From positions 1 to 64,000 of the forward strand of contig NZ_JAQTOD010000002.1 of assembly GCF_028713515.1 (NCBI RefSeq): a stretch of 64,000 nt of DNA, given 5' to 3'. This document shows, in pieces, positions 1-64,000 of the stretch (positions within the stretch are counted from its first letter, which is position 1; each line of letters begins with the position of its first letter). The notes below the pieces were generated by a model. It made no database searches, had not been told where the DNA came from, and saw only the letters and a list, made by a program, of their open reading frames with translations. Both the position numbers and the translations under genes were made by a program. Source of the DNA: Sulfurimonas sp. Lineage in GTDB: Bacteria; Campylobacterota; Campylobacteria; Campylobacterales; Sulfurimonadaceae.

Positions 1-1
1 C

Positions 2-1090
2 TTATTCCTCGCCAATAGCTGATTTCAACAGCATTGATTTAACGTAATAGCTTTTATCGCTAACGTAGCGTTCACCGGCATTCAACCCTTTAATGGCGAT
101 ATATTGGTCGTCTTTAGCAATGATTTCCACCACTCTCGCTTCATAGGGGGCTTTTTCTTCCTCATGCTCATCGTTCTTTTCTTTTTTTACGTGCACTTTA
201 GTAACAGTCGGGATAAAGACAACCCATTCGTTTTGAAAAAAGGTAAGCGCCGATTTTTTCACCGCGAGGTAGTTTTTATCTTTTTGGGTATAGATGGTCG
301 CTCCGACATACTGATTCAAATACAAAGATGAAGATTTATCGAGCGAAGCCAATGCACTGATTCGCTGAGTTGCTTCATCAATACTCGGCAATACACGATT
401 GATTTGTCCATATATCACAGAGGGTGTATTACTTTTCACCAAAACCTTTTGTCCCTTTTGCACCTGAGCCGAATATTTGAGAGGGACAAAACATTGCAGA
501 TAAAACGCATCGGCGTTAATAATGATTGCCATCACTTTTTCGTCTTTGATAAACGCACCCACCGGTTCAAGAATCTCACCGATCCGTCCTGATGCAGAGG
601 CATAGACATAATGGGAATTACCGCTGTTTGTCAGTGATGATGGATTAACGTTAGAACCTTTGATCTGGACTTCGATCCCTTTGATCTGAGAAAGCAGTGC
701 ATCCCGCTCGATTTGTTTGGTCGTCATCTCCTGCCGCGAGAGCATCCCCCGTTCATACAACGCTTTATCGGACTGAAAATTTTTATCGAAATGAGCGTAT
801 TGGGTTTTTAACGACTGATAATCGATGGAAAGTTTGGAGAGGGCAACCGAACGCAACCGTGCGATTTTATCCCCCTTTTTAACCGTATCACCGGCACGGA
901 CGTAATATTCTTCGATGTACCCTTCCAGCGACGTTGTAATAGCATGTTGGTCATTCTTTTGCTGAATCACTTTGGCGTTTACGTCAATCGTGGCACCAAA
1001 TGGTCGTGATTGCACCGTTTCAGTCGGTATCTGTACGGCACCGAAAAGTACTGCTGAAAATAGTAGTACACTCGTTAAAATTTTACTCAT
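2..1090 (-). CDS. Periplasmic adaptor (membrane fusion) subunit of an RND/CusB-type metal efflux system
   Basis: 362 aa. A signal peptide covers about residues 1-18. A barrel-sandwich/lipoyl region (GYIEEYYVRAGDTVKKGD), a helical hairpin with a second lipoyl half (ASGRIGEILEPVGAFIKD) and a beta-barrel domain follow, the order of HlyD/CusB-type adaptors. A charged insert near residue 300 (KKEKNDEHEEEK) could bind metal. It would bridge an inner-membrane pump and the TolC-like protein encoded just upstream, whose gene overlaps it by 8 bp. I placed the start at the ATG at 1090, because the open frame runs on upstream only inside the tolC-like gene and the signal peptide begins here. The pump gene (CusA/CzcA-like) is expected just beyond the left edge and is not in the window. 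The substrate is inferred from context only. Confidence 0.85.
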   Translation of the reverse strand: MSKILTSVLLFSAVLFGAVQIPTETVQSRPFGATIDVNAKVIQQKNDQHAITTSLEGYIEEYYVRAGDTVKKGDKIARLRSVALSKLSIDYQSLKTQYAHFDKNFQSDKALYERGMLSRQEMTTKQIERDALLSQIKGIEVQIKGSNVNPSSLTNSGNSHYVYASASGRIGEILEPVGAFIKDEKVMAIIINADAFYLQCFVPLKYSAQVQKGQKVLVKSNTPSVIYGQINRVLPSIDEATQRISALASLDKSSSLYLNQYVGATIYTQKDKNYLAVKKSALTFFQNEWVVFIPTVTKVHVKKEKNDEHEEEKAPYEARVVEIIAKDDQYIAIKGLNAGERYVSDKSYYVKSMLLKSAIGEE

Positions 1091-2231
1091 TATAAGCCCC
1101 TTGTAGGTAGTTGTATTCGATAGTGGAACGATTAATTTGTGATTGGAGAGAAATGATCTCTTCTTGGGTCGCAATACGGCGATTTTTGATCTCATAGAGT
1201 TCTAAAAGATTAACATTAGCAATCGCATAGGCATCCTGATACATCCCCAAGAGTTCTTGCGCATTTTTAAGATTTTCTTTGCGTTGTTGCAAAAGTGTTT
1301 CCAGAGAGGTGATCTCTTTAAGCAAACTTTTTTTTCGAAGCCCAAGACGATCATTTTGCGCTTTGAAAAACAGTACGTTTTGGCGTATTTGAAGTTCTTG
1401 AATCGATTTTTCTTCGCGCTTCGTGTTGAAAATCGGCAAAGGGATCGAAACTCCTGCACGGTAAATATTTTGATCGGGCTCTTTTTCATATTCTGTGAAT
1501 ACGCCAACCGATTCGATGATACGGGTTTCGAGTTTTGCCTGCGAGGCTTTGAGGTCATTTTCCGATGTCAATAACGCTAAATCAGGATTTGATTTCTCAT
1601 CCCCAAAACGAATGAAATTAGTATCCGCGTCAATTGCAATTTCTTCACTAAATCCAGCGTATTCACGTAATGCGTCATAGCTTTTTACTGCTTCTTTTTG
1701 GGATTCAGCGCGGTTGGATAGGGCATCGGAATACGCAACATCGGCTTGGAGCATTAGTGCTTTGGATAAAGAACCTTTGGCATAACGCTCTTTAGAGACG
1801 TTATTGATGCTTTGAGCGATTTTCAACTCTTCGTTGGCAAGATTCAATAGTTTTTGAGCTTGTGCATAATCGACATACAAAAGTGAAAGCTCTTTGATAA
1901 AACGGGATCGTTCAACCGCAACATTGGCTTTAGCATTGGTTGATAACGATCTGGCTATGCGTTCTTTGTCTTCACCTACGCCCCATACGCGAACCGGTTG
2001 ATTGAGTCCCAACCGATAGCCATTATCGGACTTAAATCGGGATCTTTCCACTTCGAGGGTAGGATTCTCATAACGGGTCAGTTTGCTTCCTTCAAGTATG
2101 GCTTGATCAGTCCTTAATGATGAAGCATTCAAATAGGGACTTTTTTCGATAGCCTGTTCTAAAAAAAGATCAAAACTCTCTGCCATAACTGCCGCTGAAT
2201 ACAACGACAAAGAAAGAATAATCTTAATCAT
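1083..2231 (-). CDS. TolC/CusC-family outer membrane efflux protein
   Basis: 382 aa with a signal peptide ending near residue 17 (AAVMA). The rest is almost entirely alpha-helical and repetitive, with two long helical hairpins (around LLNLANEELKIAQSINNVS and QRKENLKNAQELLGMYQDAY) as in the outer-membrane efflux protein family. It is shorter than E. coli TolC or CusC but normal for the compact versions in Campylobacterota metal-efflux operons. It should form the outer-membrane channel of the tripartite pump. It overlaps the adaptor gene downstream by 8 bp and the small upstream gene by 4 bp, so the three are probably translated from one message. Confidence 0.85.
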   Translation of the reverse strand: MIKIILSLSLYSAAVMAESFDLFLEQAIEKSPYLNASSLRTDQAILEGSKLTRYENPTLEVERSRFKSDNGYRLGLNQPVRVWGVGEDKERIARSLSTNAKANVAVERSRFIKELSLLYVDYAQAQKLLNLANEELKIAQSINNVSKERYAKGSLSKALMLQADVAYSDALSNRAESQKEAVKSYDALREYAGFSEEIAIDADTNFIRFGDEKSNPDLALLTSENDLKASQAKLETRIIESVGVFTEYEKEPDQNIYRAGVSIPLPIFNTKREEKSIQELQIRQNVLFFKAQNDRLGLRKKSLLKEITSLETLLQQRKENLKNAQELLGMYQDAYAIANVNLLELYEIKNRRIATQEEIISLQSQINRSTIEYNYLQGAYNE

Positions 2232-2551
2232 TTTTTTTCTTTTTTCAGGAAGGCACCGTCGAGCGCATTGACTTCCAAACGATAATTCGCAGTGTATACA
2301 TCGTAGTAGAGGATTTCGCCTCTGTGGGTTAATTTTTTACTGGTAATTTCTTCTCCGGTCTCTTTTTGAACCAACTGCTCCAACTGTTTTTCATCGACTT
2401 TATGAATTCGGTGCATTTCCTGTTTGGCTTGAAGCTGTGCGGAAGGGCGAGAGTTAGAGGTGTGAATCGACATATGTTCCCGTGCAGTCATTTCCGCTGA
2501 TTGAGCGTGTAATGCAAAAATTAATGTGCAAAGTGCGAATAATATTTTCAT
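2228..2551 (-). CDS. Small secreted PepSY-like protein of the metal efflux operon
   Basis: 107 aa with a clear signal peptide (about residues 1-18). The C-terminal half resembles one PepSY repeat: a helix (EKQLEQLVQKETGEEITS), then strands ending in YRLEVNALDGAFLKKEKK. PepSY domains are commonly periplasmic and sit beside metal transporters and two-component sensors, so a periplasmic accessory role in metal handling is reasonable. It is the first gene of the tightly overlapping trio with the TolC-like and adaptor genes. A methionine/histidine-rich segment (EMTAREHMSIHTS) near residue 20-32 could bind metal ions. The family assignment is by eye. Confidence 0.6.
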   Translation of the reverse strand: MKILFALCTLIFALHAQSAEMTAREHMSIHTSNSRPSAQLQAKQEMHRIHKVDEKQLEQLVQKETGEEITSKKLTHRGEILYYDVYTANYRLEVNALDGAFLKKEKK

Positions 2552-2628
2552 GACTAATCCTTTAATACTGTTAATAATTTGCCTAAAAGGCTGTTTTAAT
2601 GATTATTGTTTTTTGAAAAATAGGAAAA

Positions 2629-2937
2629 TTAAACGGCTATTGGAGGACGAAAATTAGAAGGGGGATTATGGCTGATATAATACTCAGAGTTATAAATCGG
2701 TGCAAACGTATGGCTCTCAAATTCGACAAGTTGTGTCTGAGCAGGGAGAATAAAGCTGATATGAAACATATATCGAATATCGCATAAATCCCCACAATGC
2801 GTAGGTTGAGAAAATTCTTGAACATATTGTTGGATGCTACAATGATCTTTCTCATTGCTCTCAATAACAAAATCATTCACAATTGAGAAGCTAAAGGAGA
2901 GCAACAGCAGTATCGTCCAGAAATTACGTTTTTTCAT
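2629..2937 (-). CDS. Small exported protein with Cys residues and a RPPIA tail, metal-efflux locus
   Basis: 102 aa. An N-terminal hydrophobic segment (residues 8-24) looks like a signal peptide or anchor. A short region with three Cys and two His follows (DHCSIQQYV, THCGDLCDIRY). It ends in NPPSNFRPPIAV. I cannot assign a family. Short proteins of this build are often found beside CusA/CzcA genes and are usually called hypothetical. It lies 77 bp upstream of the PepSY-like gene on the same strand, and 16 bp downstream of the DUF302 gene, so it is probably in the same ArsR-controlled transcript. Metal binding by the Cys/His cluster is a guess. Confidence 0.55.
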   Translation of the reverse strand: MKKRNFWTILLLLSFSFSIVNDFVIESNEKDHCSIQQYVQEFSQPTHCGDLCDIRYMFHISFILPAQTQLVEFESHTFAPIYNSEYYISHNPPSNFRPPIAV

Positions 2938-2953
2938 GATGGATGATTATATA

Positions 2954-3337
2954 CTATTCCCAGCTGTTTATCAATGCCTGAAGTTTGCTAAAAAGTCCTG
3001 TCATATGGCTTTTTATCGTTTCCTCAAGATTGAAATTATGCACTATATCTTCCATACCTATGGTGCTTATGACCGTTTGACCGTTATCGTCATAAATTGA
3101 GATGCGACAGGGGAGAAAAATAGATACTTCCGGATGCAAACCAAGAATCGCTTGTGCACCGCTTGGATTGCATAGCTCGAATACGGTAATATCCCTCTCA
3201 ATCGGAAACCCTTTTTCCTGTAGAAGATCTTTAAAATTGTACTCTTTGAGCACACCAAAGCCATACTCTTTTGCTTTTGATGTCATTTGCTCTTTAATCG
3301 CACTAATCGAATGCTTTGTCTCGTGCTTATAAATCAT
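2954..3337 (-). CDS. DUF302 family protein
   Basis: 127 aa, cytoplasmic, no signal peptide. It matches the DUF302 fold: an opening strand-helix with 'Y.FGVL.EYNFKDLLQEKG' character, then TVFELCNPSGAQAIL and a strand carrying LPCRISIYDD. Those two segments are the most conserved of the family (E..NP..A...L and LPC.i.vy). The biochemical role of DUF302 is not established; members recur in metal- and sulfur-related operons. It is divergent from the arsR gene at 3435, and the shared 97-bp spacer holds a perfect palindromic operator, so expression is probably ArsR-controlled. Confidence 0.8.
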   Translation of the reverse strand: MIYKHETKHSISAIKEQMTSKAKEYGFGVLKEYNFKDLLQEKGFPIERDITVFELCNPSGAQAILGLHPEVSIFLPCRISIYDDNGQTVISTIGMEDIVHNFNLEETIKSHMTGLFSKLQALINSWE

Positions 3338-3389
3338 TATTCACTCCTCTTTTTATTCCTGACTACGTTATAATTATATAATTAGAAAG

Positions 3390-3413
3390 TTATATAACTG
3401 AATTGTTATATAA
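3390..3413. promoter_or_regulatory. Palindromic operator between DUF302 gene and arsR
   Basis: A perfect inverted repeat with 9-bp arms, TTATATAAC and GTTATATAA, separated by 6 bp (TGAATT). It sits 22 bp upstream of the arsR ATG and 52 bp upstream of the divergent DUF302 gene. ArsR/SmtB repressors bind imperfect AT-rich palindromes of this size. A near-identical copy stands upstream of the second arsR at 4728-4751. Confidence 0.7.
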
Positions 3414-3434
3414 ATATACTTAGAAGAAGGTTAG

Positions 3435-3743
3435 ATGGAAAGATTGATTCAATTAGCAAAAATCTTCAGTGATATCAATCGTCTTAAAATTTTGATATTG
3501 GTTTTAAGAGATAGCGAAGCCTGTGTCTGTGAAATTTGCGATACATTAGAACTGTCACAGCCGCTTGTTTCACGACATTTGAAACAAATGAGGGAAGCCG
3601 ATATTCTTGAATCACGCCAATCCGGTACGTGGGTTATTTACTCTTTAACGGCGAACCCTGACTCTGCTTTAACGTGTTGGATCGAAGAGGCGCGTAAGCA
3701 GGTTCCCTCGCTCCCCAAACTAATTGCTTGTACTACAAAATAA
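3435..3743 (+). CDS. ArsR/SmtB-family metal(loid)-responsive repressor
   Basis: 102 aa winged helix-turn-helix repressor. The metal-binding motif ACVCEIC lies in helix 3 (about residues 30-36), matching the CVC site of As(III)/Sb(III)-sensing ArsR proteins. The recognition helix is SQPLVSRHLKQMREADIL. It should repress the divergent DUF302/efflux transcript and itself until metal(loid) binds. The C-terminus (about residues 80-102) contains CWIEEARKQ and IACTTK with two further Cys. A close paralogue with the same upstream region is present at 4773, broken by a 1-nt frameshift. The exact ligand cannot be told from sequence. Confidence 0.9.
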   Translation: MERLIQLAKIFSDINRLKILILVLRDSEACVCEICDTLELSQPLVSRHLKQMREADILESRQSGTWVIYSLTANPDSALTCWIEEARKQVPSLPKLIACTTK

Positions 3744-3785
3744 TTTTTTTATTATCATCCGTAATTAGCTTCGTATTGTCAATTA

Positions 3786-4580
3786 CTACTTCAATTTAAG
3801 AATTCTAATCGCACCACTTAAAACAACAAAACCAATAATTATTCCTATAATCCAGTCAGGTAGAGGACTATTAAAATACATCACTAGAAATCCAGCTACA
3901 ATAACACCTAAATTAGCTATTACGTCATTAGCTGAAAAGATATAACTAGCTTTCATATGAGCACCTTCCTCTTTTTCTTTTCTGATAATAAACAGACTAT
4001 ATACATTTACAGCCAAAGCCAGTAGAGAAATGGCTATCATCGATTCTGCTTGAGGATAATAACTATAATAAACTTGATAACCAACACGTCCAAAAGCAGC
4101 TAAAGCTAATACGATTTCAACTAAACCAGCAAAGTGAGCTGCTTGCAATTTATGTTTCGCTGCTTTTCCAACAGCAAAAAGAGCTATTCCATACACAACA
4201 GCATCTGATAACATATCTAAGCCATCAGCCATCAGTCCGGCTGAGTTATCTAACCAACCAATGATTCCCTCGATAAAAAACATTAATCCATTTAAAATGA
4301 GTAAAATCCAAAGTATTTTTTTTTGATGAGCATCACTTGATTCCTCTTCATTATCAGAACTGCTTAATTCATTAGAAATTATTTCTGCTCCAAATTCAAG
4401 TGGTATCAATGTTTCCAGAACAATTTGAGGTTCTTCAGAATGGGTAATTATTACTTTTCTATCAGGAATATTAAAATTAAATCGTGAGATAGATAAAGAA
4501 GATAAAGCCAACCTAATCATTTGTTCTTCAGAAGGGCAATCCATTTTTGGAACAAAAAAAGTAGTTATATTTTTTGACAT
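3786..4580 (-). CDS. CDF-type cation transporter with N-terminal HMA-like domain
   Basis: 264 aa. Residues 1-70 resemble a ferredoxin-like metal-binding domain in which the usual CxxC is replaced by KMDCPSEEQ. Residues 88-262 form six membrane segments of cation diffusion facilitators. The membrane metal site is ADGLDMLSD in the second segment (DxxxD) and SANDVIANLG in the fifth. The second motif lacks the classical His, as in the subfamily with a C/S-x-x-x-D-V-I-x-N motif. The C-terminal cytoplasmic domain of full-length CDF proteins is absent. It is divergent from the second arsR copy with a shared operator, so metal-induced expression is likely. Base composition is more AT-rich than the efflux genes to its left, suggesting a different origin. 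Confidence 0.8.
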   Translation of the reverse strand: MSKNITTFFVPKMDCPSEEQMIRLALSSLSISRFNFNIPDRKVIITHSEEPQIVLETLIPLEFGAEIISNELSSSDNEEESSDAHQKKILWILLILNGLMFFIEGIIGWLDNSAGLMADGLDMLSDAVVYGIALFAVGKAAKHKLQAAHFAGLVEIVLALAAFGRVGYQVYYSYYPQAESMIAISLLALAVNVYSLFIIRKEKEEGAHMKASYIFSANDVIANLGVIVAGFLVMYFNSPLPDWIIGIIIGFVVLSGAIRILKLK

Positions 4581-4727
4581 ATTTTATATCTCACTTTGTG
4601 ATATTTTTAATTTAATCATTAGAAATTAGGATCTATTTTAATATTGTCGTGCAAACTTAATTAAAAACATCATCACTGGTAGGCTGAAAAAAAATATTCA
4701 ACCCTTCCTGCCTTAACTAGGCTATAA

Positions 4728-4751
4728 TTATATAACTGTATTGTTATATAT
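4728..4751. promoter_or_regulatory. Second copy of the ArsR operator
   Basis: Arms TTATATAAC and GTTATATAT around TGTATT; the same palindrome as 3390-3413 with one arm mismatch and one spacer change. It lies 21 bp before the arsR-like ATG and 147 bp from the CDF gene start. The flanking bases (GCTATAATTA) also match the first copy, so regulator gene and promoter were duplicated together. Confidence 0.65.
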
Positions 4752-4772
4752 CTATCCTTAGAAAAATGTTAT

Positions 4773-5082
4773 ATGGAAAGATTGGTTCAATTAGTAAAAG
4801 TCTTCAGTGATATTAATCGGTTCAAAATACTAATTTTAGTTTTACGAGAGCAGGAGGTCTGTGTATGTGAGATTTGTGACACGTTAGAACTTTCACAGCC
4901 GTTTATTTCCCGTCATCTTAAGCAGATACGCGAAGTCGATATTCTTGAATCAACGCAAGAAGGAAAATGGGTAATTTATTCTTTAACTGAAAATCCTGAT
5001 TCTACATTTAATATGTTGGATTGAAGAAGGACGTAAACAGATAGCTTTCTTGCCCCAACTGATTACGTGCAATAGCAAATAG
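4773..5082 (+). pseudogene. Second ArsR-family repressor, C-terminally frameshifted
   Basis: The first 79 codons are a close paralogue of the repressor at 3435: same CVCEICDTLELSQP motif and same HTH. As sequenced, the frame stops at 5024 after 83 aa (ending NMLD). Deleting one base near 5005-5012 restores CWIEEGRKQ, then FLPQLITCNSK, and a stop at 5080-5082, giving exactly 102 aa as in the intact copy. So there is a single-base insertion in the last quarter of the gene. DNA-binding and metal-binding parts are intact, so the 83-aa product could still act as a repressor of the divergent CDF gene. A sequencing error is possible. Confidence 0.75.
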
Positions 5083-5341
5083 GGTCTAAAATCTACAAAG
5101 AAATTCTTCCCTTATACTGTCAACTTTTTAAAATATAGAAAAACAAGTGTTTTCCGCACACTTACCCCTGCTCTGCATTTAAACACTAAAATTCGCAATA
5201 ATCTATACGAAAAACTCTGTCGAATAATATTTGTATACGGAAACTCGAAAATTAGGATTTTCGTTCTACGCTGGAATGATTTATGGTACCAAATAGTAAC
5301 TTTTCATTGAAAATTACAATACTTAATTTCTTTACAAAAGT

Positions 5342-5644
5342 TCACGAGTCAATCTCAAAAAATTTGCATATATCGACATCAAGAGCTATAGAGATTTGAT
5401 AGAGTTGTTGGATGTTGAAGTGCTTACGTTTACCGATTTCGGCAAGCGATATGATCGTAGTGGTGCTATGTCCTATCTCGTGCGATAAGTCCAACTGTGT
5501 GAACCCTTTTTCTTCTCGGTACTTCTTAACATTTTGCCCGATTTTGAAATGCAGTTCTTCGATAGGGAGTGTTTTTCGAGACGACATACAAGTAACTTCC
5601 CACTGGACTTTAGATTGTTCTAAGTTTATAGCAGTTACTATCAT
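5342..5644 (-). CDS. XRE-family helix-turn-helix regulator
   Basis: 100 aa. The HTH spans about residues 35-90 (IGQNVKKYREEKGFTQLDLS, then GHSTTTIISLAE, then KHFNIQQL and VDICKFFEI). Two starts are plausible: the ATG at 5644 and the ATG at 5587 (MSSRKTLP). Each has a Shine-Dalgarno-like GGAAG 7-8 bases upstream, so the first 19 residues are uncertain. It is divergent from the EexN-like gene, whose start is 26 bp away, so it probably controls the mobile-element genes to its right. It is clearly paralogous to the regulator at 13040, sharing GH, KHFNI and VDIC.FF at equivalent places. Confidence 0.8.
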   Translation of the reverse strand: MIVTAINLEQSKVQWEVTCMSSRKTLPIEELHFKIGQNVKKYREEKGFTQLDLSHEIGHSTTTIISLAEIGKRKHFNIQQLYQISIALDVDICKFFEIDS

Positions 5645-5669
5645 CAATCAACTTCCTATAGGACTTACA

Positions 5670-5945
5670 ATGAAAGTGTCATATATTTATTTCGCGGGTA
5701 TTTTATTTCTTTTAACAGGGTGCGGACAAGACGTACAGAGTGTAGATTATTACAAAGCGCACCTGGACGAAGCGAAAGCGGTAAAAGAAGAGTGCAAAAT
5801 CAAAAAAGATAACGGTACTTTAGAGGGAACACAACTCAGCCCCTCACCTGAATATCAAAACTGTATGAACGCTTCATCGGCTCTATTTCGTAGCGGTGGT
5901 TTAAAACCGATCAAGGGCGATGAAAAAGTCCTCAAAACATGGTAA
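5670..5945 (+). CDS. EexN-like entry-exclusion lipoprotein
   Basis: 91 aa. It has a lipoprotein signal peptide with lipobox LLTGC (Cys at residue 18). The mature part has the EexN pattern: YYKAHLDEAKAVKEECK, a spacer, then YQNCMNASSAL. EexN proteins are found in conjugative and mobilizable elements and are thought to block entry of identical elements. I chose the ATG at 5670 because the signal peptide begins there, although the frame is open far upstream. It is followed by two small genes and the candidate oriT, consistent with a transfer region. Confidence 0.75.
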   Translation: MKVSYIYFAGILFLLTGCGQDVQSVDYYKAHLDEAKAVKEECKIKKDNGTLEGTQLSPSPEYQNCMNASSALFRSGGLKPIKGDEKVLKTW

Positions 5946-5973
5946 TTAAGGTTAAACAAAAGGTTCAATATAA

Positions 5974-6252
5974 ATGAGAGCATGGTTAAAAGAAGTATCA
6001 GATATTAGACAAAGTGCCGAACTCTTAAAAGACGTACATTATATTACCGAAGATGGGGATATCACCCCTCCAAAATTTATCAATTTTGAATTTATTACAG
6101 AAAAACAAGCCAAAAAACGTGGTATTAACCCAAATGATATTGAAGTTAAGCGAGTAGAAAAATATGGCAAAATACTAATGACAGTTACAGCCTATATCCT
6201 ATTAGAAAACAAAGAAACAATTGTTATTTTAGATGGTAGCGATCATACATAA
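5974..6252 (+). CDS. Hypothetical protein of the mobilizable element
   Basis: 92 aa, soluble, mixed charge, no signal peptide or membrane segment. I do not recognise the family. The C-terminal half alternates strand-like stretches (KYGKILMTVTAYILLENKETIVIL), suggesting a small alpha/beta fold. An AAGG ribosome binding site precedes the ATG. It lies 28 bp after the EexN-like gene and is probably cotranscribed with it. Confidence 0.6.
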   Translation: MRAWLKEVSDIRQSAELLKDVHYITEDGDITPPKFINFEFITEKQAKKRGINPNDIEVKRVEKYGKILMTVTAYILLENKETIVILDGSDHT

Positions 6253-6284
6253 ATAGTGCTCAATTTTTTGAATAAGGATGACAA

Positions 6285-6407
6285 ATGATCAACAAAGATA
6301 TAGACGAAGAACCCACGCAATTAGGCGGTGGCGATCCCTTACTTTTGCGGATCGTCCTTACTCTTTTAATGCCTATTTTTTGGATTATCGATAAGTTCAA
6401 AAAGTAA
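6285..6407 (+). CDS. 40-aa single-pass membrane peptide
   Basis: A short gene with a good ribosome binding site (AAGGATG, 5 bases before the ATG at 6285). The product has an acidic N-terminus (INKDIDEEPTQLGGGDP), one membrane helix (LLLRIVLTLLMPIFWII) and a basic tail (DKFKK), so the N-terminus should face out. Function unknown; position between the EexN-like gene and the relaxase suggests a role in transfer or exclusion. Confidence 0.5.
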   Translation: MINKDIDEEPTQLGGGDPLLLRIVLTLLMPIFWIIDKFKK

Positions 6408-6438
6408 CCTCCCCGCTCCCCTTGCCTTTCCAAAAGAA

Positions 6439-6536
6439 TACCCTTGTGGTATAATTTTGCAACAAGTACCTATTAAGGTGCGTAGTTGCAACTACGCACC
6501 TTACAGTACGGTTGTTTTTCAAGCACCACAAGGGTA
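6439..6536. other. Nested palindromes upstream of the relaxase: candidate oriT
   Basis: Two nearly concentric inverted repeats. The inner one, 6475-6502, is a perfect 28-bp palindrome whose left half is AAGGTGCGTAGTTG. The outer one has 12-bp perfect arms, TACCCTTGTGGT at 6439-6450 and ACCACAAGGGTA at 6525-6536. Their centres differ by one base (6487.5 and 6488.5). The structure ends 20 bp before the MobV-type relaxase ATG, where oriT of such elements is usually placed. A -10-like TATAAT (6450-6455) overlaps it, so it may also be the relaxase promoter and operator. Confidence 0.6.
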
Positions 6537-6556
6537 CTCAAAAAAGGAAAGAGCAG

Positions 6557-8059
6557 ATGGCAAAATCAGCGACGTTTTCCGTTCTAAAAGCGAGCGCACA
6601 TTCGAGTGCTCACAACTCTAGGGAAGATAATCCAGAGTATCTGATCGGCACCAAAGAGGGAGCAGAAAACAGCTACGATCTCCGTCACTCCGACAGCAAT
6701 TTTCTTGAACTGGCTAAGGTCAAATATCAAGAGGTTACAGGTCAAAAAATGCAACAAAAGCAGATTGACGCACTTATCAAAGAGACCGTTTTATCTCTCG
6801 AAGATCATCACACCGAAGCCGACGTTCAAAAAGTGTTCGATACCCTGAACGAAAAATACGGCGGGCACTACATCACTGAATTGTCAATCCACAAAGATGA
6901 GGGACACTTCGAGGACAAAAACGGAGTGACGTATTACCCCACGAAAGACATACTCCAAAAAGAGGACGGTTGGTACATTGTTCCTCTTGCTCAATCCCTC
7001 GAAATGAAACCAAGCTATAAACCCAAAGAGCATGAATTTAGCGAGAAAGTGGACATCAACGATTTCAAGCCGATACACAACATCCACGCCCACGTCAAGT
7101 TTTCAATGTTTGACTTGGAAACGGGCAAAACGGGGCGAATGAAGCACAACGAATTAAACGACCGTATCAAGACAGCGGCACACGTGCTAAAGCTTGACTA
7201 CAACCCCGAAAAAGGGAGCAAAAAACGTACACCAGTTGAACAGATCAAGACACAACACAAAGCGGTACGCAACGAGAAAATAAAAGCCCTCGCTAAGGAG
7301 ATAAAATCGGAGCAATCGCTAGGCGAAAAATACGATAGCCTACCAATAGCGGAACGGTTGGAAATGCGCCAAGAGATGAGAGCGATCATCGGGAATGGCA
7401 TTGAAACGGACACCCTCAACAAACGCCTCGAACTCTCCGAGAAAGAAAACAAGAGCCTCAAAGAGGAGATACAAGCTCTCAAGGAGGCGCAGAAAGAGGA
7501 ACGGGCGCAACTCAAAGAGCAGGGAGCCACGAGAGCGGATTACGCAGTGATGGAAGCCAAATATAAAGAGCTTCAAGCACAGCTTAAAGAGGGAAACGCC
7601 CCGAAAATCGACACTATCAAGATTTTTGAGGAGATCGAGGAGATCACGAAACCGATAAGTCACCCATTAGGCGAAAAAGAGCTTATCAAAAAAGATGAGA
7701 ACGGGAAAGAAATCGACCCTATCGACGAGATGCTAAAAGCCTCCTACACAGCCGTGGAGGAGAAAGGCTTGATCTACACGACCACGAAGCAAGTGTTCGA
7801 TAAGGACGTGTTCATTCAAAAGGTCAGAGAGCGAGAAAATGAGCACCAAAAAATTCATAAAGAGAAAAACGGGCTTATCAAGGCATTAGAATACGGCAAG
7901 GAACGAATGAGAGAGGCTGTTAAAAGCATTTTTAACAAATTTACGGGGAAATCCATCTCCGAAGTGCAAAAAGAGCGTACAGAGATTTTAAACGCTCAAA
8001 AAGAGCGGGAGAAGTTAGAACGCCAAAAAGAAGATCGAGGAAAAGGATTTGAACGATGA
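6557..8059 (+). CDS. MobV-family relaxase (mobilization protein)
   Basis: 500 aa. The N-terminus carries MobV motif I, AHNSREDNPEY (about residues 18-28); its His corresponds to the proposed catalytic His of pMV158 MobM. Further on are the acidic/His motif IHKDEGHF (about residues 115-122) and the metal-binding HxHxH-type motif HNIHAHVKF (about 175-183). Residues 270-360 and the C-terminal 70 residues are highly charged coiled coil. It should nick one strand at oriT and pilot the DNA during mobilization by a helper conjugation system. Start chosen at the ATG at 6557 with an AAAGGAAAGAG upstream; a TTG start 45 bp earlier would lie inside the palindrome. Motif spacing is longer than in classical MobV proteins. 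Confidence 0.75.
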   Translation: MAKSATFSVLKASAHSSAHNSREDNPEYLIGTKEGAENSYDLRHSDSNFLELAKVKYQEVTGQKMQQKQIDALIKETVLSLEDHHTEADVQKVFDTLNEKYGGHYITELSIHKDEGHFEDKNGVTYYPTKDILQKEDGWYIVPLAQSLEMKPSYKPKEHEFSEKVDINDFKPIHNIHAHVKFSMFDLETGKTGRMKHNELNDRIKTAAHVLKLDYNPEKGSKKRTPVEQIKTQHKAVRNEKIKALAKEIKSEQSLGEKYDSLPIAERLEMRQEMRAIIGNGIETDTLNKRLELSEKENKSLKEEIQALKEAQKEERAQLKEQGATRADYAVMEAKYKELQAQLKEGNAPKIDTIKIFEEIEEITKPISHPLGEKELIKKDENGKEIDPIDEMLKASYTAVEEKGLIYTTTKQVFDKDVFIQKVRERENEHQKIHKEKNGLIKALEYGKERMREAVKSIFNKFTGKSISEVQKERTEILNAQKEREKLERQKEDRGKGFER

Positions 8060-8145
8060 TATAATTTCTGATTGTAGGGATTTTATTCGTTCTCTTTACA
8101 ATTTTTAATCCATCGTTTAGAGATACTATTGAGAGATTTTTCTAA

Positions 8146-8877
8146 TTATCCAGTTATCTTTTTCATTACAGCAACATCAAACGCGCTATTTCTTTTTGAA
8201 ATTTTAGGGATTAATGTCTTTAAACTTTCATGTATTTTTACTGAATTTGTAACCAAAAACTCTGCCTCTTCCGCACTTAAATCTTCTGCCCATGCTTGAA
8301 ATGCCATCTTCTCAGATTCCTTAAATGCAGGCTTAGATAATAATGGATGAAGAAAATCCCCACTGATTAATTCTTGAATTTTATCGTGTGCATTATCGCT
8401 CTTTGTTAGATTGATTTTACCAAGCATTTCATCCAATAACATCAAAAATCTACCTTCTGTTACATTAAATAGAAGGCGTTTTATTCTCGTAGAAAAATTA
8501 TTAGTCATTTTACTTTTACTAACTGCATACTTATTTAATAATTTTTGAATAATTTCTTCGATAATAAAAGTCTCAAGTAACACATTGAATCTTAACATGC
8601 CCTCCTCCGTAGTTGTTGCTATTTCAATTGCGGCAATAAGAGTTGGAAATTCAGAAAAACGAAAGAGCTCATGATCTTCTTTAGCAAGAAGCCAATCAAC
8701 GGATATGTTATCACAAACAGATTTACCAATAATTGTCTCCACTGGTAATGAATTACGTGTGAGCCATGTATTCAAAGTCGAATAAGGCACATCCAAAATC
8801 TTTGCAAGTTCAACATTGCTTTTCGCATTAAGAGACATTCTAAGGCGTAGTAAAAATAGTTTTGTATCAATTTTCAT
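8146..8877 (-). CDS. CI-like phage/ICE repressor with N-terminal HTH
   Basis: 243 aa. Residues 1-65 form a CI-type HTH (SNVELAKILDVPYSTLNTWL and SVDWLLAKEDHEL). The rest is helical and unlike the LexA/S24 peptidase domain, with no Ser-Lys catalytic pair visible, so RecA-dependent self-cleavage is unlikely. It is divergent from the helicase gene at 9128 and convergent with the relaxase. A long palindrome lies 34 bp upstream of its start, the natural place for autoregulation and for control of the replication/integration genes. Confidence 0.75.
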   Translation of the reverse strand: MKIDTKLFLLRLRMSLNAKSNVELAKILDVPYSTLNTWLTRNSLPVETIIGKSVCDNISVDWLLAKEDHELFRFSEFPTLIAAIEIATTTEEGMLRFNVLLETFIIEEIIQKLLNKYAVSKSKMTNNFSTRIKRLLFNVTEGRFLMLLDEMLGKINLTKSDNAHDKIQELISGDFLHPLLSKPAFKESEKMAFQAWAEDLSAEEAEFLVTNSVKIHESLKTLIPKISKRNSAFDVAVMKKITG

Positions 8878-8910
8878 AAGACATTCTTCTATTAAAGCTC
8901 TTCTAAGTAT

Positions 8911-8957
8911 ATATTGCTCATAATTGTAATTAATTAACTTACAATAATGAGCAATAT
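8911..8957. promoter_or_regulatory. Long palindromic operator of the CI-like repressor
   Basis: Two 19-bp arms pair at 18 of 19 positions: 8911-8929 (begins ATATTGCTCAT, ends TTGTAA) and 8939-8957 (begins TTACAAT, ends GAGCAATAT), around a 9-bp AT spacer. It lies just upstream of the repressor start and about 170 bp before the helicase gene. It looks like a dimer-of-dimers operator and would control both divergent promoters; a terminator is less likely because no gene ends here. Confidence 0.55.
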
Positions 8958-9055
8958 TATCCGTGAATCAAAATGAATTATACCTCGTTTTGAGTAAATA
9001 GTGTAAATCAATAAAGTGGAGGGATTATCAGAAGTTGGCAGTAAAAAGAGTAGTT

Positions 9056-9087
9056 GAATCAAGCAGTGTTCGAGCACTCCTTGATTC
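9056..9087. repeat. Stem-loop upstream of the helicase gene
   Basis: Arms GAATCAAGCAGTG and CACTCCTTGATTC pair at 12 of 13 positions around a 6-base loop (TTCGAG). It ends 40 bp before the ATG at 9128. No T-run follows, so a terminator is not favoured; a replication-initiation or leader structure of the element is possible. Confidence 0.4.
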
Positions 9088-9127
9088 CTAATTTGACCCC
9101 CGTTAAGCAAACAAGGAAATATCAAAT

Positions 9128-10363
9128 ATGGATATTATAGCAAAAATTCAACAGAGAGTTAAAGAGCACGAAGCGATCAAATCGCAGATAGCTAATCTCG
9201 AAGAACTCACACAAAACGAGTTTATAACCTTTGATGAAATCGAACAAATCCATCAAGAGATTTTAAAACTTCGGAGCCGTCTTCAATCTGAGAACATTGA
9301 AGGAAGCGAAAAAAAACTAGAAGGCGTACTTGATCAATTCGATCTTGATATTGGAAAAATTGAAGTGGCTGAAATTCAATACCTTCTTGATAGTGTTGTC
9401 GTCAAAGCAGATATTTTGATGATTGCGGCAAAACCTGGGCAAGGCAAAAGTCTTATGGCATCGGCTATATGCAATATGGCACTTTTGGATAAAACAGTTG
9501 ATCAGGTCGTCTATATGGATGCTGACAATGGAAGCGCAACACTTAATGAACGTGGTATCCCACAGATCAAACAACGACACGGAAAAAAGTTCCGCTACAT
9601 TCACGAATCAAACTCAACTAAAATCCAAATGTGGCAACTTATCAAGATGCTGAAAACAACGAACTTGCACGATACTTTAGTAGTCATAGACTCGATAAAA
9701 AATTTTATGGGCAAAGGCGACCGTGACAAGAATAAAGATGTCTCCGAAATTATGGATATTTGGAAGGGATTACGAAAACAAGGGGCTACCGTCATTTTCC
9801 TACATCATACCAATAAACCACAGCGTGATTTTCAAGAACTGCAATACGCGGGTTCAAGTGCCTTTGAAGAGGATACCAGCAATGCCGTTTTATTGAAATA
9901 CAACGAATTTCGTAAAGCATTCATTTTTAAACCTCTCAAAAATCGTGTGGGCAAACTTGAAGAAATCGCCTTTCAGTATCAGGATCAAATACATACCCTC
10001 ACAAAAGTTGATTTGGCGTGGGCAAAAGAGACCAATGAAGATGAAATGATGCGTATAGAGATCATTGATTTTATCGGTAATTTTGAAGGTAAACCCAACT
10101 ACTCGGAGATCATGAAATATATCTCTGATATGGGATTCGCCAAGGATCGAATCAATCGAGTCATCCAAGAGGGGAAAGGTAAATACTGGATTGCAGAAAT
10201 ACTCAAAGAGCAAAACAATAAAAATGTTTTTGCTTTGATTTCCTCTAATAAACCATCAGATAACTCAGATAAGTCCGATAACCCCATAAATAGGGCTTTT
10301 CAAAATCAGACAACTGCATCCAATACATCAGATAACTCAGATATAGGAGAAAAATATGCTTGA
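9128..10363 (+). CDS. RepA/KaiC-like hexameric helicase ATPase of the mobile element
   Basis: 411 aa. Residues 1-75 are helical. A RecA-fold ATPase follows: Walker A AAKPGQGKSLMA (about residues 101-112), a conserved acidic strand VVYMDADNG, Walker B TLVVIDSIKNFM, and the sensor motif VIFLHHTNKP with the G-rich YAGSSAFEEDT after it. This pattern fits plasmid RepA-type or DnaB-like helicases encoded on integrative elements. The C-terminal 120 residues contain a winged-helix-like part (PNYSEIMKYISDMGFAKDRI) and a low-complexity Ser/Asn/Asp tail. It overlaps the next gene by 8 bp. It probably drives replication of the excised element. Confidence 0.75.
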   Translation: MDIIAKIQQRVKEHEAIKSQIANLEELTQNEFITFDEIEQIHQEILKLRSRLQSENIEGSEKKLEGVLDQFDLDIGKIEVAEIQYLLDSVVVKADILMIAAKPGQGKSLMASAICNMALLDKTVDQVVYMDADNGSATLNERGIPQIKQRHGKKFRYIHESNSTKIQMWQLIKMLKTTNLHDTLVVIDSIKNFMGKGDRDKNKDVSEIMDIWKGLRKQGATVIFLHHTNKPQRDFQELQYAGSSAFEEDTSNAVLLKYNEFRKAFIFKPLKNRVGKLEEIAFQYQDQIHTLTKVDLAWAKETNEDEMMRIEIIDFIGNFEGKPNYSEIMKYISDMGFAKDRINRVIQEGKGKYWIAEILKEQNNKNVFALISSNKPSDNSDKSDNPINRAFQNQTTASNTSDNSDIGEKYA

Positions 10364-10562
10364 AGATTACATAACAGACCATGAAGTCATGGTGAAATTT
10401 GGATTTTCCAAAGGAACACTTGCCAATTATCGTAGTGAAGGAAAACTACCTTACACAAAATTCGGACCTTCGATTGTCTATAAAGTATTGGACATTGTGG
10501 ATTTTTTGGAGAGAAATCGGGTACATAAAAATACCGGCAAACGAGAGCAAAAATGTATCTAA
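10356..10562 (+). CDS. AlpA/excisionase-like small HTH protein
   Basis: 68 aa. It has a MerR-like HTH of the AlpA/excisionase group: ITDHEVMVKFGFSKGTLANY, then GKLPYTKFGPSIVYK, then IVDFLERN. These proteins bind DNA to direct excision or regulate the integrase. It overlaps the helicase gene by 8 bp and is followed by a second protein of the same type and the integrase, so the cluster is an integration/excision module. Confidence 0.7.
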   Translation: MLEDYITDHEVMVKFGFSKGTLANYRSEGKLPYTKFGPSIVYKVLDIVDFLERNRVHKNTGKREQKCI

Positions 10563-10605
10563 TAGCAAATACTATCAAGATAATCCAAAAATTGGCAGCA
10601 CTACC

Positions 10606-10881
10606 ATGAAACGTTTTCTTAAATATGAAGCAGCAGCCGAATTTCTCGATGTATCAGGTTCATATCTTAAAAAGAAAATTCACGACGGAACATTCCGTTT
10701 AAATGTCCATTATTTCAAACCTAACGGCTCAACAGGTATAATACGATTTGACGCTATTGAGTTGGAAAAGTGGATGCGAGGAAAGGATATCGCGCATGAA
10801 ACTTTACAGCAGAGCGGGGACTCTGTATCTGACGTACTATCACGGGTTCGACCGAGTCCGAAAAAGTACGGGGCTACCTGA
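10606..10881 (+). CDS. Second AlpA/excisionase-like HTH protein, overlapping the integrase
   Basis: 91 aa from the ATG at 10606. The HTH is KYEAAAEFLDVSGSYLKKK, followed by HYFKPNGSTGIIRFDAIELEKWM, the wing and the closing helix typical of excisionase-type proteins. The last 86 bp overlap the integrase start, so translation of the two is probably coupled. The frame is open further upstream but only the part from 10606 looks like protein. Confidence 0.65.
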   Translation: MKRFLKYEAAAEFLDVSGSYLKKKIHDGTFRLNVHYFKPNGSTGIIRFDAIELEKWMRGKDIAHETLQQSGDSVSDVLSRVRPSPKKYGAT

Positions 10882-11917
10882 TACAAAAGAAAACCGCAAG
10901 TTCATTGAAAACAAAATCATACCTGAGTTGAACTTTGAGCTCAAGTATGGTCAAAAAGAGATAGAAAAAGTCATCCCAAAGTTTGATCACTATGCGGATA
11001 TTTATCTGAGTGAACAACAAAACCGTCTCAAAGAGCATACCTTTGGTAAATACACTCGAATACTAAAAAATGAGATTATCCCTTTTTTTGGCGGTCAACA
11101 GATTGACCAAATCAAGACAACCGATGTGCGAATATGGGTTAATAAGCAACTTGAAAAAGTGGTAACAAAAACCGTTGCCGAAAAGCTTACGATCATTCGT
11201 ATGATCTTTCGCTATGCGTTTGAGGATGAGATTATCAACCGTAATCCAGTCGATGCGATCCGATTACCTGCACGGGTGAAGCCTGATATTGAACCGTTTA
11301 CGGTGGAAGAAGTCGCACTCATGCTTAATGGGTCTGAGGATTGGTATCGAAACTATTTAGCGGTTGCGTTTTATACGGGGATGCGGATCGGTGAGATTCT
11401 GGCACTAAAATGGTCTGATATCGACATGAACAAACGAAAAATTCATGTTAGACGGTCAATATCGCAAGGATCGGAAACGACACCAAAGACTATCGGTTCA
11501 GTTCGTCAAATACCGATCTTTGACACCCTTTGGTCTTATCTTCAAGATCAATACCGATATACGGGATTGTCAGGTAGTTATCTATTTGTATCAAAAACGA
11601 CGGGATCAGCGTTTAACGATGCGACCTCCCTACGCGATGCGCGTTGGATACCGATGCTCAAACGATTAGGGATACCCTATCGTCAGCAGAAGAATACACG
11701 GCACACGTTTGCCGTTCAAATGCTAAACAGCGGAACGATGAAGATCACCGATATATCTCGTCTTATGGGTCACACTTCGACACAGATGCTTTTGACACGA
11801 TATGCAAAATTTATTAAGTCAGAAGAGATAAAAATCGAAGAAAAATTTGATTTGTTTGGGCTCAAAACGGGCACAAATGAAAAAGAAGTTATAGGGAAAG
11901 CCCATAAAATAGGCTAA
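10796..11917 (+). CDS. Tyrosine recombinase / integrase of the tRNA-Leu element
   Basis: 373 aa from the ATG at 10796; 16 extra in-frame codons upstream lie inside the previous gene. An N-terminal arm-binding region (KLYSRAGTLYLTYYHG) and a SAM-like core-binding domain (about 65-150) precede the catalytic domain. Catalytic residues visible: Arg in TGMRIGEIL, the His-x-x-Arg equivalent in NTRHTFAVQML, His in MGHTSTQM and the nucleophile Tyr in LLTRYAKF. It ends 5 bp before a tRNA-Leu 3' fragment, which is the expected attachment core, so it is the integrase of the element to its left. Confidence 0.9.
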   Translation: MKLYSRAGTLYLTYYHGFDRVRKSTGLPDTKENRKFIENKIIPELNFELKYGQKEIEKVIPKFDHYADIYLSEQQNRLKEHTFGKYTRILKNEIIPFFGGQQIDQIKTTDVRIWVNKQLEKVVTKTVAEKLTIIRMIFRYAFEDEIINRNPVDAIRLPARVKPDIEPFTVEEVALMLNGSEDWYRNYLAVAFYTGMRIGEILALKWSDIDMNKRKIHVRRSISQGSETTPKTIGSVRQIPIFDTLWSYLQDQYRYTGLSGSYLFVSKTTGSAFNDATSLRDARWIPMLKRLGIPYRQQKNTRHTFAVQMLNSGTMKITDISRLMGHTSTQMLLTRYAKFIKSEEIKIEEKFDLFGLKTGTNEKEVIGKAHKIG

Positions 11918-11922
11918 AACCG

Positions 11923-11975
11923 TGGTACCAGTGGGCGGACTCGAACCGTCACGACTCGCGCCACCGGATTTTGAA
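11923..11975 (-). other. 3' fragment of tRNA-Leu: attachment-site core
   Basis: Read on the minus strand, it begins in the anticodon region (TCAAAATCC), continues through a long variable arm, a T-arm with GGTTCGAGTCC, the acceptor strand and an encoded CCA. This is the 3' part of a class II tRNA, best fitting tRNA-Leu with a CAA-type anticodon region. No D-arm or 5' acceptor strand exists beyond 11975, so it is not a functional tRNA. It directly follows the integrase gene, as expected of an integration core. Confidence 0.75.
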
Positions 11976-12055
11976 ATGTAAGTGTAGCTTTTTTTTCGAT
12001 TAATTATTCTAACTGCAATATTGAATATGTATATTCTAAGATACTTAGAAAATTC

Positions 12056-12328
12056 TTGTTTGCAATTGTAGATCATAATATAGGCTTTACTTGCTCATTA
12101 AATGGGACATATGCAAATGCATATATAAATCATCAGGAAGCTCTTATCGTATTAGCCCAATGCAGAAGTCATGGTCGAGGGGATCCAAAACATTTTTATG
12201 AAATTCTAAATGACAACTTACCAACAGTGACTTTTACACAGATTGCTACGAAACAATATCAATCAATTACCCAACATGCTGTATCTGCCTTTGAAGATAG
12301 AATATATTTCAATCATTGGCGAATATAA
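12056..12328 (+). CDS. Hypothetical protein, probably 5'-truncated at the tRNA-Leu junction
   Basis: 90 codons from a TTG at 12056, but there is no ribosome binding site there. The frame stays open upstream to 11975, exactly where the tRNA-Leu fragment ends, giving about 117 codons with protein-like composition and no start codon preceded by a good site. This suggests the C-terminal part of a gene whose beginning was removed by the recombination that left the tRNA fragment. No family recognised; recurring segments include NHQEALIVLAQCRSHGRG and FEDRIYFNHW. A nearby small gene follows after 3 bp. Confidence 0.45.
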   Translation: MFAIVDHNIGFTCSLNGTYANAYINHQEALIVLAQCRSHGRGDPKHFYEILNDNLPTVTFTQIATKQYQSITQHAVSAFEDRIYFNHWRI

Positions 12329-12331
12329 AAT

Positions 12332-12505
12332 ATGTCTGATAAACAAAGAAAAAAAACAGAAGAATTACTAGGTTATCAAGTTGTCATATTTTGCGAAGAT
12401 AGTGGTGTTATTCCTGTCTTTTATCCACATCCTACCGATAGAACATTAAATGTTGCTATTAATTTTAGACAAGACTATAGTAATCATGGAATAGAACAGG
12501 AATAA
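12332..12505 (+). CDS. Hypothetical 57-aa protein
   Basis: 57 aa beginning at the ATG at 12332, 3 bp after the preceding frame stops. The N-terminus is basic (SDKQRKKTEELLGY), then a strand-rich stretch (QVVIFCEDSGVIPVFYPHP) and a polar tail. No family recognised. The close spacing suggests it was translated together with the truncated gene upstream. Confidence 0.45.
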   Translation: MSDKQRKKTEELLGYQVVIFCEDSGVIPVFYPHPTDRTLNVAINFRQDYSNHGIEQE

Positions 12506-12517
12506 TAAATTATAATA

Positions 12518-12949
12518 TTATTTAGTCTCCGCTTCTTCTTTCATAATATCTCGTTTATATAATACTTTGACATTTTTTTGAAATAAGTTTTTTTCTATTT
12601 CATAATCTGGGTCATATGTTGCTAAGCGATGTGCTGCTAAGGCTACACTTGCTAATGCTATCGCTGGAAAAGCGATAATTGCTGTACCAGCAGCAGCTCC
12701 TACACCGGCAATAGCACCGGCAGTAGCAACTCCTCCAACGCCTGCAGCTCCAGCCACAGCCCCCCTATAACTTGTAAGCACTCTACATTTCAAATTTTGT
12801 TTTTCAATAGCGCCTTCTAACTTATTGACAACATGACTCATATCTTTAATTGCCACAATTTGAAATGACTTTTTTGATTTGATTAATGCATCAATTTTTT
12901 CAGTACTCAACTCGTCTGTTGTAAAATTTTCTATATCTGCTAAGTTCAT
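12518..12949 (-). CDS. Hypothetical protein with a glycine/alanine-rich membrane hairpin
   Basis: 143 aa. Residues 1-60 are polar and helical (contains KKSFQIVAIKDMSHVVNKLE). Residues 62-108 are a long stretch of Gly, Ala, Val and Ile with glycine-zipper spacing (AVAGAAGVGGVATAGAIAGV), able to form two tight membrane helices or an amphipathic hairpin. It ends in HRLATYDPDYEI and a basic tail. No family recognised. Glycine-zipper hairpins occur in channel-forming peptides and toxins, so a membrane-active role is possible but unproven. It is divergent from the XRE gene at 13040. Confidence 0.6.
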   Translation of the reverse strand: MNLADIENFTTDELSTEKIDALIKSKKSFQIVAIKDMSHVVNKLEGAIEKQNLKCRVLTSYRGAVAGAAGVGGVATAGAIAGVGAAAGTAIIAFPAIALASVALAAHRLATYDPDYEIEKNLFQKNVKVLYKRDIMKEEAETK

Positions 12950-13039
12950 TCATTTTTCCTTATAGAGGACGTATTATTTTGTTTTATTTAACTAACTATA
13001 GAAATATACTTATAGTAAGTTTAACCATAGGTATAATCA

Positions 13040-13393
13040 ATGAAAGAATGCTCTCTTACAGAGAATGATATTAGTGCTGTTTACAAACAGATAGGATTAA
13101 ATGTCAAAACTATAAGAAAGTCAAAAAAAATTTCTCAACTGTCTCTTTCATTAGCAATTGGTCATAAAGCAGTTGGAACTATATCAATGGCTGAACTATG
13201 CTTGAACGGCAAACACTTTAATATTGAACATCTCGTGAAAATTGCAAATGTTCTTGAAGTAGATATATGTGAATTTTTTAAAAACATTGATTTTAAAGAA
13301 CAAACTTCCGAACAAGCTCAATCTCAAGACCAACGACAAAAGCGACCAATTAAGCGCTTTGGTGGATTAAAAGTTATTAAAAAAAAGAAGTGA
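13040..13393 (+). CDS. XRE-family regulator, paralogue of the one at 5342
   Basis: 117 aa. The HTH (IGLNVKTIRKSKKISQLSLS and GHKAVGTISMAEL) is followed by KHFNIEHLVKIANVLEVDIC, matching the regulator at 5342-5644 across about 65 residues. The C-terminal 35 residues are basic (DQRQKRPIKRFGGLKVIKKKK), possibly extra DNA contacts. It is divergent from the glycine-rich membrane protein gene, which it may control, and convergent with the Fic gene. Confidence 0.75.
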   Translation: MKECSLTENDISAVYKQIGLNVKTIRKSKKISQLSLSLAIGHKAVGTISMAELCLNGKHFNIEHLVKIANVLEVDICEFFKNIDFKEQTSEQAQSQDQRQKRPIKRFGGLKVIKKKK

Positions 13394-13407
13394 ATTTTTT
13401 TATATTA

Positions 13408-14010
13408 TCAGTAAGTCTTTTGATGCATCAAAATTAAATCAGAATAATCGCTTTTATCTGCTTTTCTTAAAGCCTCGATATATTCATTCCTTTTTGGATT
13501 TTCCGACGCTAATAAGTCTTCCTGCCAGCGCACAGGCATCTTGCCATGCTGTCTGAGGTAAATATTAGCCAACATCCTGCTCCATCTGCCGTTGCCGTTT
13601 TGAAACGGATGTATCTGCACTGCTCTATGATGAATACGTGCTGCTGCTTCAAAGACATCATAAGTTTTATTTTTTTCCCAATACGCTATATCATCACAAA
13701 GCTTTTTTAATTCCATTGGCACCAAATACGCTTTTATTCCTATTGATAATTCTATTTTTCTTAACTGCCCTGCCCATTCCCAAACATCTCCAAACATCTC
13801 TTTATGCAGATCCATCATCCAGCCGTAGCTAAAAGAAGCTTCCCTCTTCGATGGCGGAGCAGATAGGTACTTTAACGTTGCGTTGGCAATGTTTTCGGCT
13901 TCTTTTTCATATATCTCTTTTAAAGTATATAACTTATTCTTGGAAAGCTTTAGCCCTGATACATCATCAAGCGGTGTAGCACCGTCAATAGGTTTTGTGG
14001 AATCAATCAT
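13408..14010 (-). CDS. Fic-domain protein, 'mobile mystery protein B' type
   Basis: 200 aa. The Fic catalytic motif HPFQNGNGRWSRM is intact (about residues 139-151); its His would deprotonate the target hydroxyl and the Asn/Gly/Arg residues hold the nucleotide for AMP transfer. The N-terminus GATPLDD and the segment HKEMFGDVWEWAGQLR are hallmarks of the protein B family that travels with an HTH partner. I chose the ATG at 14010 because it overlaps the stop of the upstream HTH gene as TAATG; an ATG at 14022 is also in frame. Toxin function is inferred from the pairing and the family. Confidence 0.85.
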   Translation of the reverse strand: MIDSTKPIDGATPLDDVSGLKLSKNKLYTLKEIYEKEAENIANATLKYLSAPPSKREASFSYGWMMDLHKEMFGDVWEWAGQLRKIELSIGIKAYLVPMELKKLCDDIAYWEKNKTYDVFEAAARIHHRAVQIHPFQNGNGRWSRMLANIYLRQHGKMPVRWQEDLLASENPKRNEYIEALRKADKSDYSDLILMHQKTY

Positions 14011-14390
14011 TATGCGATCCAAAGCCTGTCTTGATATTGACCTGTCAAGAATTCTCTTTCAAATTTATGGATAATTCTGTCCAAAGCTTTTTTCTCTAAG
14101 CCCTGTTTTTCTAAAGCTGATGTACTTTGAACAAGTGAAGCCATAAAAGTAGCTTTCTCTTTTGCTCTATGCATTTTAAGTTCCTTTAGAGGTACCACTT
14201 CATTCCCTGCAAAGTCTAAACCTAGCAGGCTTGTAAGTTTTTCTATAGTACTCAACTTCACATCATCTCCTGCGAAGAATCTATTTGTAGTGCGGATGCC
14301 TATCCCACTTATTTTTGCCAAATTCTCAATTGTAATATTCAGTTCTTTTTTTCTTTTTTTTATTTTTTTAATCAAATCAATTCTAGTCAT
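14010..14390 (-). CDS. HTH regulator/antitoxin paired with the Fic protein ('mobile mystery protein A' type)
   Basis: 126 aa. An XRE HTH spans residues 5-55 (LNITIENLAKISGIGIRTTN and KLSTIEKLTSLLGL). A helical C-terminal part (ATFMASLVQSTSALEKQGL) could be the surface that neutralises the Fic protein. It overlaps the fic gene by one base (TAATG). Two copies of a palindrome that probably binds this protein stand 20 and 52 bp upstream of its start, indicating autoregulation as in toxin-antitoxin operons. Confidence 0.8.
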   Translation of the reverse strand: MTRIDLIKKIKKRKKELNITIENLAKISGIGIRTTNRFFAGDDVKLSTIEKLTSLLGLDFAGNEVVPLKELKMHRAKEKATFMASLVQSTSALEKQGLEKKALDRIIHKFEREFLTGQYQDRLWIA

Positions 14391-14410
14391 ATTCGATCCT
14401 TTTTATAATT

Positions 14411-14458
14411 ATGCCATAAATGGCATTAAAATATAAGATAACATGTCATAAATGGCAT
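14411..14458. promoter_or_regulatory. Two palindromic operators of the HTH/Fic pair
   Basis: ATGCCAT-AA-ATGGCAT at 14411-14426 is a perfect palindrome; ATGTCAT-AA-ATGGCAT at 14443-14458 has one mismatch. Their centres are 32 bp apart, about three helical turns, so bound dimers would lie on the same DNA face. They precede the HTH gene, which reads away from them on the minus strand. Confidence 0.7.
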
Positions 14459-14594
14459 AGTAATTATATCTCTACTTTCAAATACATGCTAAAATAACAA
14501 TTATTACTTGTAAATGGCTGTTGAATGCACCACTACAATTAAATTGTACAACTTTGTGTACAACAATTTCAAAAATGATAACAAAATCACTTAT

Positions 14595-14732
14595 TTAAGT
14601 ACAAGTTCTATTTCCCACAGCTCCACCATCAATTAATCTCAAAACACTAAGCAATACACCCGCTACTAAACACAAATCTTTTATATATTCACTTAGTATA
14701 AAGGCAAGTGGCCCTAAATATTCAAAAAGCAC
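14595..14732 (-). CDS. Possible 45-aa membrane peptide in the 14.46-14.80 kb gap
   Basis: A short frame with GTG start (14732, or 14741) encodes a hydrophobic peptide containing FEYLGPLAFILSEYIKDL and LVAGVLLSVLRLIDGG, which reads like a real membrane segment or the remains of a longer membrane protein. No good ribosome binding site is visible. The rest of the gap (14459-14801) holds only a short inverted repeat, TTGTACA/TGTACAA at 14544-14563. This gap is the apparent boundary between accessory and core DNA. Confidence 0.3.
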   Translation of the reverse strand: MLFEYLGPLAFILSEYIKDLCLVAGVLLSVLRLIDGGAVGNRTCT

Positions 14733-14801
14733 ATTCCGCACATTGATAAAGAAAATAAATTAGGAATATTTATTGCTTTATGATTAGTAAAAAGTAGCCT
14801 T

Positions 14802-16109
14802 ATGCACTATATTTTAACTCTTATTTTAATATCAAGTTTTTTATTTGCAAAATCGTCTGGTTTTCCTCTTGTTATAAAAGAACCTTACGGTAATGCTCTT
14901 TTTGATGTTACACAAGATTATGATAGAGAAATTAGTGCAGTTGGATTTATAAAACATTACAAAAAAAGCTCTTCAAACTCACAGAAAAGCTACTCCAACG
15001 CTTTTGACTACCTCTCGAGCATCCAACCTAGCTATGGCTCTCAGATGCATCTTATAAAAGTTGATGGGAACGCTAACATAACTCTTAGAAAAACAGTAAA
15101 TCTGAATGAGTTCAACGAAGCTGTTTCTATACTTAAAACCCCTACAAATGGGTACTTTGCAGGAGGTCATTCACAAGACGGCTCACTTTTACTTTTAAAG
15201 CTTGACTCCGAGGGTAATATTGTCTTTAAAGAGAGTTTCGGAACAAGCCAATATGATAAAATGAGTAAGCTTGTAGCGCTTAGAGATGGTGGAGTGCTGG
15301 CAGTTTGCTCCTCTGCAACTTCCAAATCACCAAATGAAAATCCATTTGGAACTGGGCTTGGCTCCATTGATATATATTTAGTACGATTCTCTAGCGATGG
15401 TTCTAAAGTTTGGAGCAACAAGTATGGCGGTGGATATGATGACATTGGTATCGATGCCGCTGAGACAAACGATGGAACTATTGTTGTTTTAAGTCAAATC
15501 AAGCGCACAGGGTCTAGTAGTGCCAGCATCATGAGGATTTCTCAAAATGGGGATAAAATATGGATGCAGAGCTTTGGCGGCGAAAAGATGGTTACTCCAT
15601 ATAAAATATTAAAATTAAGAGAAAATAAATTTGTCATATCTCTCACTCAAAAAAATGAGATAAACAAAGAGCAAATCAGGCTTATAAAATTTGATATTGA
15701 AAAAAATATAGAGATTGACAAGGTGATTGATAGTGTCTATGATAGCGTGCTAATGGATATCAAAGAGTATTCTGATTCTAATATTATAGGTGTTGGCTAT
15801 ACTAGAGATAAAAGCGACACAGATGCGCTTGCTATGGCTTTTAATAGGGATTTTAGAGTGCTCCATCAAGAACATTATGGAAACTCAAATTACGACAAGT
15901 TTAATGCAGTCTCAATCCTTCATAACTCTCAAGCTATAGCCGTTGGCGTGCAAACTGACAACAGTTCCCAAGAGGGAAATATGTGGATGGTAAAACTTGG
16001 TAAAAATTTAAAAGCTCCTCAAAGTTCTGCATTGGTAGTCAAAAAAAGAGTAATTGTTAAAAAAGCTACCACTAAAAGAAAAATCAAGAAGAAGTGTAAG
16101 TGTTGCTAA
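14802..16109 (+). CDS. Secreted beta-propeller-like protein with a Lys/Cys tail
   Basis: 435 aa with a signal peptide (residues 1-16, ending FAKS). Between about residues 70 and 400 it has repeating units of the type 'LIKVD..GN', 'LLLKLDSEGNIVFKESFG', 'LVRFSSDGSKVWSNKYGG', 'IMRISQNGDKIWMQSFGG', each followed by a Asp/Asn-rich turn, like the repeats of WD40/Kelch-like bacterial beta-propellers. The C-terminus is very basic and ends in KKKCKCC, unusual for a secreted protein and perhaps an anchoring or metal-binding tail. Function is unknown. It stands alone, with no operon partner in the same direction. Confidence 0.7.
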   Translation: MHYILTLILISSFLFAKSSGFPLVIKEPYGNALFDVTQDYDREISAVGFIKHYKKSSSNSQKSYSNAFDYLSSIQPSYGSQMHLIKVDGNANITLRKTVNLNEFNEAVSILKTPTNGYFAGGHSQDGSLLLLKLDSEGNIVFKESFGTSQYDKMSKLVALRDGGVLAVCSSATSKSPNENPFGTGLGSIDIYLVRFSSDGSKVWSNKYGGGYDDIGIDAAETNDGTIVVLSQIKRTGSSSASIMRISQNGDKIWMQSFGGEKMVTPYKILKLRENKFVISLTQKNEINKEQIRLIKFDIEKNIEIDKVIDSVYDSVLMDIKEYSDSNIIGVGYTRDKSDTDALAMAFNRDFRVLHQEHYGNSNYDKFNAVSILHNSQAIAVGVQTDNSSQEGNMWMVKLGKNLKAPQSSALVVKKRVIVKKATTKRKIKKKCKCC

Positions 16110-16160
16110 ATGCCTCTTTTGGAGGATTTAGGTTTTGTATTATTTAGGGGGATTAATTTT

Positions 16161-16475
16161 TTATTCATCACCAGAAGAGGCTACTAAATAAGAACGAACT
16201 TTATCTTGTTTTAGTTTTTTATATAGTTTAAATTTAGCTTGTCTCAACTCTTCATCACCACAAGAGAACTCCTCTTTCATCTTTAAATCATCAACTCCAG
16301 CGCTATCCATTGCAAAAAGTCTTAACTCTTTTTTTGTAAGTTTTGCTTTTAGTGCGCCATAGAGTTCTTTATCATCTTCTATAAGATTTAGACTATCAAC
16401 TTTGCAGTATTTCACTAGCATCTCTCTAAAACTATTTTCGCTATTGTACTGCTTCCAGACACTGTTTTCTAACAT
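16161..16475 (-). CDS. Conserved hypothetical protein next to serB
   Basis: 104 aa, soluble and charged. The segment KLTKKELRLFAMDSAGVDDL followed by EELRQAKFKLYKKLKQDKVR looks like helix-turn-helix helices as in sigma-factor region 4, but this is weak. It starts on the base where serB ends (1-bp overlap at 16475), so it is in one operon with it. No firm family. Confidence 0.6.
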   Translation of the reverse strand: MLENSVWKQYNSENSFREMLVKYCKVDSLNLIEDDKELYGALKAKLTKKELRLFAMDSAGVDDLKMKEEFSCGDEELRQAKFKLYKKLKQDKVRSYLVASSGDE

Positions 16476-17098
16476 TATATTTTCTCCAATATTTGTTTTA
16501 AATCTTTAGTTTCTACAACTATATTTGCCTCTTTCTTGAGAATCTCTCTTGCGCAAAAAGCAACCCTTGTCCCTGCATGTGCAAACATTGAGAGATCATT
16601 CGCACCATCTCCACACACCAAAGTTTCATCCTCTTTTATCCCTAGCATATTTTGAAGTCTAACCAGCATGTCACCTTTAGAGTAGTTAAACATCATATCC
16701 CCACCGACAAGACCTGTTAATTTTCCATTTTTATGGTGAAGCACATTTGAAAAATCTGCATCATAACCAAGTATATTTTTTGCATAACCAGTAGCAGTTC
16801 TAAAACCGCCGCTGAAACAGACGACTTTCATGCCTCGCTTTTTCAATTCAGCAATTGTCTCTTTTGCGCCATTCATATATGGAAGATTGTGAGAGATTTT
16901 TTCAACGATAGTGTAGTCAAGCCCTTTAAGCAACCCTACTCTTTGTTGAAGTGATTCAAAAAAATCAAGCTCTCCACTCATAGCAGCTTCAGTAATTTTA
17001 CTAACCTCTTCACCAAGTCCGAGCTCGTTTGCAAAAAAATCTATTGTTTCACCATCCATAAGCGTAGAATCAAAATCAAATACAGCTAGTTTCAACAT
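16475..17098 (-). CDS. serB: Phosphoserine phosphatase (HAD superfamily)
   Basis: 207 aa. HAD motif I is FDFDSTLMDGETID (residues 7-20, nucleophile Asp), motif II is CFSGGF (about 94-99), motif III the Lys region around YSKGDML, and motif IV GDGANDLSMFAHAG (about 163-176). It hydrolyses phosphoserine to serine, the last step of serine synthesis. It lacks the N-terminal ACT domain of E. coli SerB, as is usual in this phylum. The small charged protein gene downstream overlaps it by 1 bp. Confidence 0.9.
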   Translation of the reverse strand: MLKLAVFDFDSTLMDGETIDFFANELGLGEEVSKITEAAMSGELDFFESLQQRVGLLKGLDYTIVEKISHNLPYMNGAKETIAELKKRGMKVVCFSGGFRTATGYAKNILGYDADFSNVLHHKNGKLTGLVGGDMMFNYSKGDMLVRLQNMLGIKEDETLVCGDGANDLSMFAHAGTRVAFCAREILKKEANIVVETKDLKQILEKI

Positions 17099-17206
17099 CT
17101 ATGTCACTCTCTTTTGTTATAATGCCGCAATTATACCAGCGCTAACTAAAAAGATGATTTTTTTATTTATTATTGCGCTTAACAATACCACGACGCAGGA
17201 TACTTT

Positions 17207-18118
17207 TTGTTTGACGAAATTATAAATAAATTAAAGACTGGCACATTCATTACCCTTGAGACAACTCCAGGTCACTCTCCTGTTTTTTCTTCTACAATAG
17301 ACAAAATAGCCGAACTGGGTCTTGATAAGCTCGTAGATGGCTTTACGACAACCGATAATCCGTTAGCAAAACTAAAATACAACTCCCTCTTTGCAGCAAA
17401 GATGCTACAAGATAGATTTGGCAAACCAGCAATTGCAACAATGAGCATGAGAGACAGAAACAAGATTGCTCTTCAGTCTGATCTTCTGGGTGCAAACGAG
17501 GTGGATATTAGAGCCATTTTAGCCCTCACTGGGGATCCTGCTACAATTTCTGACCAACCAAATACAAAAGGTATTTTTGAGGGCGATAGCTCAATGCTTC
17601 TTGATATCATCTCGTGCTTTAATAGCGGGATTGACTATGCAGGCAAGCCTCTGGGTGCTAAACCAAAACAGCTCTACCCTTTTGCCGTTATAAACTCTTA
17701 CGCAAAAAACCCAAAAACACTACAAAAAAAGATGCAAAAAAAGATAAAACATGGGGCAATTGGGATAATCACACAACCCGTTTATAATGCAGAGAATGCT
17801 AAATTACTTATAGAACTTATGGAAGCGGCAAACAGAGATTGTTGCAAAGAGAAGAAAAGCGCTGAACTTATCTTGGGAATTTTTCCTATAACAAAACTCA
17901 GAACTGCTCAATTTCTATCTTCCCATGTGCCAGGCATAAATGTTCCAAACAGTTGGCTAGAAGCGCTAAGAGTTGCTAATGAAATTGGAGCAGAAGAGGA
18001 GTATAGAGTTGGATTTGAACTCAGTAAAAAGCTTTTTAATGACATAAAAGAGATTCATCCAAAGATTCATCTAATGACTGCAAATCAGTTTCAGATAGCT
18101 AAAAACATATTGGTTTAA
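17207..18118 (+). CDS. MetF-family methylenetetrahydrofolate reductase
   Basis: 303 aa, the normal MTHFR length. Residues match the family: LETTPGHSPVF near the start, RDRNKIALQSDLLGANEVD (folate/FAD region), ILALTGDPA (about 106-114) and a C-terminal barrel with GIITQPVYN and GIFPITKLRTAQFL. It would reduce 5,10-methylene-THF to 5-methyl-THF for methionine synthesis. The start is taken at the TTG at 17207, with GCAGGA seven bases upstream; no ATG in frame is better. A TATAAT at 17116 may be its promoter. Related domains also occur in other corrinoid or one-carbon systems, so I give no gene symbol. Confidence 0.8.
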   Translation: MFDEIINKLKTGTFITLETTPGHSPVFSSTIDKIAELGLDKLVDGFTTTDNPLAKLKYNSLFAAKMLQDRFGKPAIATMSMRDRNKIALQSDLLGANEVDIRAILALTGDPATISDQPNTKGIFEGDSSMLLDIISCFNSGIDYAGKPLGAKPKQLYPFAVINSYAKNPKTLQKKMQKKIKHGAIGIITQPVYNAENAKLLIELMEAANRDCCKEKKSAELILGIFPITKLRTAQFLSSHVPGINVPNSWLEALRVANEIGAEEEYRVGFELSKKLFNDIKEIHPKIHLMTANQFQIAKNILV

Positions 18119-18145
18119 AGATTCAGTATCTCAAACCAATCTGCT

Positions 18146-20572
18146 CTAACCTTTAAAATTAGAGATAAATTCTATAAATTTATCTAATTCCAACGGCTTA
18201 CTAAAATAGTATCCTTGTATATTATTACAGTTTAAAAACTTCAATGTATCAACATGTTCTTTAGTTTCAGAACCCTCGGCGATGACATCTTTCCCTAAAG
18301 ATCTTGCCATTGCTATAATCGCAGCGACGATAGATCTGTCATCCTCATCTTTGTCAATATCCAAAACAAAACTACGATCTATTTTGATTGTTTTTGCCGG
18401 TAATTTTTTAAGATAACTCAGTGATGAATAACCAGTTCCAAAATCATCTATCGAGAGTTTAAAACCTCTATCATATAAGCTATTCAAAACTAACAGTGCT
18501 TTATCAATGTTATTCATAATATGAGTTTCTGTGATCTCTAGCTCAACATAGCTCTTGTCTATTCCTGCCCCATAGGCAATAGCGCAAATATCATCTACAA
18601 AAGATTCTTCCTCTAACTGTTTACTAGAAACATTAATTGATACTGTTAGCATATGACCATTCTCATGAAGCCTCTTTGTGTCACTAATAGCTTGTTTTGC
18701 AACCCATAGCCCAACTCCGTTTATCAAACCTGTATCTTCACAGATTTGGATGAATTTGTCTGGTCCCACAAGACCTTTTTTTGGGTGTCTCCAGCGTATT
18801 AGCGCTTCCATCCCATAGACAGAGTTTGTTTCTAGATTTATTTTTGGTTGATAGACTAGAAAAAACTCATTTTTCTCTATTGCACTTCGCAAATCATTTT
18901 CCAAATATACACGCTCTGTTATCTTAAGGTTCATGGCTTCCGCGTAGAACTTGTAACCATTTTTTCCTGTTTCTTTTACATGATACATAGCTGTGTCGGA
19001 CGCTTTAATCAATATTTCGTATGTTTTTCCATCATCAGGATAAACGCTAATTCCCATACTTACACCTGAATATAGCTTATTTCCCTCAATTTCGACTGGA
19101 GCAGCAAACTGCTTGATAATTTTATCAGCAACTGTGGCAATATCTGTGATAGAGTCAATATCTTGTAAGAGAATCGTAAACTCATCACCACCTAAACGGG
19201 CAAATGTGTCTTGCTTTCGGATATGACTCTTTATCAAATTTGAGACTTCGATCAAAAACTTATCACCCACATGATGTCCAAGAGTATCATTTATATTTTT
19301 AAAGTTATCCATGTCTATAAAAAGCAGAGCCATTTTTTTGTTATTTCGTATTGACTCAGGCATTGCGCTGACTACATGCTCTTCAAACAGCACTCTATTT
19401 GGAAGTTTAGTAAGCGAATCATAGTATGCAAGGTTATGAATAAGATCTTGCTGCTGCTTTTTTTCACTTATGTCATTGTTTACGGATATATAATTTGTCA
19501 GTATCCCATCGTCATTATGCAAGGCGAGAATATTGAGCTCTGCTGTATATATTTCTCCATTTTTTTTGCGGTCAATAATCTCACCTTCCCACTCGCCTTT
19601 TTTATTGATATCCTCCCAGATATTTTTATAAAAAGAGCTATCATGCCAACCCGAACTTAGTGCATGTGGAGTTTTACCCTTAATATCCTCAAGCGTGTAT
19701 CCAGTTATCTTAGTAAATGCACTATTTATCTTAATGATACGCTGTTTTTCATCAGTAATAAGAGCACCATCATTCATTTTTTCAAATACAGCAGAGGCCA
19801 GAGAGAGTTCTTTTTGTACAACTTTTTGTTTTGTTATATCATGTACTGTGCCGATTGATTTTATTGGTTTACCATCACTGCCGAACTCATGTTCGCATCT
19901 CTCTTCAACAAAACCTATCTCACCATTTTCTCGAACAATACGATGCTCAACATGATATCCGCACTTTGCCTCAAGAGAGTTCATATAGGTGTTGTCGACC
20001 AAAGGTATATCATCAGGATGAATATGTTTTAAAAAAGCATCATATGTTGCGCCGAACTCTTGTGGCTTTAACCCAAAAATACGATAAACCTCATCAGACC
20101 AAAACAGTTTGTTTGTTACTAAATCCAGCTCCCAATGGCCAATATTTGCAAGTTCCTGTGCCTTATTGAGTCCATCTTGAAGTTTTTTATATTTTAACTC
20201 TTCCTCTTTTTCTTTTGTGATATCCCAAAAAACGCCGAGTAGTGCAAAAACCTCACCATTAGAATAGAGTGGCGTTTTAACTGTTCTAATTATTCTTTTT
20301 TGTTCTCCAACAAAAATATCCTCCACTACATCAATTGCTTCTCTGTTGTTAAAAAGAGTTGTGTCATCTTTACGATATTTCTCTGCTATATGTTTTGGGA
20401 AAAAATCATAATCACTCTTGCCAACGATAGTTGATGGTGTTTCACAAACCAGGTCAGCATAAGTTGCATTGGCATATAGATATATTGAATTAAGATCTTT
20501 TACGAAAATATTTTGTTTAAGGGAGTCAAGAATTAGTTCGGCAGAAAACAATTTTTTGTTTAAATTCATCAT
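18146..20572 (-). CDS. PAS-PAS-PAS-GGDEF-EAL signalling protein
   Basis: About 808 aa. Three PAS domains (about residues 10-115, 130-255, 260-375) precede a GGDEF domain with intact RLGGDEFTIL and an EAL domain with MEALIRWRHP, ELEITETH and DDFGTGYSSLSYLK, all residues needed for c-di-GMP hydrolysis. It could both make and degrade c-di-GMP, more likely the latter when both domains are intact. No membrane segment is visible, so it senses an internal signal such as redox or oxygen. The ATG at 20572 is preceded by a weak GAAAGAG; in-frame ATGs at 20593 and 20614 are possible starts. Confidence 0.85.
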   Translation of the reverse strand: MMNLNKKLFSAELILDSLKQNIFVKDLNSIYLYANATYADLVCETPSTIVGKSDYDFFPKHIAEKYRKDDTTLFNNREAIDVVEDIFVGEQKRIIRTVKTPLYSNGEVFALLGVFWDITKEKEEELKYKKLQDGLNKAQELANIGHWELDLVTNKLFWSDEVYRIFGLKPQEFGATYDAFLKHIHPDDIPLVDNTYMNSLEAKCGYHVEHRIVRENGEIGFVEERCEHEFGSDGKPIKSIGTVHDITKQKVVQKELSLASAVFEKMNDGALITDEKQRIIKINSAFTKITGYTLEDIKGKTPHALSSGWHDSSFYKNIWEDINKKGEWEGEIIDRKKNGEIYTAELNILALHNDDGILTNYISVNNDISEKKQQQDLIHNLAYYDSLTKLPNRVLFEEHVVSAMPESIRNNKKMALLFIDMDNFKNINDTLGHHVGDKFLIEVSNLIKSHIRKQDTFARLGGDEFTILLQDIDSITDIATVADKIIKQFAAPVEIEGNKLYSGVSMGISVYPDDGKTYEILIKASDTAMYHVKETGKNGYKFYAEAMNLKITERVYLENDLRSAIEKNEFFLVYQPKINLETNSVYGMEALIRWRHPKKGLVGPDKFIQICEDTGLINGVGLWVAKQAISDTKRLHENGHMLTVSINVSSKQLEEESFVDDICAIAYGAGIDKSYVELEITETHIMNNIDKALLVLNSLYDRGFKLSIDDFGTGYSSLSYLKKLPAKTIKIDRSFVLDIDKDEDDRSIVAAIIAMARSLGKDVIAEGSETKEHVDTLKFLNCNNIQGYYFSKPLELDKFIEFISNFKG

Positions 20573-20702
20573 AGGCTCTTTCAAATATTTCATTTTTATA
20601 CTGTATTTTATCACATATTAATCACGATTTATTTAGCTTTTGCAAATAGTTTTACTTTATTATATTTTGATATAATCTCGCCACTTATTTACTGGGAATA
20701 CA

Positions 20703-21953
20703 ATGATTGATTTAAAATTATTACAAAAAGAGTTCGATAGTATTAGCGCAAAATTAATGCGCAAAGGTGTTAATGCAGAGCTTATTGAAAATTTAAAAAC
20801 AAAAAATGAAGAACTTAGAGTTGCTAAGATAAATTTTGAAACTCTGCAAGCTTTACAAAACAGTATGAGTAAAGAGTTTGGCATCTACATAAGGGAGAAG
20901 AGAGATGTTAGTGAGCTGAAGGCTAAAGTTGATGCGAACAAAATCAACATAACAGAGGCGCTAGAGATTCAAAGATTCAAGCAAGAAGAGCTAGAAGCAG
21001 TTGCTATGTCTATCCCAAATATCCCTGATGACGAAGTTCCAGACGGCAAAGACGAGAGTGAAAATGTGGAGATAAAAAAAGTTTTATCGCCTAGAGAGTT
21101 TTCATTCTCTGCAAAAGAGCATTGGGAGTTAGCTGAGAAAAATGGATGGATAGATTTTGAGAGAGGTGTAAAACTAGCAACTAGCCGTTTTAGTGTCTCT
21201 TTTGGAATGGGTGCGAAACTTGAACGAGCACTTATAAACTTTATGTTAAATTTCAACTCAAAAAGAGGCTTTCAAGAAGTTAGCGTTCCAGTGATTGTAA
21301 ACAGAGCTGCACTTGAGGGCACTGGACAACTTCCAAAGTTTGAAGATGACCTTTACAAGATAGAAAATCAAGAGCTGTTTTTGATCCCAACAGCCGAAGT
21401 TCCTGTTACAAATCTTTATCAAGATGAGATTCTAAACGAAGCTGAGCTTCCAATCAAAATGACAGCTTACACTCCATGCTTTAGAAAAGAAGCAGGCGCT
21501 GCTGGTCGTGATACAAGAGGAATGATTAGGCAACATCAATTTCACAAAGTTGAACTTGTCGCCATCACAAAGCCTGATGATAGTGATAAAGTTTTTGATG
21601 AAATGGTGAGCTGTGCTTCTGATCTGCTACTAGCACTAGAGCTTCCTCACCGCTTGGTAACACTCTGCTGCGGTGATCTAGGCTTTGGCGCGGCTAAAAC
21701 TGTTGATATAGAAGTATGGCTCCCTGGACAAAACTGCTATAGAGAGATTAGTTCAATCTCAAACACTAGAGAGTTTCAAGCTAGACGAGCAAAAATAAGA
21801 TTTAAAGAGATAGACAAAAACTCTTTTGTTCACACCTTAAATGGCTCATCTTTGGCAGTTGGCAGAACTTTGGTTGCAATTATGGAAAACTGTCAAAACG
21901 AAGATGGAAGCATAACTATTCCTAAGGCTCTTGAGCCATACCTAAACTACTAA
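20703..21953 (+). CDS. serS: Seryl-tRNA synthetase
   Basis: 416 aa, full length. The N-terminal 110 residues form the coiled-coil tRNA-binding arm. Class II catalytic motifs follow: motif 2 region [20 protein letters not shown] (about 260-279), which also holds the serine pocket, and motif 3 near [14 protein letters not shown] (about 380-393). It charges tRNA-Ser and tRNA-Sec. It has its own promoter region (TATATTTTGATATAAT near 20658-20673). Confidence 0.95.
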
Positions 21954-21969
21954 TTTTAGTAGTTTAGGT
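21940..21969. terminator. Stem-loop at the end of serS
   Basis: A perfect 12-bp stem (ACCTAAACTACT pairing with AGTAGTTTAGGT) with a 6-base loop overlaps the serS stop codon. It lies between the convergent serS and arsM-like genes and probably ends transcription from one or both sides, although no long T-run follows. Confidence 0.5.
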
Positions 21970-21984
21970 AAGCAAACACCACCC

Positions 21985-23340
21985 TTATCTTTTCTTTATA
22001 ATAAAATATATATATTTCTGTTCACTCTGCTTAGGCGTTATATGGAGGTACTCTTCACTATCTATTAGCTCCAATTCATCCGTTAATTCAGACAACATGC
22101 CTGAGTGATTGTACTGGACTATATCAAGGCCCGCACAGCTAAGAGGCCCATCTACTCTAAAAGTACTGATTATTGCGACTCCTTTATCTTTTAGAGAATC
22201 ACTTAATACTTCAAAATATTTAATTCTATCTTTTTTGTTTAGTAAAAAATGAAACACAGCTCTATCATGCCAAATATCAACTTTCTTATCTGTTTTAAAA
22301 TTTAAAATATCATTACATTCAAATTTTATATCGTCACTATCTATTCTTGATTGTACTATATCAAGCGAAGTTTTAGATGTATCAAGTAGAGTGATATTTT
22401 TGTATCCATCATTGATTAAATTATCCACAAGGTGTGAAGCTCCACAACCTACATCAATTATATTGGCATCACTCTTTGTATATTTTTTGATAAGTTCTAA
22501 AGATTTTTGCGGTGAAGTTTGATGCCAAAGCACTTGTGTATAATCCGCACTTTTAAATATGTTATCCCAATGCTCTCTTCTTAACTCTTGTAATGGAATT
22601 TTAGTAGCCATAAAAGTAGCCCCTTTAGTTGTCTCTGCTGTTGTGTAGTGAGTATGCCCCGTGCAAGCCACATCTTTAAATCCAGCCTTTTGGATAAGCT
22701 CTATGAGCTCACTCTCTCTCATAGTTCCAGCTACACAGTTTGCCCAATCTTTTTTGCTGGTATCGCAACAAGAGTTCTCTTCGACTAAACAACAGTTCTC
22801 TTCATCCATCGAAATATCTATCATATCAGCAAAAAATATTTTACCATTTGGCTTTAGTACGCGATATATTTCAGCAAAAACTGACTCTTTACAAGATGTA
22901 AGATTTATAGCACCATTTGATATAACTACATCTACGCTTTCATCTTCCAGATTAATATCATCAAAATTACTCTGCAATATTTTTACATTCTCGGCATTAA
23001 TCTCTTTTGCATGGAGAGTGGCGATTTCTACCATTTTTGGAGTAATATCAACACCAAAAACTTTTCCTCTTTCTCCAACTAAAAGCGAAGCAATAAGCAA
23101 ATCAACACCAGCACCACAACCAAGATCTAAAACAGTATCACCTTTTTTAATCTCTGCATTTGTAAAAGGATTTCCAACAGCTGCACAAAATTCCCAAGCT
23201 TTGCTCGGAATTTTATCTATCCACTCCTGCTTGTATCCATGCGCTAATGCATTTTCCAAACCCTTATCCCAGCCAAAATCTCTATTTGGACTTTGAGCCA
23301 ACTCTGTATATAGTTCTATTATTTTAGTATAATCAGCCAT
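21985..23340 (-). CDS. ArsM-like methyltransferase fused to a second SAM methyltransferase domain
   Basis: 451 aa with two class I SAM-binding domains. Domain 1 (about 1-250) has VLDLGCGAGVDLLIA, GKVFGVDITPKMVEIA, VVISNGAINL and DWANCVAGTMRE, matching arsenite methyltransferases. Its Cys-rich stretch around residues 178-192 (CCLVEENSCCDTS) is where As(III)-binding cysteines lie in ArsM. Domain 2 (about 262-451) has IIDVGCGASHLVDNL, HDRAVFHFLLNK and resembles TehB/thiopurine-type small methyltransferases. Such a tandem is unusual; the usual ArsM has one domain. It would methylate arsenite or another metalloid. It is the last gene of the operon at 21985-25058, 1 bp after the MerT-like gene. Confidence 0.7.
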   Translation of the reverse strand: MADYTKIIELYTELAQSPNRDFGWDKGLENALAHGYKQEWIDKIPSKAWEFCAAVGNPFTNAEIKKGDTVLDLGCGAGVDLLIASLLVGERGKVFGVDITPKMVEIATLHAKEINAENVKILQSNFDDINLEDESVDVVISNGAINLTSCKESVFAEIYRVLKPNGKIFFADMIDISMDEENCCLVEENSCCDTSKKDWANCVAGTMRESELIELIQKAGFKDVACTGHTHYTTAETTKGATFMATKIPLQELRREHWDNIFKSADYTQVLWHQTSPQKSLELIKKYTKSDANIIDVGCGASHLVDNLINDGYKNITLLDTSKTSLDIVQSRIDSDDIKFECNDILNFKTDKKVDIWHDRAVFHFLLNKKDRIKYFEVLSDSLKDKGVAIISTFRVDGPLSCAGLDIVQYNHSGMLSELTDELELIDSEEYLHITPKQSEQKYIYFIIKKR

Positions 23341-23341
23341 A

Positions 23342-24220
23342 TTACTCTTTTATCTTTTCACATGGATAACCAGCTAATTTCCAAGCATCAAATCCACCTT
23401 TTAAGCTATACACATGCTTATAACCAAACTCTTTAAGTGTTGAAGCAGCAAAAAGACTTACTAATCCAAATTTTCCATAAACAACAATAACTGCATTTTT
23501 ATCTTGCAACTCCTTAAAAGCACTAAAGTATAATTTTCCATATGTTATTGAGTAACTCTCCATCGCATCAATCCTATAGCCATCTTTATGACTTGGTTCT
23601 CTTATATCAACAAGTGTAACATCATCGCCATTATCCAACATTTTTAAAAGTACCGGTGGTGATATCTGCTCAACTTGAGCTTGTTTTTTTGCCATTAAAG
23701 CATCTAAAGTTTTATAACCTGTGCCGCTACATGCAACTTGTCTGTATGGTGTAGGGTCTGTGGTTTCTTTTTGTATATATTTTAATATAGGTAAAGAGCC
23801 AATATCTGCTTCTTCATTTTGCCTCTTATCTTCTTGCGAGTCTGTTGTTGTTGAGCTACATGCTCCAGCTGAACAACTTTGCGCACTTGCCGCTGAAGTA
23901 AAAAACCTATCTCCCCATAAAGGAAAACTAAGCATAGCTGTCGTGAAAATAGTTACCATAGCTAAAAATATTTTACTTGAAAAGAAACCAATTTCATCAC
24001 AATTACACCCTATCTCTTTGCTTGGTCTTAGCTTGTCATACCAAGCATAAATCAGCACTGCTATTGTAAATCCTACTAAATAGTTATGATATGGTGCTAA
24101 CCACGAAAAAGATGAGACTAAAGAGCTAGAACCTGCCAGTACTGCTAAAACTGGTGTCATACAACATAAAGAAGCTGCAATCGTTGCAGCAATAACTGTT
24201 ATTATATTTTTATTTATCAT
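23342..24220 (-). CDS. MerT-like membrane domain fused to a rhodanese domain lacking its active-site cysteine
   Basis: 292 aa. Residues 1-120 have three membrane segments and the MerT-type vicinal cysteines in SLCCMTPVLAVLAG; a second Cys pair, IGCNCDEIG, sits on the cytoplasmic loop. A periplasmic linker is rich in Cys/Ser (SCSAGACSSTTT). Residues 180-292 are a rhodanese domain (LVDIREPSH, then YGKFGLVSLFAASTL and KGGFDAWKLAGYP). In active rhodaneses the loop has a Cys at the place where this protein has Gly in VYGKFG, so sulfur transfer is probably lost. It may carry a metal or metalloid ion across the membrane and bind substrate through the degenerate domain. Confidence 0.7.
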   Translation of the reverse strand: MINKNIITVIAATIAASLCCMTPVLAVLAGSSSLVSSFSWLAPYHNYLVGFTIAVLIYAWYDKLRPSKEIGCNCDEIGFFSSKIFLAMVTIFTTAMLSFPLWGDRFFTSAASAQSCSAGACSSTTTDSQEDKRQNEEADIGSLPILKYIQKETTDPTPYRQVACSGTGYKTLDALMAKKQAQVEQISPPVLLKMLDNGDDVTLVDIREPSHKDGYRIDAMESYSITYGKLYFSAFKELQDKNAVIVVYGKFGLVSLFAASTLKEFGYKHVYSLKGGFDAWKLAGYPCEKIKE

Positions 24221-24234
24221 AGATATTTTTTCTT

Positions 24235-24588
24235 TTAAAAAGTGAGTACTTTATCGCTAACTATTACCCAATCGGCTAAGATTTGCATAGATGAAGATAC
24301 TTTTTCATCAAAATATGGTTCATTTTTAAAAAGTCCACAGCGTGCGTTACAAGTGCCACATGCCTGAAGATTTATACCATTAACATACATTTTTTTTAGC
24401 ATTTCAACTAAATCATAATCATAACCCTCTGGTTTAGTTGTTTTATTACGAGCTAAATCAACAGCATCATTCATTAAAAATATATTTACACTTTCGCCAC
24501 TTTTGTAAAGTGTTTTAGCTAAACGCAACGCATTCCATGTAACATCCGTTCCATCATAAGGCTGATGGTTTAAGATTATTGTTGTCAT
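24235..24588 (-). CDS. DsrE/DsrF-family sulfur-relay protein
   Basis: 117 aa, soluble. It has the DsrE fold: an N-terminal ILNHQPYDGTDVTWNALRLA, VNIFLMNDAVDLA, and a Cys-containing motif GINLQACGTCNARCGL near residues 73-88 holding four possible ligands or sulfur acceptors. DsrE-like proteins pass persulfide sulfur between partners such as rhodaneses. It overlaps the rhodanese gene upstream by 4 bp and precedes the MerT-like gene by 14 bp, so it is likely to be produced together with them. Confidence 0.8.
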   Translation of the reverse strand: MTTIILNHQPYDGTDVTWNALRLAKTLYKSGESVNIFLMNDAVDLARNKTTKPEGYDYDLVEMLKKMYVNGINLQACGTCNARCGLFKNEPYFDEKVSSSMQILADWVIVSDKVLTF

Positions 24589-25058
24589 CTACTTTTCCTC
24601 TCTAATGTTGTCATACCTAGACCTGTTCCAATAGAGTAACCAGCTTCTGCCCACCCTTTAAGTCCACCTTTTAAAGTAGTTGCATTTTTATAACCCATCT
24701 CTCTTAACACTTGTGCAGCAAGTGCTCCACGACCACCTTCACGACAATATGTGACAATAATCACACTCTTGTCTTGGATGAGCTCATTAACCTTCCACTC
24801 TAAATTTCCACGAGTGATTGAGATAAACCGCTCTTTATTTAACTCATTTGAAGGGATACTTCCTTCTGCTCTTTGTTCACTCTCCCTTACATCAAGAATA
24901 ACAACATCTTCCTCTTCATCAAGTAGAGATTTAAGTTTTTTTGGTGAAATTTCACCAACCTCTTGTTGTGCTTTTTTTATTAAATCCATTTTACTCATAG
25001 ACTCAGCCATCAACATTGTTGTAAACAACAGCGCAACTATCAGTATTAAACTCCTCAT
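24585..25058 (-). CDS. Exported rhodanese-like sulfurtransferase
   Basis: 157 aa. A signal peptide (about 1-17, LLFTTMLMAES) precedes a single rhodanese domain: VVILDVRESEQRAEG (about 51-65), the active-site loop TYCREGGRGALAAQ with the catalytic Cys, and KGGLKGWAEAGY. Unlike the fused domain two genes downstream, this one keeps the active Cys. It is the first gene of the four-gene operon and is probably in the periplasm. Confidence 0.85.
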   Translation of the reverse strand: MRSLILIVALLFTTMLMAESMSKMDLIKKAQQEVGEISPKKLKSLLDEEEDVVILDVRESEQRAEGSIPSNELNKERFISITRGNLEWKVNELIQDKSVIIVTYCREGGRGALAAQVLREMGYKNATTLKGGLKGWAEAGYSIGTGLGMTTLERKSR

Positions 25059-25071
25059 ACATTTCCTTTGT

Positions 25072-25153
25072 ATTTAGCTAATTTGCTAAATTGCTTTTAG
25101 AAAGTATATAGACTGTCTTCTTAATACAAAGTTAATTTACTAATTTGCTAAAT
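25072..25153. promoter_or_regulatory. Operator repeats upstream of the rhodanese-DsrE-MerT-ArsM operon
   Basis: A perfect inverted repeat, ATTTAGC-TAATTT-GCTAAAT, lies at 25072-25091, 14 bp before the rhodanese start. Its right part, CTAATTTGCTAAAT (25078-25091), recurs directly at 25140-25153. The two sites bracket the region where the operon promoter should be, and are good candidates for binding by the ArsR-family protein encoded at 25347. Confidence 0.6.
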
Positions 25154-25179
25154 AGGTCTGTTTTAGTTATTATTTGATG

Positions 25180-25309
25180 TTACGCACTAAAGCGAACAAG
25201 TCCGTTTTAGTGGGAGAGACTACAGTCCCTTCCAGCCCCCTAAAGCTACGAAAAACGAGTTTTCGAGAATTACAAGGTGTTTTACACTCTTTTTTACAAA
25301 AGTGCGTAA
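25180..25309. repeat. 130-bp element with terminal inverted repeats, MITE-like
   Basis: Bounded by TTACGCACT (25180-25188) and AGTGCGTAA (25301-25309). A 10-bp direct repeat, GTTATTATTT, flanks it at 25166-25175 and 25315-25324, offset by 4-5 bp from the ends. No coding sequence. The right half (25241-25309) recurs with changes at 35951-36023. It contains two small hairpins, one followed by a T-run. Confidence 0.55.
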
Positions 25310-25346
25310 TATTGGTTATTATTTTACAAAATACAAAAGGCTATAA

Positions 25347-25715
25347 ATGTTAGATATGAACGATAAGATAAAAATATTTAAAGCATTAGGCAACGAGACA
25401 AGATTTAAAATATTTAAAAATATATTTAGCGGTGGGTATGCCTGCTCTATTGATAACTCCAAGCCAAAAGATGACATTATCGCGCAGGCTACTTGTGTGA
25501 CAAGCATTGCTGAGCAGTTTGATTTTGCACTTCCTACAATTTCACGACATCTTAAAGATATGAGAGATGCCAAAATCATCACAATGACAAAAAGTAAAAA
25601 TAAAATCTATATCGAGCCAAATATAGAGACCATAAAAGAGATAGCGGAGTGCTTTGAAACTTTAATAAGAGAGTATGAAAATGGTGCCATCTACCAGTAC
25701 GACAACACCAAATAA
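25347..25715 (+). CDS. ArsR-family repressor of the rhodanese-ArsM operon
   Basis: 122 aa. The winged HTH has DKIKIFKALGNETRFKIFK, recognition helix LPTISRHLKDMRDAKII and wing SKNKIYIEPN. It has only two Cys, in GGYACSIDN and ATCVTSIAEQF, both in the stretch where ArsR-type sensors place ligands, but not the CVC motif of the repressor at 3435. So it probably senses a soft metal(loid) or a reactive sulfur species with a two-Cys site. It is divergent from the rhodanese operon; a MITE-like element now separates the genes. Confidence 0.85.
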   Translation: MLDMNDKIKIFKALGNETRFKIFKNIFSGGYACSIDNSKPKDDIIAQATCVTSIAEQFDFALPTISRHLKDMRDAKIITMTKSKNKIYIEPNIETIKEIAECFETLIREYENGAIYQYDNTK

Positions 25716-25751
25716 GAGGCGATTTTGCTTCTGCTTAGTTATGTTTTGCCT

Positions 25752-26684
25752 CTAAGCCCCAATACTATCCCTCTTTATCTTTCTTTTCTTATCCGATTCA
25801 CTAGATTTTGGAGTTACATTCTTTTCAATATAGTCCATAATTTTCTTAGCTATATTGATTTTTGTAGATTTTTCAATCCCCTCCAACCCTGGAGATGAGT
25901 TTACTTCCATCACAAGAGAACCTCTTGCTGAAGGAATCATATCTACACCACAAATACCAAGTCCCATAGCTTTTGCGGCAGCAAGGGCAGTTGCTCTCTC
26001 TTTTTTTGTAAGAGTGTGAGCCACTGCACGACCCCCTTGATGCAAGTTAGACCTAAAGTCGCCCTCAACTCCTTGTCTTTTCATAGCACCAATGATTTTA
26101 CCACCAACAATAAAGACTCTAATATCTGCTCCTGCTGCCTCTTCTATATACTCCTGAACAAGAAGATTTACATCCATTCCATAAAACGCATCAAGAACTG
26201 ATTTGGCAGCTTTTTCCGTATCAACCAAAACAACTCCAACACCTTGAGTTCCCTCTAAGATTTTTAAAACAAGAGGAGTTCCACCACTTAACTCTATAAC
26301 ATCTTTTGAACTAGATTTGTTTGATGCAAACACTGTTCTTGGCATATCTATGCCATGCTTAGAGAGTATCTGCAAACTTCTAAGCTTATCTCTGCTTCTT
26401 GCAATTGCTAGATTTCCAGAGGTACTAAAAACATCCATCATCTCAAAGTGTCGAACCATTGCCGTACCATAAAAAGTCTTACTAGCACCGATTCTTGGAA
26501 TAATTGCATCTGGTATAGGTAACTCTTTACCTTGATAATTAACTTTTAGCTCCCCTTTTACAATCTCTATTGAGCATCTCAAGTAATCAACAACCTTAAC
26601 TTCCCACCCTTTATTCTCCGCCTCTTCAACCAATCGCATAGTTGAGTAGAGTCCTTTGTTTCTAGACAATATATAAACTCTCAT
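25752..26684 (-). CDS. rimK: RimK-type ATP-grasp glutamate ligase
   Basis: 310 aa. ATP-grasp fold: IPRIGAS, the Gly-rich LKILEGTQGVGVVLVD (about 140-155), LLVQEYIEEAAGADIRVFIV, GRAVAHTLT and the metal-binding VMEVNSSPGLEGIE (about 257-270). RimK adds glutamates to the C-terminus of ribosomal protein S6 in E. coli. It overlaps the upstream protease-like gene by 4 bp, the RimB-RimK pairing known from other bacteria in which RimB removes the chain. Confidence 0.85.
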   Translation of the reverse strand: MRVYILSRNKGLYSTMRLVEEAENKGWEVKVVDYLRCSIEIVKGELKVNYQGKELPIPDAIIPRIGASKTFYGTAMVRHFEMMDVFSTSGNLAIARSRDKLRSLQILSKHGIDMPRTVFASNKSSSKDVIELSGGTPLVLKILEGTQGVGVVLVDTEKAAKSVLDAFYGMDVNLLVQEYIEEAAGADIRVFIVGGKIIGAMKRQGVEGDFRSNLHQGGRAVAHTLTKKERATALAAAKAMGLGICGVDMIPSARGSLVMEVNSSPGLEGIEKSTKINIAKKIMDYIEKNVTPKSSESDKKRKIKRDSIGA

Positions 26685-27118
26685 ATTTCCTCTTTTTTGT
26701 TATCGTCTACTATATACTCTTGCTCTACATCAACTAAAAATCTACCACTTAAAAACTTTTTACCTATCAGCATTTGGTACTTCATATCCGAACGATTGCC
26801 TAATGATATTACAGTTTTATATCTCTTTCCACCAAACTCTACTGCTATTTTGATTGATGGTCTATATTGAACCTCTCCATTAGAGCTTCTAATCTTTTTC
26901 ATCTTATATAGCGGCATCTTTATCACCTCTTGGGTAATAAATTTATTTTTTTCATCCAATATTTTAAAATAGACAAAATTATCATTATCAACTGAAATTT
27001 CATCACAATGCAGAGAGTTTGAGTCGGCCCCTGTATCAATTTTTGCTTTAATATTGTGTAAATTTAAATCCACGATTGAAATAAACTCTTTTCTGCCTAT
27101 GATTTTTTTTATGTTCAT
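26681..27118 (-). CDS. rimB: RimB-like retropepsin-type protease
   Basis: 145 aa. It belongs to the family once called putative ATP-dependent zinc protease. The retropepsin-like active site is KIDTGADSNSLHC (about residues 26-38) with the Asp-Thr-Gly triad; a conserved LIGKKFLSGRFLVD follows near the end. RimB proteins act with RimK in adding and trimming poly-glutamate on S6. The reading frame overlaps rimK by 4 bp. Confidence 0.8.
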   Translation of the reverse strand: MNIKKIIGRKEFISIVDLNLHNIKAKIDTGADSNSLHCDEISVDNDNFVYFKILDEKNKFITQEVIKMPLYKMKKIRSSNGEVQYRPSIKIAVEFGGKRYKTVISLGNRSDMKYQMLIGKKFLSGRFLVDVEQEYIVDDNKKEEI

Positions 27119-27221
27119 ATATACCTCATTATTAAGTAAAAATTATACTATCATTAAACAAAAATACAATCACTTATTTATGGCACTTTTTTTGCTTCTA
27201 AAATTAAAAATAGGGTGGAAA

Positions 27222-29564
27222 ATGTCAGAAAAAACAGAAGAAGAAATAATTATTATAGAGAATTCAAATGCTTCAAGCAGCGAGATTCCTTCTGATGTAC
27301 CGGCACCTAAAACAAAAAAAACAGTAGATAAAAAAATAATTATTATAGCGGCTTTAGTCCTATTTGCTTTGGTTGTAGTTGGGCTTTTAACATATCTTTT
27401 AGTACAAAAAAACCATAAAAAAAATGAGGTAACTCATACACAGAAAAATTATGAAACACAAAATCAAGAGGTTGAAGAGGTAATTGAGCCAAGTAAATTA
27501 GAAAATATGATTGCAAAAGCTGATTATCTCTACTCAACTGGCTCAAAGAGTGATGCTCTTTCTATCTATGAAAAAATTGCACATTTTAGCGAAGCTGTAT
27601 CCGCTTACAACCTAGGCGTAGCACAACTCAAAGACGCTCAGTATGAAACAGCGCTAAGCTCATTCAAGATAGCAATACAAAATAATGAAAAAAGTTGCGT
27701 TAGTGCTATAAATGCCGCTGTCTGTGCTTTATATCTAAAAAACAGTGATAGCTTTAAATACTATATTGACCTAGCTTATGCCTATCTACCACAAGAGAGC
27801 GGATCACCACTGTACTCTTACTATTACGCCCTTATAAACTACTATAAAGGCAACTACTATGAGGCATTAAGTGCTCTAAAAAATCCGACAACAAAAGAGT
27901 ATATAAAAACCCAAAACAGTCTAAATACAAATATTAACGCTCTACTAAACAACAACGCAACAGCAATTGAATATATTGAACAAAGTCAGGAATTTGGCGA
28001 CAGTTTTAATCTTGGATTGCTATACGCAAGAGTTGGAAATGTGGCAGAAGCCAAAAAGAACCTACAATCTTCAATGCAGAACAATATAGAGCCGTTAAAA
28101 TCTAAGTTGGCTCTAGCTTTTGTATATCTAAAAGCTGGACAAATCTCAGAAGCAGCTGCGGAAATAGATGGCGCCACTGATAAATTTGGAGATGAAGTCT
28201 ATAAGCCATATCCAATAAAAGTCAAGTTAAAAGAGTCTCTTTTTGATGCAGCAAAAGCTCAAGCAAGATACAGAGAAATTTTAAACACAAGTAAAACTAT
28301 TGAGTACCAGAAGATATTTTATTACTCTCCATATAAAGTTTTTAACGCAAATCAAACGATAGACTATATACGAAAGGGGAACGCAAATATATTTGTGGAT
28401 GATACTGAGTCCGCTCAACACTATCTAAAAAAAGGAACACAGCTCTCGAATGTAAACATAGGAATCACTCAGGCTATAAAAAAAGCTCTCTCTTTTGACA
28501 TTAGAGAATCAAACACAATGCTGCAAACCCTTGTAAAAATCCAGCCAAAACACTCTGTTTTACGATACAATCTAGCTCTTACCTATGCTCAAATGGGAGA
28601 TATAGTTAACGCACATGAACAATTTCTGCGTTCGTATAATCTTGATGCAAAAAATTATATGTCTGGAATTTATGCAATTATGTGCTCTCAATTAATCAAC
28701 AAGGAAAACAAGAAACTGCTCTCAATTATTCTAGAATCATTGGAGCATGAAGGCACAAAAGAAGAGATTGACCTAGCAAAAACAGTTCTTGCAATCAGTC
28801 AAAATGATTTTCTTGCAACATCAGACTGGAAATATAACAAATACAAAGAAACGCCGCTAAACCTCGCCATAAAAACAATCATTGCTATTAAATTAAATGA
28901 CCTAGATGTTGCTAAAAAATCATCCCAAAGATTAACTGCACTTTTACCAAACGAGATACTCTCACATCTCATCTACATTGATGCAAATTTTGAAAAACTT
29001 CCGACTAAAAAATATGCGAGTGAGGTAATGAACTATCTGAAAACAAAAAAATTTACATTTGATGATCTCTATTATGGCCCTTTTATAACCCGCTATCTCT
29101 TTGTGCAACAAAACTTAATAACAGGAAAATTATATTTCCTAAGAGAACAGTTAAAAAAAGCCCTAGAGTCAACAACTAAAAATAGCCATGAAATCATCAG
29201 CGCTCTTGCTTTAGCATCACTTTATGATGGTGCTTTTGAGGAGTCGTACACCCTGTATAATAGTTTAATAGATGATCTTAATGTAAAAGACGCGCACACT
29301 CTATTTTTAGGCGCGGTTGCTTCAACGGCAGCAAATCATCATGAAAACGCAATAGCACTACTAGAGTTATCTAAACTAAAAGATGCAAATATGTATGAGA
29401 GTAAATATGCGCTTGGGCTACTCTATATTGAATCTAAAAATAATAAAGGAGCAGTTGCTCAACTAAACAAAATAAGCAAGATTGGCTTTAGCTCAGAATT
29501 TTTTAGCTTTGACATAGACACTGAAAAATTACTCTTTAGCAAAACCAATATAACAAACAATTAA
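27222..29564 (+). CDS. Large membrane-anchored TPR protein
   Basis: 780 aa from the ATG at 27222, with AGGGTGGA just upstream; the open frame continues 56 codons further without a site. Residues 1-45 are acidic and cytoplasmic (EEEIIIIENS), then a single membrane helix (IIIIAALVLFALVVVGLLTYLLV split over 46-68), then about 700 periplasmic residues of TPR-like helices (SAYNLGVAQLKDAQYETALS, VLRYNLALTYAQMGDIVNAH). Such proteins are scaffolds. No neighbour suggests a specific complex. Confidence 0.75.
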   Translation: MSEKTEEEIIIIENSNASSSEIPSDVPAPKTKKTVDKKIIIIAALVLFALVVVGLLTYLLVQKNHKKNEVTHTQKNYETQNQEVEEVIEPSKLENMIAKADYLYSTGSKSDALSIYEKIAHFSEAVSAYNLGVAQLKDAQYETALSSFKIAIQNNEKSCVSAINAAVCALYLKNSDSFKYYIDLAYAYLPQESGSPLYSYYYALINYYKGNYYEALSALKNPTTKEYIKTQNSLNTNINALLNNNATAIEYIEQSQEFGDSFNLGLLYARVGNVAEAKKNLQSSMQNNIEPLKSKLALAFVYLKAGQISEAAAEIDGATDKFGDEVYKPYPIKVKLKESLFDAAKAQARYREILNTSKTIEYQKIFYYSPYKVFNANQTIDYIRKGNANIFVDDTESAQHYLKKGTQLSNVNIGITQAIKKALSFDIRESNTMLQTLVKIQPKHSVLRYNLALTYAQMGDIVNAHEQFLRSYNLDAKNYMSGIYAIMCSQLINKENKKLLSIILESLEHEGTKEEIDLAKTVLAISQNDFLATSDWKYNKYKETPLNLAIKTIIAIKLNDLDVAKKSSQRLTALLPNEILSHLIYIDANFEKLPTKKYASEVMNYLKTKKFTFDDLYYGPFITRYLFVQQNLITGKLYFLREQLKKALESTTKNSHEIISALALASLYDGAFEESYTLYNSLIDDLNVKDAHTLFLGAVASTAANHHENAIALLELSKLKDANMYESKYALGLLYIESKNNKGAVAQLNKISKIGFSSEFFSFDIDTEKLLFSKTNITNN

Positions 29565-29573
29565 AAATTACAG

Positions 29574-30260
29574 CTATAAAGCTTCTTCTGGGGCACTAAG
29601 TAAAGGCACCTCTTTTAGCGTTGGCTCTGAGGTGAAGAAGCCTATAAGAGAGTTTGAAGCTATTAGCTCATCACCTATATTTATGTTTAATCTAAAGTTT
29701 CTAGGCAGATAAAGTGTGGTTGTTCCATTTAACATAAACCCATATCTTGAGCCTTGAAGTAGTGTTTGAGACTCTACATTTTTTATCTCTATGTCGACAA
29801 AACTCTCTTTTAGTCTATGTAGAACTTTAAGACTATTCTCTTTTCTGTCAACAAAAACCAACTCAACACTCTCATTTAAACTCTTATGCAGCTCATTTTT
29901 TGAGGATAATCTTGCGCCATGACTTACTTTAACAGATTTTAATAATGCCATAAATGGGACTCTCAGCAGAGAGACTTTTCTATAAGAGCCGTCTATTTCA
30001 ACTTTGTACATATACTTATCATCAAGCAGCTCATCGATTGAGACAACCAAACCATCAACCGGAGATGCAACGCTATCTTCTTGATAGAGCAGTTGTTCTC
30101 TCTCTGGATTTCTAAAAATATAAACAAAAAACACAACTACAATAAACAGAATAAAGCTAAGATATGTGAAGTCAAATAGCTTAAAAACAAAGAACAATAA
30201 AACAGCACCAGCTATATAGTTCCAACCCTCTTTAGCAATTGGGAGTAGATTTTTATTCAT
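29574..30260 (-). CDS. Phosphatidylserine decarboxylase-related protein with altered processing site
   Basis: 228 aa with two N-terminal membrane segments (about 14-50). Family features: YIFRNPERE, SVASPVDGLVVSI (the ..PADG.V motif), LRVPFMALLKS and LYLPRNFRLNINIGDELIAS. In true enzymes the chain cleaves itself at Gly-Ser (GSR.D.YLP) to form the pyruvoyl cofactor. Here the aligned residues are Gly-Thr (NGTTTLYLP). So autocatalytic cleavage may be lost or form a different keto-acyl group. It may be an inactive relative, or the alignment may be shifted to the GSRYGF seven residues earlier. It is followed by ftsH in the same direction. Confidence 0.65.
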   Translation of the reverse strand: MNKNLLPIAKEGWNYIAGAVLLFFVFKLFDFTYLSFILFIVVVFFVYIFRNPEREQLLYQEDSVASPVDGLVVSIDELLDDKYMYKVEIDGSYRKVSLLRVPFMALLKSVKVSHGARLSSKNELHKSLNESVELVFVDRKENSLKVLHRLKESFVDIEIKNVESQTLLQGSRYGFMLNGTTTLYLPRNFRLNINIGDELIASNSLIGFFTSEPTLKEVPLLSAPEEAL

Positions 30261-30283
30261 ATCTTGTATCTCTTTAATATCTT

Positions 30284-32251
30284 TTATTTTTTATCTGAGA
30301 GATGTGACATCTCTGCATCTTCGCGAAGTTCTTCTTCTATATCGTCAGTAACTTTTTTTACTTTTGATTCAAGTCCACTGCTTTTTTCAAAGTTAATAAT
30401 TATATCTCTAACTTCGACCCCTGTAATATTCTCTTTTATATAAAGAAGTTTAACTATCTCTTCGACTGCATCCCTATAAATCTCAAGTCTCTCAACAACA
30501 GCAACATATCTCTTGTCAAGTGAAGTTTTAATGAACTCATCCATATTTTCAGCCATTTTTTCACTGAACTCTCTTGTTGCTTGACCGCCACCGCCCAAGA
30601 ATGACTGTCGGCTCTTCTCTAGCACCATAAGCCCAGCAACATCACTCATACCATAAGTTTGCACCATCGATTTTATGATGCTAGTTGCTCTCTCAAGATC
30701 ATTTCCAGCACCCGTTGAGATTTCACCAATGAACACTTGTTCTGCCGCACGACCACCGAGAAGAACATCAACTTCTGCCCACAACTCATGTTGTTGCATC
30801 ATGTATTTGTTCTCTTCTGGAGTATTTAGAGTATATCCAAGAGCAGCAAGTCCTCGTGGAACAATAGATACTTTTGAAACTTTCTTGGCTCCATCTGTAG
30901 TCTCCGCCAAAAGTGCGTGTCCGCTCTCATGGTATGCTACTATTTTTTTCTCTTTTGGATTGATTCTGCGAGTTTTTTTAGAAAGTCCTGCGATTGCCCT
31001 CTCGACAGATTCGTACAGATCTTGCTGTTTAACGCTTTTTTGACTTTTTCTACCAGCCAAAAGTGCCGCTTCGTTTACAATATTTGCCAAATCAGCACCA
31101 GCTAAACCTGCCGTTAATCTCGCAACTTCTTCAAGCTCAACATCATCATCCATCTTAACGCCCTTAACATGAACCTTAAGTATTTTTACTCTTCCTTCAA
31201 AGTCAGGCTTATCAACCAAAACTTGTCTATCAAAACGACCAGGTCTAAGAAGAGCTTGATCTAGAATTTCAGGTCTGTTTGTAGCTGCTAAAATTATGAT
31301 AGGGGTGTCGGTTCCAAAACCATCCATCTCCGCCAAAAGTTGATTTAGTGTTTGCTCTCTCTCATCATTTCCGCCCATGATCCCACCAGCAGCACGACTT
31401 TTACCAATTGCATCAATCTCATCTATAAAGATTATACTAGGAGCATCTTTTTTTGCCTGCTCAAATAAGTCGCGAACTCTCGCCGCTCCAACACCAACAA
31501 ACATTTCGATAAAGCTAGAACCAGTAACCGAGAAAAATGGGACATTTGCTTCGCCAGCGACAGCTTTAGCTAAAAGCGTCTTACCAGTTCCAGGAGAACC
31601 TACCAAAAGAACACCTTTTGGAATTTTTGCACCGATCTCCACATAACGAGCAGGGAATTTAAGGAAGTCAACTATCTCTTGAACTTCCTCTTTTGCCTCT
31701 TCTACGCCGGCAACATCATCAAACTTAGTTTTTGGTTTTTCTGAGTTAATCATTTTTTTGGAATTACCCATTCCTAAAATACCGCCACCCATGCTTTTTT
31801 GCATACGGCCAGCAAAAAACATCCAAATTCCGATAATTAGCAAAAACGGAAACAACCAACCAAACATCTCTGTAAACCAGTTGCTCTCGCTAAACCCAGT
31901 ATAACTTACTCCTTGTCTATCTAGCTCTTCTACAAGCTTAGTATCACCTGGCACTATTCTTGTTGTATACAAAACTGCGCCATCAGTCGAGAATGCTTTG
32001 ATGTAACTCTGCCCAATTTCTACTTTTTTTAGGCTCTTAGAAGCCACAAGAGATTTGAACTCAGAGTAGTCTACTTTCTTGGCTTTTGCGCTTAAGCCAG
32101 TAGCCCCACTCTCTTCATTCGTCGTATCTCCACCAACAACTAATTTGAAAAGAAGAATAACAACTATTGAAAATATTGCAAATGTAATTAGTGGATTTTT
32201 ATTAAAAAAATTATTATTGTTATCTTTATTATCATTGTTTTGATTGTCCAT
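30284..32251 (-). CDS. ftsH: ATP-dependent zinc metalloprotease FtsH
   Basis: 655 aa. Two membrane segments (about 23-43 and 134-154) flank a periplasmic domain. AAA domain: Walker [14 protein letters not shown], Walker [12 protein letters not shown], pore motif [13 protein letters not shown], second-region-of-homology RPGRFDRQV. Protease motif HESGH (with ALLAETTDG after it) binds zinc. It degrades membrane and misfolded proteins. The order prmA-ftsH-psd-like, with 5-bp and about 23-bp spacings, suggests one transcript. Confidence 0.97.
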
Positions 32252-32256
32252 AATCT

Positions 32257-33087
32257 CTATTTATCCTGCTTTAATATTAATGTAACCCATTCGTCTTGAG
32301 CTATTTTTTCTTGAATCTTAAAACCTTGATAAAATTTTAAAACTTTTGCCTCATACTTGTCCAAAATTCCAGAGAGTATTAGTATTCCATCTTGTTTTAA
32401 AACACTTTTTAGATCATTTGCTATAAATGTTAATACATCCGCCACAATATTTGCAACAACAATATCATAACTATTTTTTGCCAAGCTACATGAGCCTTCC
32501 CAGATATTTTCAAATTTCACTTCATTGATTTTTGCATTTTGTTCACTATTTGAGACAGAGACTATGTCGGTATCACAAGCATCAACAATTGCCCCAAGCT
32601 TCATAGCTCCAACACCTAGTATTCCGCTTCCACAGCCAACATCTAAAACTCTATCACCATCTTTTACATATTTTGATATTGCTCTTAGGCATGACGCAGT
32701 TGTTGGATGATGTCCTGTCCCAAAAGCGAGTGCTGGGTCTATTATTATATTTATAAAGTCTGCACTCGGCTTATCCCAAGTCGGATGTATATAGAATTTA
32801 TCGATTTGGATCGGCTGAATACTCTTTTGATACTCATCCACCCAGTCGCTACTTTTTAGTTTAGTCTGAACGCACTCAAGCTCTATATTTTGACTAAGCG
32901 CTTTTTGTAATGCCTCGGTAAACTGCTCTAAACCCCAAATAATTGTCTCTAAATTTTCATCACTTCTTATTATGAAACCATCATCGTTCTCTTCAAAACC
33001 AATTGGCAAGGTGTCTATTAAAAAGTCTGAGAAGAGTGAATGATGAGAGGATACTTTAACAACTAATTCGAAATAATACTCTTGCAT
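32257..33087 (-). CDS. prmA: Ribosomal protein L11 methyltransferase
   Basis: 276 aa. The N-terminal domain (1-100) is followed by a class I SAM fold: DPALAFGTGHHPTTASCLR (the PrmA signature near residues 117-135), VLDVGCGSGILGVGAM and DIVVANIVADVL (the N-x-x-A/V catalytic region). It methylates L11. It starts on the base where the cheY-like gene ends, so the two are co-transcribed. Confidence 0.92.
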   Translation of the reverse strand: MQEYYFELVVKVSSHHSLFSDFLIDTLPIGFEENDDGFIIRSDENLETIIWGLEQFTEALQKALSQNIELECVQTKLKSSDWVDEYQKSIQPIQIDKFYIHPTWDKPSADFINIIIDPALAFGTGHHPTTASCLRAISKYVKDGDRVLDVGCGSGILGVGAMKLGAIVDACDTDIVSVSNSEQNAKINEVKFENIWEGSCSLAKNSYDIVVANIVADVLTFIANDLKSVLKQDGILILSGILDKYEAKVLKFYQGFKIQEKIAQDEWVTLILKQDK

Positions 33088-33461
33088 TACTCACTAATTC
33101 CAAGAACGGCTGCAAGTTTTTCTTTTAAAACCTGCGGAGTAAATGGCTTAACTATATAGTTATTTACTCCTGCTTTTAGAGCAGTAATAACTTCAGCTTT
33201 TCCACCCTCAGTTGTGACCATAATTATTGGAAGATCTGTAAAGCGAGAATCTGCACGAACTTTTTTTATAAGTTCAAGGCCGTTCATCTCTGGCATATTC
33301 CAGTCAGTAATCAACATATCTATGTCAGGATTAGCATTTAAAACGCTCCAACCTTCTACTCCATCACCACCCTCCAAAACATCTTGATGTCCAAGTCTTT
33401 GAAGAGTATTTTTTATTATACGACGCATTGTAGAGCTATCATCAACAACAAGTAATTTCAA
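33087..33461 (-). CDS. CheY-like single-domain response regulator
   Basis: 124 aa receiver domain with all phosphorylation residues: acidic pocket VVDDSSTMRR, phospho-acceptor Asp in MLITDWNMPEMNG, Thr in MVTTEGG and Lys in YIVKPFTPQ. Sequence is close to CheY, so motor control is likely, though single-domain regulators can serve other kinases. It precedes prmA with a 1-base overlap. Confidence 0.9.
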   Translation of the reverse strand: MKLLVVDDSSTMRRIIKNTLQRLGHQDVLEGGDGVEGWSVLNANPDIDMLITDWNMPEMNGLELIKKVRADSRFTDLPIIMVTTEGGKAEVITALKAGVNNYIVKPFTPQVLKEKLAAVLGISE

Positions 33462-33531
33462 ATGAAATCCTTTTCTATAATATATTTAAAATTAAGTGGA
33501 TAATAATAGCAAAATATTATTTACTTTACGA

Positions 33532-34248
33532 TTAAGGTTTGCCTAACAACTTGAACATTTTAGGTAAATCAATAGTGCCTTCATAGTATGCTTTTCCAAT
33601 TATCACTCCATCTACTTCACCTGTCATAATCAAAGCTTCTATATCGTTTTCATCTTTTACTCCGCCACTAGCAATTGTACTCACACCACTAGCACGAGCA
33701 ATATCAAGCGTAAACTCTACATTTACTCCACTAAGAGTTCCATCTTTACCAACATCTGTACATATTATTGCATCAACTCCAGCATTTGCAAACTCTCTTG
33801 CTAAATCGGTAGCCCTCATACTACTAACTTCTCCCCACCCCTCAACTGCGACAAAACCATCTATCGCATCAATGCCTACGGCAACTCTATATTTTGATGC
33901 CATATCCTTAATAAATTGTGGATTTTTAACCGCAATAGAGCCAAGTATTACCCTGTCTATACCGATTTCAAACATTTTTTTAATCGTAGCTTCATCTCTT
34001 ATGCCGCCGCCCAGCTCTAGTTTTACACTGCAGTTTTGTCGTATTTTTACTATCTGCTCTAAGTTTTTAGGCTCGCCTGCAAAAGCACCATTTAAATCAA
34101 CAAGATGCACCCACTCAGCACCCATCTCCTCAAATTTTTTAACAAGCTCCCATGGTTCATCAGAGTAGATTTTTGCACTCTCCATCAGGCCTTTTGTAAG
34201 TCTTACTGCTTTTCCGTCTTTTAAGTCAATTGCTGGATAGAGTGTCAT
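33532..34248 (-). CDS. hisA: HisA, phosphoribosylformimino-AICAR-phosphate isomerase
   Basis: 238 aa TIM barrel. Active-site segments: [13 protein letters not shown] with the first catalytic Asp, [14 protein letters not shown], and the second catalytic Asp in [14 protein letters not shown]. Step four of histidine synthesis. It lies 8 bp after hisH and shares its transcript. Confidence 0.95.
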
Positions 34249-34256
34249 TGTATTCC

Positions 34257-34868
34257 TTATAAATTAGTAAAATTTTCTAATATCTTAAGCCCATTTTTAT
34301 GACTCTTTTCTGGATGTGGTTGAAGACCAAGAATGTTATCAGATGCAACAGCCGATGTAAACTCATATCCATACCTAGTGCGACCTATTATGTCTGCTTC
34401 GTTCAGACAGTTCACATGATAACTATGCACAAAATAGAGATAATGCTCCTTATCTAATCCATTAAAAAGTGGATGCTCTTCGGAGAAGAGTCTGTTCCAA
34501 CCCATATGAGGTACTTTAAGTGGAGTGCTAAATTTTGTTATATCAAAATGCGTGACGCTACCTTTTATGAGGCCTAAGCCTTCACTGAAACCGAACTCTT
34601 CACTGCTATCAAAAAGAAGTTGCATGCCAAGACAGATACCAAGCATATATTTTCCACTTTTTGCATATTCCCTTATAGATTCAACCATATCTCGTTCTCT
34701 TAGGTGTGTCATTGCATCACCAAAAGCTCCAACACCTGGAAGAAGTAGCTTGTCATAATTTTTAAATTTTTCTGGGTCACTCTCAATGACTGTTTTTTTA
34801 CCTAATTTAGCAAATGCGTTTTGCACACTTGCTAAATTTCCCATATTATAGTCAACTATAGCTATCAC
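34257..34868 (-). CDS. hisH: HisH, glutaminase subunit of imidazole glycerol phosphate synthase
   Basis: 203 aa class I glutamine amidotransferase. [11 protein letters not shown], nucleophile Cys in [10 protein letters not shown], and the His-Glu pair in [11 protein letters not shown] near the C-terminus. It supplies ammonia to HisF, whose gene is not in this window. It begins on the base where the PDC sensor gene ends. Confidence 0.95.
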
Positions 34869-35770
34869 TACTGAATCTTTGTTTTTGTAAATTTTATATA
34901 TACTGCAAGACCCACAAGAAGCGTTGAAACTCCAGCAATTATATACATGGCATACACAAGTTTTTCAGGATCTGTTAGGGCGAACTTAAAGACCAGCATA
35001 AGTGCCTCAATAGAGAGAGCTATAATGATAGAACCCAAGAACCTAACCATAGTCTTATGTGGTCCCGAAACATTATGCTCTCTCTCTCGTCCCATAATCT
35101 CCTCTTCAATAAGCGTTTTTGCAAGATCAAAAATAGCTAAAGAGAGCGTTAGTAAAATCGTAGCTTCAAATACATTCTTAGCCTCAAAATGAGAAATAGT
35201 AATTTCTTGAATAAAAAAGCTCTGCACTCCATTTAAAAATAAAAGTAGTGCAACAGCCATAAGTGCAAAAGCAAAAATAGCATAAGCGTATTTAAAAAGA
35301 TTTGAGAAAAATGTATCAAAACTATTTTGATGAGAAATTTTCAAAACCTCGTCAAACGGCATATCTAGACATGCGATATATTTAAGATCTCCATTTTCAC
35401 AATATATTGGTTGGGATGCAGTAACACATAACTCTCCAGTTATAAGAGACGGGTATGGGTCAGTTATAGTACATCTTCCCTCTTTGACTGCGCGATAATA
35501 GTAGGCACGGTCAGCGCGAATCTTTCCAATATCTGCATCAATTTGCTTATTTGAGACAAATGTAGGAGAGAGTTGAACTCCTTTATAGTCCAAAAGATAT
35601 ACACCATCACATTTTTCTAAATCACCTTTTATTGTTAAAAGATGAGGAATAATCATATCTTCTGTGATTGTCGGTAATTTGTTTGGTATATTTTTAGAAA
35701 ACAGATAACAAAAATAGGCTCTTGCTTTCGTGCGATTTTTGGAAAAATCTTGTATGTCTGATGGAACCAT
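34868..35770 (-). CDS. Membrane protein with a PDC (Cache-like) sensor domain
   Basis: 300 aa. Residues 1-155 resemble a PDC sensor (DGVYLLDYKGVQLSPTFVSN, ADRAYYYRAVKEGRCTITDPY, GELCVTASQPIYCENGD) but no membrane segment precedes it. The C-terminal 145 residues hold four membrane helices (about 165-185, 207-230, 246-267, 275-295) and no kinase or methyl-accepting domain. A signal input joined directly to a membrane domain is typical of a Campylobacterota family of unknown function. It overlaps hisH by 1 bp. Confidence 0.7.
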   Translation of the reverse strand: MVPSDIQDFSKNRTKARAYFCYLFSKNIPNKLPTITEDMIIPHLLTIKGDLEKCDGVYLLDYKGVQLSPTFVSNKQIDADIGKIRADRAYYYRAVKEGRCTITDPYPSLITGELCVTASQPIYCENGDLKYIACLDMPFDEVLKISHQNSFDTFFSNLFKYAYAIFAFALMAVALLLFLNGVQSFFIQEITISHFEAKNVFEATILLTLSLAIFDLAKTLIEEEIMGREREHNVSGPHKTMVRFLGSIIIALSIEALMLVFKFALTDPEKLVYAMYIIAGVSTLLVGLAVYIKFTKTKIQ

Positions 35771-35950
35771 TGTGTCTCTTTCCTTGTTTTTTAAGATACA
35801 AAAGCAATAGGTATCTTTTGCTATGAAAACTATATAGGCATCAAAAAGCCTATATTGGGCTTTTTTTGAATATTGGCGCCATTATACCAAAGGCAAAATA
35901 ATAAAAACGACATACTTTGATATAATCTCTTTTTTAACTAATGCCACAAG

Positions 35951-36023
35951 CTAGAGCTACGAAAAACAAGTTTTTCTAGAACCGAAAGAGTTTTATGCTC
36001 TTTTTTTTACAAAGATGTACAAC
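35951..36023. repeat. Second copy of the intergenic hairpin repeat
   Basis: Shares GAGCTACGAAAAACAAG and following hairpins with 25241-25309, with differences that keep the pairing (AAAGAG/CTCTTT here, GGTGT/ACACT region there), then a T-run and TACAAA. It sits about 30 bp before the LpxL-like gene. The remaining part of the 35771-36053 gap has no gene; TTGATATAATC near 35919-35929 looks like a -10 region. Confidence 0.5.
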
Positions 36024-36053
36024 ATCGACTTTAAATACTGGAGCTATTCATAG

Positions 36054-36935
36054 ATGGGATTCAAACTATTTTTACTGCTTGAAAAATTTTTAATGCTTCT
36101 TCCAAAAAAAATAAGAAAAAATTTCTTTGTTTTACTAGCAAATATTGCATACAAGCTATCCTCAAGATACAGAAATGTAGGATTTATAAATTTAGATTTT
36201 GTGTTTGGCGAGAGGATGAGTCAAAAAACAAAAGAAGAAATTGTCAAATACAGCTTCAAAAATCTTCTTTTAAATTTTTTGCATCTCATGGAAATAAAAA
36301 AAATGAGCTTGGATGAGCTAGAAAAAAAGATAACTGTTAAGAATATAGAAGCAATTAACAGGCTAAATGGTCGCTCTATCATATATGTTACACCTCACTA
36401 CTGTGCATGGGAACTTGGCGCGGTTGCAACCGGAGTTTTTGTAAATCCTCTCACTGCTGTTTTTAAAGAGATGAAAAACAAAGAGTACCAAGAGTGGATG
36501 TTAGATGCTCGCTCTTCATTTGGGAACAAGTCACTAGAAAAAGCAAATGTTGTAAAACCTCTTATTAAACTCATCAAAAAAGGTGAAGCTTGCGGAATTG
36601 TGATAGATACTGGAATAAACAAAAGAGAGGGCCTAGAGGTTAGATTTCTTGGGAAGATAGTCCGTCAAACCTCAACACCTGCTTACTTAGCCAGAAAATA
36701 TAATGCTGCAATTATCCCCGTAACCATAAAGACTGACGATGAAGAGAACTATACTCTAATGTTTTTTGATGAGATAGAGGTGGAAAAAACAGAAGACGAG
36801 CAAGCAGATATACTAAAAGCAACCCAACTTCAAGCAGATTGGCTATCTTCTCTTATACAAGAAGAGCCAAAATTTTGGTTTTGGATACATCGTAGGTTTA
36901 AGGGCGAATATCCAGAAATTTATAGAAAAAAATAA
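36054..36935 (+). CDS. LpxL/HtrB-family lipid A acyltransferase
   Basis: 293 aa. One N-terminal membrane anchor, then the acyltransferase catalytic motif TPHYCAWELGA (H-x4-E; about residues 114-124), the substrate segment KEMKNKEYQEWMLDARSSFG and GIVIDTGINKREG. The C-terminus ends in EEPKFWFWIHRRFKGEYPE, the W-W-HRR-F signature. It adds a secondary acyl chain to lipid A at the inner membrane. Confidence 0.85.
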   Translation: MGFKLFLLLEKFLMLLPKKIRKNFFVLLANIAYKLSSRYRNVGFINLDFVFGERMSQKTKEEIVKYSFKNLLLNFLHLMEIKKMSLDELEKKITVKNIEAINRLNGRSIIYVTPHYCAWELGAVATGVFVNPLTAVFKEMKNKEYQEWMLDARSSFGNKSLEKANVVKPLIKLIKKGEACGIVIDTGINKREGLEVRFLGKIVRQTSTPAYLARKYNAAIIPVTIKTDDEENYTLMFFDEIEVEKTEDEQADILKATQLQADWLSSLIQEEPKFWFWIHRRFKGEYPEIYRKK

Positions 36936-36943
36936 AATTATTT

Positions 36944-37993
36944 TTAATTTTTTCTATATCCATACTCTTTAGTTCTTGCCTCAAAAAGTTGCAGCAGAGT
37001 TAAGAAAAAGGCTGTTATCGCAGGTCCTAGAATCATACCCCAAAACCCAAATGTCGCGAGTCCTGCAATAATGGCAAAAAAGATAACAAGTTCATTCATC
37101 TTTGCATCGTCATCTTTTAGAAGTCTCTTATTTAGCTCTTTTATAATCAATGGTTTTATAAAAGTATCAGCAACTACAGAGATGACAACAATCGTATAAA
37201 GAGCTATAAAGATAGCATTAGAACTATTTCCCACTGAAAATTCAAAAAGGCTAAATGGTAGCCACATAATAGCTCCCCCTACAACCGGAATCAGAGACGC
37301 AAAACCATACATTATGCCAAACAGCAGACCATCATAACCAATATATGAGATAGCAAATCCAAAGAGTATCCCCTGAAAAATTGCATTTACTATGATTGAG
37401 TAAAAAACAACACTCATAACAGAGGATAACTCTTTTGCCAAAAGCGTTGTCTCTTTAACAGACATCTGAACTACTCTTTTTAACAATTCAACCACAAAAG
37501 CACCGTTATATTGGGCAAAGAAGTAAAAAATTATAACAAGAAACGAATTTTTCAAGTATGCCATACTAAATGAGCCAATATTTCCAGTCAAAGAGAGCGC
37601 ATATGCTGTAATTGAATCCATATTTATATGCTTTATCTCCTCCAGCATATAGGGCTTTAAAAACAGTAGATATTCTGGAGGGTTTGCTATAAAATCTCGA
37701 ATCACTCTCTCTATATTTAAAAAAATAGCTGGGTCTGCTTGATTTAATTTTGTAGATAGTGTTACTAAAAAATATCCAAGAGGAGCAAAAAGAAGAAGAG
37801 CAAGTAAAAAACTTGAGGTAAGTGCTGCCAAAAATTTTGACCTTAATGTTTTTTCAAAAAAGTTTTGTATATTTGATGTTGATATCGCCAAGAGTGCTGC
37901 AATCACGATTCCAAGCATAAATGGAGCATACAGAAGATACATCCAGTAGAGCGAAACAGCAAAAAGAAGTGCTACAAAATATTGTGGTTTCAA
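36944..37993 (-). CDS. AI-2E family (TqsA/PerM-like) transporter
   Basis: 349 aa with about eight membrane segments. Family features are [16 protein letters not shown] (about 244-259) and the terminal [19 protein letters not shown]. The family includes the autoinducer-2 exporter TqsA and sodium/proton antiporters; the substrate here is not predictable. It overlaps ruvB by 4 bp. Confidence 0.85.
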
Positions 37994-39003
37994 AATAGGG
38001 TTCCTGCTTGAGTGGATGAGATTTGGATATTTAGAGCTTCATATGTATTTTGAGTAGCTCTTCTGCCTTTTGCTGTTCTCTCAAGGTATCCATTTGCAAT
38101 CAAGTAAGGCTCTAAAACATCTTCAACCGTCCCCTCGTCCTCACTAAGAGCAGCTGCAATCGTACTAAGTCCCATTGCTCTGCCATTTGATGAAGCCAAA
38201 AGAGTCAGCAACCTTATGTCCATCTCATCAAATCCATGTGAATTTATGCCGAGCTCATTAAGCGCGTATTTTGCCCTAAAAGAATTAATCTCAAACTCAT
38301 CTGCCACATCGGCAAAATCCCTAACCCTGCGAAGAAGTCGAAGTGCGATGCGAGGCGTACCCCTGCTTCTTTTTGCTATCTCCTCACACGCCTCATGAAC
38401 GATTGTTTTGCTTAGCTTACTTGAAGCTTGCATGATAATTTTAGAAAGTTCTTCATGGGAGTAAAATTGCATTCTAAAGTTCATCCCAAATCTATCTCTA
38501 AGAGGATTAGAGAGCATTCCCGCCCTTGTTGTTGCACCAACTAGAGTAAAGCGAGGCAGATCTATCTTTACTGTTTGTGCGGCTGGACCACTTCCTATGA
38601 TGATGTCTATCCTAAAATCCTCCATAGCTGAGTAGAGTATCTCTTCAACAGCTGGTGATAGACGATGGATCTCATCTATAAAAAGGATGTCGTTCTCCTG
38701 CAAATTAGTAAGCAAGGCTGCTAAATCCCCACTTTTTTCTATCATGGGAGCAGCAGTTATCTTAATATTTGTGTTCATTTCGTTTGCTATAATAAGCGCT
38801 AGCGTGGTTTTTCCGAGACCTGGAGGACCAAAAAAAAGAACATGATCAAGCGCTTCACCTCTTTTTTTACTAGCTTCTATGAAAACACCAAGATTTTTTT
38901 TCACTTGATCTTGCCCGATATACTCATTCCACGCACTCGGACGGAGAGTTATTTCACTGCTCTCTTCAGATTCAAACTTCTCTATCTCCATTAAGCGTTC
39001 CAT
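37990..39003 (-). CDS. ruvB: Holliday junction branch-migration helicase RuvB
   Basis: 337 aa. [11 protein letters not shown], Walker [15 protein letters not shown], Walker [12 protein letters not shown], sensor LVGATTRAG and the C-terminal winged-helix region ([19 protein letters not shown]). It pumps DNA at Holliday junctions with RuvA. It sits between panB (adjacent, no gap) and the AI-2E gene (4-bp overlap). Confidence 0.96.
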
Positions 39004-39795
39004 CTAGTAGGTGTGTTCCTCTTTTGGAAATTCTCTGCCCTTTACCTCATTTGCATAGTTTTGTATTGCAGTTTTAACTAGGTTTGAGCCATCTAAATAT
39101 TTTTTTACAAATTTTGGTGTGAACTCTTCAAAAAGTCCCAGCATATCTGAAAAAACAAGAACCTGCCCATCAACGCCAACTCCTGCACCGATGCCTATAA
39201 CTGGTATTTTTACGCTAGCGGCTACTTTTGTTGCAACTTCAGATTTTACACCCTCAATAACCATACAGAATGCCCCTGCACTCTGTATGGCTTTGGCATC
39301 TTTTATGAGCTGCAGCTCCTCTTCATCTGTTTTACCCTTAACCTTATATCCACCCTCGCTACGAACTGCTTGAGGAAGCAGGCCAATATGCCCACAAACA
39401 GCTATACCATTTTGTGTAAGATACCTAACTACTTCCGCTTTACTCTCACCACCCTCTATCTTTACGCTATGTGCCGGGGTTTCTTGAAATACTCTTGTTG
39501 CATTTTTAAGAGCTTCTTCCTTATTGGTATAAGTTCCAAATGGCATATCACAGATTATAAAACTATTTTTGGCTCCCATACATACGGCGTTGGTGTGGTA
39601 TATCATTTGCTCCAAGGTCGCGCTAAGAGTGTCATTTCTGCCTGCAAAACTCATATTTAAACTATCACCAACAAGTAGCAAATCAGCATATGGTTCAAAC
39701 AATCTAGCAAAAAGCGCATCATAAGCAGTTATCATAACTAACGGCTGAACACCTTTTGCTTTTTTAATAGAATTTATTGTCATTTTCATAGTCAC
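39004..39795 (-). CDS. panB: 3-methyl-2-oxobutanoate hydroxymethyltransferase
   Basis: 263 aa. MITAYDALFARLFEPYADLL and VGDSLNMSFAG (metal-binding Asp), IICDMPFGTY, EGGESKAEVVR, GHIGLLPQAV and VIGIGAGVGVDGQVLVFSD are the PanB signature segments. First step of pantothenate synthesis. The ATG at 39795 and the one two codons later are both possible starts. Confidence 0.95.
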   Translation of the reverse strand: MTMKMTINSIKKAKGVQPLVMITAYDALFARLFEPYADLLLVGDSLNMSFAGRNDTLSATLEQMIYHTNAVCMGAKNSFIICDMPFGTYTNKEEALKNATRVFQETPAHSVKIEGGESKAEVVRYLTQNGIAVCGHIGLLPQAVRSEGGYKVKGKTDEEELQLIKDAKAIQSAGAFCMVIEGVKSEVATKVAASVKIPVIGIGAGVGVDGQVLVFSDMLGLFEEFTPKFVKKYLDGSNLVKTAIQNYANEVKGREFPKEEHTY

Positions 39796-39872
39796 TCTTT
39801 TTTGCTCTTTTTTAATAAAAAGTATTTTAACTAATTATTGCTATAATTTTGACTATATGGGAGAATTATTTT

Positions 39873-40274
39873 ATGGGCATAAGAAGTGATTTAGACTCTA
39901 ATTTTGATTATGAAATTGTTGATGAATTTTTAGATCATTACGGAATGATGGTAGAGTCCATGGAAACTATAATCATTGATCTCTCTAAGCCGCAGATGTA
40001 TGACAGAAGCGTAAATGAACTTTTTAGGATTTTTCACAACATTAAGTCTGCATCCAGCTATCTAAAGATTGAACAGATGTCAAAGCTCTCTGCTTTTGTT
40101 GAAGAGCTACTTGAGCAGATAAGAACAAATCACAAGAGTGTAAACGATGAAACAGTAACATGGCTACTAAGCATCAGTGATATGTTTGCGATATGGAAAG
40201 ACGATTTAAAGCTAAATAATGAACTTACTCATGTAAAATATTCTCTACTTAAACTACCAGATTTGGAAAAATAA
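39873..40274 (+). CDS. HPt-domain protein
   Basis: 133 aa from the ATG at 39873, with GGGAGA upstream; a TTG eight codons earlier is less likely. The core is a four-helix HPt bundle with the phosphate-accepting His in FRIFHNIKSASSYLKI (about residue 57), as in CheA P1 domains. It probably takes part in a phosphorelay or in chemotaxis control. It precedes trpA by 5 bp, which looks like simple co-transcription. Confidence 0.7.
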   Translation: MGIRSDLDSNFDYEIVDEFLDHYGMMVESMETIIIDLSKPQMYDRSVNELFRIFHNIKSASSYLKIEQMSKLSAFVEELLEQIRTNHKSVNDETVTWLLSISDMFAIWKDDLKLNNELTHVKYSLLKLPDLEK

Positions 40275-40279
40275 CATAA

Positions 40280-41020
40280 ATGAAAAAACTAGTTGCATTC
40301 ATAACCTCTGGCTATCCAGAGAAAAAATTTACTATAGATCTAGCCTTAGCTCTTAGCGATAGTGGTGTAGATACGCTTGAGCTTGGGGTTCCATTCTCTG
40401 ATCCAGTAGCTGATGGTCCACTTATAGAAAAAGCAAATCATAAGGCACTGGAACTTGGCTTTAAGTTTGAGCATTTAAGAGAGATATCAACAGCCGTTGC
40501 ACCTAAAATTGACACCCTATGGATGGGATATTTCAACAGCTTCTATCAGCAAAGCATGGACAAACTTATTCCATACGCCAAATCTATTGGAATAAACGGC
40601 TTGATTATTCCAGATCTACCTCATGAAGAAGCACTACTTTACAAAGATCTGTTTGATGTCAACGAGATAGTAAATATTAGTTTTGTCGCCCCAACAGATA
40701 GTGATGAAAGAATTAAAGAAGTTGTAGAAAATTCCAAAAAATTCATATACATGGTTGCATATACAGGGATAACGGGCTCTGGCGTATCTGAAGATTTGAA
40801 ACCATTTTTGAATTCAATAAAAAGATATACAAAAACTCCTGTTTTTGTTGGCTTTGGCGTTAACAAAAAAACAGCCAGAGAGAGAGTGAAAAATGCAGAT
40901 GGTGTTATTGTTGGGAGCGCATTTACGGAGATACTCTTAAAAGATCAACTAAGTTATACACAAAAAATTGCAGAGTGTAGTGAGCTAGCAAAGGTATTAA
41001 AAAACGAGATCAACAGTTAA
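40280..41020 (+). CDS. trpA: Tryptophan synthase alpha chain
   Basis: 246 aa TIM barrel. ELGVPFSDPVADGP (catalytic Glu and Asp region), DLPHEEA, the phosphate-binding GFGVNKKT and YTGITGSG are all present. It cleaves indole-3-glycerol phosphate and passes indole to TrpB. It is separate from the other trp genes here, which is common in this phylum. Confidence 0.95.
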   Translation: MKKLVAFITSGYPEKKFTIDLALALSDSGVDTLELGVPFSDPVADGPLIEKANHKALELGFKFEHLREISTAVAPKIDTLWMGYFNSFYQQSMDKLIPYAKSIGINGLIIPDLPHEEALLYKDLFDVNEIVNISFVAPTDSDERIKEVVENSKKFIYMVAYTGITGSGVSEDLKPFLNSIKRYTKTPVFVGFGVNKKTARERVKNADGVIVGSAFTEILLKDQLSYTQKIAECSELAKVLKNEINS

Positions 41021-41041
41021 GCGTCCATCCCCCCAACTACA

Positions 41042-42334
41042 CTACTGCTTAAGTGTAGGTAGTTGATCCATCTTGGGTTCGACACAGGCCGTTAAGCTCT
41101 TCTCAATAGCTTTAATTTTTAGTTTATTTAGCCCAGCATAGCTATAAGCATTTCTAGGATTCCATAAAATCCAGCCACAACTTCCAAAGTCATCACTCGC
41201 GCGAATCTGATCTCTAATCTCTTTTTCACCGTATATGCGTCTGTCATAAGCGTAGTCACGAAAAGCCTGTAGCCATGGCCTGAAAGATAATGGACTTTTA
41301 TATGATCTCTTAAGTGCTCTATCTAGTGAGAGTTTAACAATCTCATAGTTTGCAGCAACTGGATTTCTAAATCCTGGGATACCATGATTAAAACCAGACG
41401 GATATAGCATCGGAGAGATATAATCAACATAGGGCATTATAGAATCAACCCTTTGCCCTATATCAAGATCTGCATCATGCCAACTAACATACCCAAAAAC
41501 ATCCGCCGACATGAAGACATTATAGGGAGTAAGAGCCATTCTTGCATACTCTAAAAATCCACTAATCGCCTTAACTCTCTCCGCCTGAGAATTTTCAACT
41601 CCAAGCTTTAGCCCTTTTGCGTCCGGAAAACGAACATAGTCAAACTGTATCTCATCAAACCCAGCAGCAGCTGTTTCTTTTGCAATAGAGACAATGTACT
41701 CCCATCCCTCTCTCTGAGATGCATCCATCCAGCTTAAACCCTCTTTATCTTTATAAAGAGTTCCATCTTCTCTCTTTATGCCAAGACGAGAGAAAGCCGT
41801 CACGAATGGCGTATCTTTAAAGCAAACAATTCTGGCGATTGTATAAATTTTCTCTTTTTTGAGATTAGCTATAAAAAGTTTTAAATCTTTAAAGACAACA
41901 ATGTTTTGCGCACCAATTTTATTTGCAATTTGATTGTCCGTCCTATATGCTACTTGTCCACGATCCATCTTTATGTCAATAACAAAAGCATTAACCTCTG
42001 TTTCACGAGCAATCTCTTTTGCATTGCTCATAATTTTTCCATTTGTGGCACCTAGACTAGAGAGATAGATAGCTTTTGGAACAAGAGCGTCAAGATACAT
42101 CTTTCCACCGGTGATATAAAACTTTCTATCATATCCTACCGCACGAACGCCTATATATTTTGAGTAAGGAATAGCAAACGAACCATTACTGTCCGTCTTG
42201 TACTCTTTAGAATCCGAAACAATAATTGCATTTTCTATTGGTTTATTGCTTTTTTTATCAAACACAATTCCAGTAGTCATTGCCCCAAAGAGAAAATTAA
42301 CAAACAGAACAAGAAATAAAAATATTTTCACCAC
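41042..42334 (-). CDS. Putative glycoside hydrolase (DUF4015)
   Basis: 430 aa with a signal peptide (about 1-17). Residues 20-85 form an Ig-like/carboxypeptidase-regulatory segment (IENAIIVSDSKEYKTDSNGS). A TIM-barrel follows: VNAFVIDIKMDRGQVAYRTD, EIQFDYVRFPDAKGL, SADVFGYVSWHDADLDIGQ, DYISPMLYPSGF and SFRPWLQAFRDYAY. These match the DUF4015/GH13-like family. The substrate is unknown; likely a periplasmic polysaccharide. Confidence 0.75.
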   Translation of the reverse strand: MVKIFLFLVLFVNFLFGAMTTGIVFDKKSNKPIENAIIVSDSKEYKTDSNGSFAIPYSKYIGVRAVGYDRKFYITGGKMYLDALVPKAIYLSSLGATNGKIMSNAKEIARETEVNAFVIDIKMDRGQVAYRTDNQIANKIGAQNIVVFKDLKLFIANLKKEKIYTIARIVCFKDTPFVTAFSRLGIKREDGTLYKDKEGLSWMDASQREGWEYIVSIAKETAAAGFDEIQFDYVRFPDAKGLKLGVENSQAERVKAISGFLEYARMALTPYNVFMSADVFGYVSWHDADLDIGQRVDSIMPYVDYISPMLYPSGFNHGIPGFRNPVAANYEIVKLSLDRALKRSYKSPLSFRPWLQAFRDYAYDRRIYGEKEIRDQIRASDDFGSCGWILWNPRNAYSYAGLNKLKIKAIEKSLTACVEPKMDQLPTLKQ

Positions 42335-42476
42335 ATCTCACTTATAAATAATTTTGCGTATCGTATCAAAAAACTAGGAAATTGTGACAAGTAATATAGT
42401 TTAAATTTAGTTTTAAATTAAAAAAAGTAAAGATTGTGAATTTGAGAATAATAAATTTGATTATTGCATGTTTAGA

Positions 42477-42553
42477 TGGTGCGCCCGAAGGAATTCGAAT
42501 CCCTGACCGCCGGTACCGCAAACCGGTGCTCTATCCAGCTGAGCTACGGACGC
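42477..42553 (-). tRNA. tRNA-Arg, anticodon GCG
   Basis: A complete cloverleaf on the minus strand. Acceptor GCGTCCG pairs with CGGGCGC (G-U pairs included); the D-arm has A at the arginine identity position 20 in AGCTGGATA; anticodon stem CCGGT/ACCGG with loop TTGCGGT, so the anticodon is GCG (reads CGC); T-arm AGGGA-TTCGAAT-TCCTT; CCA is encoded. No ACG tRNA-Arg is in the window. Confidence 0.9.
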
Positions 42554-42613
42554 ACATTTTCTTCATTGAAGAGACCGGAATTATAGCACTTTTAGCTTAC
42601 AGTTGTATAAAAT

Positions 42614-42838
42614 TTACTCTATGTCCTCAAATTTCTTTGTAATTTCATTGATTCTTTGTTCTTGTAGAAAAAGTTCATGATTTTTTCGTACATACGCCTG
42701 AAGGAGAATCTTTAAATCATTATTGCCTTCCATGTTGAAATCTTTTCGCATTTGTCTTTCTAAAAAAATAGCAAAATTATCCTCAACATCTACATCAAAA
42801 CGACGCCCACCAATGTTTAAGCCTAACTTTTTGCTCAT
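42614..42838 (-). CDS. ZapA-like small protein
   Basis: 74 aa. LGLNIGGRRFDVDVEDNFA resembles the opening strand-turn of ZapA proteins, and the C-terminal half (AYVRKNHELFLQEQRINEIT) is helical, as in ZapA. ZapA bundles FtsZ filaments. It lies 4 bp after a coiled-coil gene of ZapB-like build, so the pair may be a divisome accessory unit. The assignment rests on pattern only. Confidence 0.5.
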   Translation of the reverse strand: MSKKLGLNIGGRRFDVDVEDNFAIFLERQMRKDFNMEGNNDLKILLQAYVRKNHELFLQEQRINEITKKFEDIE

Positions 42839-42842
42839 TTAT

Positions 42843-43070
42843 CTACGCCATCATGCTTTCTATTTTTTCTACTATCTGCTCTATTTCTAAATCTTTCATG
42901 GCGCTTTCTTCTGTTAGTCTCTCTATTTCTCTATCTTTTTTTTCGCACTCATTTTTAATTTGTGCAGATTCTTGTTGAACTTTCTCATTTTCATCTTTAA
43001 GTAGGTTGTATTTTTGGACTACATTTGATATTTGATCATTTAATCTTGTTAGGGCTGATTGATTTGGCAT
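42843..43070 (-). CDS. Small coiled-coil protein, ZapB-like
   Basis: 75 aa, almost all one coiled coil with heptads of Leu/Ile (residues 8-74), rich in Glu and Lys. Size and composition match ZapB. It is separated by 4 bp from the ZapA-like gene and transcribed with it. No catalytic motif. Confidence 0.5.
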   Translation of the reverse strand: MPNQSALTRLNDQISNVVQKYNLLKDENEKVQQESAQIKNECEKKDREIERLTEESAMKDLEIEQIVEKIESMMA

Positions 43071-43166
43071 AAAGAATCCTATTTATTGTATTACGCGAAT
43101 TCTATCATAATTTAATTTGTTCTAAGATTTATTTTGATTGATTTTTTTGTGAGATTTAGAGGATTT

Positions 43167-43186
43167 ATAGGCGGAAAACCGCCTAT
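43167..43186 (-). terminator. Stem-loop downstream of the cold-shock gene
   Basis: ATAGGCGG, loop AAAA, CCGCCTAT: a perfect 8-bp GC-rich stem located 9 bp after the csp stop. Few T residues follow on the minus strand, so termination may be partial. Confidence 0.55.
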
Positions 43187-43194
43187 GAGATTAG

Positions 43195-43413
43195 TTACAG
43201 TGCAGTAACATTTTCTGCTTGTGGACCTTTTTCGCCTTGACCAACTTCAAAAGTCACTTTTTGACCTTCGTTTAATGATACACGACCATATCCTGTGCTA
43301 TTAATTTGACGAAAGTGTACAAATACATCTTTTCCGCCATTTTCTTGCTCGATAAATCCGAAACCTTTTTCACTATTGAACCATTTTACTGTTCCGTTAA
43401 CTAATGCTGCCAT
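43195..43413 (-). CDS. Cold-shock domain protein (CspA family)
   Basis: 72 aa OB-fold. RNA-binding motifs RNP1 (KGFGFIEQ) and RNP2 (VFVHFRQI) are intact. It melts RNA structure. The upstream 150 bp between start and probable -10 box is long, as in other csp genes with a structured leader. An exact 80-bp tandem duplication lies upstream (43562-43721) and covers the likely promoter. Confidence 0.95.
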
Positions 43414-43561
43414 TTTTCTACCTCTTTGTGTTAATACACCACTATTAATGGTGGTTGAAAATCTAATATGAAGCTATCATTGGAGTGATTGTACTGCCTA
43501 ATTAAGGTTACAATATAAAACAAGCCAAAGATGAAATTCGAATCATCTTTCATTGGACGAA

Positions 43562-43721
43562 GTATAGCTTAAGAATAATTAATTTACAAGTCAAGAGAAA
43601 TATTTAATTGAAAAATATATTTTATAGAGTCTAAATACTTTGTATAGCTTAAGAATAATTAATTTACAAGTCAAGAGAAATATTTAATTGAAAAATATAT
43701 TTTATAGAGTCTAAATACTTT
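43562..43721. repeat. Exact 80-bp tandem duplication upstream of the cold-shock gene
   Basis: 43562-43641 and 43642-43721 are identical, base for base. On the minus strand each unit carries a TTGACT (in CTCTTGACTTG) and, 22 bp later, TATAC, which completes a TATACT or TATACA -10 box at the unit edge. The duplication therefore seems to double the csp promoter region. The rest of the 43414-43791 gap shows only a small hairpin, ACCAC/GTGGT, near 43438-43455. Confidence 0.9.
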
Positions 43722-43791
43722 TTTTATATGGTAAATTAAGATAATATTTGGATTTAAAACTAATCTACAAAAATAAAAAACAAGGCAACAA

Positions 43792-44622
43792 ATGAGTGAG
43801 CAACTGCGTGGCATAGACAAATTCTATAGTATTATGATTGAGTTTTTTGCAAACTATAGCCTACAGATAATAGGTGCGATTATAATCTTCACAACAGGTG
43901 TTTTTTTATCAAAATATATTTACAAATTTACACTTAAAATTCTTCTTAAGTATAATCTTGACGAGACCCTTAGTGGTTTTATAGCAAATTTCTTTAAAAT
44001 TATCGTTATCTTAATGATGGGCATTTTGGCGCTTGGGAAACTTGGCATATCTATAGCTCCTTTTATAGCCGCCATCGGCGCTATTTCTCTTACTGCAGGA
44101 CTAGCACTTCAAGGTAGTGTTTCAAACTTTGCAGCTGGCTTAGTTTTAGTGGCAACCAAACCATTTAAAATAGGTGATACCATCACAGTTAAAAATAACT
44201 ATGGGGAAGTTGATGAAATAAAGCTAGCCTATACTGTCCTCGTTAATGAGAATGAAGAAAAAATTACTATCCCTAACAAATACATGATTGGTGATGTTTT
44301 AATAAACTCATTTAAGTATAGGATTGTTGAGGGAAGCATTAATATTTCGTATGACAGCAATATTGCGGATTGTATAAAAATAATTAAAAATATTTTACAA
44401 AATAGCAATAATGTCAGCAATGAAAACGAATCAATCGTCGGTATTCATGCTTTTAGGGATAGTGGCATTGAAATAAATTATAGATATTGGGTGCCAACAA
44501 AAAGCTTTTTCAAAATTCAATATGAGATAAATTTACTTCTTTTAAAAGCCTTAAATGAAGCAAAAATAACTATTCCATTCCCTCAACTAGAGGTAAAGAT
44601 TTTAGAAAATTCAATAAAATAG
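43792..44622 (+). CDS. MscS-family small-conductance mechanosensitive channel
   Basis: 276 aa. Three membrane helices (about 20-42, 60-82, 88-115); the third is the Gly/Ala-rich pore helix (AAIGAISLTAGLALQGSVSN) with the family motif. A beta domain (KPFKIGDTITVKN, IPNKYMIGDVLINS) and a C-terminal alpha/beta domain follow. It opens on membrane stretch to release solutes. Confidence 0.92.
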   Translation: MSEQLRGIDKFYSIMIEFFANYSLQIIGAIIIFTTGVFLSKYIYKFTLKILLKYNLDETLSGFIANFFKIIVILMMGILALGKLGISIAPFIAAIGAISLTAGLALQGSVSNFAAGLVLVATKPFKIGDTITVKNNYGEVDEIKLAYTVLVNENEEKITIPNKYMIGDVLINSFKYRIVEGSINISYDSNIADCIKIIKNILQNSNNVSNENESIVGIHAFRDSGIEINYRYWVPTKSFFKIQYEINLLLLKALNEAKITIPFPQLEVKILENSIK

Positions 44623-44710
44623 TCGTATAAAGTCTTGTAAAAGAGTGATTTAATTTTATAAGCTATACTTTTACATAGCGAATATACAATAAAGTGAGTG
44701 GATTGATATT

Positions 44711-45502
44711 ATGAAAATATTTATATACACCACATTGTTACTTACAAATATGCTAGGAAATACACTAGATTTTGATAGCACTTATACTCCTGGGTCTCAG
44801 TATTGCAATCCACTGTTTCAAAATATACAATCTAGTAGTAGAAAGTGCCATGAACAATCATTTTATCACACTCAAGATCTAGGCTCATTATTAAAAGGAT
44901 CCACTTCTGTTAATTATGCACTTGAAAAAGATATGACTAACGAAAGAGTCTCTATGGTTGCTAACTACTCCAGAAATGGCTTTATTGCACAACTGCAAAA
45001 CTCTCAAGAAAAAGACACAACAACAGATGAAGGTTACTCAAGCGACACCACAATAAACCTAATATATCAAGATAAACTATTGGAAAATTTTACAACAACT
45101 GTTTCACAAAGCTTTTTTTTACCCACACAAGCAACAAACATAGAAACAAATCCGGCAAGCTACACAAGCACCCTTGAAACACAATATTTTATAGATAGCA
45201 CCTATGATATTTTCACTCAAAGCAACTATACTTATCTGAAAAAATCTTCGAGTGCACTACTGAGCAATCCTTATAATTTTGAGACAGGAGTAAGCTATAA
45301 AAATAATAAGCGTTCATCACTAACGGCTTCTTACTCACAAGTAAAAGATAAGAGTAAATTTGCAAAAACTAGTAAAATCTCAACACTCTCTTTTAAGCAC
45401 AAAATCAATAAAAAAATTAAAACTTCCCTAACAATCCATAAAAGTTTAGCCGCATGCCCGCAGGAGGACAGCGCATCAGTCAAAATAAACTATGCTTTTT
45501 AG
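44711..45502 (+). CDS. Exported beta-strand-rich protein, probably outer membrane
   Basis: 263 aa with a signal peptide (about 1-16). Many alternating strands of the form 'NYSRNGFIAQLQNS', 'QSNYTYLKKSSSAL', 'SLTASYSQVKDK', ending in SASVKINYAF, whose C-terminal Phe is typical of outer-membrane barrels. No family recognised. It stands alone after the MscS gene. Confidence 0.6.
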   Translation: MKIFIYTTLLLTNMLGNTLDFDSTYTPGSQYCNPLFQNIQSSSRKCHEQSFYHTQDLGSLLKGSTSVNYALEKDMTNERVSMVANYSRNGFIAQLQNSQEKDTTTDEGYSSDTTINLIYQDKLLENFTTTVSQSFFLPTQATNIETNPASYTSTLETQYFIDSTYDIFTQSNYTYLKKSSSALLSNPYNFETGVSYKNNKRSSLTASYSQVKDKSKFAKTSKISTLSFKHKINKKIKTSLTIHKSLAACPQEDSASVKINYAF

Positions 45503-45624
45503 TCTATCATGACTAGTTATTGTTTGTGGGTGCTGATTTACAGATAAAACATAAAAGTTCTATTCTAGATGGTTGTCTCTTTGTGTAAATTTTTTATTTC
45601 CTACATTTAGCTACAATTTCATCA

Positions 45625-47607
45625 ATGAAAAATCAGTCAAAATTTAAAGTAGTTTCCCCATACTCTCCAGCAGGTGATCAACCAACAGCCATAAAAACTA
45701 TAAGCGATTCCATACTTAAAGGTAATCGTTATCAATCGTTAGAGGGCGTTACTGGAAGTGGTAAAACTTATACTATGGCTAAGGTCATAGAGAATGTGCA
45801 GATGCCAACTATCATCATGACCCATAACAAAACTCTTGCAGCTCAGCTTTATAGTGAGTTTCGTCAATTTTTTCCAAATAATCATGTTGAGTATTTTGTA
45901 AGTTATTATGATTATTATCAGCCGGAAGCCTACATCCCACGGCAAGATCTTTTTATTGAAAAAGATAGCGCCATTAACGATGAACTTGAGAGAATGAGAC
46001 TCTCTTCAACTGCAAATCTGCTTAGTTATGATGATGTTATCGTTATAGCATCTGTCTCTGCGAACTATGGTTTGGGAGACCCTGAGGAGTATGAAAATAT
46101 GGTTCAGTCGGTCTCTATTGGCGATGAGATAGCACAAAAAAAGCTTCTTTTGCGTCTTGTAGAGATGGGCTATAGCAGAAATGATACATATTTTGACAGC
46201 GGTCACATACGAGTCAATGGTGAAAGTATAGATATTTATCCGCCATATTTCGAGCAAGAGGCTATCAGGATTGAGTTTTTTGGGGATGAGGTAGAGTCAA
46301 TCTATACTTTTGATATTATCGACAACAAAAAACTAGAAGAACATAAGCAGTTTACAATCTACGCAACTTCGCAATTTAGTGTGAGCCAAGAGAAGATGGC
46401 GGTGGCGATAAAACGCATAGAAGAGGAGCTGGATGAGAGGTTGGCTTACTTCAAGGCAAGCGGAAAATTGCTTGAGCATCAGAGGCTAAAACAGAGAGTT
46501 GAGTTTGACTTAGAGATGCTCCAAACCACTGGAATGTGTAAGGGAGTTGAGAACTACTCAAGACTTCTAACAAACAAAAAAGCAGGCGAAGCACCGTACA
46601 CTCTACTTGATTATTTTGCACTTCATCATAAAGATTATCTAGTGATTGTGGATGAGTCTCATGTTTCGCTTCCACAATATCGTGGAATGTACGCAGGAGA
46701 TAGAGCCAGAAAAGAGGTTTTGGTCGAGTATGGTTTTCGTCTTCCAAGTGCGCTTGACAACAGACCGCTTATGGCAGATGAGTACATCAACAAGGCGCCT
46801 CACTATCTTTTTGTCTCAGCAACTCCATCGGAATATGAACTAGAGTTATCAAGCACGAAAGCGAAACAAATCATCAGGCCAACTGGACTTCTTGACCCTA
46901 TCTTAGAGATAAGAAAATCAGACAATCAAGTTGAAGATATACATGATGAGATAAAAAAAATCATAGTCAAAAACGAGAGAGTTCTCATAACTGTTCTAAC
47001 AAAAAAAATGGCGGAAGCACTGACAAAATATCTGGCGGATTTGGGTATAAAAGTTCAATACATGCACTCCGATATTGACACGATAGAGAGAAACCAGATT
47101 ATCCGCTCACTTCGTTTAGGGGAGTTTGATGTGCTTATTGGGATAAATCTTCTTCGAGAGGGTTTAGACCTACCAGAAGTTTCTCTTGTGGCAATCTTAG
47201 ATGCCGACAAAGAGGGATTTTTAAGAAGTGAGACCGCGCTTGTCCAAACCATCGGTAGGGGTGCTAGAAACTCAAACGGAAAAGTCATACTTTATGCAAA
47301 CAAGATAACAAATTCAATGCAAAAAGCCATGGACAAAACAACCGCTAGAAGAGAGGTTCAAGAAGCGCACAATAAAAAGCACGACATAACGCCGACCACA
47401 ACTATGAGAAAGCTAGATGAAAATCTTAAAGTTGAAGATTATGGCGAAATTTACCAGAAAAATAAAAAAATGGATAAAATGCCGGCGTCAGAGAGAAAAG
47501 CTCTCACAACAAAACTTATGCTTAAAATGAAGCAAGCAGCCAAAGAACTCAACTTTGAAGAAGCTGCGAGACTTCGCGATGAGATAGCAAAACTAAAACA
47601 ACTATAG
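45625..47607 (+). CDS. uvrB: Excinuclease ABC subunit B
   Basis: 660 aa. Walker [13 protein letters not shown], beta-hairpin region [12 protein letters not shown], Walker [14 protein letters not shown], helicase motif [17 protein letters not shown] and QTIGRGARN, and the C-terminal UVR domain ([18 protein letters not shown]) that binds UvrC. Damage recognition helicase of nucleotide excision repair. Confidence 0.97.
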
Positions 47608-47614
47608 GAAAGAC

Positions 47615-48181
47615 ATGGAAGATATATTTGGAAATTTAGCAACTTACGGTTATGTAGGACTATTTTTATACTCACTAGGTGGCGGATTTTTTGCTCTGCT
47701 TGGTGCTGGAGTTCTCTCGTACATGGGAAAGATGGATCTTACAACTTCCATAGCAATAGCATTTTTTGCAAACGCACTTGGTGATTTTTTACTCTATTAT
47801 ATGGCGAAATACCAAAAGAGCGTTATGATGGAGGGGCTTAGAGCTCACAGAAGAAAATTAGCCCTTGTTCATGTTTTGATGAAAAAGAGAGGTTCTTGGA
47901 TAATTATAATTAAAAAGTTTATCTATGGACTAAAATCGTTAGTGCCAATAGCAATTGGACTTACAAAATATGATTTTAAAAAGTTTGCAATATTGAATGT
48001 TTTAGGAGCTGGTATCTGGGCTCTATTTTTTGGACTTGGAAGCTACTACTCTGGCGCTTTTTTGGTAAGAATGGCTGGGTTGGTTAGCGATAAACCTTGG
48101 GTTGCACCTATTGTTTTAGTCGTAGTTGGTGGTAGTTTATGGCTTTACATGACAAAAGCGACAAAAAAGAAAAAGAGATAA
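47615..48181 (+). CDS. DedA-family membrane protein
   Basis: 188 aa with about five membrane segments. VGLFLYSLGGGFFALLGAGV and the C-terminal LVPIAIGLTKYDFKKFAILN with GAGIWALFFGLGSYY match the DedA (SNARE-associated) fold. DedA proteins act as lipid flippases or transporters. It follows uvrB by 7 bp in the same direction. Confidence 0.8.
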   Translation: MEDIFGNLATYGYVGLFLYSLGGGFFALLGAGVLSYMGKMDLTTSIAIAFFANALGDFLLYYMAKYQKSVMMEGLRAHRRKLALVHVLMKKRGSWIIIIKKFIYGLKSLVPIAIGLTKYDFKKFAILNVLGAGIWALFFGLGSYYSGAFLVRMAGLVSDKPWVAPIVLVVVGGSLWLYMTKATKKKKR

Positions 48182-48184
48182 ATA

Positions 48185-48210
48185 AAAAGAGGATTTCTTA
48201 ATCCTCTTTT
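48185..48210. terminator. Bidirectional terminator between the DedA gene and pckA
   Basis: AAAAGAGGATT, loop TCTT, AATCCTCTTTT: an 11-bp perfect stem with A-run on one side and T-run on the other, so it can act on both strands. The loop and right arm contain the pckA stop codon (48198-48200). Confidence 0.85.
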
Positions 48211-49790
48211 ACTATTCTAGGACCTGCAGCAGAGTAATCAAACTCACTATTTTCTAGTTGATATTTTTTAAAGTTTTCAATAAACATATTAGCAAGCGTA
48301 TCTCTTGTTTTTTTGAATTCGCTCTCATCTTTCCATGCATTTCGTGGATTTAGAATCTCTGAATTTACATTATTTAGCGTTTTTGGAACTCTTAATCTAA
48401 AGGTTTTAGTTGTCATAAACTCACTGTTTTTAATGCTTCCATCTAAAATAGCATCAATACAAGCGCGAGTATCTCTGATGCTCATTCTTTTTCCAACACC
48501 ATAAGCGCCACCAGTCCAGCCAGTATTAACTAAATAAACATTAACACCATATTTATCTATCTTTTCACCTAAAAGTTTCGCATAAACTGTTGGATGTAAC
48601 GGTAAAAATGCCTCGCCGAAACATGAGCTAAATGTCGCAACAGGCTCGGTTATACCTCTCTCTGTTCCAGCAACCTTAGCAGTGTATCCACTTAAAAAGT
48701 AGTACATCGCCTGTTCTCTTGTAAGTTTTGAAACTGGCGGTAAAACACCAAATGCATCTGCTGATAAAAATATAATATTTTTTGGATGATCGGCACCAAG
48801 TGAAGGCTCATGGTTGTCTATAAACTCAATCGGGTAAGAAACGCGAGTATTTTCGGTCTTCGAATCATCACTATAATCAACTTCTCCCTCTTCATTCATA
48901 GCTACATTTTCAAGCAGGGCACCCTCTCTTATGGCGCAAAATATTTCAGGTTCACTATCTGGATCAAGGTTTATTACCTTGGCATAACATCCACCCTCAA
49001 AGTTAAAAACACCATAATCATCCCAGCCATGCTCATCGTCACCTATTAATCTTCTTTTTGGATCTGTTGAAAGAGTTGTTTTTCCAGTTCCACTTAACCC
49101 AAAAAATAGTGCTGTGTCACCATCCTTGCCAACATTTGCGGAACAGTGCATAGAGAGTTTGCCCTCAAGTGGTAACCAGTAGTTCATCATAGAAAAAATT
49201 CCTTTTTTCATCTCACCACCATACCAAGTTCCACCAATAATTGCCATGTTGTTTTCAATATCAAACATTACAAATACTTCAGAATTTAACCCGTGCTCTT
49301 TAAACTTCGCATCTATAGCCTTACAAGCATTTAGCACAGTAAAGTCTGACTTAAATGTTCTTAGTTCCGATTCTGTTGGACGAATAAACATATTTTTTAC
49401 AAAATGAGACTGCCAAGCTATTTCAGATACAAAGCGAATAGATTTTTTTGATGCCGCACTTGCTCCACAATATACATCTGTTACATAAATATCTTTATTT
49501 GACAACTGTTCTTTGGCTACAGTGAGAAGTTCCTCAAAAACTTTAGCATCAACCTTTTTATTTACATCTCCCCAAGCAATATATTTGTTTGATGGATCAC
49601 AATCAACAAAATATTTGTCTTTTGGGCTACGGCCTGTAAAAATTCCAGTATCAACCGCTGTTACACCTTTTTTTGTGATAGCGCACTCACTATTCTCAAG
49701 TTCGTGTTGAATTAGCTCATCATAACCGATGTTATGATAGATTTTACCAATATTTTTTATCCCTATTTCTTCCAACTCAGTCAAACTCAT
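48198..49790 (-). CDS. pckA: Phosphoenolpyruvate carboxykinase (ATP)
   Basis: 530 aa. [29 protein letters not shown], kinase loop [27 protein letters not shown] and [15 protein letters not shown] are all present. It converts oxaloacetate to PEP, likely for gluconeogenesis in a bacterium using the reverse TCA cycle. Confidence 0.97.
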
Positions 49791-49948
49791 TACTTACCTT
49801 TTGAGCACTTTTTAATTAACGCGAATTATACACTCAGTAAACATAAATTTAGTGTAAAGAAAAGCTCTTCTTTAAAATCTTAATAGCTTTTTTTATGATA
49901 AAAATAAGAAAAATTAGTTTAAGTATTTTTTGATAGAATTCTGCTCTT

Positions 49949-50024
49949 GCTCGCATAACTCAGTTGGTAGAGTGTTACCTCGACAAGGTAAAAGTCACTG
50001 GTTCGAGTCCAGTTGTGAGCACCA
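49949..50024 (+). tRNA. tRNA-Val, anticodon GAC; integration site of the island
   Basis: Full cloverleaf. Acceptor GCTCGCA/TGTGAGC, D-arm with CAGTTGGTAGAG, anticodon stem TTACC/GGTAA around loop TCGACAA (anticodon GAC), T-arm ACTGG-TTCGAGT-CCAGT, encoded CCA. Its 3' part from 49975 is the left attachment core of the genomic island. The first two bases after CCA begin the island side. Confidence 0.95.
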
Positions 50025-50025
50025 T
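49975..50025 (+). repeat. attL: 51-bp direct repeat, left copy
   Basis: From the anticodon stem of tRNA-Val (TTACCTCGAC...) through CCA and one further T. Identical to 60421-60471. The base before it differs (G here, T there), as does the second base after it. Confidence 0.95.
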
Positions 50026-50153
50026 CATTTATTACTACTAACTGCTACTTTTAGCACTCCTTATGTTTTACTTGTTATAATGTCAATATATCCTTTTACT
50101 ACTAATTACTGATAAAAAAGTGTGGTAGAATCTTTCTGATTTGAAGTTTGATT

Positions 50154-51248
50154 ATGTCCAAGCTAATTAAAACAAAATTTGCAGGTGTTTATTATAAAGA
50201 AGATAGCCAATCAAAGGTAAGAACTTATATCGCTAGAATTAAAATTGTCGGTCTAATAGATACTGAGCAAATAGTCGGCTATTCAAATGACGCAATAAGA
50301 ACAAATCCATCTATTGCTTTTCAAAAAAGAAATGAATTAATACAAAAATTAAAGAATGGTGACTCTATCAGAATTCAGGACAATCCAACACTTAAATCAT
50401 ATTTTAATGAATATATGAACTTTAAAGAAAGTGGCTCTTTATTATCTCCGCAAAAAATCACTATATATAAATCATTCTTTAGCAATCATATACCACAACA
50501 ACTAAAATCCAAGAAACTTAAACAGATCACAAAAGATGATTTTCAAAAAGTAATAAACACTATGGTTAGGAATGGTAATAAGCCAAGTTTCATAGAGACT
50601 ATAAAGACTTGTTTCTCTCCAATATTTAATGATGCAATTGAAAAAAACATTATCACAAAGAACATAATTAAAGGTCTAAAGTTTCCTGATTATGATGCTA
50701 ACAAATATTTTACACTGCCAGATGATAAAGCTAAAGCTCTAGTTGAAGAAATAATGAAAATAGCAGACAATCAATACAGACTTATGTTTATGTTTTTATT
50801 GCGTGGTAGAAGAGCTGGGGAAGTACTGAGTTTAGATTGGTCTAATATAAACTTTGAGAACAAAATCTATACAATCAAAGACTCTCAGTCAAAAATTAGA
50901 AAAAACCTTACTTTTGCACTTGATGATGAGTTGATTGAACACTTTAAATATTTAGAAAGGAAAGAGAGTGGATTAGTATTTGTGTCTCCTAAAACTGATA
51001 AAGCTTTTTTTACCTTTCCCGCAAGGCTATGGAAAAGAATAAAGGAAAATGCTGGTATTACTGACATGAAGCTACATGATTTTAGGCACTTACTAGGTTT
51101 TACTCTTGTTAATAACAATGTACCATTAGAATATATCTCAAAAGCTCTAGGACATTCCAAAATCACTACAACACAGAGATATAGTAATCAAAAAGAATTA
51201 ATGGCTAAACAAGCCGTAGATACATTTTTAGGCATTATTACCCGATAA
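50154..51248 (+). CDS. Tyrosine recombinase / integrase of the tRNA-Val island
   Basis: 364 aa from the ATG at 50154 (a TTG two codons earlier is also in frame). N-terminal arm-type domain (FAGVYYKEDSQSKVRTYIAR), SAM-like core-binding domain (about 80-170) and catalytic domain with Arg in RGRRAGEVLSLDW, His-x-x-Arg in KLHDFRHLLGFTL, His in ALGHSKITTTQ and Tyr nucleophile in QRYSNQ. It begins 130 bp inside the left end, the usual place for an island integrase. Confidence 0.9.
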   Translation: MSKLIKTKFAGVYYKEDSQSKVRTYIARIKIVGLIDTEQIVGYSNDAIRTNPSIAFQKRNELIQKLKNGDSIRIQDNPTLKSYFNEYMNFKESGSLLSPQKITIYKSFFSNHIPQQLKSKKLKQITKDDFQKVINTMVRNGNKPSFIETIKTCFSPIFNDAIEKNIITKNIIKGLKFPDYDANKYFTLPDDKAKALVEEIMKIADNQYRLMFMFLLRGRRAGEVLSLDWSNINFENKIYTIKDSQSKIRKNLTFALDDELIEHFKYLERKESGLVFVSPKTDKAFFTFPARLWKRIKENAGITDMKLHDFRHLLGFTLVNNNVPLEYISKALGHSKITTTQRYSNQKELMAKQAVDTFLGIITR

Positions 51249-51564
51249 ACACAAGATAGTATTTAACTTTTGCTGTTCAAAAACTTCTTAGAGTTTATGG
51301 GAATCCGTAAAATTTACTTTTTGAACACTTTATGGAACACGCAAAGCTCACTTGAGTATTTTGTGTTCCAAATATAAGAGATTGTTGAATTAATAAGCAT
51401 CTGCTTATAAGAGAGATTAAAAATTATAGTGTAGAGTAAACTTATAATTATTCATAATCGGATGATGATTTTCTAATAAATTTTTTTACATGGGGCTAAC
51501 ATATTATAAGCAAAGAGTTAGTTTAAAAATGTATAATGAAATAAAAATATTATAAGGTGACACA
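51249..51564. other. Non-coding region after the integrase with two inverted repeats
   Basis: No gene. TGTTCAAAAA (51274-51283) pairs exactly with TTTTTGAACA (51318-51327), and TGGAACAC (51333-51340) with GTGTTCCA (51363-51370). They may form a terminator for the integrase gene or a recombination structure. A TATAATGAAATA near 51530-51541 may be the promoter of the lipoprotein gene. Confidence 0.4.
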
Positions 51565-52428
51565 ATGTTGAAATTTTCTTTTATGCTATTTGTAACATTA
51601 TTATTTCATGGGTGTGTAAATCCTATTCCTAATCAAGAAAAAACAACTTTTTCCTTGTATCACGATTCAAATCTTAAAAATGGTAAGTTTATTCAACATA
51701 TACCAGAGCTTAATACCATTAATGTAGCGGAAGTAGGAGAAAATATCTACGAAAAACAAAACTTGTATTTTTATGATACAAAAACGGTTCAATTAAAAGA
51801 TGCCTCTACTGATTATATTTCGGATAATCTTACCTTGCAAGATATTATTTCTGGAAAAAATAAAGAAAAATCCATTGAAGTTCAAAAAAATGCAGCATTA
51901 ACTGGCATGATAAATAATTTTGTAGACAATATTACACCAAACAGTATTACTACGGAAGAAGGTTATATAAAGTCTAAAAAAGTCACAATTAATGATGTCC
52001 TCCGGATATCTAATGATAAGAAAATGTATGCACTCTGTGGTTTTAAAATGAATGAATTTCAGTATGGAGAATATTGTTTTTTAGACTTGAATAAAACAGG
52101 AACTTTTAACTATATCTTTGACGATTATTATGAGAATGCGTATAAATTAGTAAAGCCTGTTCCTTATTACACAAAACGAACACCACCTACTTTTGTCGAG
52201 GATTCTTTTAAATATCTTGTGTTGTATCAAGGAAAAATAGGGAATCAGATAAAAGTGTCTTTTAGAGAATTTAAAGATAACTTAGCAAGACCTGCATTTA
52301 CACAAGATATAGAATACGAGATTAATTCAAATGGTACAACGATGATAGGATTTAAAGGTTTAAGAATTGAAGTATTAGATGCCACAAATATCTCAATAAA
52401 GTATAAAGTAGTACAAGATTATAAATAA
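51565..52428 (+). CDS. Island-encoded lipoprotein of unknown function
   Basis: 287 aa. A lipoprotein signal peptide with lipobox LLFHGC (Cys at residue 17). The rest is strand-rich and hydrophilic (FSLYHDSN, YALCGFKMNEFQYGEYCFLD, IKVSFREFKDNLARPAF). I do not recognise the family. No partner gene is adjacent on the same strand; the 279-bp gap after it holds a hairpin, AGCATT/AATGCT at 52485-52501, and no other gene. A role in defence is possible because of its location, but nothing in the sequence shows it. Confidence 0.65.
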   Translation: MLKFSFMLFVTLLFHGCVNPIPNQEKTTFSLYHDSNLKNGKFIQHIPELNTINVAEVGENIYEKQNLYFYDTKTVQLKDASTDYISDNLTLQDIISGKNKEKSIEVQKNAALTGMINNFVDNITPNSITTEEGYIKSKKVTINDVLRISNDKKMYALCGFKMNEFQYGEYCFLDLNKTGTFNYIFDDYYENAYKLVKPVPYYTKRTPPTFVEDSFKYLVLYQGKIGNQIKVSFREFKDNLARPAFTQDIEYEINSNGTTMIGFKGLRIEVLDATNISIKYKVVQDYK

Positions 52429-52707
52429 AACTTTTAATACTACTGTAGAGGTTTCTTATAGAAAATTTTCTAAAAAATATTATTAGCATTCTATTAATGC
52501 TACAAATAATTTAGACTGTTACTTAACCTGTAGGTTTTGGAACTTTCTTAGAAATACTGACTCAAAATTGAATATGATATAATTTTAATGACTATCGGTT
52601 ACTGACACAAAACTCTGAACGGTCTCACTGATATCCATGTTAACTAATTTGACGAGAGTGTTCAAAATATTTAACGGTCTCCTTATCTATGAATTTTGTA
52701 CTTACAT

Positions 52708-53406
52708 CTACGCTTGTAACTCTTTTATATTTGCCTGAATAATCTCTTTCGCTCTGTTTGCTATATCTAAATACTCATCACCTTGCGGCTCTATTTTTTC
52801 AAGTTCCAATTTATATAGATCCAAATTGAGAGAATCTAAACTTTGGGTCAATTTATCTAAATCTTCATAAGCTATAAATCTGGATTCAATTAGGTCTTTT
52901 AATATGTTATCATTTTTTGAAATAGCAACTGCTAAATCAAAAATATCTCTTGTTAAATTGTCTTCTTTTCTCCACTTGACCTTTTTAGCGATTATATCCT
53001 CAATACTTTCATAGTACAGCTCAAAATCAAGCGGTATTATTGTGTTTAAAACAGGTCTGTTTATGATTGCTTCATTGAGTAAAAAATCTACTTTTATGCC
53101 ATCTCTGGTTTTTAGTTGCACATGATTATTCATACCATCAAATCTGTACTCAGTTTGGTCAAACAGAGTTGTCTCATCTATATACCACTTAGGATTTAAA
53201 AAATCAAAAACTTGAGCTTCAGTTATAAAAATATCTACATCAAAAGATTTTCTATGATTGAAATGAAACATAGATAAGGCTGTTCCACCACCAAAGACCC
53301 ACCAGTTTTCAAGGCTAACTTGATTTTCAATACCTTGTATCAATTCATAGTAGACCTTATTTAGTGTCTCTATCTGTATTTTAAAGTTCTTCAAATAACC
53401 ACTCAT
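52708..53406 (-). CDS. AbiEii/AbiGii-type nucleotidyltransferase (toxin-like)
   Basis: 232 aa. The DNA polymerase beta-like nucleotidyltransferase signature is complete: WVFGGGTALSMF followed by NHRKSFDVDIFI (about residues 36-59) with the Gly-Gly and the two metal-binding Asp, and a third acidic residue in IKVDFLLNE (about 105-113). A conserved DIIAKKVKWR follows near 140. This is the AbiEii toxin family, which transfers nucleotides to RNA targets in abortive infection and toxin-antitoxin systems. Its start overlaps the upstream HTH gene by 26 bp, as in such operons. The usual AbiEi antitoxin is not seen; the partner is HigA-like. Confidence 0.8.
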   Translation of the reverse strand: MSGYLKNFKIQIETLNKVYYELIQGIENQVSLENWWVFGGGTALSMFHFNHRKSFDVDIFITEAQVFDFLNPKWYIDETTLFDQTEYRFDGMNNHVQLKTRDGIKVDFLLNEAIINRPVLNTIIPLDFELYYESIEDIIAKKVKWRKEDNLTRDIFDLAVAISKNDNILKDLIESRFIAYEDLDKLTQSLDSLNLDLYKLELEKIEPQGDEYLDIANRAKEIIQANIKELQA

Positions 53407-53953
53407 ACTCTTTTATTGCCTTTACGTTAAACTGATCTAAATAATACTCATAAACTCTTTTTATTACATTTTTTTTAATACCGTAAAGCTTACAATACTT
53501 AACAACATCTTCATAAGAAACCTCTTTAAAAAGTGTTGATATAGCATAATTATATTTTTTGTCTATTTTCTCACTTGTAAAAATTTTATATAGATCATCA
53601 ACACTATAGTGCATCTTTTTGTCACTTATAGAATTGTTAATTGTAGACAATATCCACTTGGCAGTATTTAGCTTTATTTCCTCTTCATTTATAACTTTAA
53701 AGGGTTTAATATGAGAATATTCATACTTGTCATTTGCAAAATCATACTCCAACTGCTTCATTAAAATAAACTCTGGTTTTATATTAAAAAACTTTGCAAA
53801 TTTTTTTGCAGTATGTATTGTAAAACCTCTTTTATGCTGATATAACTCACTTATAGTTTTTTTACCAATATCAAGTGACTTACATAATTTATCTTGAGTG
53901 ATTTTATTTGGTTCAATATACTTTTCTCTTATAAAATCTATCGGTGCTATCAT
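53381..53953 (-). CDS. HigA-like HTH protein, likely antitoxin of the nucleotidyltransferase
   Basis: 190 aa. Residues 1-72 are an XRE HTH with HigA features (FIREKYIEPNKITQDKLCKS, then TISELYQHKRGFTIHTAKK and FAKFFNIKPEFILMKQLEYD). Residues 90-190 are helical, unlike any antitoxin domain I know, and probably contact the nucleotidyltransferase. The gene overlaps it by 26 bp. Two tandem 35-bp repeats immediately upstream look like its binding sites, indicating autorepression. Confidence 0.75.
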   Translation of the reverse strand: MIAPIDFIREKYIEPNKITQDKLCKSLDIGKKTISELYQHKRGFTIHTAKKFAKFFNIKPEFILMKQLEYDFANDKYEYSHIKPFKVINEEEIKLNTAKWILSTINNSISDKKMHYSVDDLYKIFTSEKIDKKYNYAISTLFKEVSYEDVVKYCKLYGIKKNVIKRVYEYYLDQFNVKAIKEYEWLFEEL

Positions 53954-53971
53954 AATTCATCCTATAACAAT

Positions 53972-54041
53972 AATAAGTACTATTAAAAAAGTTATCATAT
54001 ATAGATAATAAGTACTATTAATAATGTTATCATATATAGAT
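53972..54041. repeat. Two tandem 35-bp repeats upstream of the HTH/nucleotidyltransferase pair
   Basis: 53972-54006 and 54007-54041 match at 33 of 35 positions. Each unit starts AATAAGTACTATTAA and ends GTTATCATATATAGAT. Each holds a self-complementary AGTACT and an inverted TTATC/GATAA pair. They begin 18 bp before the HTH ATG, as expected of operators. Confidence 0.75.
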
Positions 54042-54077
54042 AATATTGTCAATGTTACAGCTATGACATATCTGGTT

Positions 54078-54743
54078 TTAAGCCAACTCTCTCGCAAATA
54101 ATTTTTTAGCTTCTGGTATTAACCATTCTAAATGTAGATAATAACTCTCATAGCCCTCAATATCATCAGGGTTGAGATGAATAACTAGTTTTTCTAAAAA
54201 CATATTTACTGTTTTTAGCCATTTCTCACTACCTTCTACAATGTCAAAAATTGTTTTTATCTCTTCACTATCCAAGTGAATTAATGTACTTTCAGACTCA
54301 AGATATCTAAGTATCTTGTTATAGCGTTTTATCCGTTGATTTATATCTTCAACTGTATGAGGTAACGGCTCTCTCTGAGATAAAGCGTGCAAACCTTGAT
54401 TTAAATTTATGAGTAACTCTTGCAAATTAAAAAGTAGTTGCAATACATATTCTTGGCGTTTATGTATCTCATTTAATCGCTTCTTTTCTTCCATAAGTGC
54501 TGAATGATTTATGGAACGCATAACAGAAAAAGATGCTGTAAATGCTGCAATGAGTATTGCGAAAGCTCCAATTAACATAGTCGGTTCATCTACAAACCAC
54601 ATAGCAATAAATAACCCTACAAGCGTTAAAAATCCCACCCACCATAAAACTTTTAAAACACCGTCTACACAATCTCTTTTCTTAGTTAGTTTTTGTATTA
54701 GCTTGCATAACCACCCAAACTCAATATCTTTTTCAATTCCCAT
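54078..54743 (-). CDS. Two-helix membrane protein with a long helical cytoplasmic domain
   Basis: 221 aa. Two membrane helices (about residues 31-50 and 55-76: VLWWVGFLTLVGLFIAMWF and MLIGAFAILIAAFTASF) form a hairpin. Residues 80-221 are soluble and helical, with a coiled-coil start (SALMEEKKRLNEIHKRQEYV). No recognised family. It begins 5 bp after the hsdS stop and should be in the hsd transcript, or at least expressed with it. A hairpin plus long cytoplasmic helical domain occurs in several defence effectors, so an accessory or effector role is worth testing. Confidence 0.65.
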   Translation of the reverse strand: MGIEKDIEFGWLCKLIQKLTKKRDCVDGVLKVLWWVGFLTLVGLFIAMWFVDEPTMLIGAFAILIAAFTASFSVMRSINHSALMEEKKRLNEIHKRQEYVLQLLFNLQELLINLNQGLHALSQREPLPHTVEDINQRIKRYNKILRYLESESTLIHLDSEEIKTIFDIVEGSEKWLKTVNMFLEKLVIHLNPDDIEGYESYYLHLEWLIPEAKKLFARELA

Positions 54744-54748
54744 ATAGT

Positions 54749-55924
54749 TTATAATTCTCCTCTGAATGCACTGTCTAAGATGGAAGCTTTCAGGGCTTTG
54801 AGGCTATCCATCTTCTCTTTTTGGAGCTGTTTTATTTTTTCTGTTTTTTGAGAGATTTCGTCTAGGTATGTAACTACTTTTTGTTGGATTTGGAGGGGTG
54901 GAAGTGCAAATTCTATCAAATTCATTTTACCTTGACTCATTTTTGGTTGAGCAGAACCTGTTATATAGCCACTTATATCTGTACATGCAAAAGCATATTC
55001 CATAAACTTATTTGTTGATATATTTTCTTTTGCTTTTACAATATGGGCATGGTTATTTACCCAAAACTTGCCATTTGCAATAAATGCAATAGGATATTTT
55101 CTTACTGTTAAATTTGCCCCATCTTCACTTATAAGTAAATATTCACCTTCAAAAATATAATCATTTACATAATCTATTATTCCACTTGCTCCATAATATG
55201 GGTATTGTCCGTTTATATTTTCTCTATCAGTTGATTTTATTGGTATTCTTTTTCCGTCATAATTATCAACTATTTTATTTAAAGGTTTCTTCTCATACTT
55301 ATCTTCCAACTCTCCAAAGACATCATTCAAAACACTTCCCATAAATGCGTTGGCTTCGTCCATGTTTTTTTGATGCAGGGCTATTGATTTATCTATTTTT
55401 TCAAAGAGCAAATCCAATTTTGAAACTATTCTCTGCTGTTCTGGGAGTGGCGGGAGGGGGATATCAAGATTCTTAATTGCTTCTGACGGTACTCGTTGTC
55501 GTCCTGTTGCTCCAATCATTGTACTTACAAGATATTCATTTATTGAATTACTACGAATAAAATAATTTAAGTATAAAGGTAGCAAATGCTCAAGAGCATG
55601 TAACGCATAAACTTCAGTAGTTGCATATCCACCGTTGATATCTTTAGGTACGATTGTAACTTTATTGTTTTGTGTACAAGGAGTTATTTTTCCTACTAAG
55701 ATAGCGTCCTTTTGAAATTTAACTTTTCCTTTAGAAACCTTAGCAAAATCTTCGAATTCAAATTCTGTATTGCGTCCACCTTGTTCATCAATATTTGACA
55801 TGCCAATAAAAGGAACTTTTCCTTCTGTTATAGTTGGAGAAAAACCCTTTTTACAGCCTATTTGAACTATGTCAGGTAATTTTCTCCACTCCCACCCATC
55901 AGGAAGCTCATACAACTCACTCAT
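54749..55924 (-). CDS. hsdS: Type I restriction-modification specificity subunit
   Basis: 391 aa. Two target-recognition domains (about 1-150 and 200-345), each ending in the conserved region 'PLPPLPEQQRIVSKLDLLFE' and 'ALPPLQIQQKVVTYLDEISQ' with a long helix. Each recognises half of the bipartite DNA target. The ATG at 55924 overlaps the hsdM stop as ATGAGTGA, so I used this start rather than 55939. Repeated sequence between the two TRDs could allow recombination, but I see no second TRD set nearby. Confidence 0.92.
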   Translation of the reverse strand: MSELYELPDGWEWRKLPDIVQIGCKKGFSPTITEGKVPFIGMSNIDEQGGRNTEFEFEDFAKVSKGKVKFQKDAILVGKITPCTQNNKVTIVPKDINGGYATTEVYALHALEHLLPLYLNYFIRSNSINEYLVSTMIGATGRQRVPSEAIKNLDIPLPPLPEQQRIVSKLDLLFEKIDKSIALHQKNMDEANAFMGSVLNDVFGELEDKYEKKPLNKIVDNYDGKRIPIKSTDRENINGQYPYYGASGIIDYVNDYIFEGEYLLISEDGANLTVRKYPIAFIANGKFWVNNHAHIVKAKENISTNKFMEYAFACTDISGYITGSAQPKMSQGKMNLIEFALPPLQIQQKVVTYLDEISQKTEKIKQLQKEKMDSLKALKASILDSAFRGEL

Positions 55925-57404
55925 TGATATCTTTCCCAATCAATATAGCCTCAATCTCATCCATCAAATCATTTATTTCGCTGTTATTTAGCTTGATATT
56001 TTCAACCAACTCTATGGGTGATTTATGCTCTATGGTCTCATTTTTGTTTGGATTTTTAGCACTAATGTCAAACTCTTTTATGTCATTGACATGTAGAATC
56101 CAAGAGTTACATGTAAGCGTTCTGTCTTGCCATACATCTAAGAACTCTTTGAAGTGTTCGTACTGGATTGGTTTGTTTTTTGTGAGCTTGTAGGGCGGAT
56201 TTACTTCGTAGTAAAAGATGTCCGAGGTGCTTCCCTTTCTCTCAAAAAAGATGACATTTGTTTTTACGCCGCTGTATGGCAAAAATATGCCTGCGGGAAG
56301 ACTAAGCACGGTATGAACATTGAAACGCTCCAAAAGCTCTTGTTTAACCGACTTAAAAGCGTTGTTTGTTTGAAACAAAACACCCTCGGGGATAACCACA
56401 CCGCATTTGCCGCCAAGTTTGAGATGGTTCATCATGTGCTGTAAAAAGAGCAGTTCGGTAGCGTTTGACTTGATGGGGAAGTTCTGCTGGATGCTGTCGT
56501 TCTCTTTTCCGCCAAAAGGAGGGTTTGCCAAGATGCAGTCAAATCTGTCCTTTTCTTCCAAGCCTCGTATGTCTTTTGTGAGAGTATTTGCTTTTGCGAT
56601 GTTTGGCGATTCTACTCCGTGAAGTATCATATTCATAACACCCATTACATAGCTAAGCGGAGTTTTTTCATTGCCGAAAAATGTCTCTTCGTTCAAAAAC
56701 TTCAACTGCTCTGTTGAGAGTTCTCGCTGTTTGTTCGCTTTGATATCGGTGTAGCGTATGTGGTTGTACGCTTCGATGAGAAATCCACAGCTTCCCACGG
56801 CAGGGTCGTAAATACTCTGCCCAACTTTTGGGTCTAGCACATCGACAATGACTTTGATAAGTGGGCGAGGAGTGTAAAACTCCCCACTGTTACCGCCGTC
56901 ACTCCCCATGTCTTTGAGAAGTTTTTCATAGATAAGCGAGAGTTGAAACAGATCAGCTTGATTGTGAAAGTCCATAGCATCTATGATGTCTAACACCTCT
57001 CTAAGCGTATGACCATTAGCGATACGGTTGTCTAAGTATTCAAATATAGCACCGATTTTATACTTAATAGATTTAGGATCCCCAGTGATAGACTTGAACC
57101 CTTTGAGATAAGGAAACAGTTCTTTATTTGTAAACTCCAAAAGGTCTTCACCACTCTTAGCATTGATAAGGTCACTCTTCCCATCTTTTTTAGGAACTGC
57201 CCAAGAACTCCACTTAAATTTATCATCTAAAATGTAAGTATATTCCTGCCCATTTAAAAGTGCTTCATCAGCTTTAGAGTCTTCTAAATCACTAAGAAAT
57301 TTTAAGAAAAGTATCCACGATATTTGCTCAGTGTACATCATAGCACCACTGATACCGTCATCTCTTCTTAGGATGTCTGTTATTCTGTTTATTTTACTTT
57401 CCAA
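55917..57404 (-). CDS. hsdM: Type I restriction-modification methyltransferase subunit
   Basis: 495 aa. N-terminal HsdM domain (ITDILRRDDGISGAMMYTEQ) then N6-adenine methyltransferase: SAM motif IYDPAVGSCGFLIEA, catalytic NPPF in ILANPPFGGKEN. GEFYTPRPLIKVIVD is also present. It methylates the host target. The start is the TTG at 57404, with AAGG nine bases upstream; no ATG in frame fits the family N-terminus better. Co-translated with hsdS through an 8-bp overlap. Confidence 0.93.
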   Translation of the reverse strand: MESKINRITDILRRDDGISGAMMYTEQISWILFLKFLSDLEDSKADEALLNGQEYTYILDDKFKWSSWAVPKKDGKSDLINAKSGEDLLEFTNKELFPYLKGFKSITGDPKSIKYKIGAIFEYLDNRIANGHTLREVLDIIDAMDFHNQADLFQLSLIYEKLLKDMGSDGGNSGEFYTPRPLIKVIVDVLDPKVGQSIYDPAVGSCGFLIEAYNHIRYTDIKANKQRELSTEQLKFLNEETFFGNEKTPLSYVMGVMNMILHGVESPNIAKANTLTKDIRGLEEKDRFDCILANPPFGGKENDSIQQNFPIKSNATELLFLQHMMNHLKLGGKCGVVIPEGVLFQTNNAFKSVKQELLERFNVHTVLSLPAGIFLPYSGVKTNVIFFERKGSTSDIFYYEVNPPYKLTKNKPIQYEHFKEFLDVWQDRTLTCNSWILHVNDIKEFDISAKNPNKNETIEHKSPIELVENIKLNNSEINDLMDEIEAILIGKDINE

Positions 57405-57440
57405 GTTTTGCCTTTTTTATATGTATAGATTTTACTGTTT

Positions 57441-57468
57441 TTTAACATAGGTCGGAAACTATGTTAAA
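57441..57468. promoter_or_regulatory. Palindrome between the fic remnant and hsdM
   Basis: TTTAACATAG and CTATGTTAAA, 10-bp perfect arms with 8-bp spacer. CTATGTTAAAAAA recurs directly at about 57478-57490 on the minus strand, partly inside the fic remnant. Likely operator or promoter element for hsdM; it lies about 36 bp before the hsdM start. Confidence 0.45.
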
Positions 57469-57482
57469 TATTTTTACTTTTT

Positions 57483-57587
57483 TTAACATAGCGTACATGT
57501 TAGATTTGCTAAAGCACGGTTTGCTGATATGGCTTTTTTTAGAGTAGCTTCAGTTTTTATTTGTTTGGTTAGTGGTAGCTTATCCAT
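57483..57587 (-). pseudogene. N-terminal remnant of a Fic-family gene between hsdR and hsdM
   Basis: 34 codons starting with an ATG immediately after hsdR: MDKLPLTKQIKTEATLKKAI followed by SANRALANL. This matches the start of Fic/DOC-type proteins, whose beginning is ..LKKL.SANRALAEL. The frame then stops; no Fic core is present. So a fic gene once stood between hsdR and hsdM and was mostly deleted. Fic genes between type I hsd genes are known in Campylobacterota. Confidence 0.55.
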
Positions 57588-57588
57588 A

Positions 57589-59925
57589 TTATCTATAAAT
57601 CTCCCTCTGTAACTCAAAATACTCATCTCTCATCTGCGGTATTCCGCCAAAGTTCCCTGCCACTTCTCTAACGGTTCCAAGTCCACTTAGGTCAACCAAC
57701 TTACCCAGCTTGTCTTCATCTAGCTCTTTAACACCGTCTTTTTCATATCGTTTTAAAATAAACTCTATAAATTCTTTAGCTTTTTCGTTATGAAACTTCT
57801 CTACAAACTCAGAGTTCTCTACATGTAAGACTCTTTCGCTTCTGGTTTTTATGTCTAGGTTAAATGATATATGAGTGAGCACATCATATATATCACTATT
57901 CTCTGCTTCAAATATTACTTTTAGATCATTGAGTTGAGATTCATCTATATTCATCTCACGAAGTTTATTGAGTAGGTCTTTTCTATTTTTTGGGTTGCTC
58001 CATATCTCTCTTAACCCATCTTCATCATTATAAAATTTTCCCAATACACCGATGAGTAATTCCAGATAATCTTCAGTTTTGAGCGGGATACCGTCTTCAC
58101 CGACATAGGTTGTTTCTATGTTGATTACTTTAAGCTTTTTACCTTTGATGTCAATCGTTACTTTTTCATTTTTAGGCTTGTCATCACCTGTTTCTATATC
58201 ATCACGATCTGTTGTATCAGTCTTTTCTTTTGGCTCTTTTTGTTGTTTTTCTCCGCTTCCATTTAGGGGCAAATCTTCTCCGTCCCAAGCAGGGTCATAG
58301 AACAAGTTTGTAGCCCCTACAAAGTCCATAATAGTAAAGAAATCTTTACCCTCAAACACACGAGTTCCACGACCAATAATCTGTTTAAACTCTGTCATTG
58401 ATCTAATAGGTGCAGTAAGCACGACATTTCTAACATTTTTGGCATCTACACCAGTTGTAAGCATTTTTGAACTTGTAAGTATCGTAGGTATATCTCTATC
58501 GTTGTTTTGAAACATCTCCAAGAAACCTCTACCTATTTCGCCCTCATCAGATGTAACCCTTACACAGTAGTTACTGTCTTTGATAGTTTTAAACTTATCA
58601 ATAGCTGCTTTCATATCCATCGCATGTTTTTGATTTACACAAAACACTATGGTTTTATCCATAGTATTCATATTTTCTAAGATTGTTTTTGCCAATAGTT
58701 CTGTTCTTTTGGGGATGACAACTTCTCGCTCAAATCTATCAAGTTCCACTATCTGTTTTTCTAACTCGCCAGTGATAATATCATTTGGGTCAAATCTGTA
58801 CTCATCTATATTTGTTTGAATTCTTTTGACTTTATAAGGAGTTAAGAAACCATCGTTGATGCCGTCTTTTAGAGAGTATTCATAGATAGGGTCACCAAAA
58901 TATTTGTAGGTGTCTCCATTATCATCTCTTTTCGGTGTTGCTGTAAGTCCTAAGTGAACAGCACTTCCGAAATGATTTAAAATAGCTCTCCAAGAACTCT
59001 CATCATTTGCACTACCACGATGGCACTCATCAATGATAATTAAGTCAAAGAAATTTGATGGATACTGTTTATAGTATGCGGTTACATCATCTTCTTGTTC
59101 TTCTTCTGAAGTCTCTAGAACTCTGTTTTTATTTTCAGCTATTGATTGGTAGATGGCAAAAAATATGTTTCCAGCTGTTGGAACTTTACCGCCTCGTTTT
59201 TTGATGACTTTTCCATTTATCTCAACACAATCTTTTTCAAGTGGATTGAATGTATTCATGGATTGGTCTTTAAGTACATTTCTATCTGCTAAGAAGAGTA
59301 TCTTAGGTCTTCTATCACTATTATCTCTATTCCATTTGGATTGAAACAGTCTATATGCGATTTGAAAAGCGATGTAGGTTTTTCCCGTTCCAGTTGCCAG
59401 TGTAAGCAACACCCTGTCTTTATTATCCGCAATAGCTTCTATGGTTTTTTGAACTGCTACTTGTTGATAGAAACGAGGCTTCATCGTTCCTTCTATGTGA
59501 AAAGGGTAAGTAATTACATCTTTTGCTTTAGGAGTTGATTTAGCGTACTTTCTCTCAAATAGTTCATCAGGAGTTGGATAGTTGTCAATATAACTTCCTT
59601 TTCCCTCTTTGAGTGAGTGTTCATAGATTTTATGTCCGTTTGTGCTGTAGACATAATCAATACGGAGTCGTTGGGCATAGTTGATAGATTGTTGTAAACC
59701 ATCCAGTGGGTCTTTTGATTCAGCTTTGGCTTCAATGATGGCAAGGTTGGTATTTTTATATGTAAGTAAGTAATCAACGAAGTATCTTTTACCTCTTTTA
59801 CCGCCTATAAGCTTTCGCCCATCAGTAAAATAGTACTCTCTAACAATGTTTGATTCAAGCCAATCACTATCCTTTATTGCAGGATCAATTAGCTTAGAAC
59901 GAGTATCTGATTCTGAATATGCCAT
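57589..59925 (-). CDS. hsdR: Type I restriction endonuclease subunit
   Basis: 778 aa from the ATG at 59925; the open frame continues upstream but with no matching protein. Nuclease domain PD-(D/E)xK type: YFVDYLLTY and LAIIEAKAES (about 60-85). Helicase motifs: Walker A TLATGTGKTYIAF, Walker B LIIIDECHRGSAND, motif III GLTATPKRDD, motif VI QIIGRGTRVFEG. It translocates and cuts unmethylated DNA. The C-terminus contains the helical HsdM-contact region. It is divergent from the yoeB-like gene (55 bp). Confidence 0.95.
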   Translation of the reverse strand: MAYSESDTRSKLIDPAIKDSDWLESNIVREYYFTDGRKLIGGKRGKRYFVDYLLTYKNTNLAIIEAKAESKDPLDGLQQSINYAQRLRIDYVYSTNGHKIYEHSLKEGKGSYIDNYPTPDELFERKYAKSTPKAKDVITYPFHIEGTMKPRFYQQVAVQKTIEAIADNKDRVLLTLATGTGKTYIAFQIAYRLFQSKWNRDNSDRRPKILFLADRNVLKDQSMNTFNPLEKDCVEINGKVIKKRGGKVPTAGNIFFAIYQSIAENKNRVLETSEEEQEDDVTAYYKQYPSNFFDLIIIDECHRGSANDESSWRAILNHFGSAVHLGLTATPKRDDNGDTYKYFGDPIYEYSLKDGINDGFLTPYKVKRIQTNIDEYRFDPNDIITGELEKQIVELDRFEREVVIPKRTELLAKTILENMNTMDKTIVFCVNQKHAMDMKAAIDKFKTIKDSNYCVRVTSDEGEIGRGFLEMFQNNDRDIPTILTSSKMLTTGVDAKNVRNVVLTAPIRSMTEFKQIIGRGTRVFEGKDFFTIMDFVGATNLFYDPAWDGEDLPLNGSGEKQQKEPKEKTDTTDRDDIETGDDKPKNEKVTIDIKGKKLKVINIETTYVGEDGIPLKTEDYLELLIGVLGKFYNDEDGLREIWSNPKNRKDLLNKLREMNIDESQLNDLKVIFEAENSDIYDVLTHISFNLDIKTRSERVLHVENSEFVEKFHNEKAKEFIEFILKRYEKDGVKELDEDKLGKLVDLSGLGTVREVAGNFGGIPQMRDEYFELQREIYR

Positions 59926-59980
59926 ATAACACCAAAGATAACAAAATATATTTTGGTTTATTATAGCTAAATCTTTAAAA

Positions 59981-60241
59981 TTGGGGTCATTCCATACATT
60001 TGCCAATCAAGCTTGGGAAGATTATCTCTATTGGCAACAAAATGATAAAAAGATTCTAAAAAAGATCAATGCGCCTATCAAAGAGATAACAAGAGAACCC
60101 TTTAAGGGAAGCGGTGAACCTGAACCGCTAAAGTATAACTGGTCGGGCTATTGGTCAAGAAGAATAACCATAGAGCATAGGCTAGTATATAAAGTAACTG
60201 AAAATGCTGTATTGATAGCTCAATGCAGATATCATTATTAA
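59981..60241 (+). CDS. YoeB-family endoribonuclease toxin, orphan
   Basis: 86 codons from a TTG at 59981. From AWEDYLYWQQ on it matches YoeB over its full length, including EHRLVYKV and the C-terminal RYHY; Glu, Arg, His and Tyr of the ribosome-dependent RNase site are present. The first ten or so residues (GSFHTFANQ) do not match the usual MKL-type start and there is no ATG, so the 5' end may be altered. YoeB normally lies just downstream of its antitoxin YefM; there is none here, and hsdR begins 55 bp upstream on the other strand. Expression without antitoxin would be harmful, so it is probably silent or weakened. Confidence 0.7.
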   Translation: MGSFHTFANQAWEDYLYWQQNDKKILKKINAPIKEITREPFKGSGEPEPLKYNWSGYWSRRITIEHRLVYKVTENAVLIAQCRYHY

Positions 60242-60261
60242 AAATAAAAAAGGATACTGTT

Positions 60262-60399
60262 ATGACGGAATTAGATATTACTGCTGCTATTGAGAGTCAA
60301 AAAATAAATCAAGAATACAAATGTGTAAAAAAACTGAAACATGTTGCGGTAAATATTGCGGTTTTAGATTTTAACAAGTCTAAAAACCTCATAAAATAG
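60262..60399 (+). CDS. Hypothetical 45-aa protein at the right island end
   Basis: Begins at the ATG at 60262 with AAGGA about 6 bases upstream; ends 21 bp before attR. Polar and basic (YKCVKKLKHVAVNIAVLDFN). No family recognised; it may be real or chance. Confidence 0.35.
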   Translation: MTELDITAAIESQKINQEYKCVKKLKHVAVNIAVLDFNKSKNLIK

Positions 60400-60420
60400 G
60401 CACTCTATAGCGTAGCATAT

Positions 60421-60471
60421 TTACCTCGACAAGGTAAAAGTCACTGGTTCGAGTCCAGTTGTGAGCACCAT
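60421..60471 (+). repeat. attR: 51-bp direct repeat, right copy
   Basis: Same 51 bases as 49975-50025, lacking the 5' part of tRNA-Val, so not a functional tRNA. The core flavoprotein gene ends 4 bp beyond it. Confidence 0.95.
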
Positions 60472-60474
60472 TAT

Positions 60475-61623
60475 TTAACTATCCTCCAGTGCCCTTGCAC
60501 ACATTACCGCGCTGCTAAATGCCCATTGAAAATTGTATCCACCTAACTCTCCAGTGACATCCACTACTTCACCTATAAAATACATATCTTTTACCTTTAA
60601 CGACTCTAAAGTTGCAAAGTTCAACTCACTACTCAGAACTCCACCTCTACTTACTTCTGCTTTGCTGAAGCCAAAATTTCCAGCTGGAGCAAACTCATAG
60701 TTATGGATTTTTTCTAGATTTACTCTTGCCTCTTTTGTTATTTTTTTGCACTCAATATCTTCTACACCCAAAGCATCCAGTATGGCTTTAGAGAGTCTTT
60801 TTGGCAAAGGAATCACTGAGCTTAATAATTTTTTGCTATTGGCAATCAACTCAAAAATATTGTTATCTGGTAAAAAATCTATTGAAATATTTCCCTTTTG
60901 CCAATAAAGCGAGGCAGACAAAATGGCTGGTCCGCTTATGCCACGATGAGCAAAAAGCATCTCCTCTTTTAGGATTTTACCTCCAACCTTTATAGCGACA
61001 AAACAGCTAAGACCGCTTAACTCCTTCATCCAAAACTGCTCTTTTTGTAATGTCAATCCAACAAGTGCTGGGGTAAACTCTTTTACCTCAACGCCAAAAC
61101 TCTTGGCGATATCAAGCCCTATCTCACTAGCTCCAAGCTCTTTAAAGCTTTTACCCCCAGTTGCAACAATTAGCTTTTTTGTACAAAATGAGCCTTTTGT
61201 AGTTTTAACCTCAAAGACATCATCTTTTTTTGTAGCACTCAGAATCTCTCTATCGAAAAACAGCTCCGCGTGTCTGCTCTGCTTCTTTAAAATATCTATA
61301 ATTTCATCAGATGAGTTTTGGCAAAAATAGTAACGGTTCTTTTTTAAAATAGGCTCCACACCATTTTTATCAAGATAATTTAGCAAATCATCTTTTGAGA
61401 AGCAGCTTAAAGAGCAGGATACAAAATCACTGTTGCCATCATAGTTATCTTCGCTAACATACAAATTGGTAATATTGCATTTTCCACCGCCAGAGATTTT
61501 TAGTTTCTTTGCGACCTTACTATTTGCATCTATGATGGCAACACTTTTTTTTCTACTCAAATGCGAGGCACACATCAGCCCGCTGGCTCCTGCACCTAAA
61601 ATCAAAACATCATATATTTTCAT
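60475..61623 (-). CDS. HI0933-family FAD-dependent oxidoreductase
   Basis: 382 aa from the ATG at 61623; the frame is open further upstream without a good site. Rossmann motif VLILGAGASGLMCAS (about 7-21), SGGGKCNITNL (about 48-58) and the C-terminal FAD motif MYFIGEVVDVTGELGGYNFQ. Member of the BaiN/HI0933-like flavoprotein family, of uncertain substrate. It now ends beside the island attachment repeat, so it defined the original downstream neighbour of tRNA-Val. Confidence 0.85.
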   Translation of the reverse strand: MKIYDVLILGAGASGLMCASHLSRKKSVAIIDANSKVAKKLKISGGGKCNITNLYVSEDNYDGNSDFVSCSLSCFSKDDLLNYLDKNGVEPILKKNRYYFCQNSSDEIIDILKKQSRHAELFFDREILSATKKDDVFEVKTTKGSFCTKKLIVATGGKSFKELGASEIGLDIAKSFGVEVKEFTPALVGLTLQKEQFWMKELSGLSCFVAIKVGGKILKEEMLFAHRGISGPAILSASLYWQKGNISIDFLPDNNIFELIANSKKLLSSVIPLPKRLSKAILDALGVEDIECKKITKEARVNLEKIHNYEFAPAGNFGFSKAEVSRGGVLSSELNFATLESLKVKDMYFIGEVVDVTGELGGYNFQWAFSSAVMCARALEDS

Positions 61624-61707
61624 AATGGCATTATACGATATAATGCCGCTTATATATTCTGCCTTAAAAAGGCAAACCTTGTAGCATATCAATAAAAAGC
61701 AGTAAAA

Positions 61708-63021
61708 ATGGGCAATAAACTTCACATAGTATCTCTAGGATGTACAAAAAATTTAGTTGACACAGAAGTTATGATGGGTAAACTAAAAAATTTTGAATTG
61801 ACACAAAATCAAGAAGAGGCGGATGTAATCATTGTAAATACTTGTGGTTTTATAGATGCAGCAAAGCAAGAGTCTATAAACACAGTTTTAAACCTTCATG
61901 ATGCAAGAAAAGAGGACTCTGTTTTAGTAATGGCTGGATGTTTGAGCGAAAGATACAAAGAGGAGTTAGCCAAAGATATGCCAGAGGTTGATATTTTCAC
62001 AGGAGTTGGCGATTACGACAAAATTGATGAGCTTTTGATTGAGAAAAAGAGCCGTTTTTCTAGTGAAGTTTTTTTGATTGATGGAGCCGAGAGAGTTGTG
62101 ACGGGCTCAACTTATCATGCTTATATAAAACTCTCAGAGGGGTGCAATCAAGCCTGTAGCTTCTGTGCGATTCCATCCTTTAAAGGCAAACTAAACTCAA
62201 GAAGCTTGGACTCAATAGCCAAAGAAGTTGAAGGCTTAGTCAAAAAAGGGTACTATGATTTCTCTTTCGTTTCACAAGACAGCTCATCTTTTCTTCGCGA
62301 TCAAAACATAAAAGATGGACTAAGTCTGCTGATGCAGAGAATCGAGCTAATTGATGGCGTAAAAAGTGCTAGAATCCTCTACCTTTATCCATCCACAACA
62401 ACCATAAACCTGCTAAAAAACATTGCAAAAAGTGAGATTTTTCACAACTATTTTGATATGCCTATTCAGCATATAAACGACGATATGCTTCGCATTATGA
62501 AGCGAGGATTTGGCAAAAAAGAGACTCTTGAGCTTTTAGAGTTTATGAGAGAGCTTCCTAACTCATTTATACGAACCAGTTTCATTGTCGGGCATCCAAA
62601 TGAGACGCAAGAGATGTTTGATGAGATGTGTGAATTTGCTGCATCTTTTGGTTTTGACCGTATCAATGTATTTGCCTATTCTGATGAAGAGACAACACCA
62701 GCTCACGAGATGAGCGATAAAATTCCAGCAAAAACGATTGAAAAAAGAGCAAAAATTCTTGGAAAAATTGCCTCAGAGTGTACGCAAAAATCTCTAAAAA
62801 ATGAGATTGGTAAAGAGGTAAAGATTATTATAGATGGCGAGAGCGACGAACATGAGTATATATTAAGTGCGAAAGAGCTTATCTGGGCACCTGAGATAGA
62901 TGGCGAGCTTTACATAAACGACAGAACTAGTGATAACGAGCTAATCTTTGGCAAGATATATAGTGCCACAATAACTGATATTGCAGGGGATATTTTAACC
63001 GCAACAGTTGATAATGCTTAA
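61708..63021 (+). CDS. rimO: Ribosomal protein S12 methylthiotransferase
   Basis: 437 aa. N-terminal UPF0004 domain with its three Cys (VSLGCTKN, NTCGF, MAGCLSE), radical-SAM CxxxCxxC motif GCNQACSFCAIPS (about 147-159) and a C-terminal TRAM domain. It methylthiolates Asp88 of S12. It overlaps tilS by 8 bp. Confidence 0.95.
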   Translation: MGNKLHIVSLGCTKNLVDTEVMMGKLKNFELTQNQEEADVIIVNTCGFIDAAKQESINTVLNLHDARKEDSVLVMAGCLSERYKEELAKDMPEVDIFTGVGDYDKIDELLIEKKSRFSSEVFLIDGAERVVTGSTYHAYIKLSEGCNQACSFCAIPSFKGKLNSRSLDSIAKEVEGLVKKGYYDFSFVSQDSSSFLRDQNIKDGLSLLMQRIELIDGVKSARILYLYPSTTTINLLKNIAKSEIFHNYFDMPIQHINDDMLRIMKRGFGKKETLELLEFMRELPNSFIRTSFIVGHPNETQEMFDEMCEFAASFGFDRINVFAYSDEETTPAHEMSDKIPAKTIEKRAKILGKIASECTQKSLKNEIGKEVKIIIDGESDEHEYILSAKELIWAPEIDGELYINDRTSDNELIFGKIYSATITDIAGDILTATVDNA

Positions 63022-64000
63022 AGAAAAAACACTTTCACATCTAAAAGACAGAAAAAATCTCTTAGCGTTTTCTGGCGGAGCAGACTCTACGGCTCTATTT
63101 TTTCTTCTGATAAAACACAACATCATCTTTGACATTGCAATCGTAAATTATGGTGTGCGAGAGCAGAGCAAACAAGAAGTTGCTTACGCTAAAGAGCTTT
63201 GCACTTTACACAATCTCACTTGCCATATACACAATGCCGCAGAAATTAAAACAAATTTTGAGGCAAAAGCCAGAGAAATTAGATATGATTTTTTTGAAGA
63301 GCTGATTTTAAAACATGGATATGAAAATCTTCTAAGCGCACATCATCTAGGAGATCGCTTTGAGTGGATGCTTATGCAGTTTTGCAAAGGCTCTGGTTGT
63401 GCAGAACTCGCTGGCATGAGGACTTTGGAGCAGAGAAAAAACTACAAACTTATCCGCCCACTTCTGCATTTAGATAAATGCGAGCTTCTCATTTATCTAA
63501 AACATAGCTCAATTAAATATTTTGAAGATGAGAGCAATTTTTATGAAAACATAAAAAGAAATAGTTTTAGGCATAACCACTCAAATCCGCTTTTAGCCGA
63601 ACATCTAAGTGGCATAAAAAAAAGCTTTGAGTATTTAGACGAGGATAGAGACAGTTTAATCAAAGAGATAGATGTTTATTCTGAAGATGAGTTTGTTTAT
63701 TTTAAAAATTTTGGCGATATAAGAAGCAGCATCTATGCGATAGATAAATATCTAAAATCGAAGCTTTATATGCTTAGCGCAAAAGAGAGAGAGCTTTTAA
63801 AGGGTGAAAAAACAGTAGTTGTTGGACGGAAATTTGTAATTAGCCAAAATAGTGATTTTATATTTATGTCACCATTTGTAAGAGAAGTTGTTATGCCAAA
63901 GAAGTTTAAAGAGGAGTGTAGGGTTTTAAAAATAGAACCTAAACTTCGCCCATATCTTTTTAAAAATGATATAGTTTTCCAAGAGATAAAAAAAATATTA
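63014..64000 (+). CDS. tilS: tRNA(Ile)-lysidine synthase, cut by the window edge
   Basis: 329 codons in the window, no stop before 64000. The PP-loop ATP motif is AFSGGADSTALFF (about 18-30); HHLGDRFEWMLMQ and GCAELAGMR match the TilS conserved regions. It changes the wobble C of tRNA-Ile(CAU) to lysidine. The start ATG at 63014 overlaps the rimO stop by 8 bp (ATGCTTAA). Right end is outside the window. Confidence 0.9.
   Translation, partial: MLKEKTLSHLKDRKNLLAFSGGADSTALFFLLIKHNIIFDIAIVNYGVREQSKQEVAYAKELCTLHNLTCHIHNAAEIKTNFEAKAREIRYDFFEELILKHGYENLLSAHHLGDRFEWMLMQFCKGSGCAELAGMRTLEQRKNYKLIRPLLHLDKCELLIYLKHSSIKYFEDESNFYENIKRNSFRHNHSNPLLAEHLSGIKKSFEYLDEDRDSLIKEIDVYSEDEFVYFKNFGDIRSSIYAIDKYLKSKLYMLSAKERELLKGEKTVVVGRKFVISQNSDFIFMSPFVREVVMPKKFKEECRVLKIEPKLRPYLFKNDIVFQEIKKIL

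Follow-up and report, generated by a model that had tools for sequence, protein, structure and literature searches.

A palindromic site lying just ahead of a relaxase gene in the window (the whole 64-kb stretch of Sulfurimonas DNA that was analysed) is likely to be the cognate DNA site of that relaxase, at which transfer of an integrated mobilizable element begins (its origin of transfer, oriT); it probably doubles as the relaxase's own operator. The symmetry of the site is kept across relatives while its letters change, which argues for a probable role as the start site of transfer combined with self-control by the relaxase. The pMV158-type kind of oriT is known; what appears to be new is a symmetric form of pMV158-like logic, with relaxases that fall outside the curated libraries.

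The palindromic site in the window

The centre of the site is a perfect palindrome of 30 bp with no loop (TAAGGTGCGTAGTTG/CAACTACGCACCTTA, positions 6474-6503, not assigned to a strand), within which lie the units U (6477-6488) and rcU (6489-6500); its middle reads GTAGTTG/CAAC. A preliminary description of this DNA had rightly called the palindrome perfect, but had put its length at 28 bp. Around it lies an outer inverted repeat on the forward strand, with a left arm of the CTTG type (TACCCTTGTGGT, 6439-6450) and a right arm (ACCACAAGGGTA, 6525-6536), both of which covary across sites. The arms are perfect over 12 bp, with 14 of 15 positions paired when they are extended, and the dyad centres of palindrome and outer repeat (6488.5 and 6487.5) are one base apart; arm length and offset are both as first described.

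Two further forward-strand units complete the arrangement. Unit 1 (rcU', 6460-6470) is the outer arm of an imperfect hairpin on the left and unit 4 (U', 6505-6514) that of an imperfect hairpin on the right, 3' of which a forward-strand run of T (6515-6519), with no mirror on the left, offers the alternative nic context G/TTTTT. Each of the four short units runs opposite to its neighbour (rcU' - loop - U, rcU - loop - U'), and since the central palindrome and both flanking hairpins share the inner arms, they are mutually exclusive. The nested build noted earlier is real but was incomplete, as it lacked the four units, the mutual exclusion of palindrome and flanking hairpins, and the one-sided T-run. 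By themselves, the hairpins on either side have little strength in the window (left z -1.6, right z +0.9): the one with unit 1 is weak and the one with unit 4 is not stable.

At the composition of the window, palindromes with arms of at least 15 bp are expected 0.0004 times per 64 kb, and the only other perfect palindrome in the 64-kb window with arms of at least 9 bp lies at 24941-24958 (arms of 9). Perfect inverted-repeat pairs of 12 bp with spacers of 20-120 bp number six in the window, three of which are one repeat in shifted register, and the pair 6439-6450/6525-6536 is the only one of the six that is concentric with a palindrome. As a single strand of 104 nt the site folds with -27.6 kcal/mol against a shuffle mean of -9.6, and none of 200 shuffles did as well. 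The site is present as one copy in its own genome. In addition, the sequence GGTGCGTA has what we take to be a likeness to Xer sites.

The relaxase gene and its relatives

The open reading frame at 6557-8059 on the forward strand (500 aa) encodes, according to its structure model, a relaxase of MobM-like fold that is missed by the curated libraries. It matched no Pfam family and no relevant NCBIfam family, and had no convincing relative among the PDB sequences; searches with profiles A2 and A4 against the PDB sequences likewise did not find MobM, which was found by fold comparison alone. The model covers residues 1-240, was built from an alignment of 22 rows and has a mean pLDDT of 88.1. When it was submitted to Foldseek, the best five rows were all MobM relaxase domains (E 0.0036-0.025), and in VIA-align MobM took rows 1-6, with other relaxases next (model against MobM: Z 11.4, 163 residues aligned, rmsd 3.5).

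MOBV relaxases carry a motif I with a histidine and a following arginine (HNxR) and a metal-binding motif of the form HxDE ... HxH. In an alignment of 25 rows, H19, R22, H112, D114, E115, G116, H177 and H179 are invariant in all 25 relatives. Motif I is thus represented by invariant H19 and R22, the N being found in the window protein but only in about half of the alignment rows, and the metal-binding motif is complete (H112, D114, E115, H177, H179), with a long insertion between its two parts in the window protein. None of the 25 members matched a relaxase family in Pfam (E 0.01), Mob_Pre included, or in NCBIfam, and the proteins are therefore termed MobM-like by fold and not filed as members of a profile. 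The earlier designation as a MobV relaxase agrees with the fold and the motif residues, but finds no counterpart in the Pfam and NCBIfam matches of these members.

Across the order, a sequence search detected relatives of the relaxase in 25 of 398 genomes and a profile search in 55 of 398; within the family, 15 of 228 genomes had them. Two named Sulfuricurvum records and six plasmids of Aliarcobacter and Arcobacter also contain relatives. With L020, a more distant member, there were matches in 159 plasmid records, including plasmids of Campylobacter, Helicobacter and Bacteroides, and four Bacteroidota proteins of mobilization type were matched by the family profile with an E of 1.7e-38. There was no relaxase match in phage records and no confirmed match to profile A2 in viral contigs. 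Six chromosomal relatives (L004, L005, L008, L009, L010 and L011) are short, mostly 336-342 aa; their upstream genes are similar, a long palindrome is absent, and they look domesticated. In two other cases (L034 and L040) the relaxase frame is broken or split and the palindromic site is intact, which may reflect sequencing error or a relaxase used in trans.

Recurrence of the site ahead of related genes

The recurrence of the palindrome was assessed in about 1 kb of upstream DNA (less at contig ends) of 73 family genes from Campylobacterales. The census omitted roughly twelve matches that were weak, fragmentary or lacked upstream sequence, among others G157:C184, G144:C5, G304:C9, G393:C1, G297, G149, G138, G171, G198 and G508; L168 and L169 are apparently the same contigs as L031 and L030, with which they agree in length. 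A perfect palindrome of at least 20 bp was present in 31 of the 73 upstream regions, compared with 8 of 1460 dinucleotide shuffles, and one of at least 18 bp in 37 of 73, compared with 28 of 1460; among 63 tiles of the window, the site alone reaches 20 bp. The same build, in other letters, thus stands ahead of related relaxases, a conservation that had been proposed as a check of the oriT reading, and that reading gains support from these sequence comparisons. The 42 regions without a perfect palindrome of at least 20 bp comprise some that are shortened by contig ends, eight short chromosomal copies (all from one family of the order, most with the same upstream gene end), some imperfect versions (L013, L016, L017 and L019) and others with nothing. 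In Campylobacter and Helicobacter plasmids the palindrome may stand at the start of an operon, with as much as 680 bp separating it from the relaxase, and small plasmids with few listed genes beyond the relaxase keep the palindromic site.

After plasmid records had been added and six duplicate sites removed, 43 distinct sites were available, a set from which the A/T palindrome L146 was excluded by judgement and in which L080 was included despite one mismatch in its palindrome. Perfect central palindromes span 24-48 bp among the sites; that of L124, 48 bp ahead of a family relaxase, is long for a bacterial genome. The left arms of 12 nt comprise 27 different sequences over the 43 sites, and the nine bases left of the centre contain AGTG in 23 of them and end in TTTG in 12 and in GTTG in 8. 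When two sites differ by one to three letters in one arm (105 such pairs), the other arm usually carries the mirrored change, as it does for 241 of 255 differences, a count that is biased because the sites were selected for symmetry, the shuffle comparison alone being free of that bias. A search with the exact letters GGTGCNNNGTTGCAACNNNGCACC matched 3 of 398 genomes of the order and no viral contig, and was rejected as a test of the family, for which it is too narrow because the letters drift.

The flanking elements recur as well. The sites are related by descent, so the following hairpin and outer-arm statistics are optimistic: the left imperfect hairpin has a mean pairing score of 6.2 against 4.2 when shuffled (42 sites) and the right one 6.6 against 4.3 (43 sites), and the stretch shared by left and right flanks averages 9.6 within the same site against 8.0 between different sites (42 sites, with none of 10000 permutations as high). 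The outer repeat around many sites is CCCTTGTGG/CCACAAGGG or GAGCTTGCGA/TCGCAAGCTC, and in some sites the longest shared flank stretch is another, A/T-rich sequence. The T-run is one-sided across the set too, positions 1-4 after the right hairpin being T in 68-78% of 37 sites compared with 23-30% of 30 sites at the mirror place.

Probable transfer start, possible self-control and the host element

The closest parallel is the oriT of pMV158, which, according to PMC5863519, spans two mobM promoters and can fold into three mutually exclusive hairpins; MobM nicks AGTGTG/TTATAC next to a hairpin, with a histidine as nucleophile, and represses its own gene when bound to double-stranded oriT. The window-type system resembles that of pMV158 and MobM (MOBV1) in relaxase fold, in motif residues, in overlapping and mutually exclusive hairpins, and in the place of the putative oriT just before the relaxase gene. 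The site may also overlap a relaxase promoter, the candidate in the window having an extended -10 but not rising above shuffles, and the AGTGTG/TT nick context stands at the centre of the L029 site. The two systems differ in that the inverted repeats of the pMV158 oriT, three in number and overlapping, all lie to one side of its nick, and that oriT lacks a long perfect palindrome, whereas the whole of the window-type site is an inverted duplication with a perfect centre of 24-48 bp. The latter also has a fourth unit, is bounded by outer CTTG/CAAG arms and carries a T-run; as to its relaxases, none of the 25 members has a match to Mob_Pre or another Pfam relaxase family. In view of these long perfect centres, the site is best regarded as a variant, and not a plain member, of the pMV158-type oriT. 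Mobilization ('plasmid recombination') proteins of Bacteroidota small plasmids (the pBI143-like L076, and L077-L079) share a homologous relaxase domain (E 1.7e-38), and overlapping inverted repeats stand upstream of mob in L077 and L078, but no long perfect palindrome was found upstream in L076, L077 or L078. Judged by eye, the L078 site has three units and a 4-base loop, and the three-unit mob site of L077 and L078 seems intermediate between the pMV158 form and the symmetric one.

By analogy with pMV158, both nicking and repression would take place at the site, and we infer relaxase binding, a nic position, hairpin switching and dependence on a helper. The alternating units would let the DNA extrude in one of two ways, as the perfect palindrome at the centre or as the flanking pair of hairpins, never as both. 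On the double-stranded or central form, the relaxase may hold both transfer and its own promoter off, as in pMV158, and binding to a flanking hairpin may, by the same analogy, expose the adjacent nick site; the conserved histidine would then cut one strand and pilot it through the secretion system of a helper. A helper would be needed because the genome itself has no match to the coupling-protein and VirB4 families tested (PF02534, PF03135). The chances are about even that nic lies at the dyad centre (6488/6489), to which the L029 site points, since its centre, AGTGTGTTA, is letter for letter the pMV158 nick context; that of L036, AGTGAGTTA, is one letter off. A doubtful second candidate is a nick after the right hairpin and before the T-run. 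It is somewhat unlikely that the oriT is truly twofold symmetric, with a nick at the dyad centre, both strands equivalent as substrates, and the strand to be sent picked outside the core, by the one-sided T-run, the promoter or the stoichiometry of the relaxase. If it were, the symmetric oriT would amount to a pMV158-like half-site duplicated in inverted orientation, able to start transfer in either direction and, by extrusion of the central palindrome, to turn itself off. The symmetric build poses a testable question, namely how a relaxase chooses its strand when both look alike.

The promoter bears on whether the relaxase controls its own synthesis. A promoter-like sequence at 6427-6455 on the forward strand (TTTCCA, a spacer of 17 bp and TATAAT preceded by TG), a consensus match only, has a weak -35 (TTTCCA) and a TATAAT at 6450-6455 that touches the left outer arm. 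A scan of this stretch of the window gave 2 such promoters against 2.2 in shuffles, and the promoter is thus plausible but not significant; the -10-like box previously noted at the outer arm is present, but as a promoter does not rise above shuffles. The place of the box varies among relatives: Sulfuricurvum-type and Aliarcobacter sites have it to the left, 42-46 bp ahead of the centre, L069, L070, L071, L074, L080 and L134 have it to the right, 43-52 bp past the centre, and in further groups no box was found, which makes autoregulation uncertain.

The contact between box and arm would also suit a site that is an operator only, at which a repressor acting as a dimer, whether the relaxase or an accessory protein, binds the palindrome and controls the mob genes, with oriT elsewhere. 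A precedent is RA3 (IncU), whose MobC, in the account given in PMC4175270, represses its own operon through an inverted repeat at the mob promoter and so limits relaxase synthesis. However, that operator is bound by an accessory protein, has short arms of 8 bp and works better when imperfect, MobC preferring an imperfect repeat, whereas no accessory gene common to the plasmids looked at was found, some records listing hardly any gene beyond the relaxase. Moreover, the palindrome, hairpins and outer arms stay where the box switches side or is absent, and an operator without oriT function is therefore improbable.

The position of the box also bears on a possible RNA element, in which the leader would fold as the central or right hairpin and attenuate transcription or translation of the relaxase. 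Where the box precedes the centre, as in Sulfuricurvum-type and Aliarcobacter sites, the transcript would include the palindrome, and the T-run follows the right hairpin; but in the six sites with the box after the centre the transcript would lack the palindrome and the site is still kept, and with no terminator-like site in the window stretch around the palindrome and no Rfam match for the site, such an element is very improbable. Equally remote is a plasmid replication or recombination site that lies beside the relaxase gene by chance, since, although many relatives are small plasmids with rep genes, the palindrome heads the mob gene or operon and not rep, and is also found in chromosomal elements such as that of the window, with its integrase.

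An oriT at this site would supply a recognizable signature for Campylobacterota, where standard typing often fails. A literature search of titles and abstract openings, with subscription papers mostly outside it, found no paper on a symmetric oriT or on the relaxase family in Campylobacterota. A term search of the text of an Arcobacter shuttle-vector paper (PMC13035637) gave neither oriT nor palindrome, and a passage in PMC6145009 names only an IncP-type relaxase. By MOB-suite, 79% of the small plasmids of C. jejuni and C. coli were non-mobilizable in a Campylobacter plasmid study from 2025, which explains this by a lack of relaxase and oriT (PMC11768034). All six Aliarcobacter and Arcobacter plasmid records, and all of another set of 9 records, are likewise typed as non-mobilizable by MOB-suite.

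The integrated element that carries the putative oriT probably also includes a tyrosine integrase on the forward strand (10748-11917; PF00589, 1.6e-20). The ends of the element were not found when the flanks 2001-6400 and 10301-14500 were compared for direct repeats, and the sole 14-bp direct repeat between them was rejected as an element end, being a T-rich chance match. The block 5349-10517 corresponds, with 86-92% DNA identity, to 4634-9993 of L030, from a Sulfuricurvum MAG. This shared module comprises an HTH gene, an EexN lipoprotein, the putative oriT, the relaxase, a CI-like repressor and an AAA ATPase, and ends before the integrase, which does not follow the module in L030. The lipoprotein (5670-5945, three genes before the relaxase) belongs to the EexN family (NF033894, E 1.9e-13), which is named after entry exclusion. 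Further downstream, a Fic-family protein with an adjacent HTH gene (13408-14390) is a possible toxin-antitoxin pair.

Follow-up and report, generated by a model that had tools for sequence, protein, structure and literature searches.

A conserved ArsR-type regulon combining sulfurtransferases, a MerT-rhodanese fusion and a two-domain methyltransferase in Sulfurimonas

What does an operon process when it places two kinds of sulfurtransferase, a MerT-like membrane domain and an ArsM-like methyltransferase opposite an ArsR-family regulator? The locus lies in a Sulfurimonas-type genome, within a window of 64,000 nucleotides. The original prediction of four tightly packed genes is borne out by the open reading frames, which match the predicted coordinates exactly: all four lie on the minus strand, with intergenic gaps of 1, 14 and -4 bp, opposite a divergent ArsR gene on the plus strand. 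The features are as follows.

21985-23340, minus strand: two-domain class I SAM methyltransferase (hereafter, MT), 451 aa, with an ArsM-like N domain (1 to about 245) and a C domain (about 250-451); two Pfam methyltransferase domains
23342-24220, minus strand: fusion of a MerT-like membrane domain with an inactive rhodanese domain that is predicted to face the periplasm, 292 aa (Pfam MerT and Rhodanese; hydropathy)
24235-24588, minus strand: DsrE-family protein, YchN-like, 117 aa (Pfam DsrE, 1.7e-14)
24585-25058, minus strand: secreted rhodanese, 157 aa (Pfam Rhodanese, 1.5e-15)
25072-25091: putative operator, perfect dyad ATTTAGC-N6-GCTAAAT, lying 33 bp ahead of the start codon of the rhodanese gene
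25134-25153: second, degenerate putative operator with 3 mismatches
25347-25715, plus strand: divergent ArsR-family regulator, 122 aa (Pfam HTH_5)

An Rfam scan of positions 21500-26500 returned no match, and promoter hits in the region did not exceed those in shuffled sequences. PADLOC gave generic methyltransferase and HTH resemblance only.

Recurrence, regulator and operator

The gene set is modular, and it is found again in further families of the Campylobacterota. The neighbourhood search suggested with the original prediction shows the set conserved outside this genome together with the same ArsR and operator. All five families were observed together in three genomes, namely the window, G064 and G356 (as two adjacent operons). 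The ArsR is accompanied most constantly by the rhodanese and DsrE, at 16 of the 19 places ascertained through the regulator. In several relatives DsbD and thioredoxin take the place of the MerT-rhodanese. Porins of OprD, alginate-export or other kinds are further repeated members, and one of these has an exact operator to itself. Searches of the open literature for an ArsR/rhodanese/DsrE/methyltransferase operon or a MerT-rhodanese fusion found nothing relevant, in agreement with the earlier statement that no described pathway with this set was known. The regulon is real, conserved and, in the literature searched, undescribed.

The winged-helix domain of the regulator scores 26.2 bits with HTH_5, over the cut-off of 22, and ArsR structures are the top fold matches for its model; first among them, level with others at Z 13.3, is an ArsR that responds to As(III). 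The protein had been described as a divergent two-Cys ArsR; family and orientation stand, but three cysteines are conserved rather than two (C33 and C50 in 33/33 homologues, C102 in 32/33). The CxC of type-1 As(III) repressors (R773/CadC-like) in helix alpha3 is absent, the sequence here being ATC50VTS; the ArsR of the genus's ars operon has CVCD at that place. Since arsB is near-universal in the genus (104/135 genomes; 71/79 good genomes) under a separate ArsR of the CxC type, As(III) may not be what the three-Cys ArsR senses.

The palindrome predicted at the promoter (25072-25153) is real and beyond chance, although it resolves into the two sites listed above; relatives carry ATTTAGCAATTTAGACAATT at the place of the second. 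The argument against chance is that the 20-bp dyad has a single exact copy in the 2.0-Mb genome and that, among 135 congeneric genomes, 12 of its 16 exact sites lie at the regulon, against 0 for the reversed-pattern control. It is conserved upstream of homologous genes and also precedes MT and porin genes set apart from ArsR. Exact dyads in G078, G099 and G017 fall inside open reading frames and were taken as chance, and that in G104 is at a contig end. At arsB, no exact copy of the operator turned up.

Sulfurtransferases, MerT fusion and methyltransferase

The secreted rhodanese has a hydrophobic N-terminus with the signal sequence MRSLILIVALLFTTMLMA, and its active-site loop, CREGGRG, contains Cys105, which is kept in 23/23 homologues; this is the one rhodanese of the operon that has its active-site cysteine. 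The DsrE protein matches the YchN structure 1jx7 (E 4.4e-10) and carries a Cys77-xx-Cys80-xxx-Cys84 arrangement in which C77 and C84 are present in 19/19 homologues and C80 in 18/19. On a Legionella plasmid, a DsrE with 58% identity adjoins an Acr3-related 'arsenic resistance protein'.

The MerT domain lies just over its Pfam cut-off (33.1 versus 32.9 bits) and below those of NCBIfam MerT (31.9 versus 150) and MerTP (3.1e-35; 121.5 versus 180 bits). Its vicinal pair C19-C20 is invariant in 8/8 homologues, and C72-x-C74 is situated in the predicted inner loop. At the active-Cys position of the fused rhodanese, all 8 homologues have Gly or Ser, so that both the vicinal cysteines and the loss of the active cysteine were called correctly from the start. 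Neither merA nor merR is among the five operon genes.

The MT had been proposed to combine an ArsM-like enzyme with a second methyltransferase. Homology of the N domain to ArsM (5evj, 2.4e-21) and the presence of two methyltransferase domains, the C-terminal one marked by WHDRAVFHFL, support that description; the AlphaFold model of the protein (mean pLDDT 81.6) has ArsM structures among its best Foldseek matches (4fr0/6cx6). The arsenic-binding triad, however, is broken. Taking the canonical ArsM of L059 as an in-house reference, the positions of CmArsM C72 and C174 are occupied by V55 and G143, both invariant, and C202 corresponds to C224, the only one of the three As-binding cysteines that is kept. 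The C174A variant of CmArsM is inactive in both methylation steps (PMC3877260). Because two of the three cysteines are missing, including the equivalent of the essential C174, plain arsenite methylation by the MT is unlikely, and the expectation of arsenic methylation in the manner of ArsM is not upheld. The N domain reaches 175.6 bits against a cut-off of 263 for the ArsM model PRK11873 (NF008823); its best scores are with the ArsM-type selenoprotein families NF041537, NF041536 and NF047649, all far below the curated cut-offs. Selenocysteine in relatives was considered and rejected: L057 has an in-frame TGA at the place of Trp258, but the frame decays after it, which indicates a pseudogene.

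Candidate substrates

Our tentative first choice is an inducible operon that handles a thiophilic toxicant, most probably arsenic (or antimony) species of sulfidic water. Arsenic is the best guess because homologues adjoin arsB, arsR, arsC and permease genes in three relatives, and to this extent the metalloid link drawn originally survives the broken triad of the MT. In Sulfuricurvum G458 (L183), an MT homologue follows arsB immediately and lies beside arsR(CxC)-arsC-permease, and a C-domain MT is near arsB in G352 (L188); in Sulfurimonas G095 (L077), ArsR-MerT/rhodanese-MT_C is followed by arsR-arsC-permease. The permease beside MT homologues in relatives is of the ArsP/SaoE type. As judged from the sequence, the three conserved cysteines of ArsR would be compatible with trigonal binding of As(III)/Sb(III), and the patchy occurrence of the regulon among relatives, with a plasmid copy, suits a resistance trait. 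Also in favour are the arsenic-resistance neighbour of the Legionella DsrE, the homology of the N domain to ArsM, its best scores with the ArsM-type selenoprotein families and the As(III)-responsive top match of the ArsR model. Against arsenic are the broken triad, the separate ArsR of arsB and the lack of an exact operator there, the location of most operon copies away from ars genes and the replaceability of the MerT-rhodanese. A link to ars genes at genome level does not discriminate and is uninformative, since arsB is genus-wide and acr3 is absent (0/135 genomes).

In the mechanism that we envisage for arsenic, ArsR would shut the promoter through the two operators and let go once the inducer binds the three-cysteine site. 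The MerT-type protein, with the periplasmic rhodanese domain acting in binding only, may take up thiol- or sulfide-bound species, inward being the presumed direction of transport. Sulfur, or the element bound to it, could then be loaded onto thiols and taken off again by the secreted rhodanese and by the CxxCxxxC DsrE of the cytoplasm, and the MT would methylate the product with SAM, both substrate and order of steps being provisional. A rearranged thiol site of C52, C202 and a Cys-rich loop near C183-C192 might replace the ArsM triad, with the second methyltransferase domain adding a further methyl group or methylating a thiol partner. Thiolation of the metalloid by the sulfur relay is conjecture. 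Improbable as a whole is the fuller scheme in which the sulfurtransferases pass a sulfide-bound metalloid (e.g. thioarsenite) to a double MT with a non-ArsM thiol site, under a new type of three-cysteine sensing by ArsR. If the substrate is arsenic, the operon would link thioarsenic chemistry, dominant in sulfidic water, to triad-less methylation, and an ArsM-based survey would overlook or misinterpret the MT.

The main rival, which fits almost as well as arsenic although we consider it somewhat doubtful, is a response to reactive sulfur: ArsR would sense sulfane sulfur or polysulfide, zero-valent sulfur would cross the envelope by way of porins, the secreted rhodanese, DsrE and membrane proteins of MerT or DsbD type, and the methyltransferases would S-methylate sulfide or thiols, giving volatile methylated sulfur. 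Both the free rhodanese (E 5.7e-14) and the MerT-fused one match structure 1qxn, which we take to be the Wolinella Sud polysulfide transferase. The constancy of rhodanese and DsrE as partners of ArsR points the same way, as do the recurring porins, OprD-like porins being induced on elemental sulfur in Sulfurovum (PMC10045233), and the existence of bacterial S-methyltransferases acting on H2S and MeSH (PMC12904073). On an Azonexus plasmid, an ArsR fused to a rhodanese likewise stands together with DsrE, a secreted rhodanese and a methyltransferase, and a TauE/TSUP gene is close by. On the other hand, the regulon is patchy among organisms that without exception live on sulfur, ArsR scores 16.4 bits against a BigR (NF040642) cut-off of 155 and has a third invariant cysteine, the MT adjoins arsB in Sulfuricurvum, and a MerT-type module is present. 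Were reactive sulfur the substrate, the sulfur-oxidising Campylobacterota would have here a regulon that responds to sulfur and makes methylated sulfur gases.

A role in resisting or processing some other thiophilic element, namely Hg(II) or the oxyanions of selenium or tellurium, with volatile methylated products, is unlikely. The vicinal cysteines and inner CxC of the MerT domain would agree with it, but MerT is optional in the regulon. The ext selenite/tellurite cluster of Geobacter also contains a rhodanese and a porin (PMC5877670), whereas no extracellular cytochrome genes of the ext type were recognised here. The weak match of the C domain to TehB (4e-6) is generic methyltransferase resemblance; homologues of this domain on plasmids adjoin ArsR and heavy-metal P-type ATPases. 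Chance adjacency of unrelated accessory genes, suggested by the varying gene content and the rarity of the complete set, is very improbable because operator and neighbourhood are conserved, with the same families, ArsR and operator recurring in several families of the phylum and the operator also preceding MT and porin genes away from ArsR.

Comparison with known systems

The sulfane-sulfur repressors SqrR, BigR and SoxR share with this ArsR the fold and operons with sulfurtransferases. By placement only, they also share conserved cysteines before the recognition helices and in alpha5, a tentative correspondence of positions: C33 and C102 are 69 residues apart, versus 66 in sHdrR (PMC12423496), with an insertion between them. 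The third conserved cysteine and the score far below the BigR cut-off set the present regulator apart. MerT and MerTP have in common with the fusion the MerT domain, vicinal cysteines in TM1 and two cysteines in the loop that leads to the final TM; here an inactive rhodanese domain replaces the HMA/MerP part, and the scores remain below the NCBIfam cut-offs.

The MT is homologous to ArsM/AS3MT in its N domain, keeping the SAM motif and Cys202 as C224 equivalent, and has a second methyltransferase domain instead of the ArsM C-terminal part. In ArsM-type selenoproteins, Sec lies in a UxxG motif (PMC13188914), which by our own placement appears to match the CxxG of C202; the MT differs in having Cys instead of Sec and another C-terminal fusion partner. 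MddH and MddM1, which methylate H2S and methanethiol, are alike by class description, belonging to the small class I SAM enzymes of the UbiE/UbiG type (PMC12904073).

Among whole systems, the Tso selenoprotein system (TsoR, TsoB) also pairs an ArsR/SmtB regulator with a rhodanese/DsbD protein, and the DsbD of the regulon matches TsoB. In the scan against the curated models, the scores stay below the cut-offs (TsoR 24.5 versus 115 bits; TsoB about 22 versus 805). The operon on the plasmid of Azonexus hydrophilus, a betaproteobacterium, differs in its rhodanese-fused ArsR, a methyltransferase of another subfamily and the lack of MerT, but it brings together ArsR, DsrE, secreted rhodanese and methyltransferase in another phylum.

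Gene layout and protein features

All five predicted open reading frames were found at their expected positions in the window:

21985–23340, minus strand: methyltransferase MT, fourth gene of the operon
23342–24220, minus strand: MerT-rhodanese, third gene
24235–24588, minus strand: DsrE, second gene
24585–25058, minus strand: secreted rhodanese, first gene
25072–25091: perfect dyad ATTTAGC-N6-GCTAAAT
25134–25153: degenerate second dyad copy
25347–25715, plus strand: ArsR, divergent from the operon

The four operon genes are tightly packed, as originally predicted, with gaps, counted from the first gene to the fourth, of −4, 14 and 1 bp. Every domain of the five frames is backed by Pfam, MerT barely so (33.1 bits versus a cut-off of 32.9). 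Strong, sub-cut-off NCBIfam resemblances link the membrane part of MerT-rhodanese to MerTP, and MT residues 6–251 to ArsM-type selenoproteins and ArsM. Scans of the operon region yielded neither an Rfam RNA nor any noteworthy defence-system family. Just past the ArsR gene (25752–27118), a RimK-type ATP-grasp ligase gene overlaps that of a PF05618 'zinc protease' partner. The genes serB and metF (methyl-folate synthesis) lie nearby at 16475–18118 and, in another family, adjoin an ArsR/C-domain methyltransferase pair (L119 7699–9318), which may be chance synteny.

The secreted rhodanese retains Cys105 in 23/23 homologues, and its closest solved structures include Wolinella Sud. DsrE is YchN-like, with cysteines C77-x2-C80-x3-C84. 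In MerT-rhodanese, C19-C20 and C72-x-C74 are invariant, and the predicted loss of the rhodanese active-site cysteine is borne out by its replacement in each of eight homologues. The topology suggested by hydropathy and charge distribution places the N-terminus and Cys-pair loop inside and the rhodanese domain outside. ArsR, described originally as a two-Cys protein, has three conserved cysteines among 33 homologues (C33 and C50 in 33, C102 in 32).

MT was proposed to be an ArsM-like enzyme fused to a second methyltransferase. The N-domain resemblance and the C domain stand, the latter falling in a widespread family marked by invariant HW and WxDRA..HFL motifs and by a Cys preceding x-x-L. In the N domain, equivalents of two arsenic-binding cysteines are missing. 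MT C202 corresponds to ArsM C224, whereas V55 and G143 occupy the C72 and C174 positions in 16/16 full-length homologues. Within this set C52 and C202 never vary, C150, C183 and C192 hardly vary, and C226 is absent from two. As both methylation steps of CmArsM are abolished by C174A and by C224A (PMC3877260), the N domain is ArsM-like and not classifiable as ArsM. The AlphaFold model of MT (mean pLDDT 81.6) has low confidence at 180–204, the Cys-rich loop. Elsewhere, a canonical ArsM (GLGCGNP, ISNCVINL, YGACISGA; L059 3757–4524) has as its neighbour, ~1.6 kb away, a fused MT that stands alone and lacks the operator, and the MT halves are separate genes ~139 kb apart in one relative, G510 (L184 5901–6653; L185 5317–5943).

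Operator and recurrence of the regulon

The predicted palindrome at 25072–25153 holds a perfect dyad, yet is not one site but that dyad and its degenerate copy. The 1,996,776-bp genome has a single exact copy of the dyad; 135 congeneric genomes have 16 exact sites in total, versus none for the reversed control. Exact sites are typically 30–46 bp upstream of the operon's first start codon. Eleven lie at ArsR, rhodanese, MerT, DsbD or MT promoters, and another (L182, G024:C105, 4855–4874) is 15 bp before an alginate-export-type porin gene homologous to the porin of the G066 regulon (L066 5556–6881); three fall within open reading frames, and the last is at the end of a contig. Many of these promoters have in common a second site type, ATTTAGCAATTTAGACAATTAAC, which also precedes MT and MerT-rhodanese at L072/L073, where the 14 kb read contain no ArsR copy.

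Within the genus, 23 of 135 genomes carry an MT homologue, with about 16 of the homologues full-length; beyond it, MT homologues are found in Sulfuricurvum and in a second family within the order. An ArsR-only search, free of MT bias, matched 28 of 397 Campylobacterota genomes. A rhodanese, MerT-rhodanese or DsrE lies within 6 kb of ArsR at 16 of the 19 places read, with a secreted tandem rhodanese at a seventeenth; a methyltransferase is present at seven. The membrane partner is MerT-rhodanese or, alternatively, DsbD with a thioredoxin-like protein, often accompanied by a porin and secreted DsrE. Methyltransferase partners are of three kinds: the fused MT, a stand-alone C domain, and an unrelated enzyme of ~200 aa (EIGVGSGxFAxPL...GVEPS; L122 3328–3921, L125 1188–1769, L126 5339–5944, L063 1330–1959) found in other genera together with DsrE and the three-Cys ArsR. 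Plasmid-borne C-domain homologues adjoin ArsR and metal P-type ATPases or DsbD/CcdA. The set is conserved beyond this genome: the exact five-gene order recurs in G064, where MT is cut by the contig end, and G356 has all five families split over two adjacent operons. Locus L057 (G089:C32) carries a degraded second methyltransferase copy (1501–2520), with a nonsense codon at the Trp258 position and the frame lost after ~338 codons, and a MerT part without rhodanese domain; the exact operator is still upstream.

Candidate substrates

We tentatively favour arsenic as the substrate. In Sulfuricurvum G458, arsB is immediately followed by MT, with arsR-arsC-permease alongside; the C domain is near arsB in G352; an ArsR/MerT-rhodanese/MT_C (C domain alone) operon precedes arsR-arsC-permease in Sulfurimonas G095; and a Legionella plasmid has a closely related DsrE adjoining a gene related to Acr3. 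Another secreted rhodanese, unrelated to that of the operon, occurs in three of ten Sulfurimonas arsB loci read (L202 7458–7901; L203 5228–5683; L199 1–219), an independent rhodanese–arsenic link. Against arsenic stand the broken cysteine triad of MT and the near-universal arsB, which has its own CxC-type ArsR. Reactive sulfur, a slightly less probable substrate, would fit the likeness to Sud, the porins and DsbD among regulon genes, and an Azonexus hydrophilus plasmid operon (L208 3836–6420) encoding an ArsR–rhodanese fusion, a small secreted protein, DsrE, a secreted rhodanese and a methyltransferase, with a TauE/TSUP gene nearby. Other thiophilic elements (Hg, Se or Te) are less probable still, with the MerT domain and a rhodanese–porin pair in the Geobacter ext cluster pointing their way.

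Proposed pathway and relation to known systems

The gene set, conserved residues and operator sequence form the established part of the mechanism. ArsR would repress at the dyad until a thiophilic ligand, arsenic in the favoured reading, occupied its three-Cys site; entry may occur via MerT, or DsbD may give redox support, with rhodanese and DsrE transferring thiol or sulfur and MT carrying out methylation. Methyltransferases from three families (four with Azonexus) have joined one and the same sulfurtransferase set, which points to methylation as the real end step. Consistent with the original prediction, no paper describing this set was found in the literature searched, which was largely open-access. 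The operon's parts are members of known families. The regulon as such, the fusion of MerT to a rhodanese, and a double methyltransferase whose cysteine set is altered appear undescribed so far.
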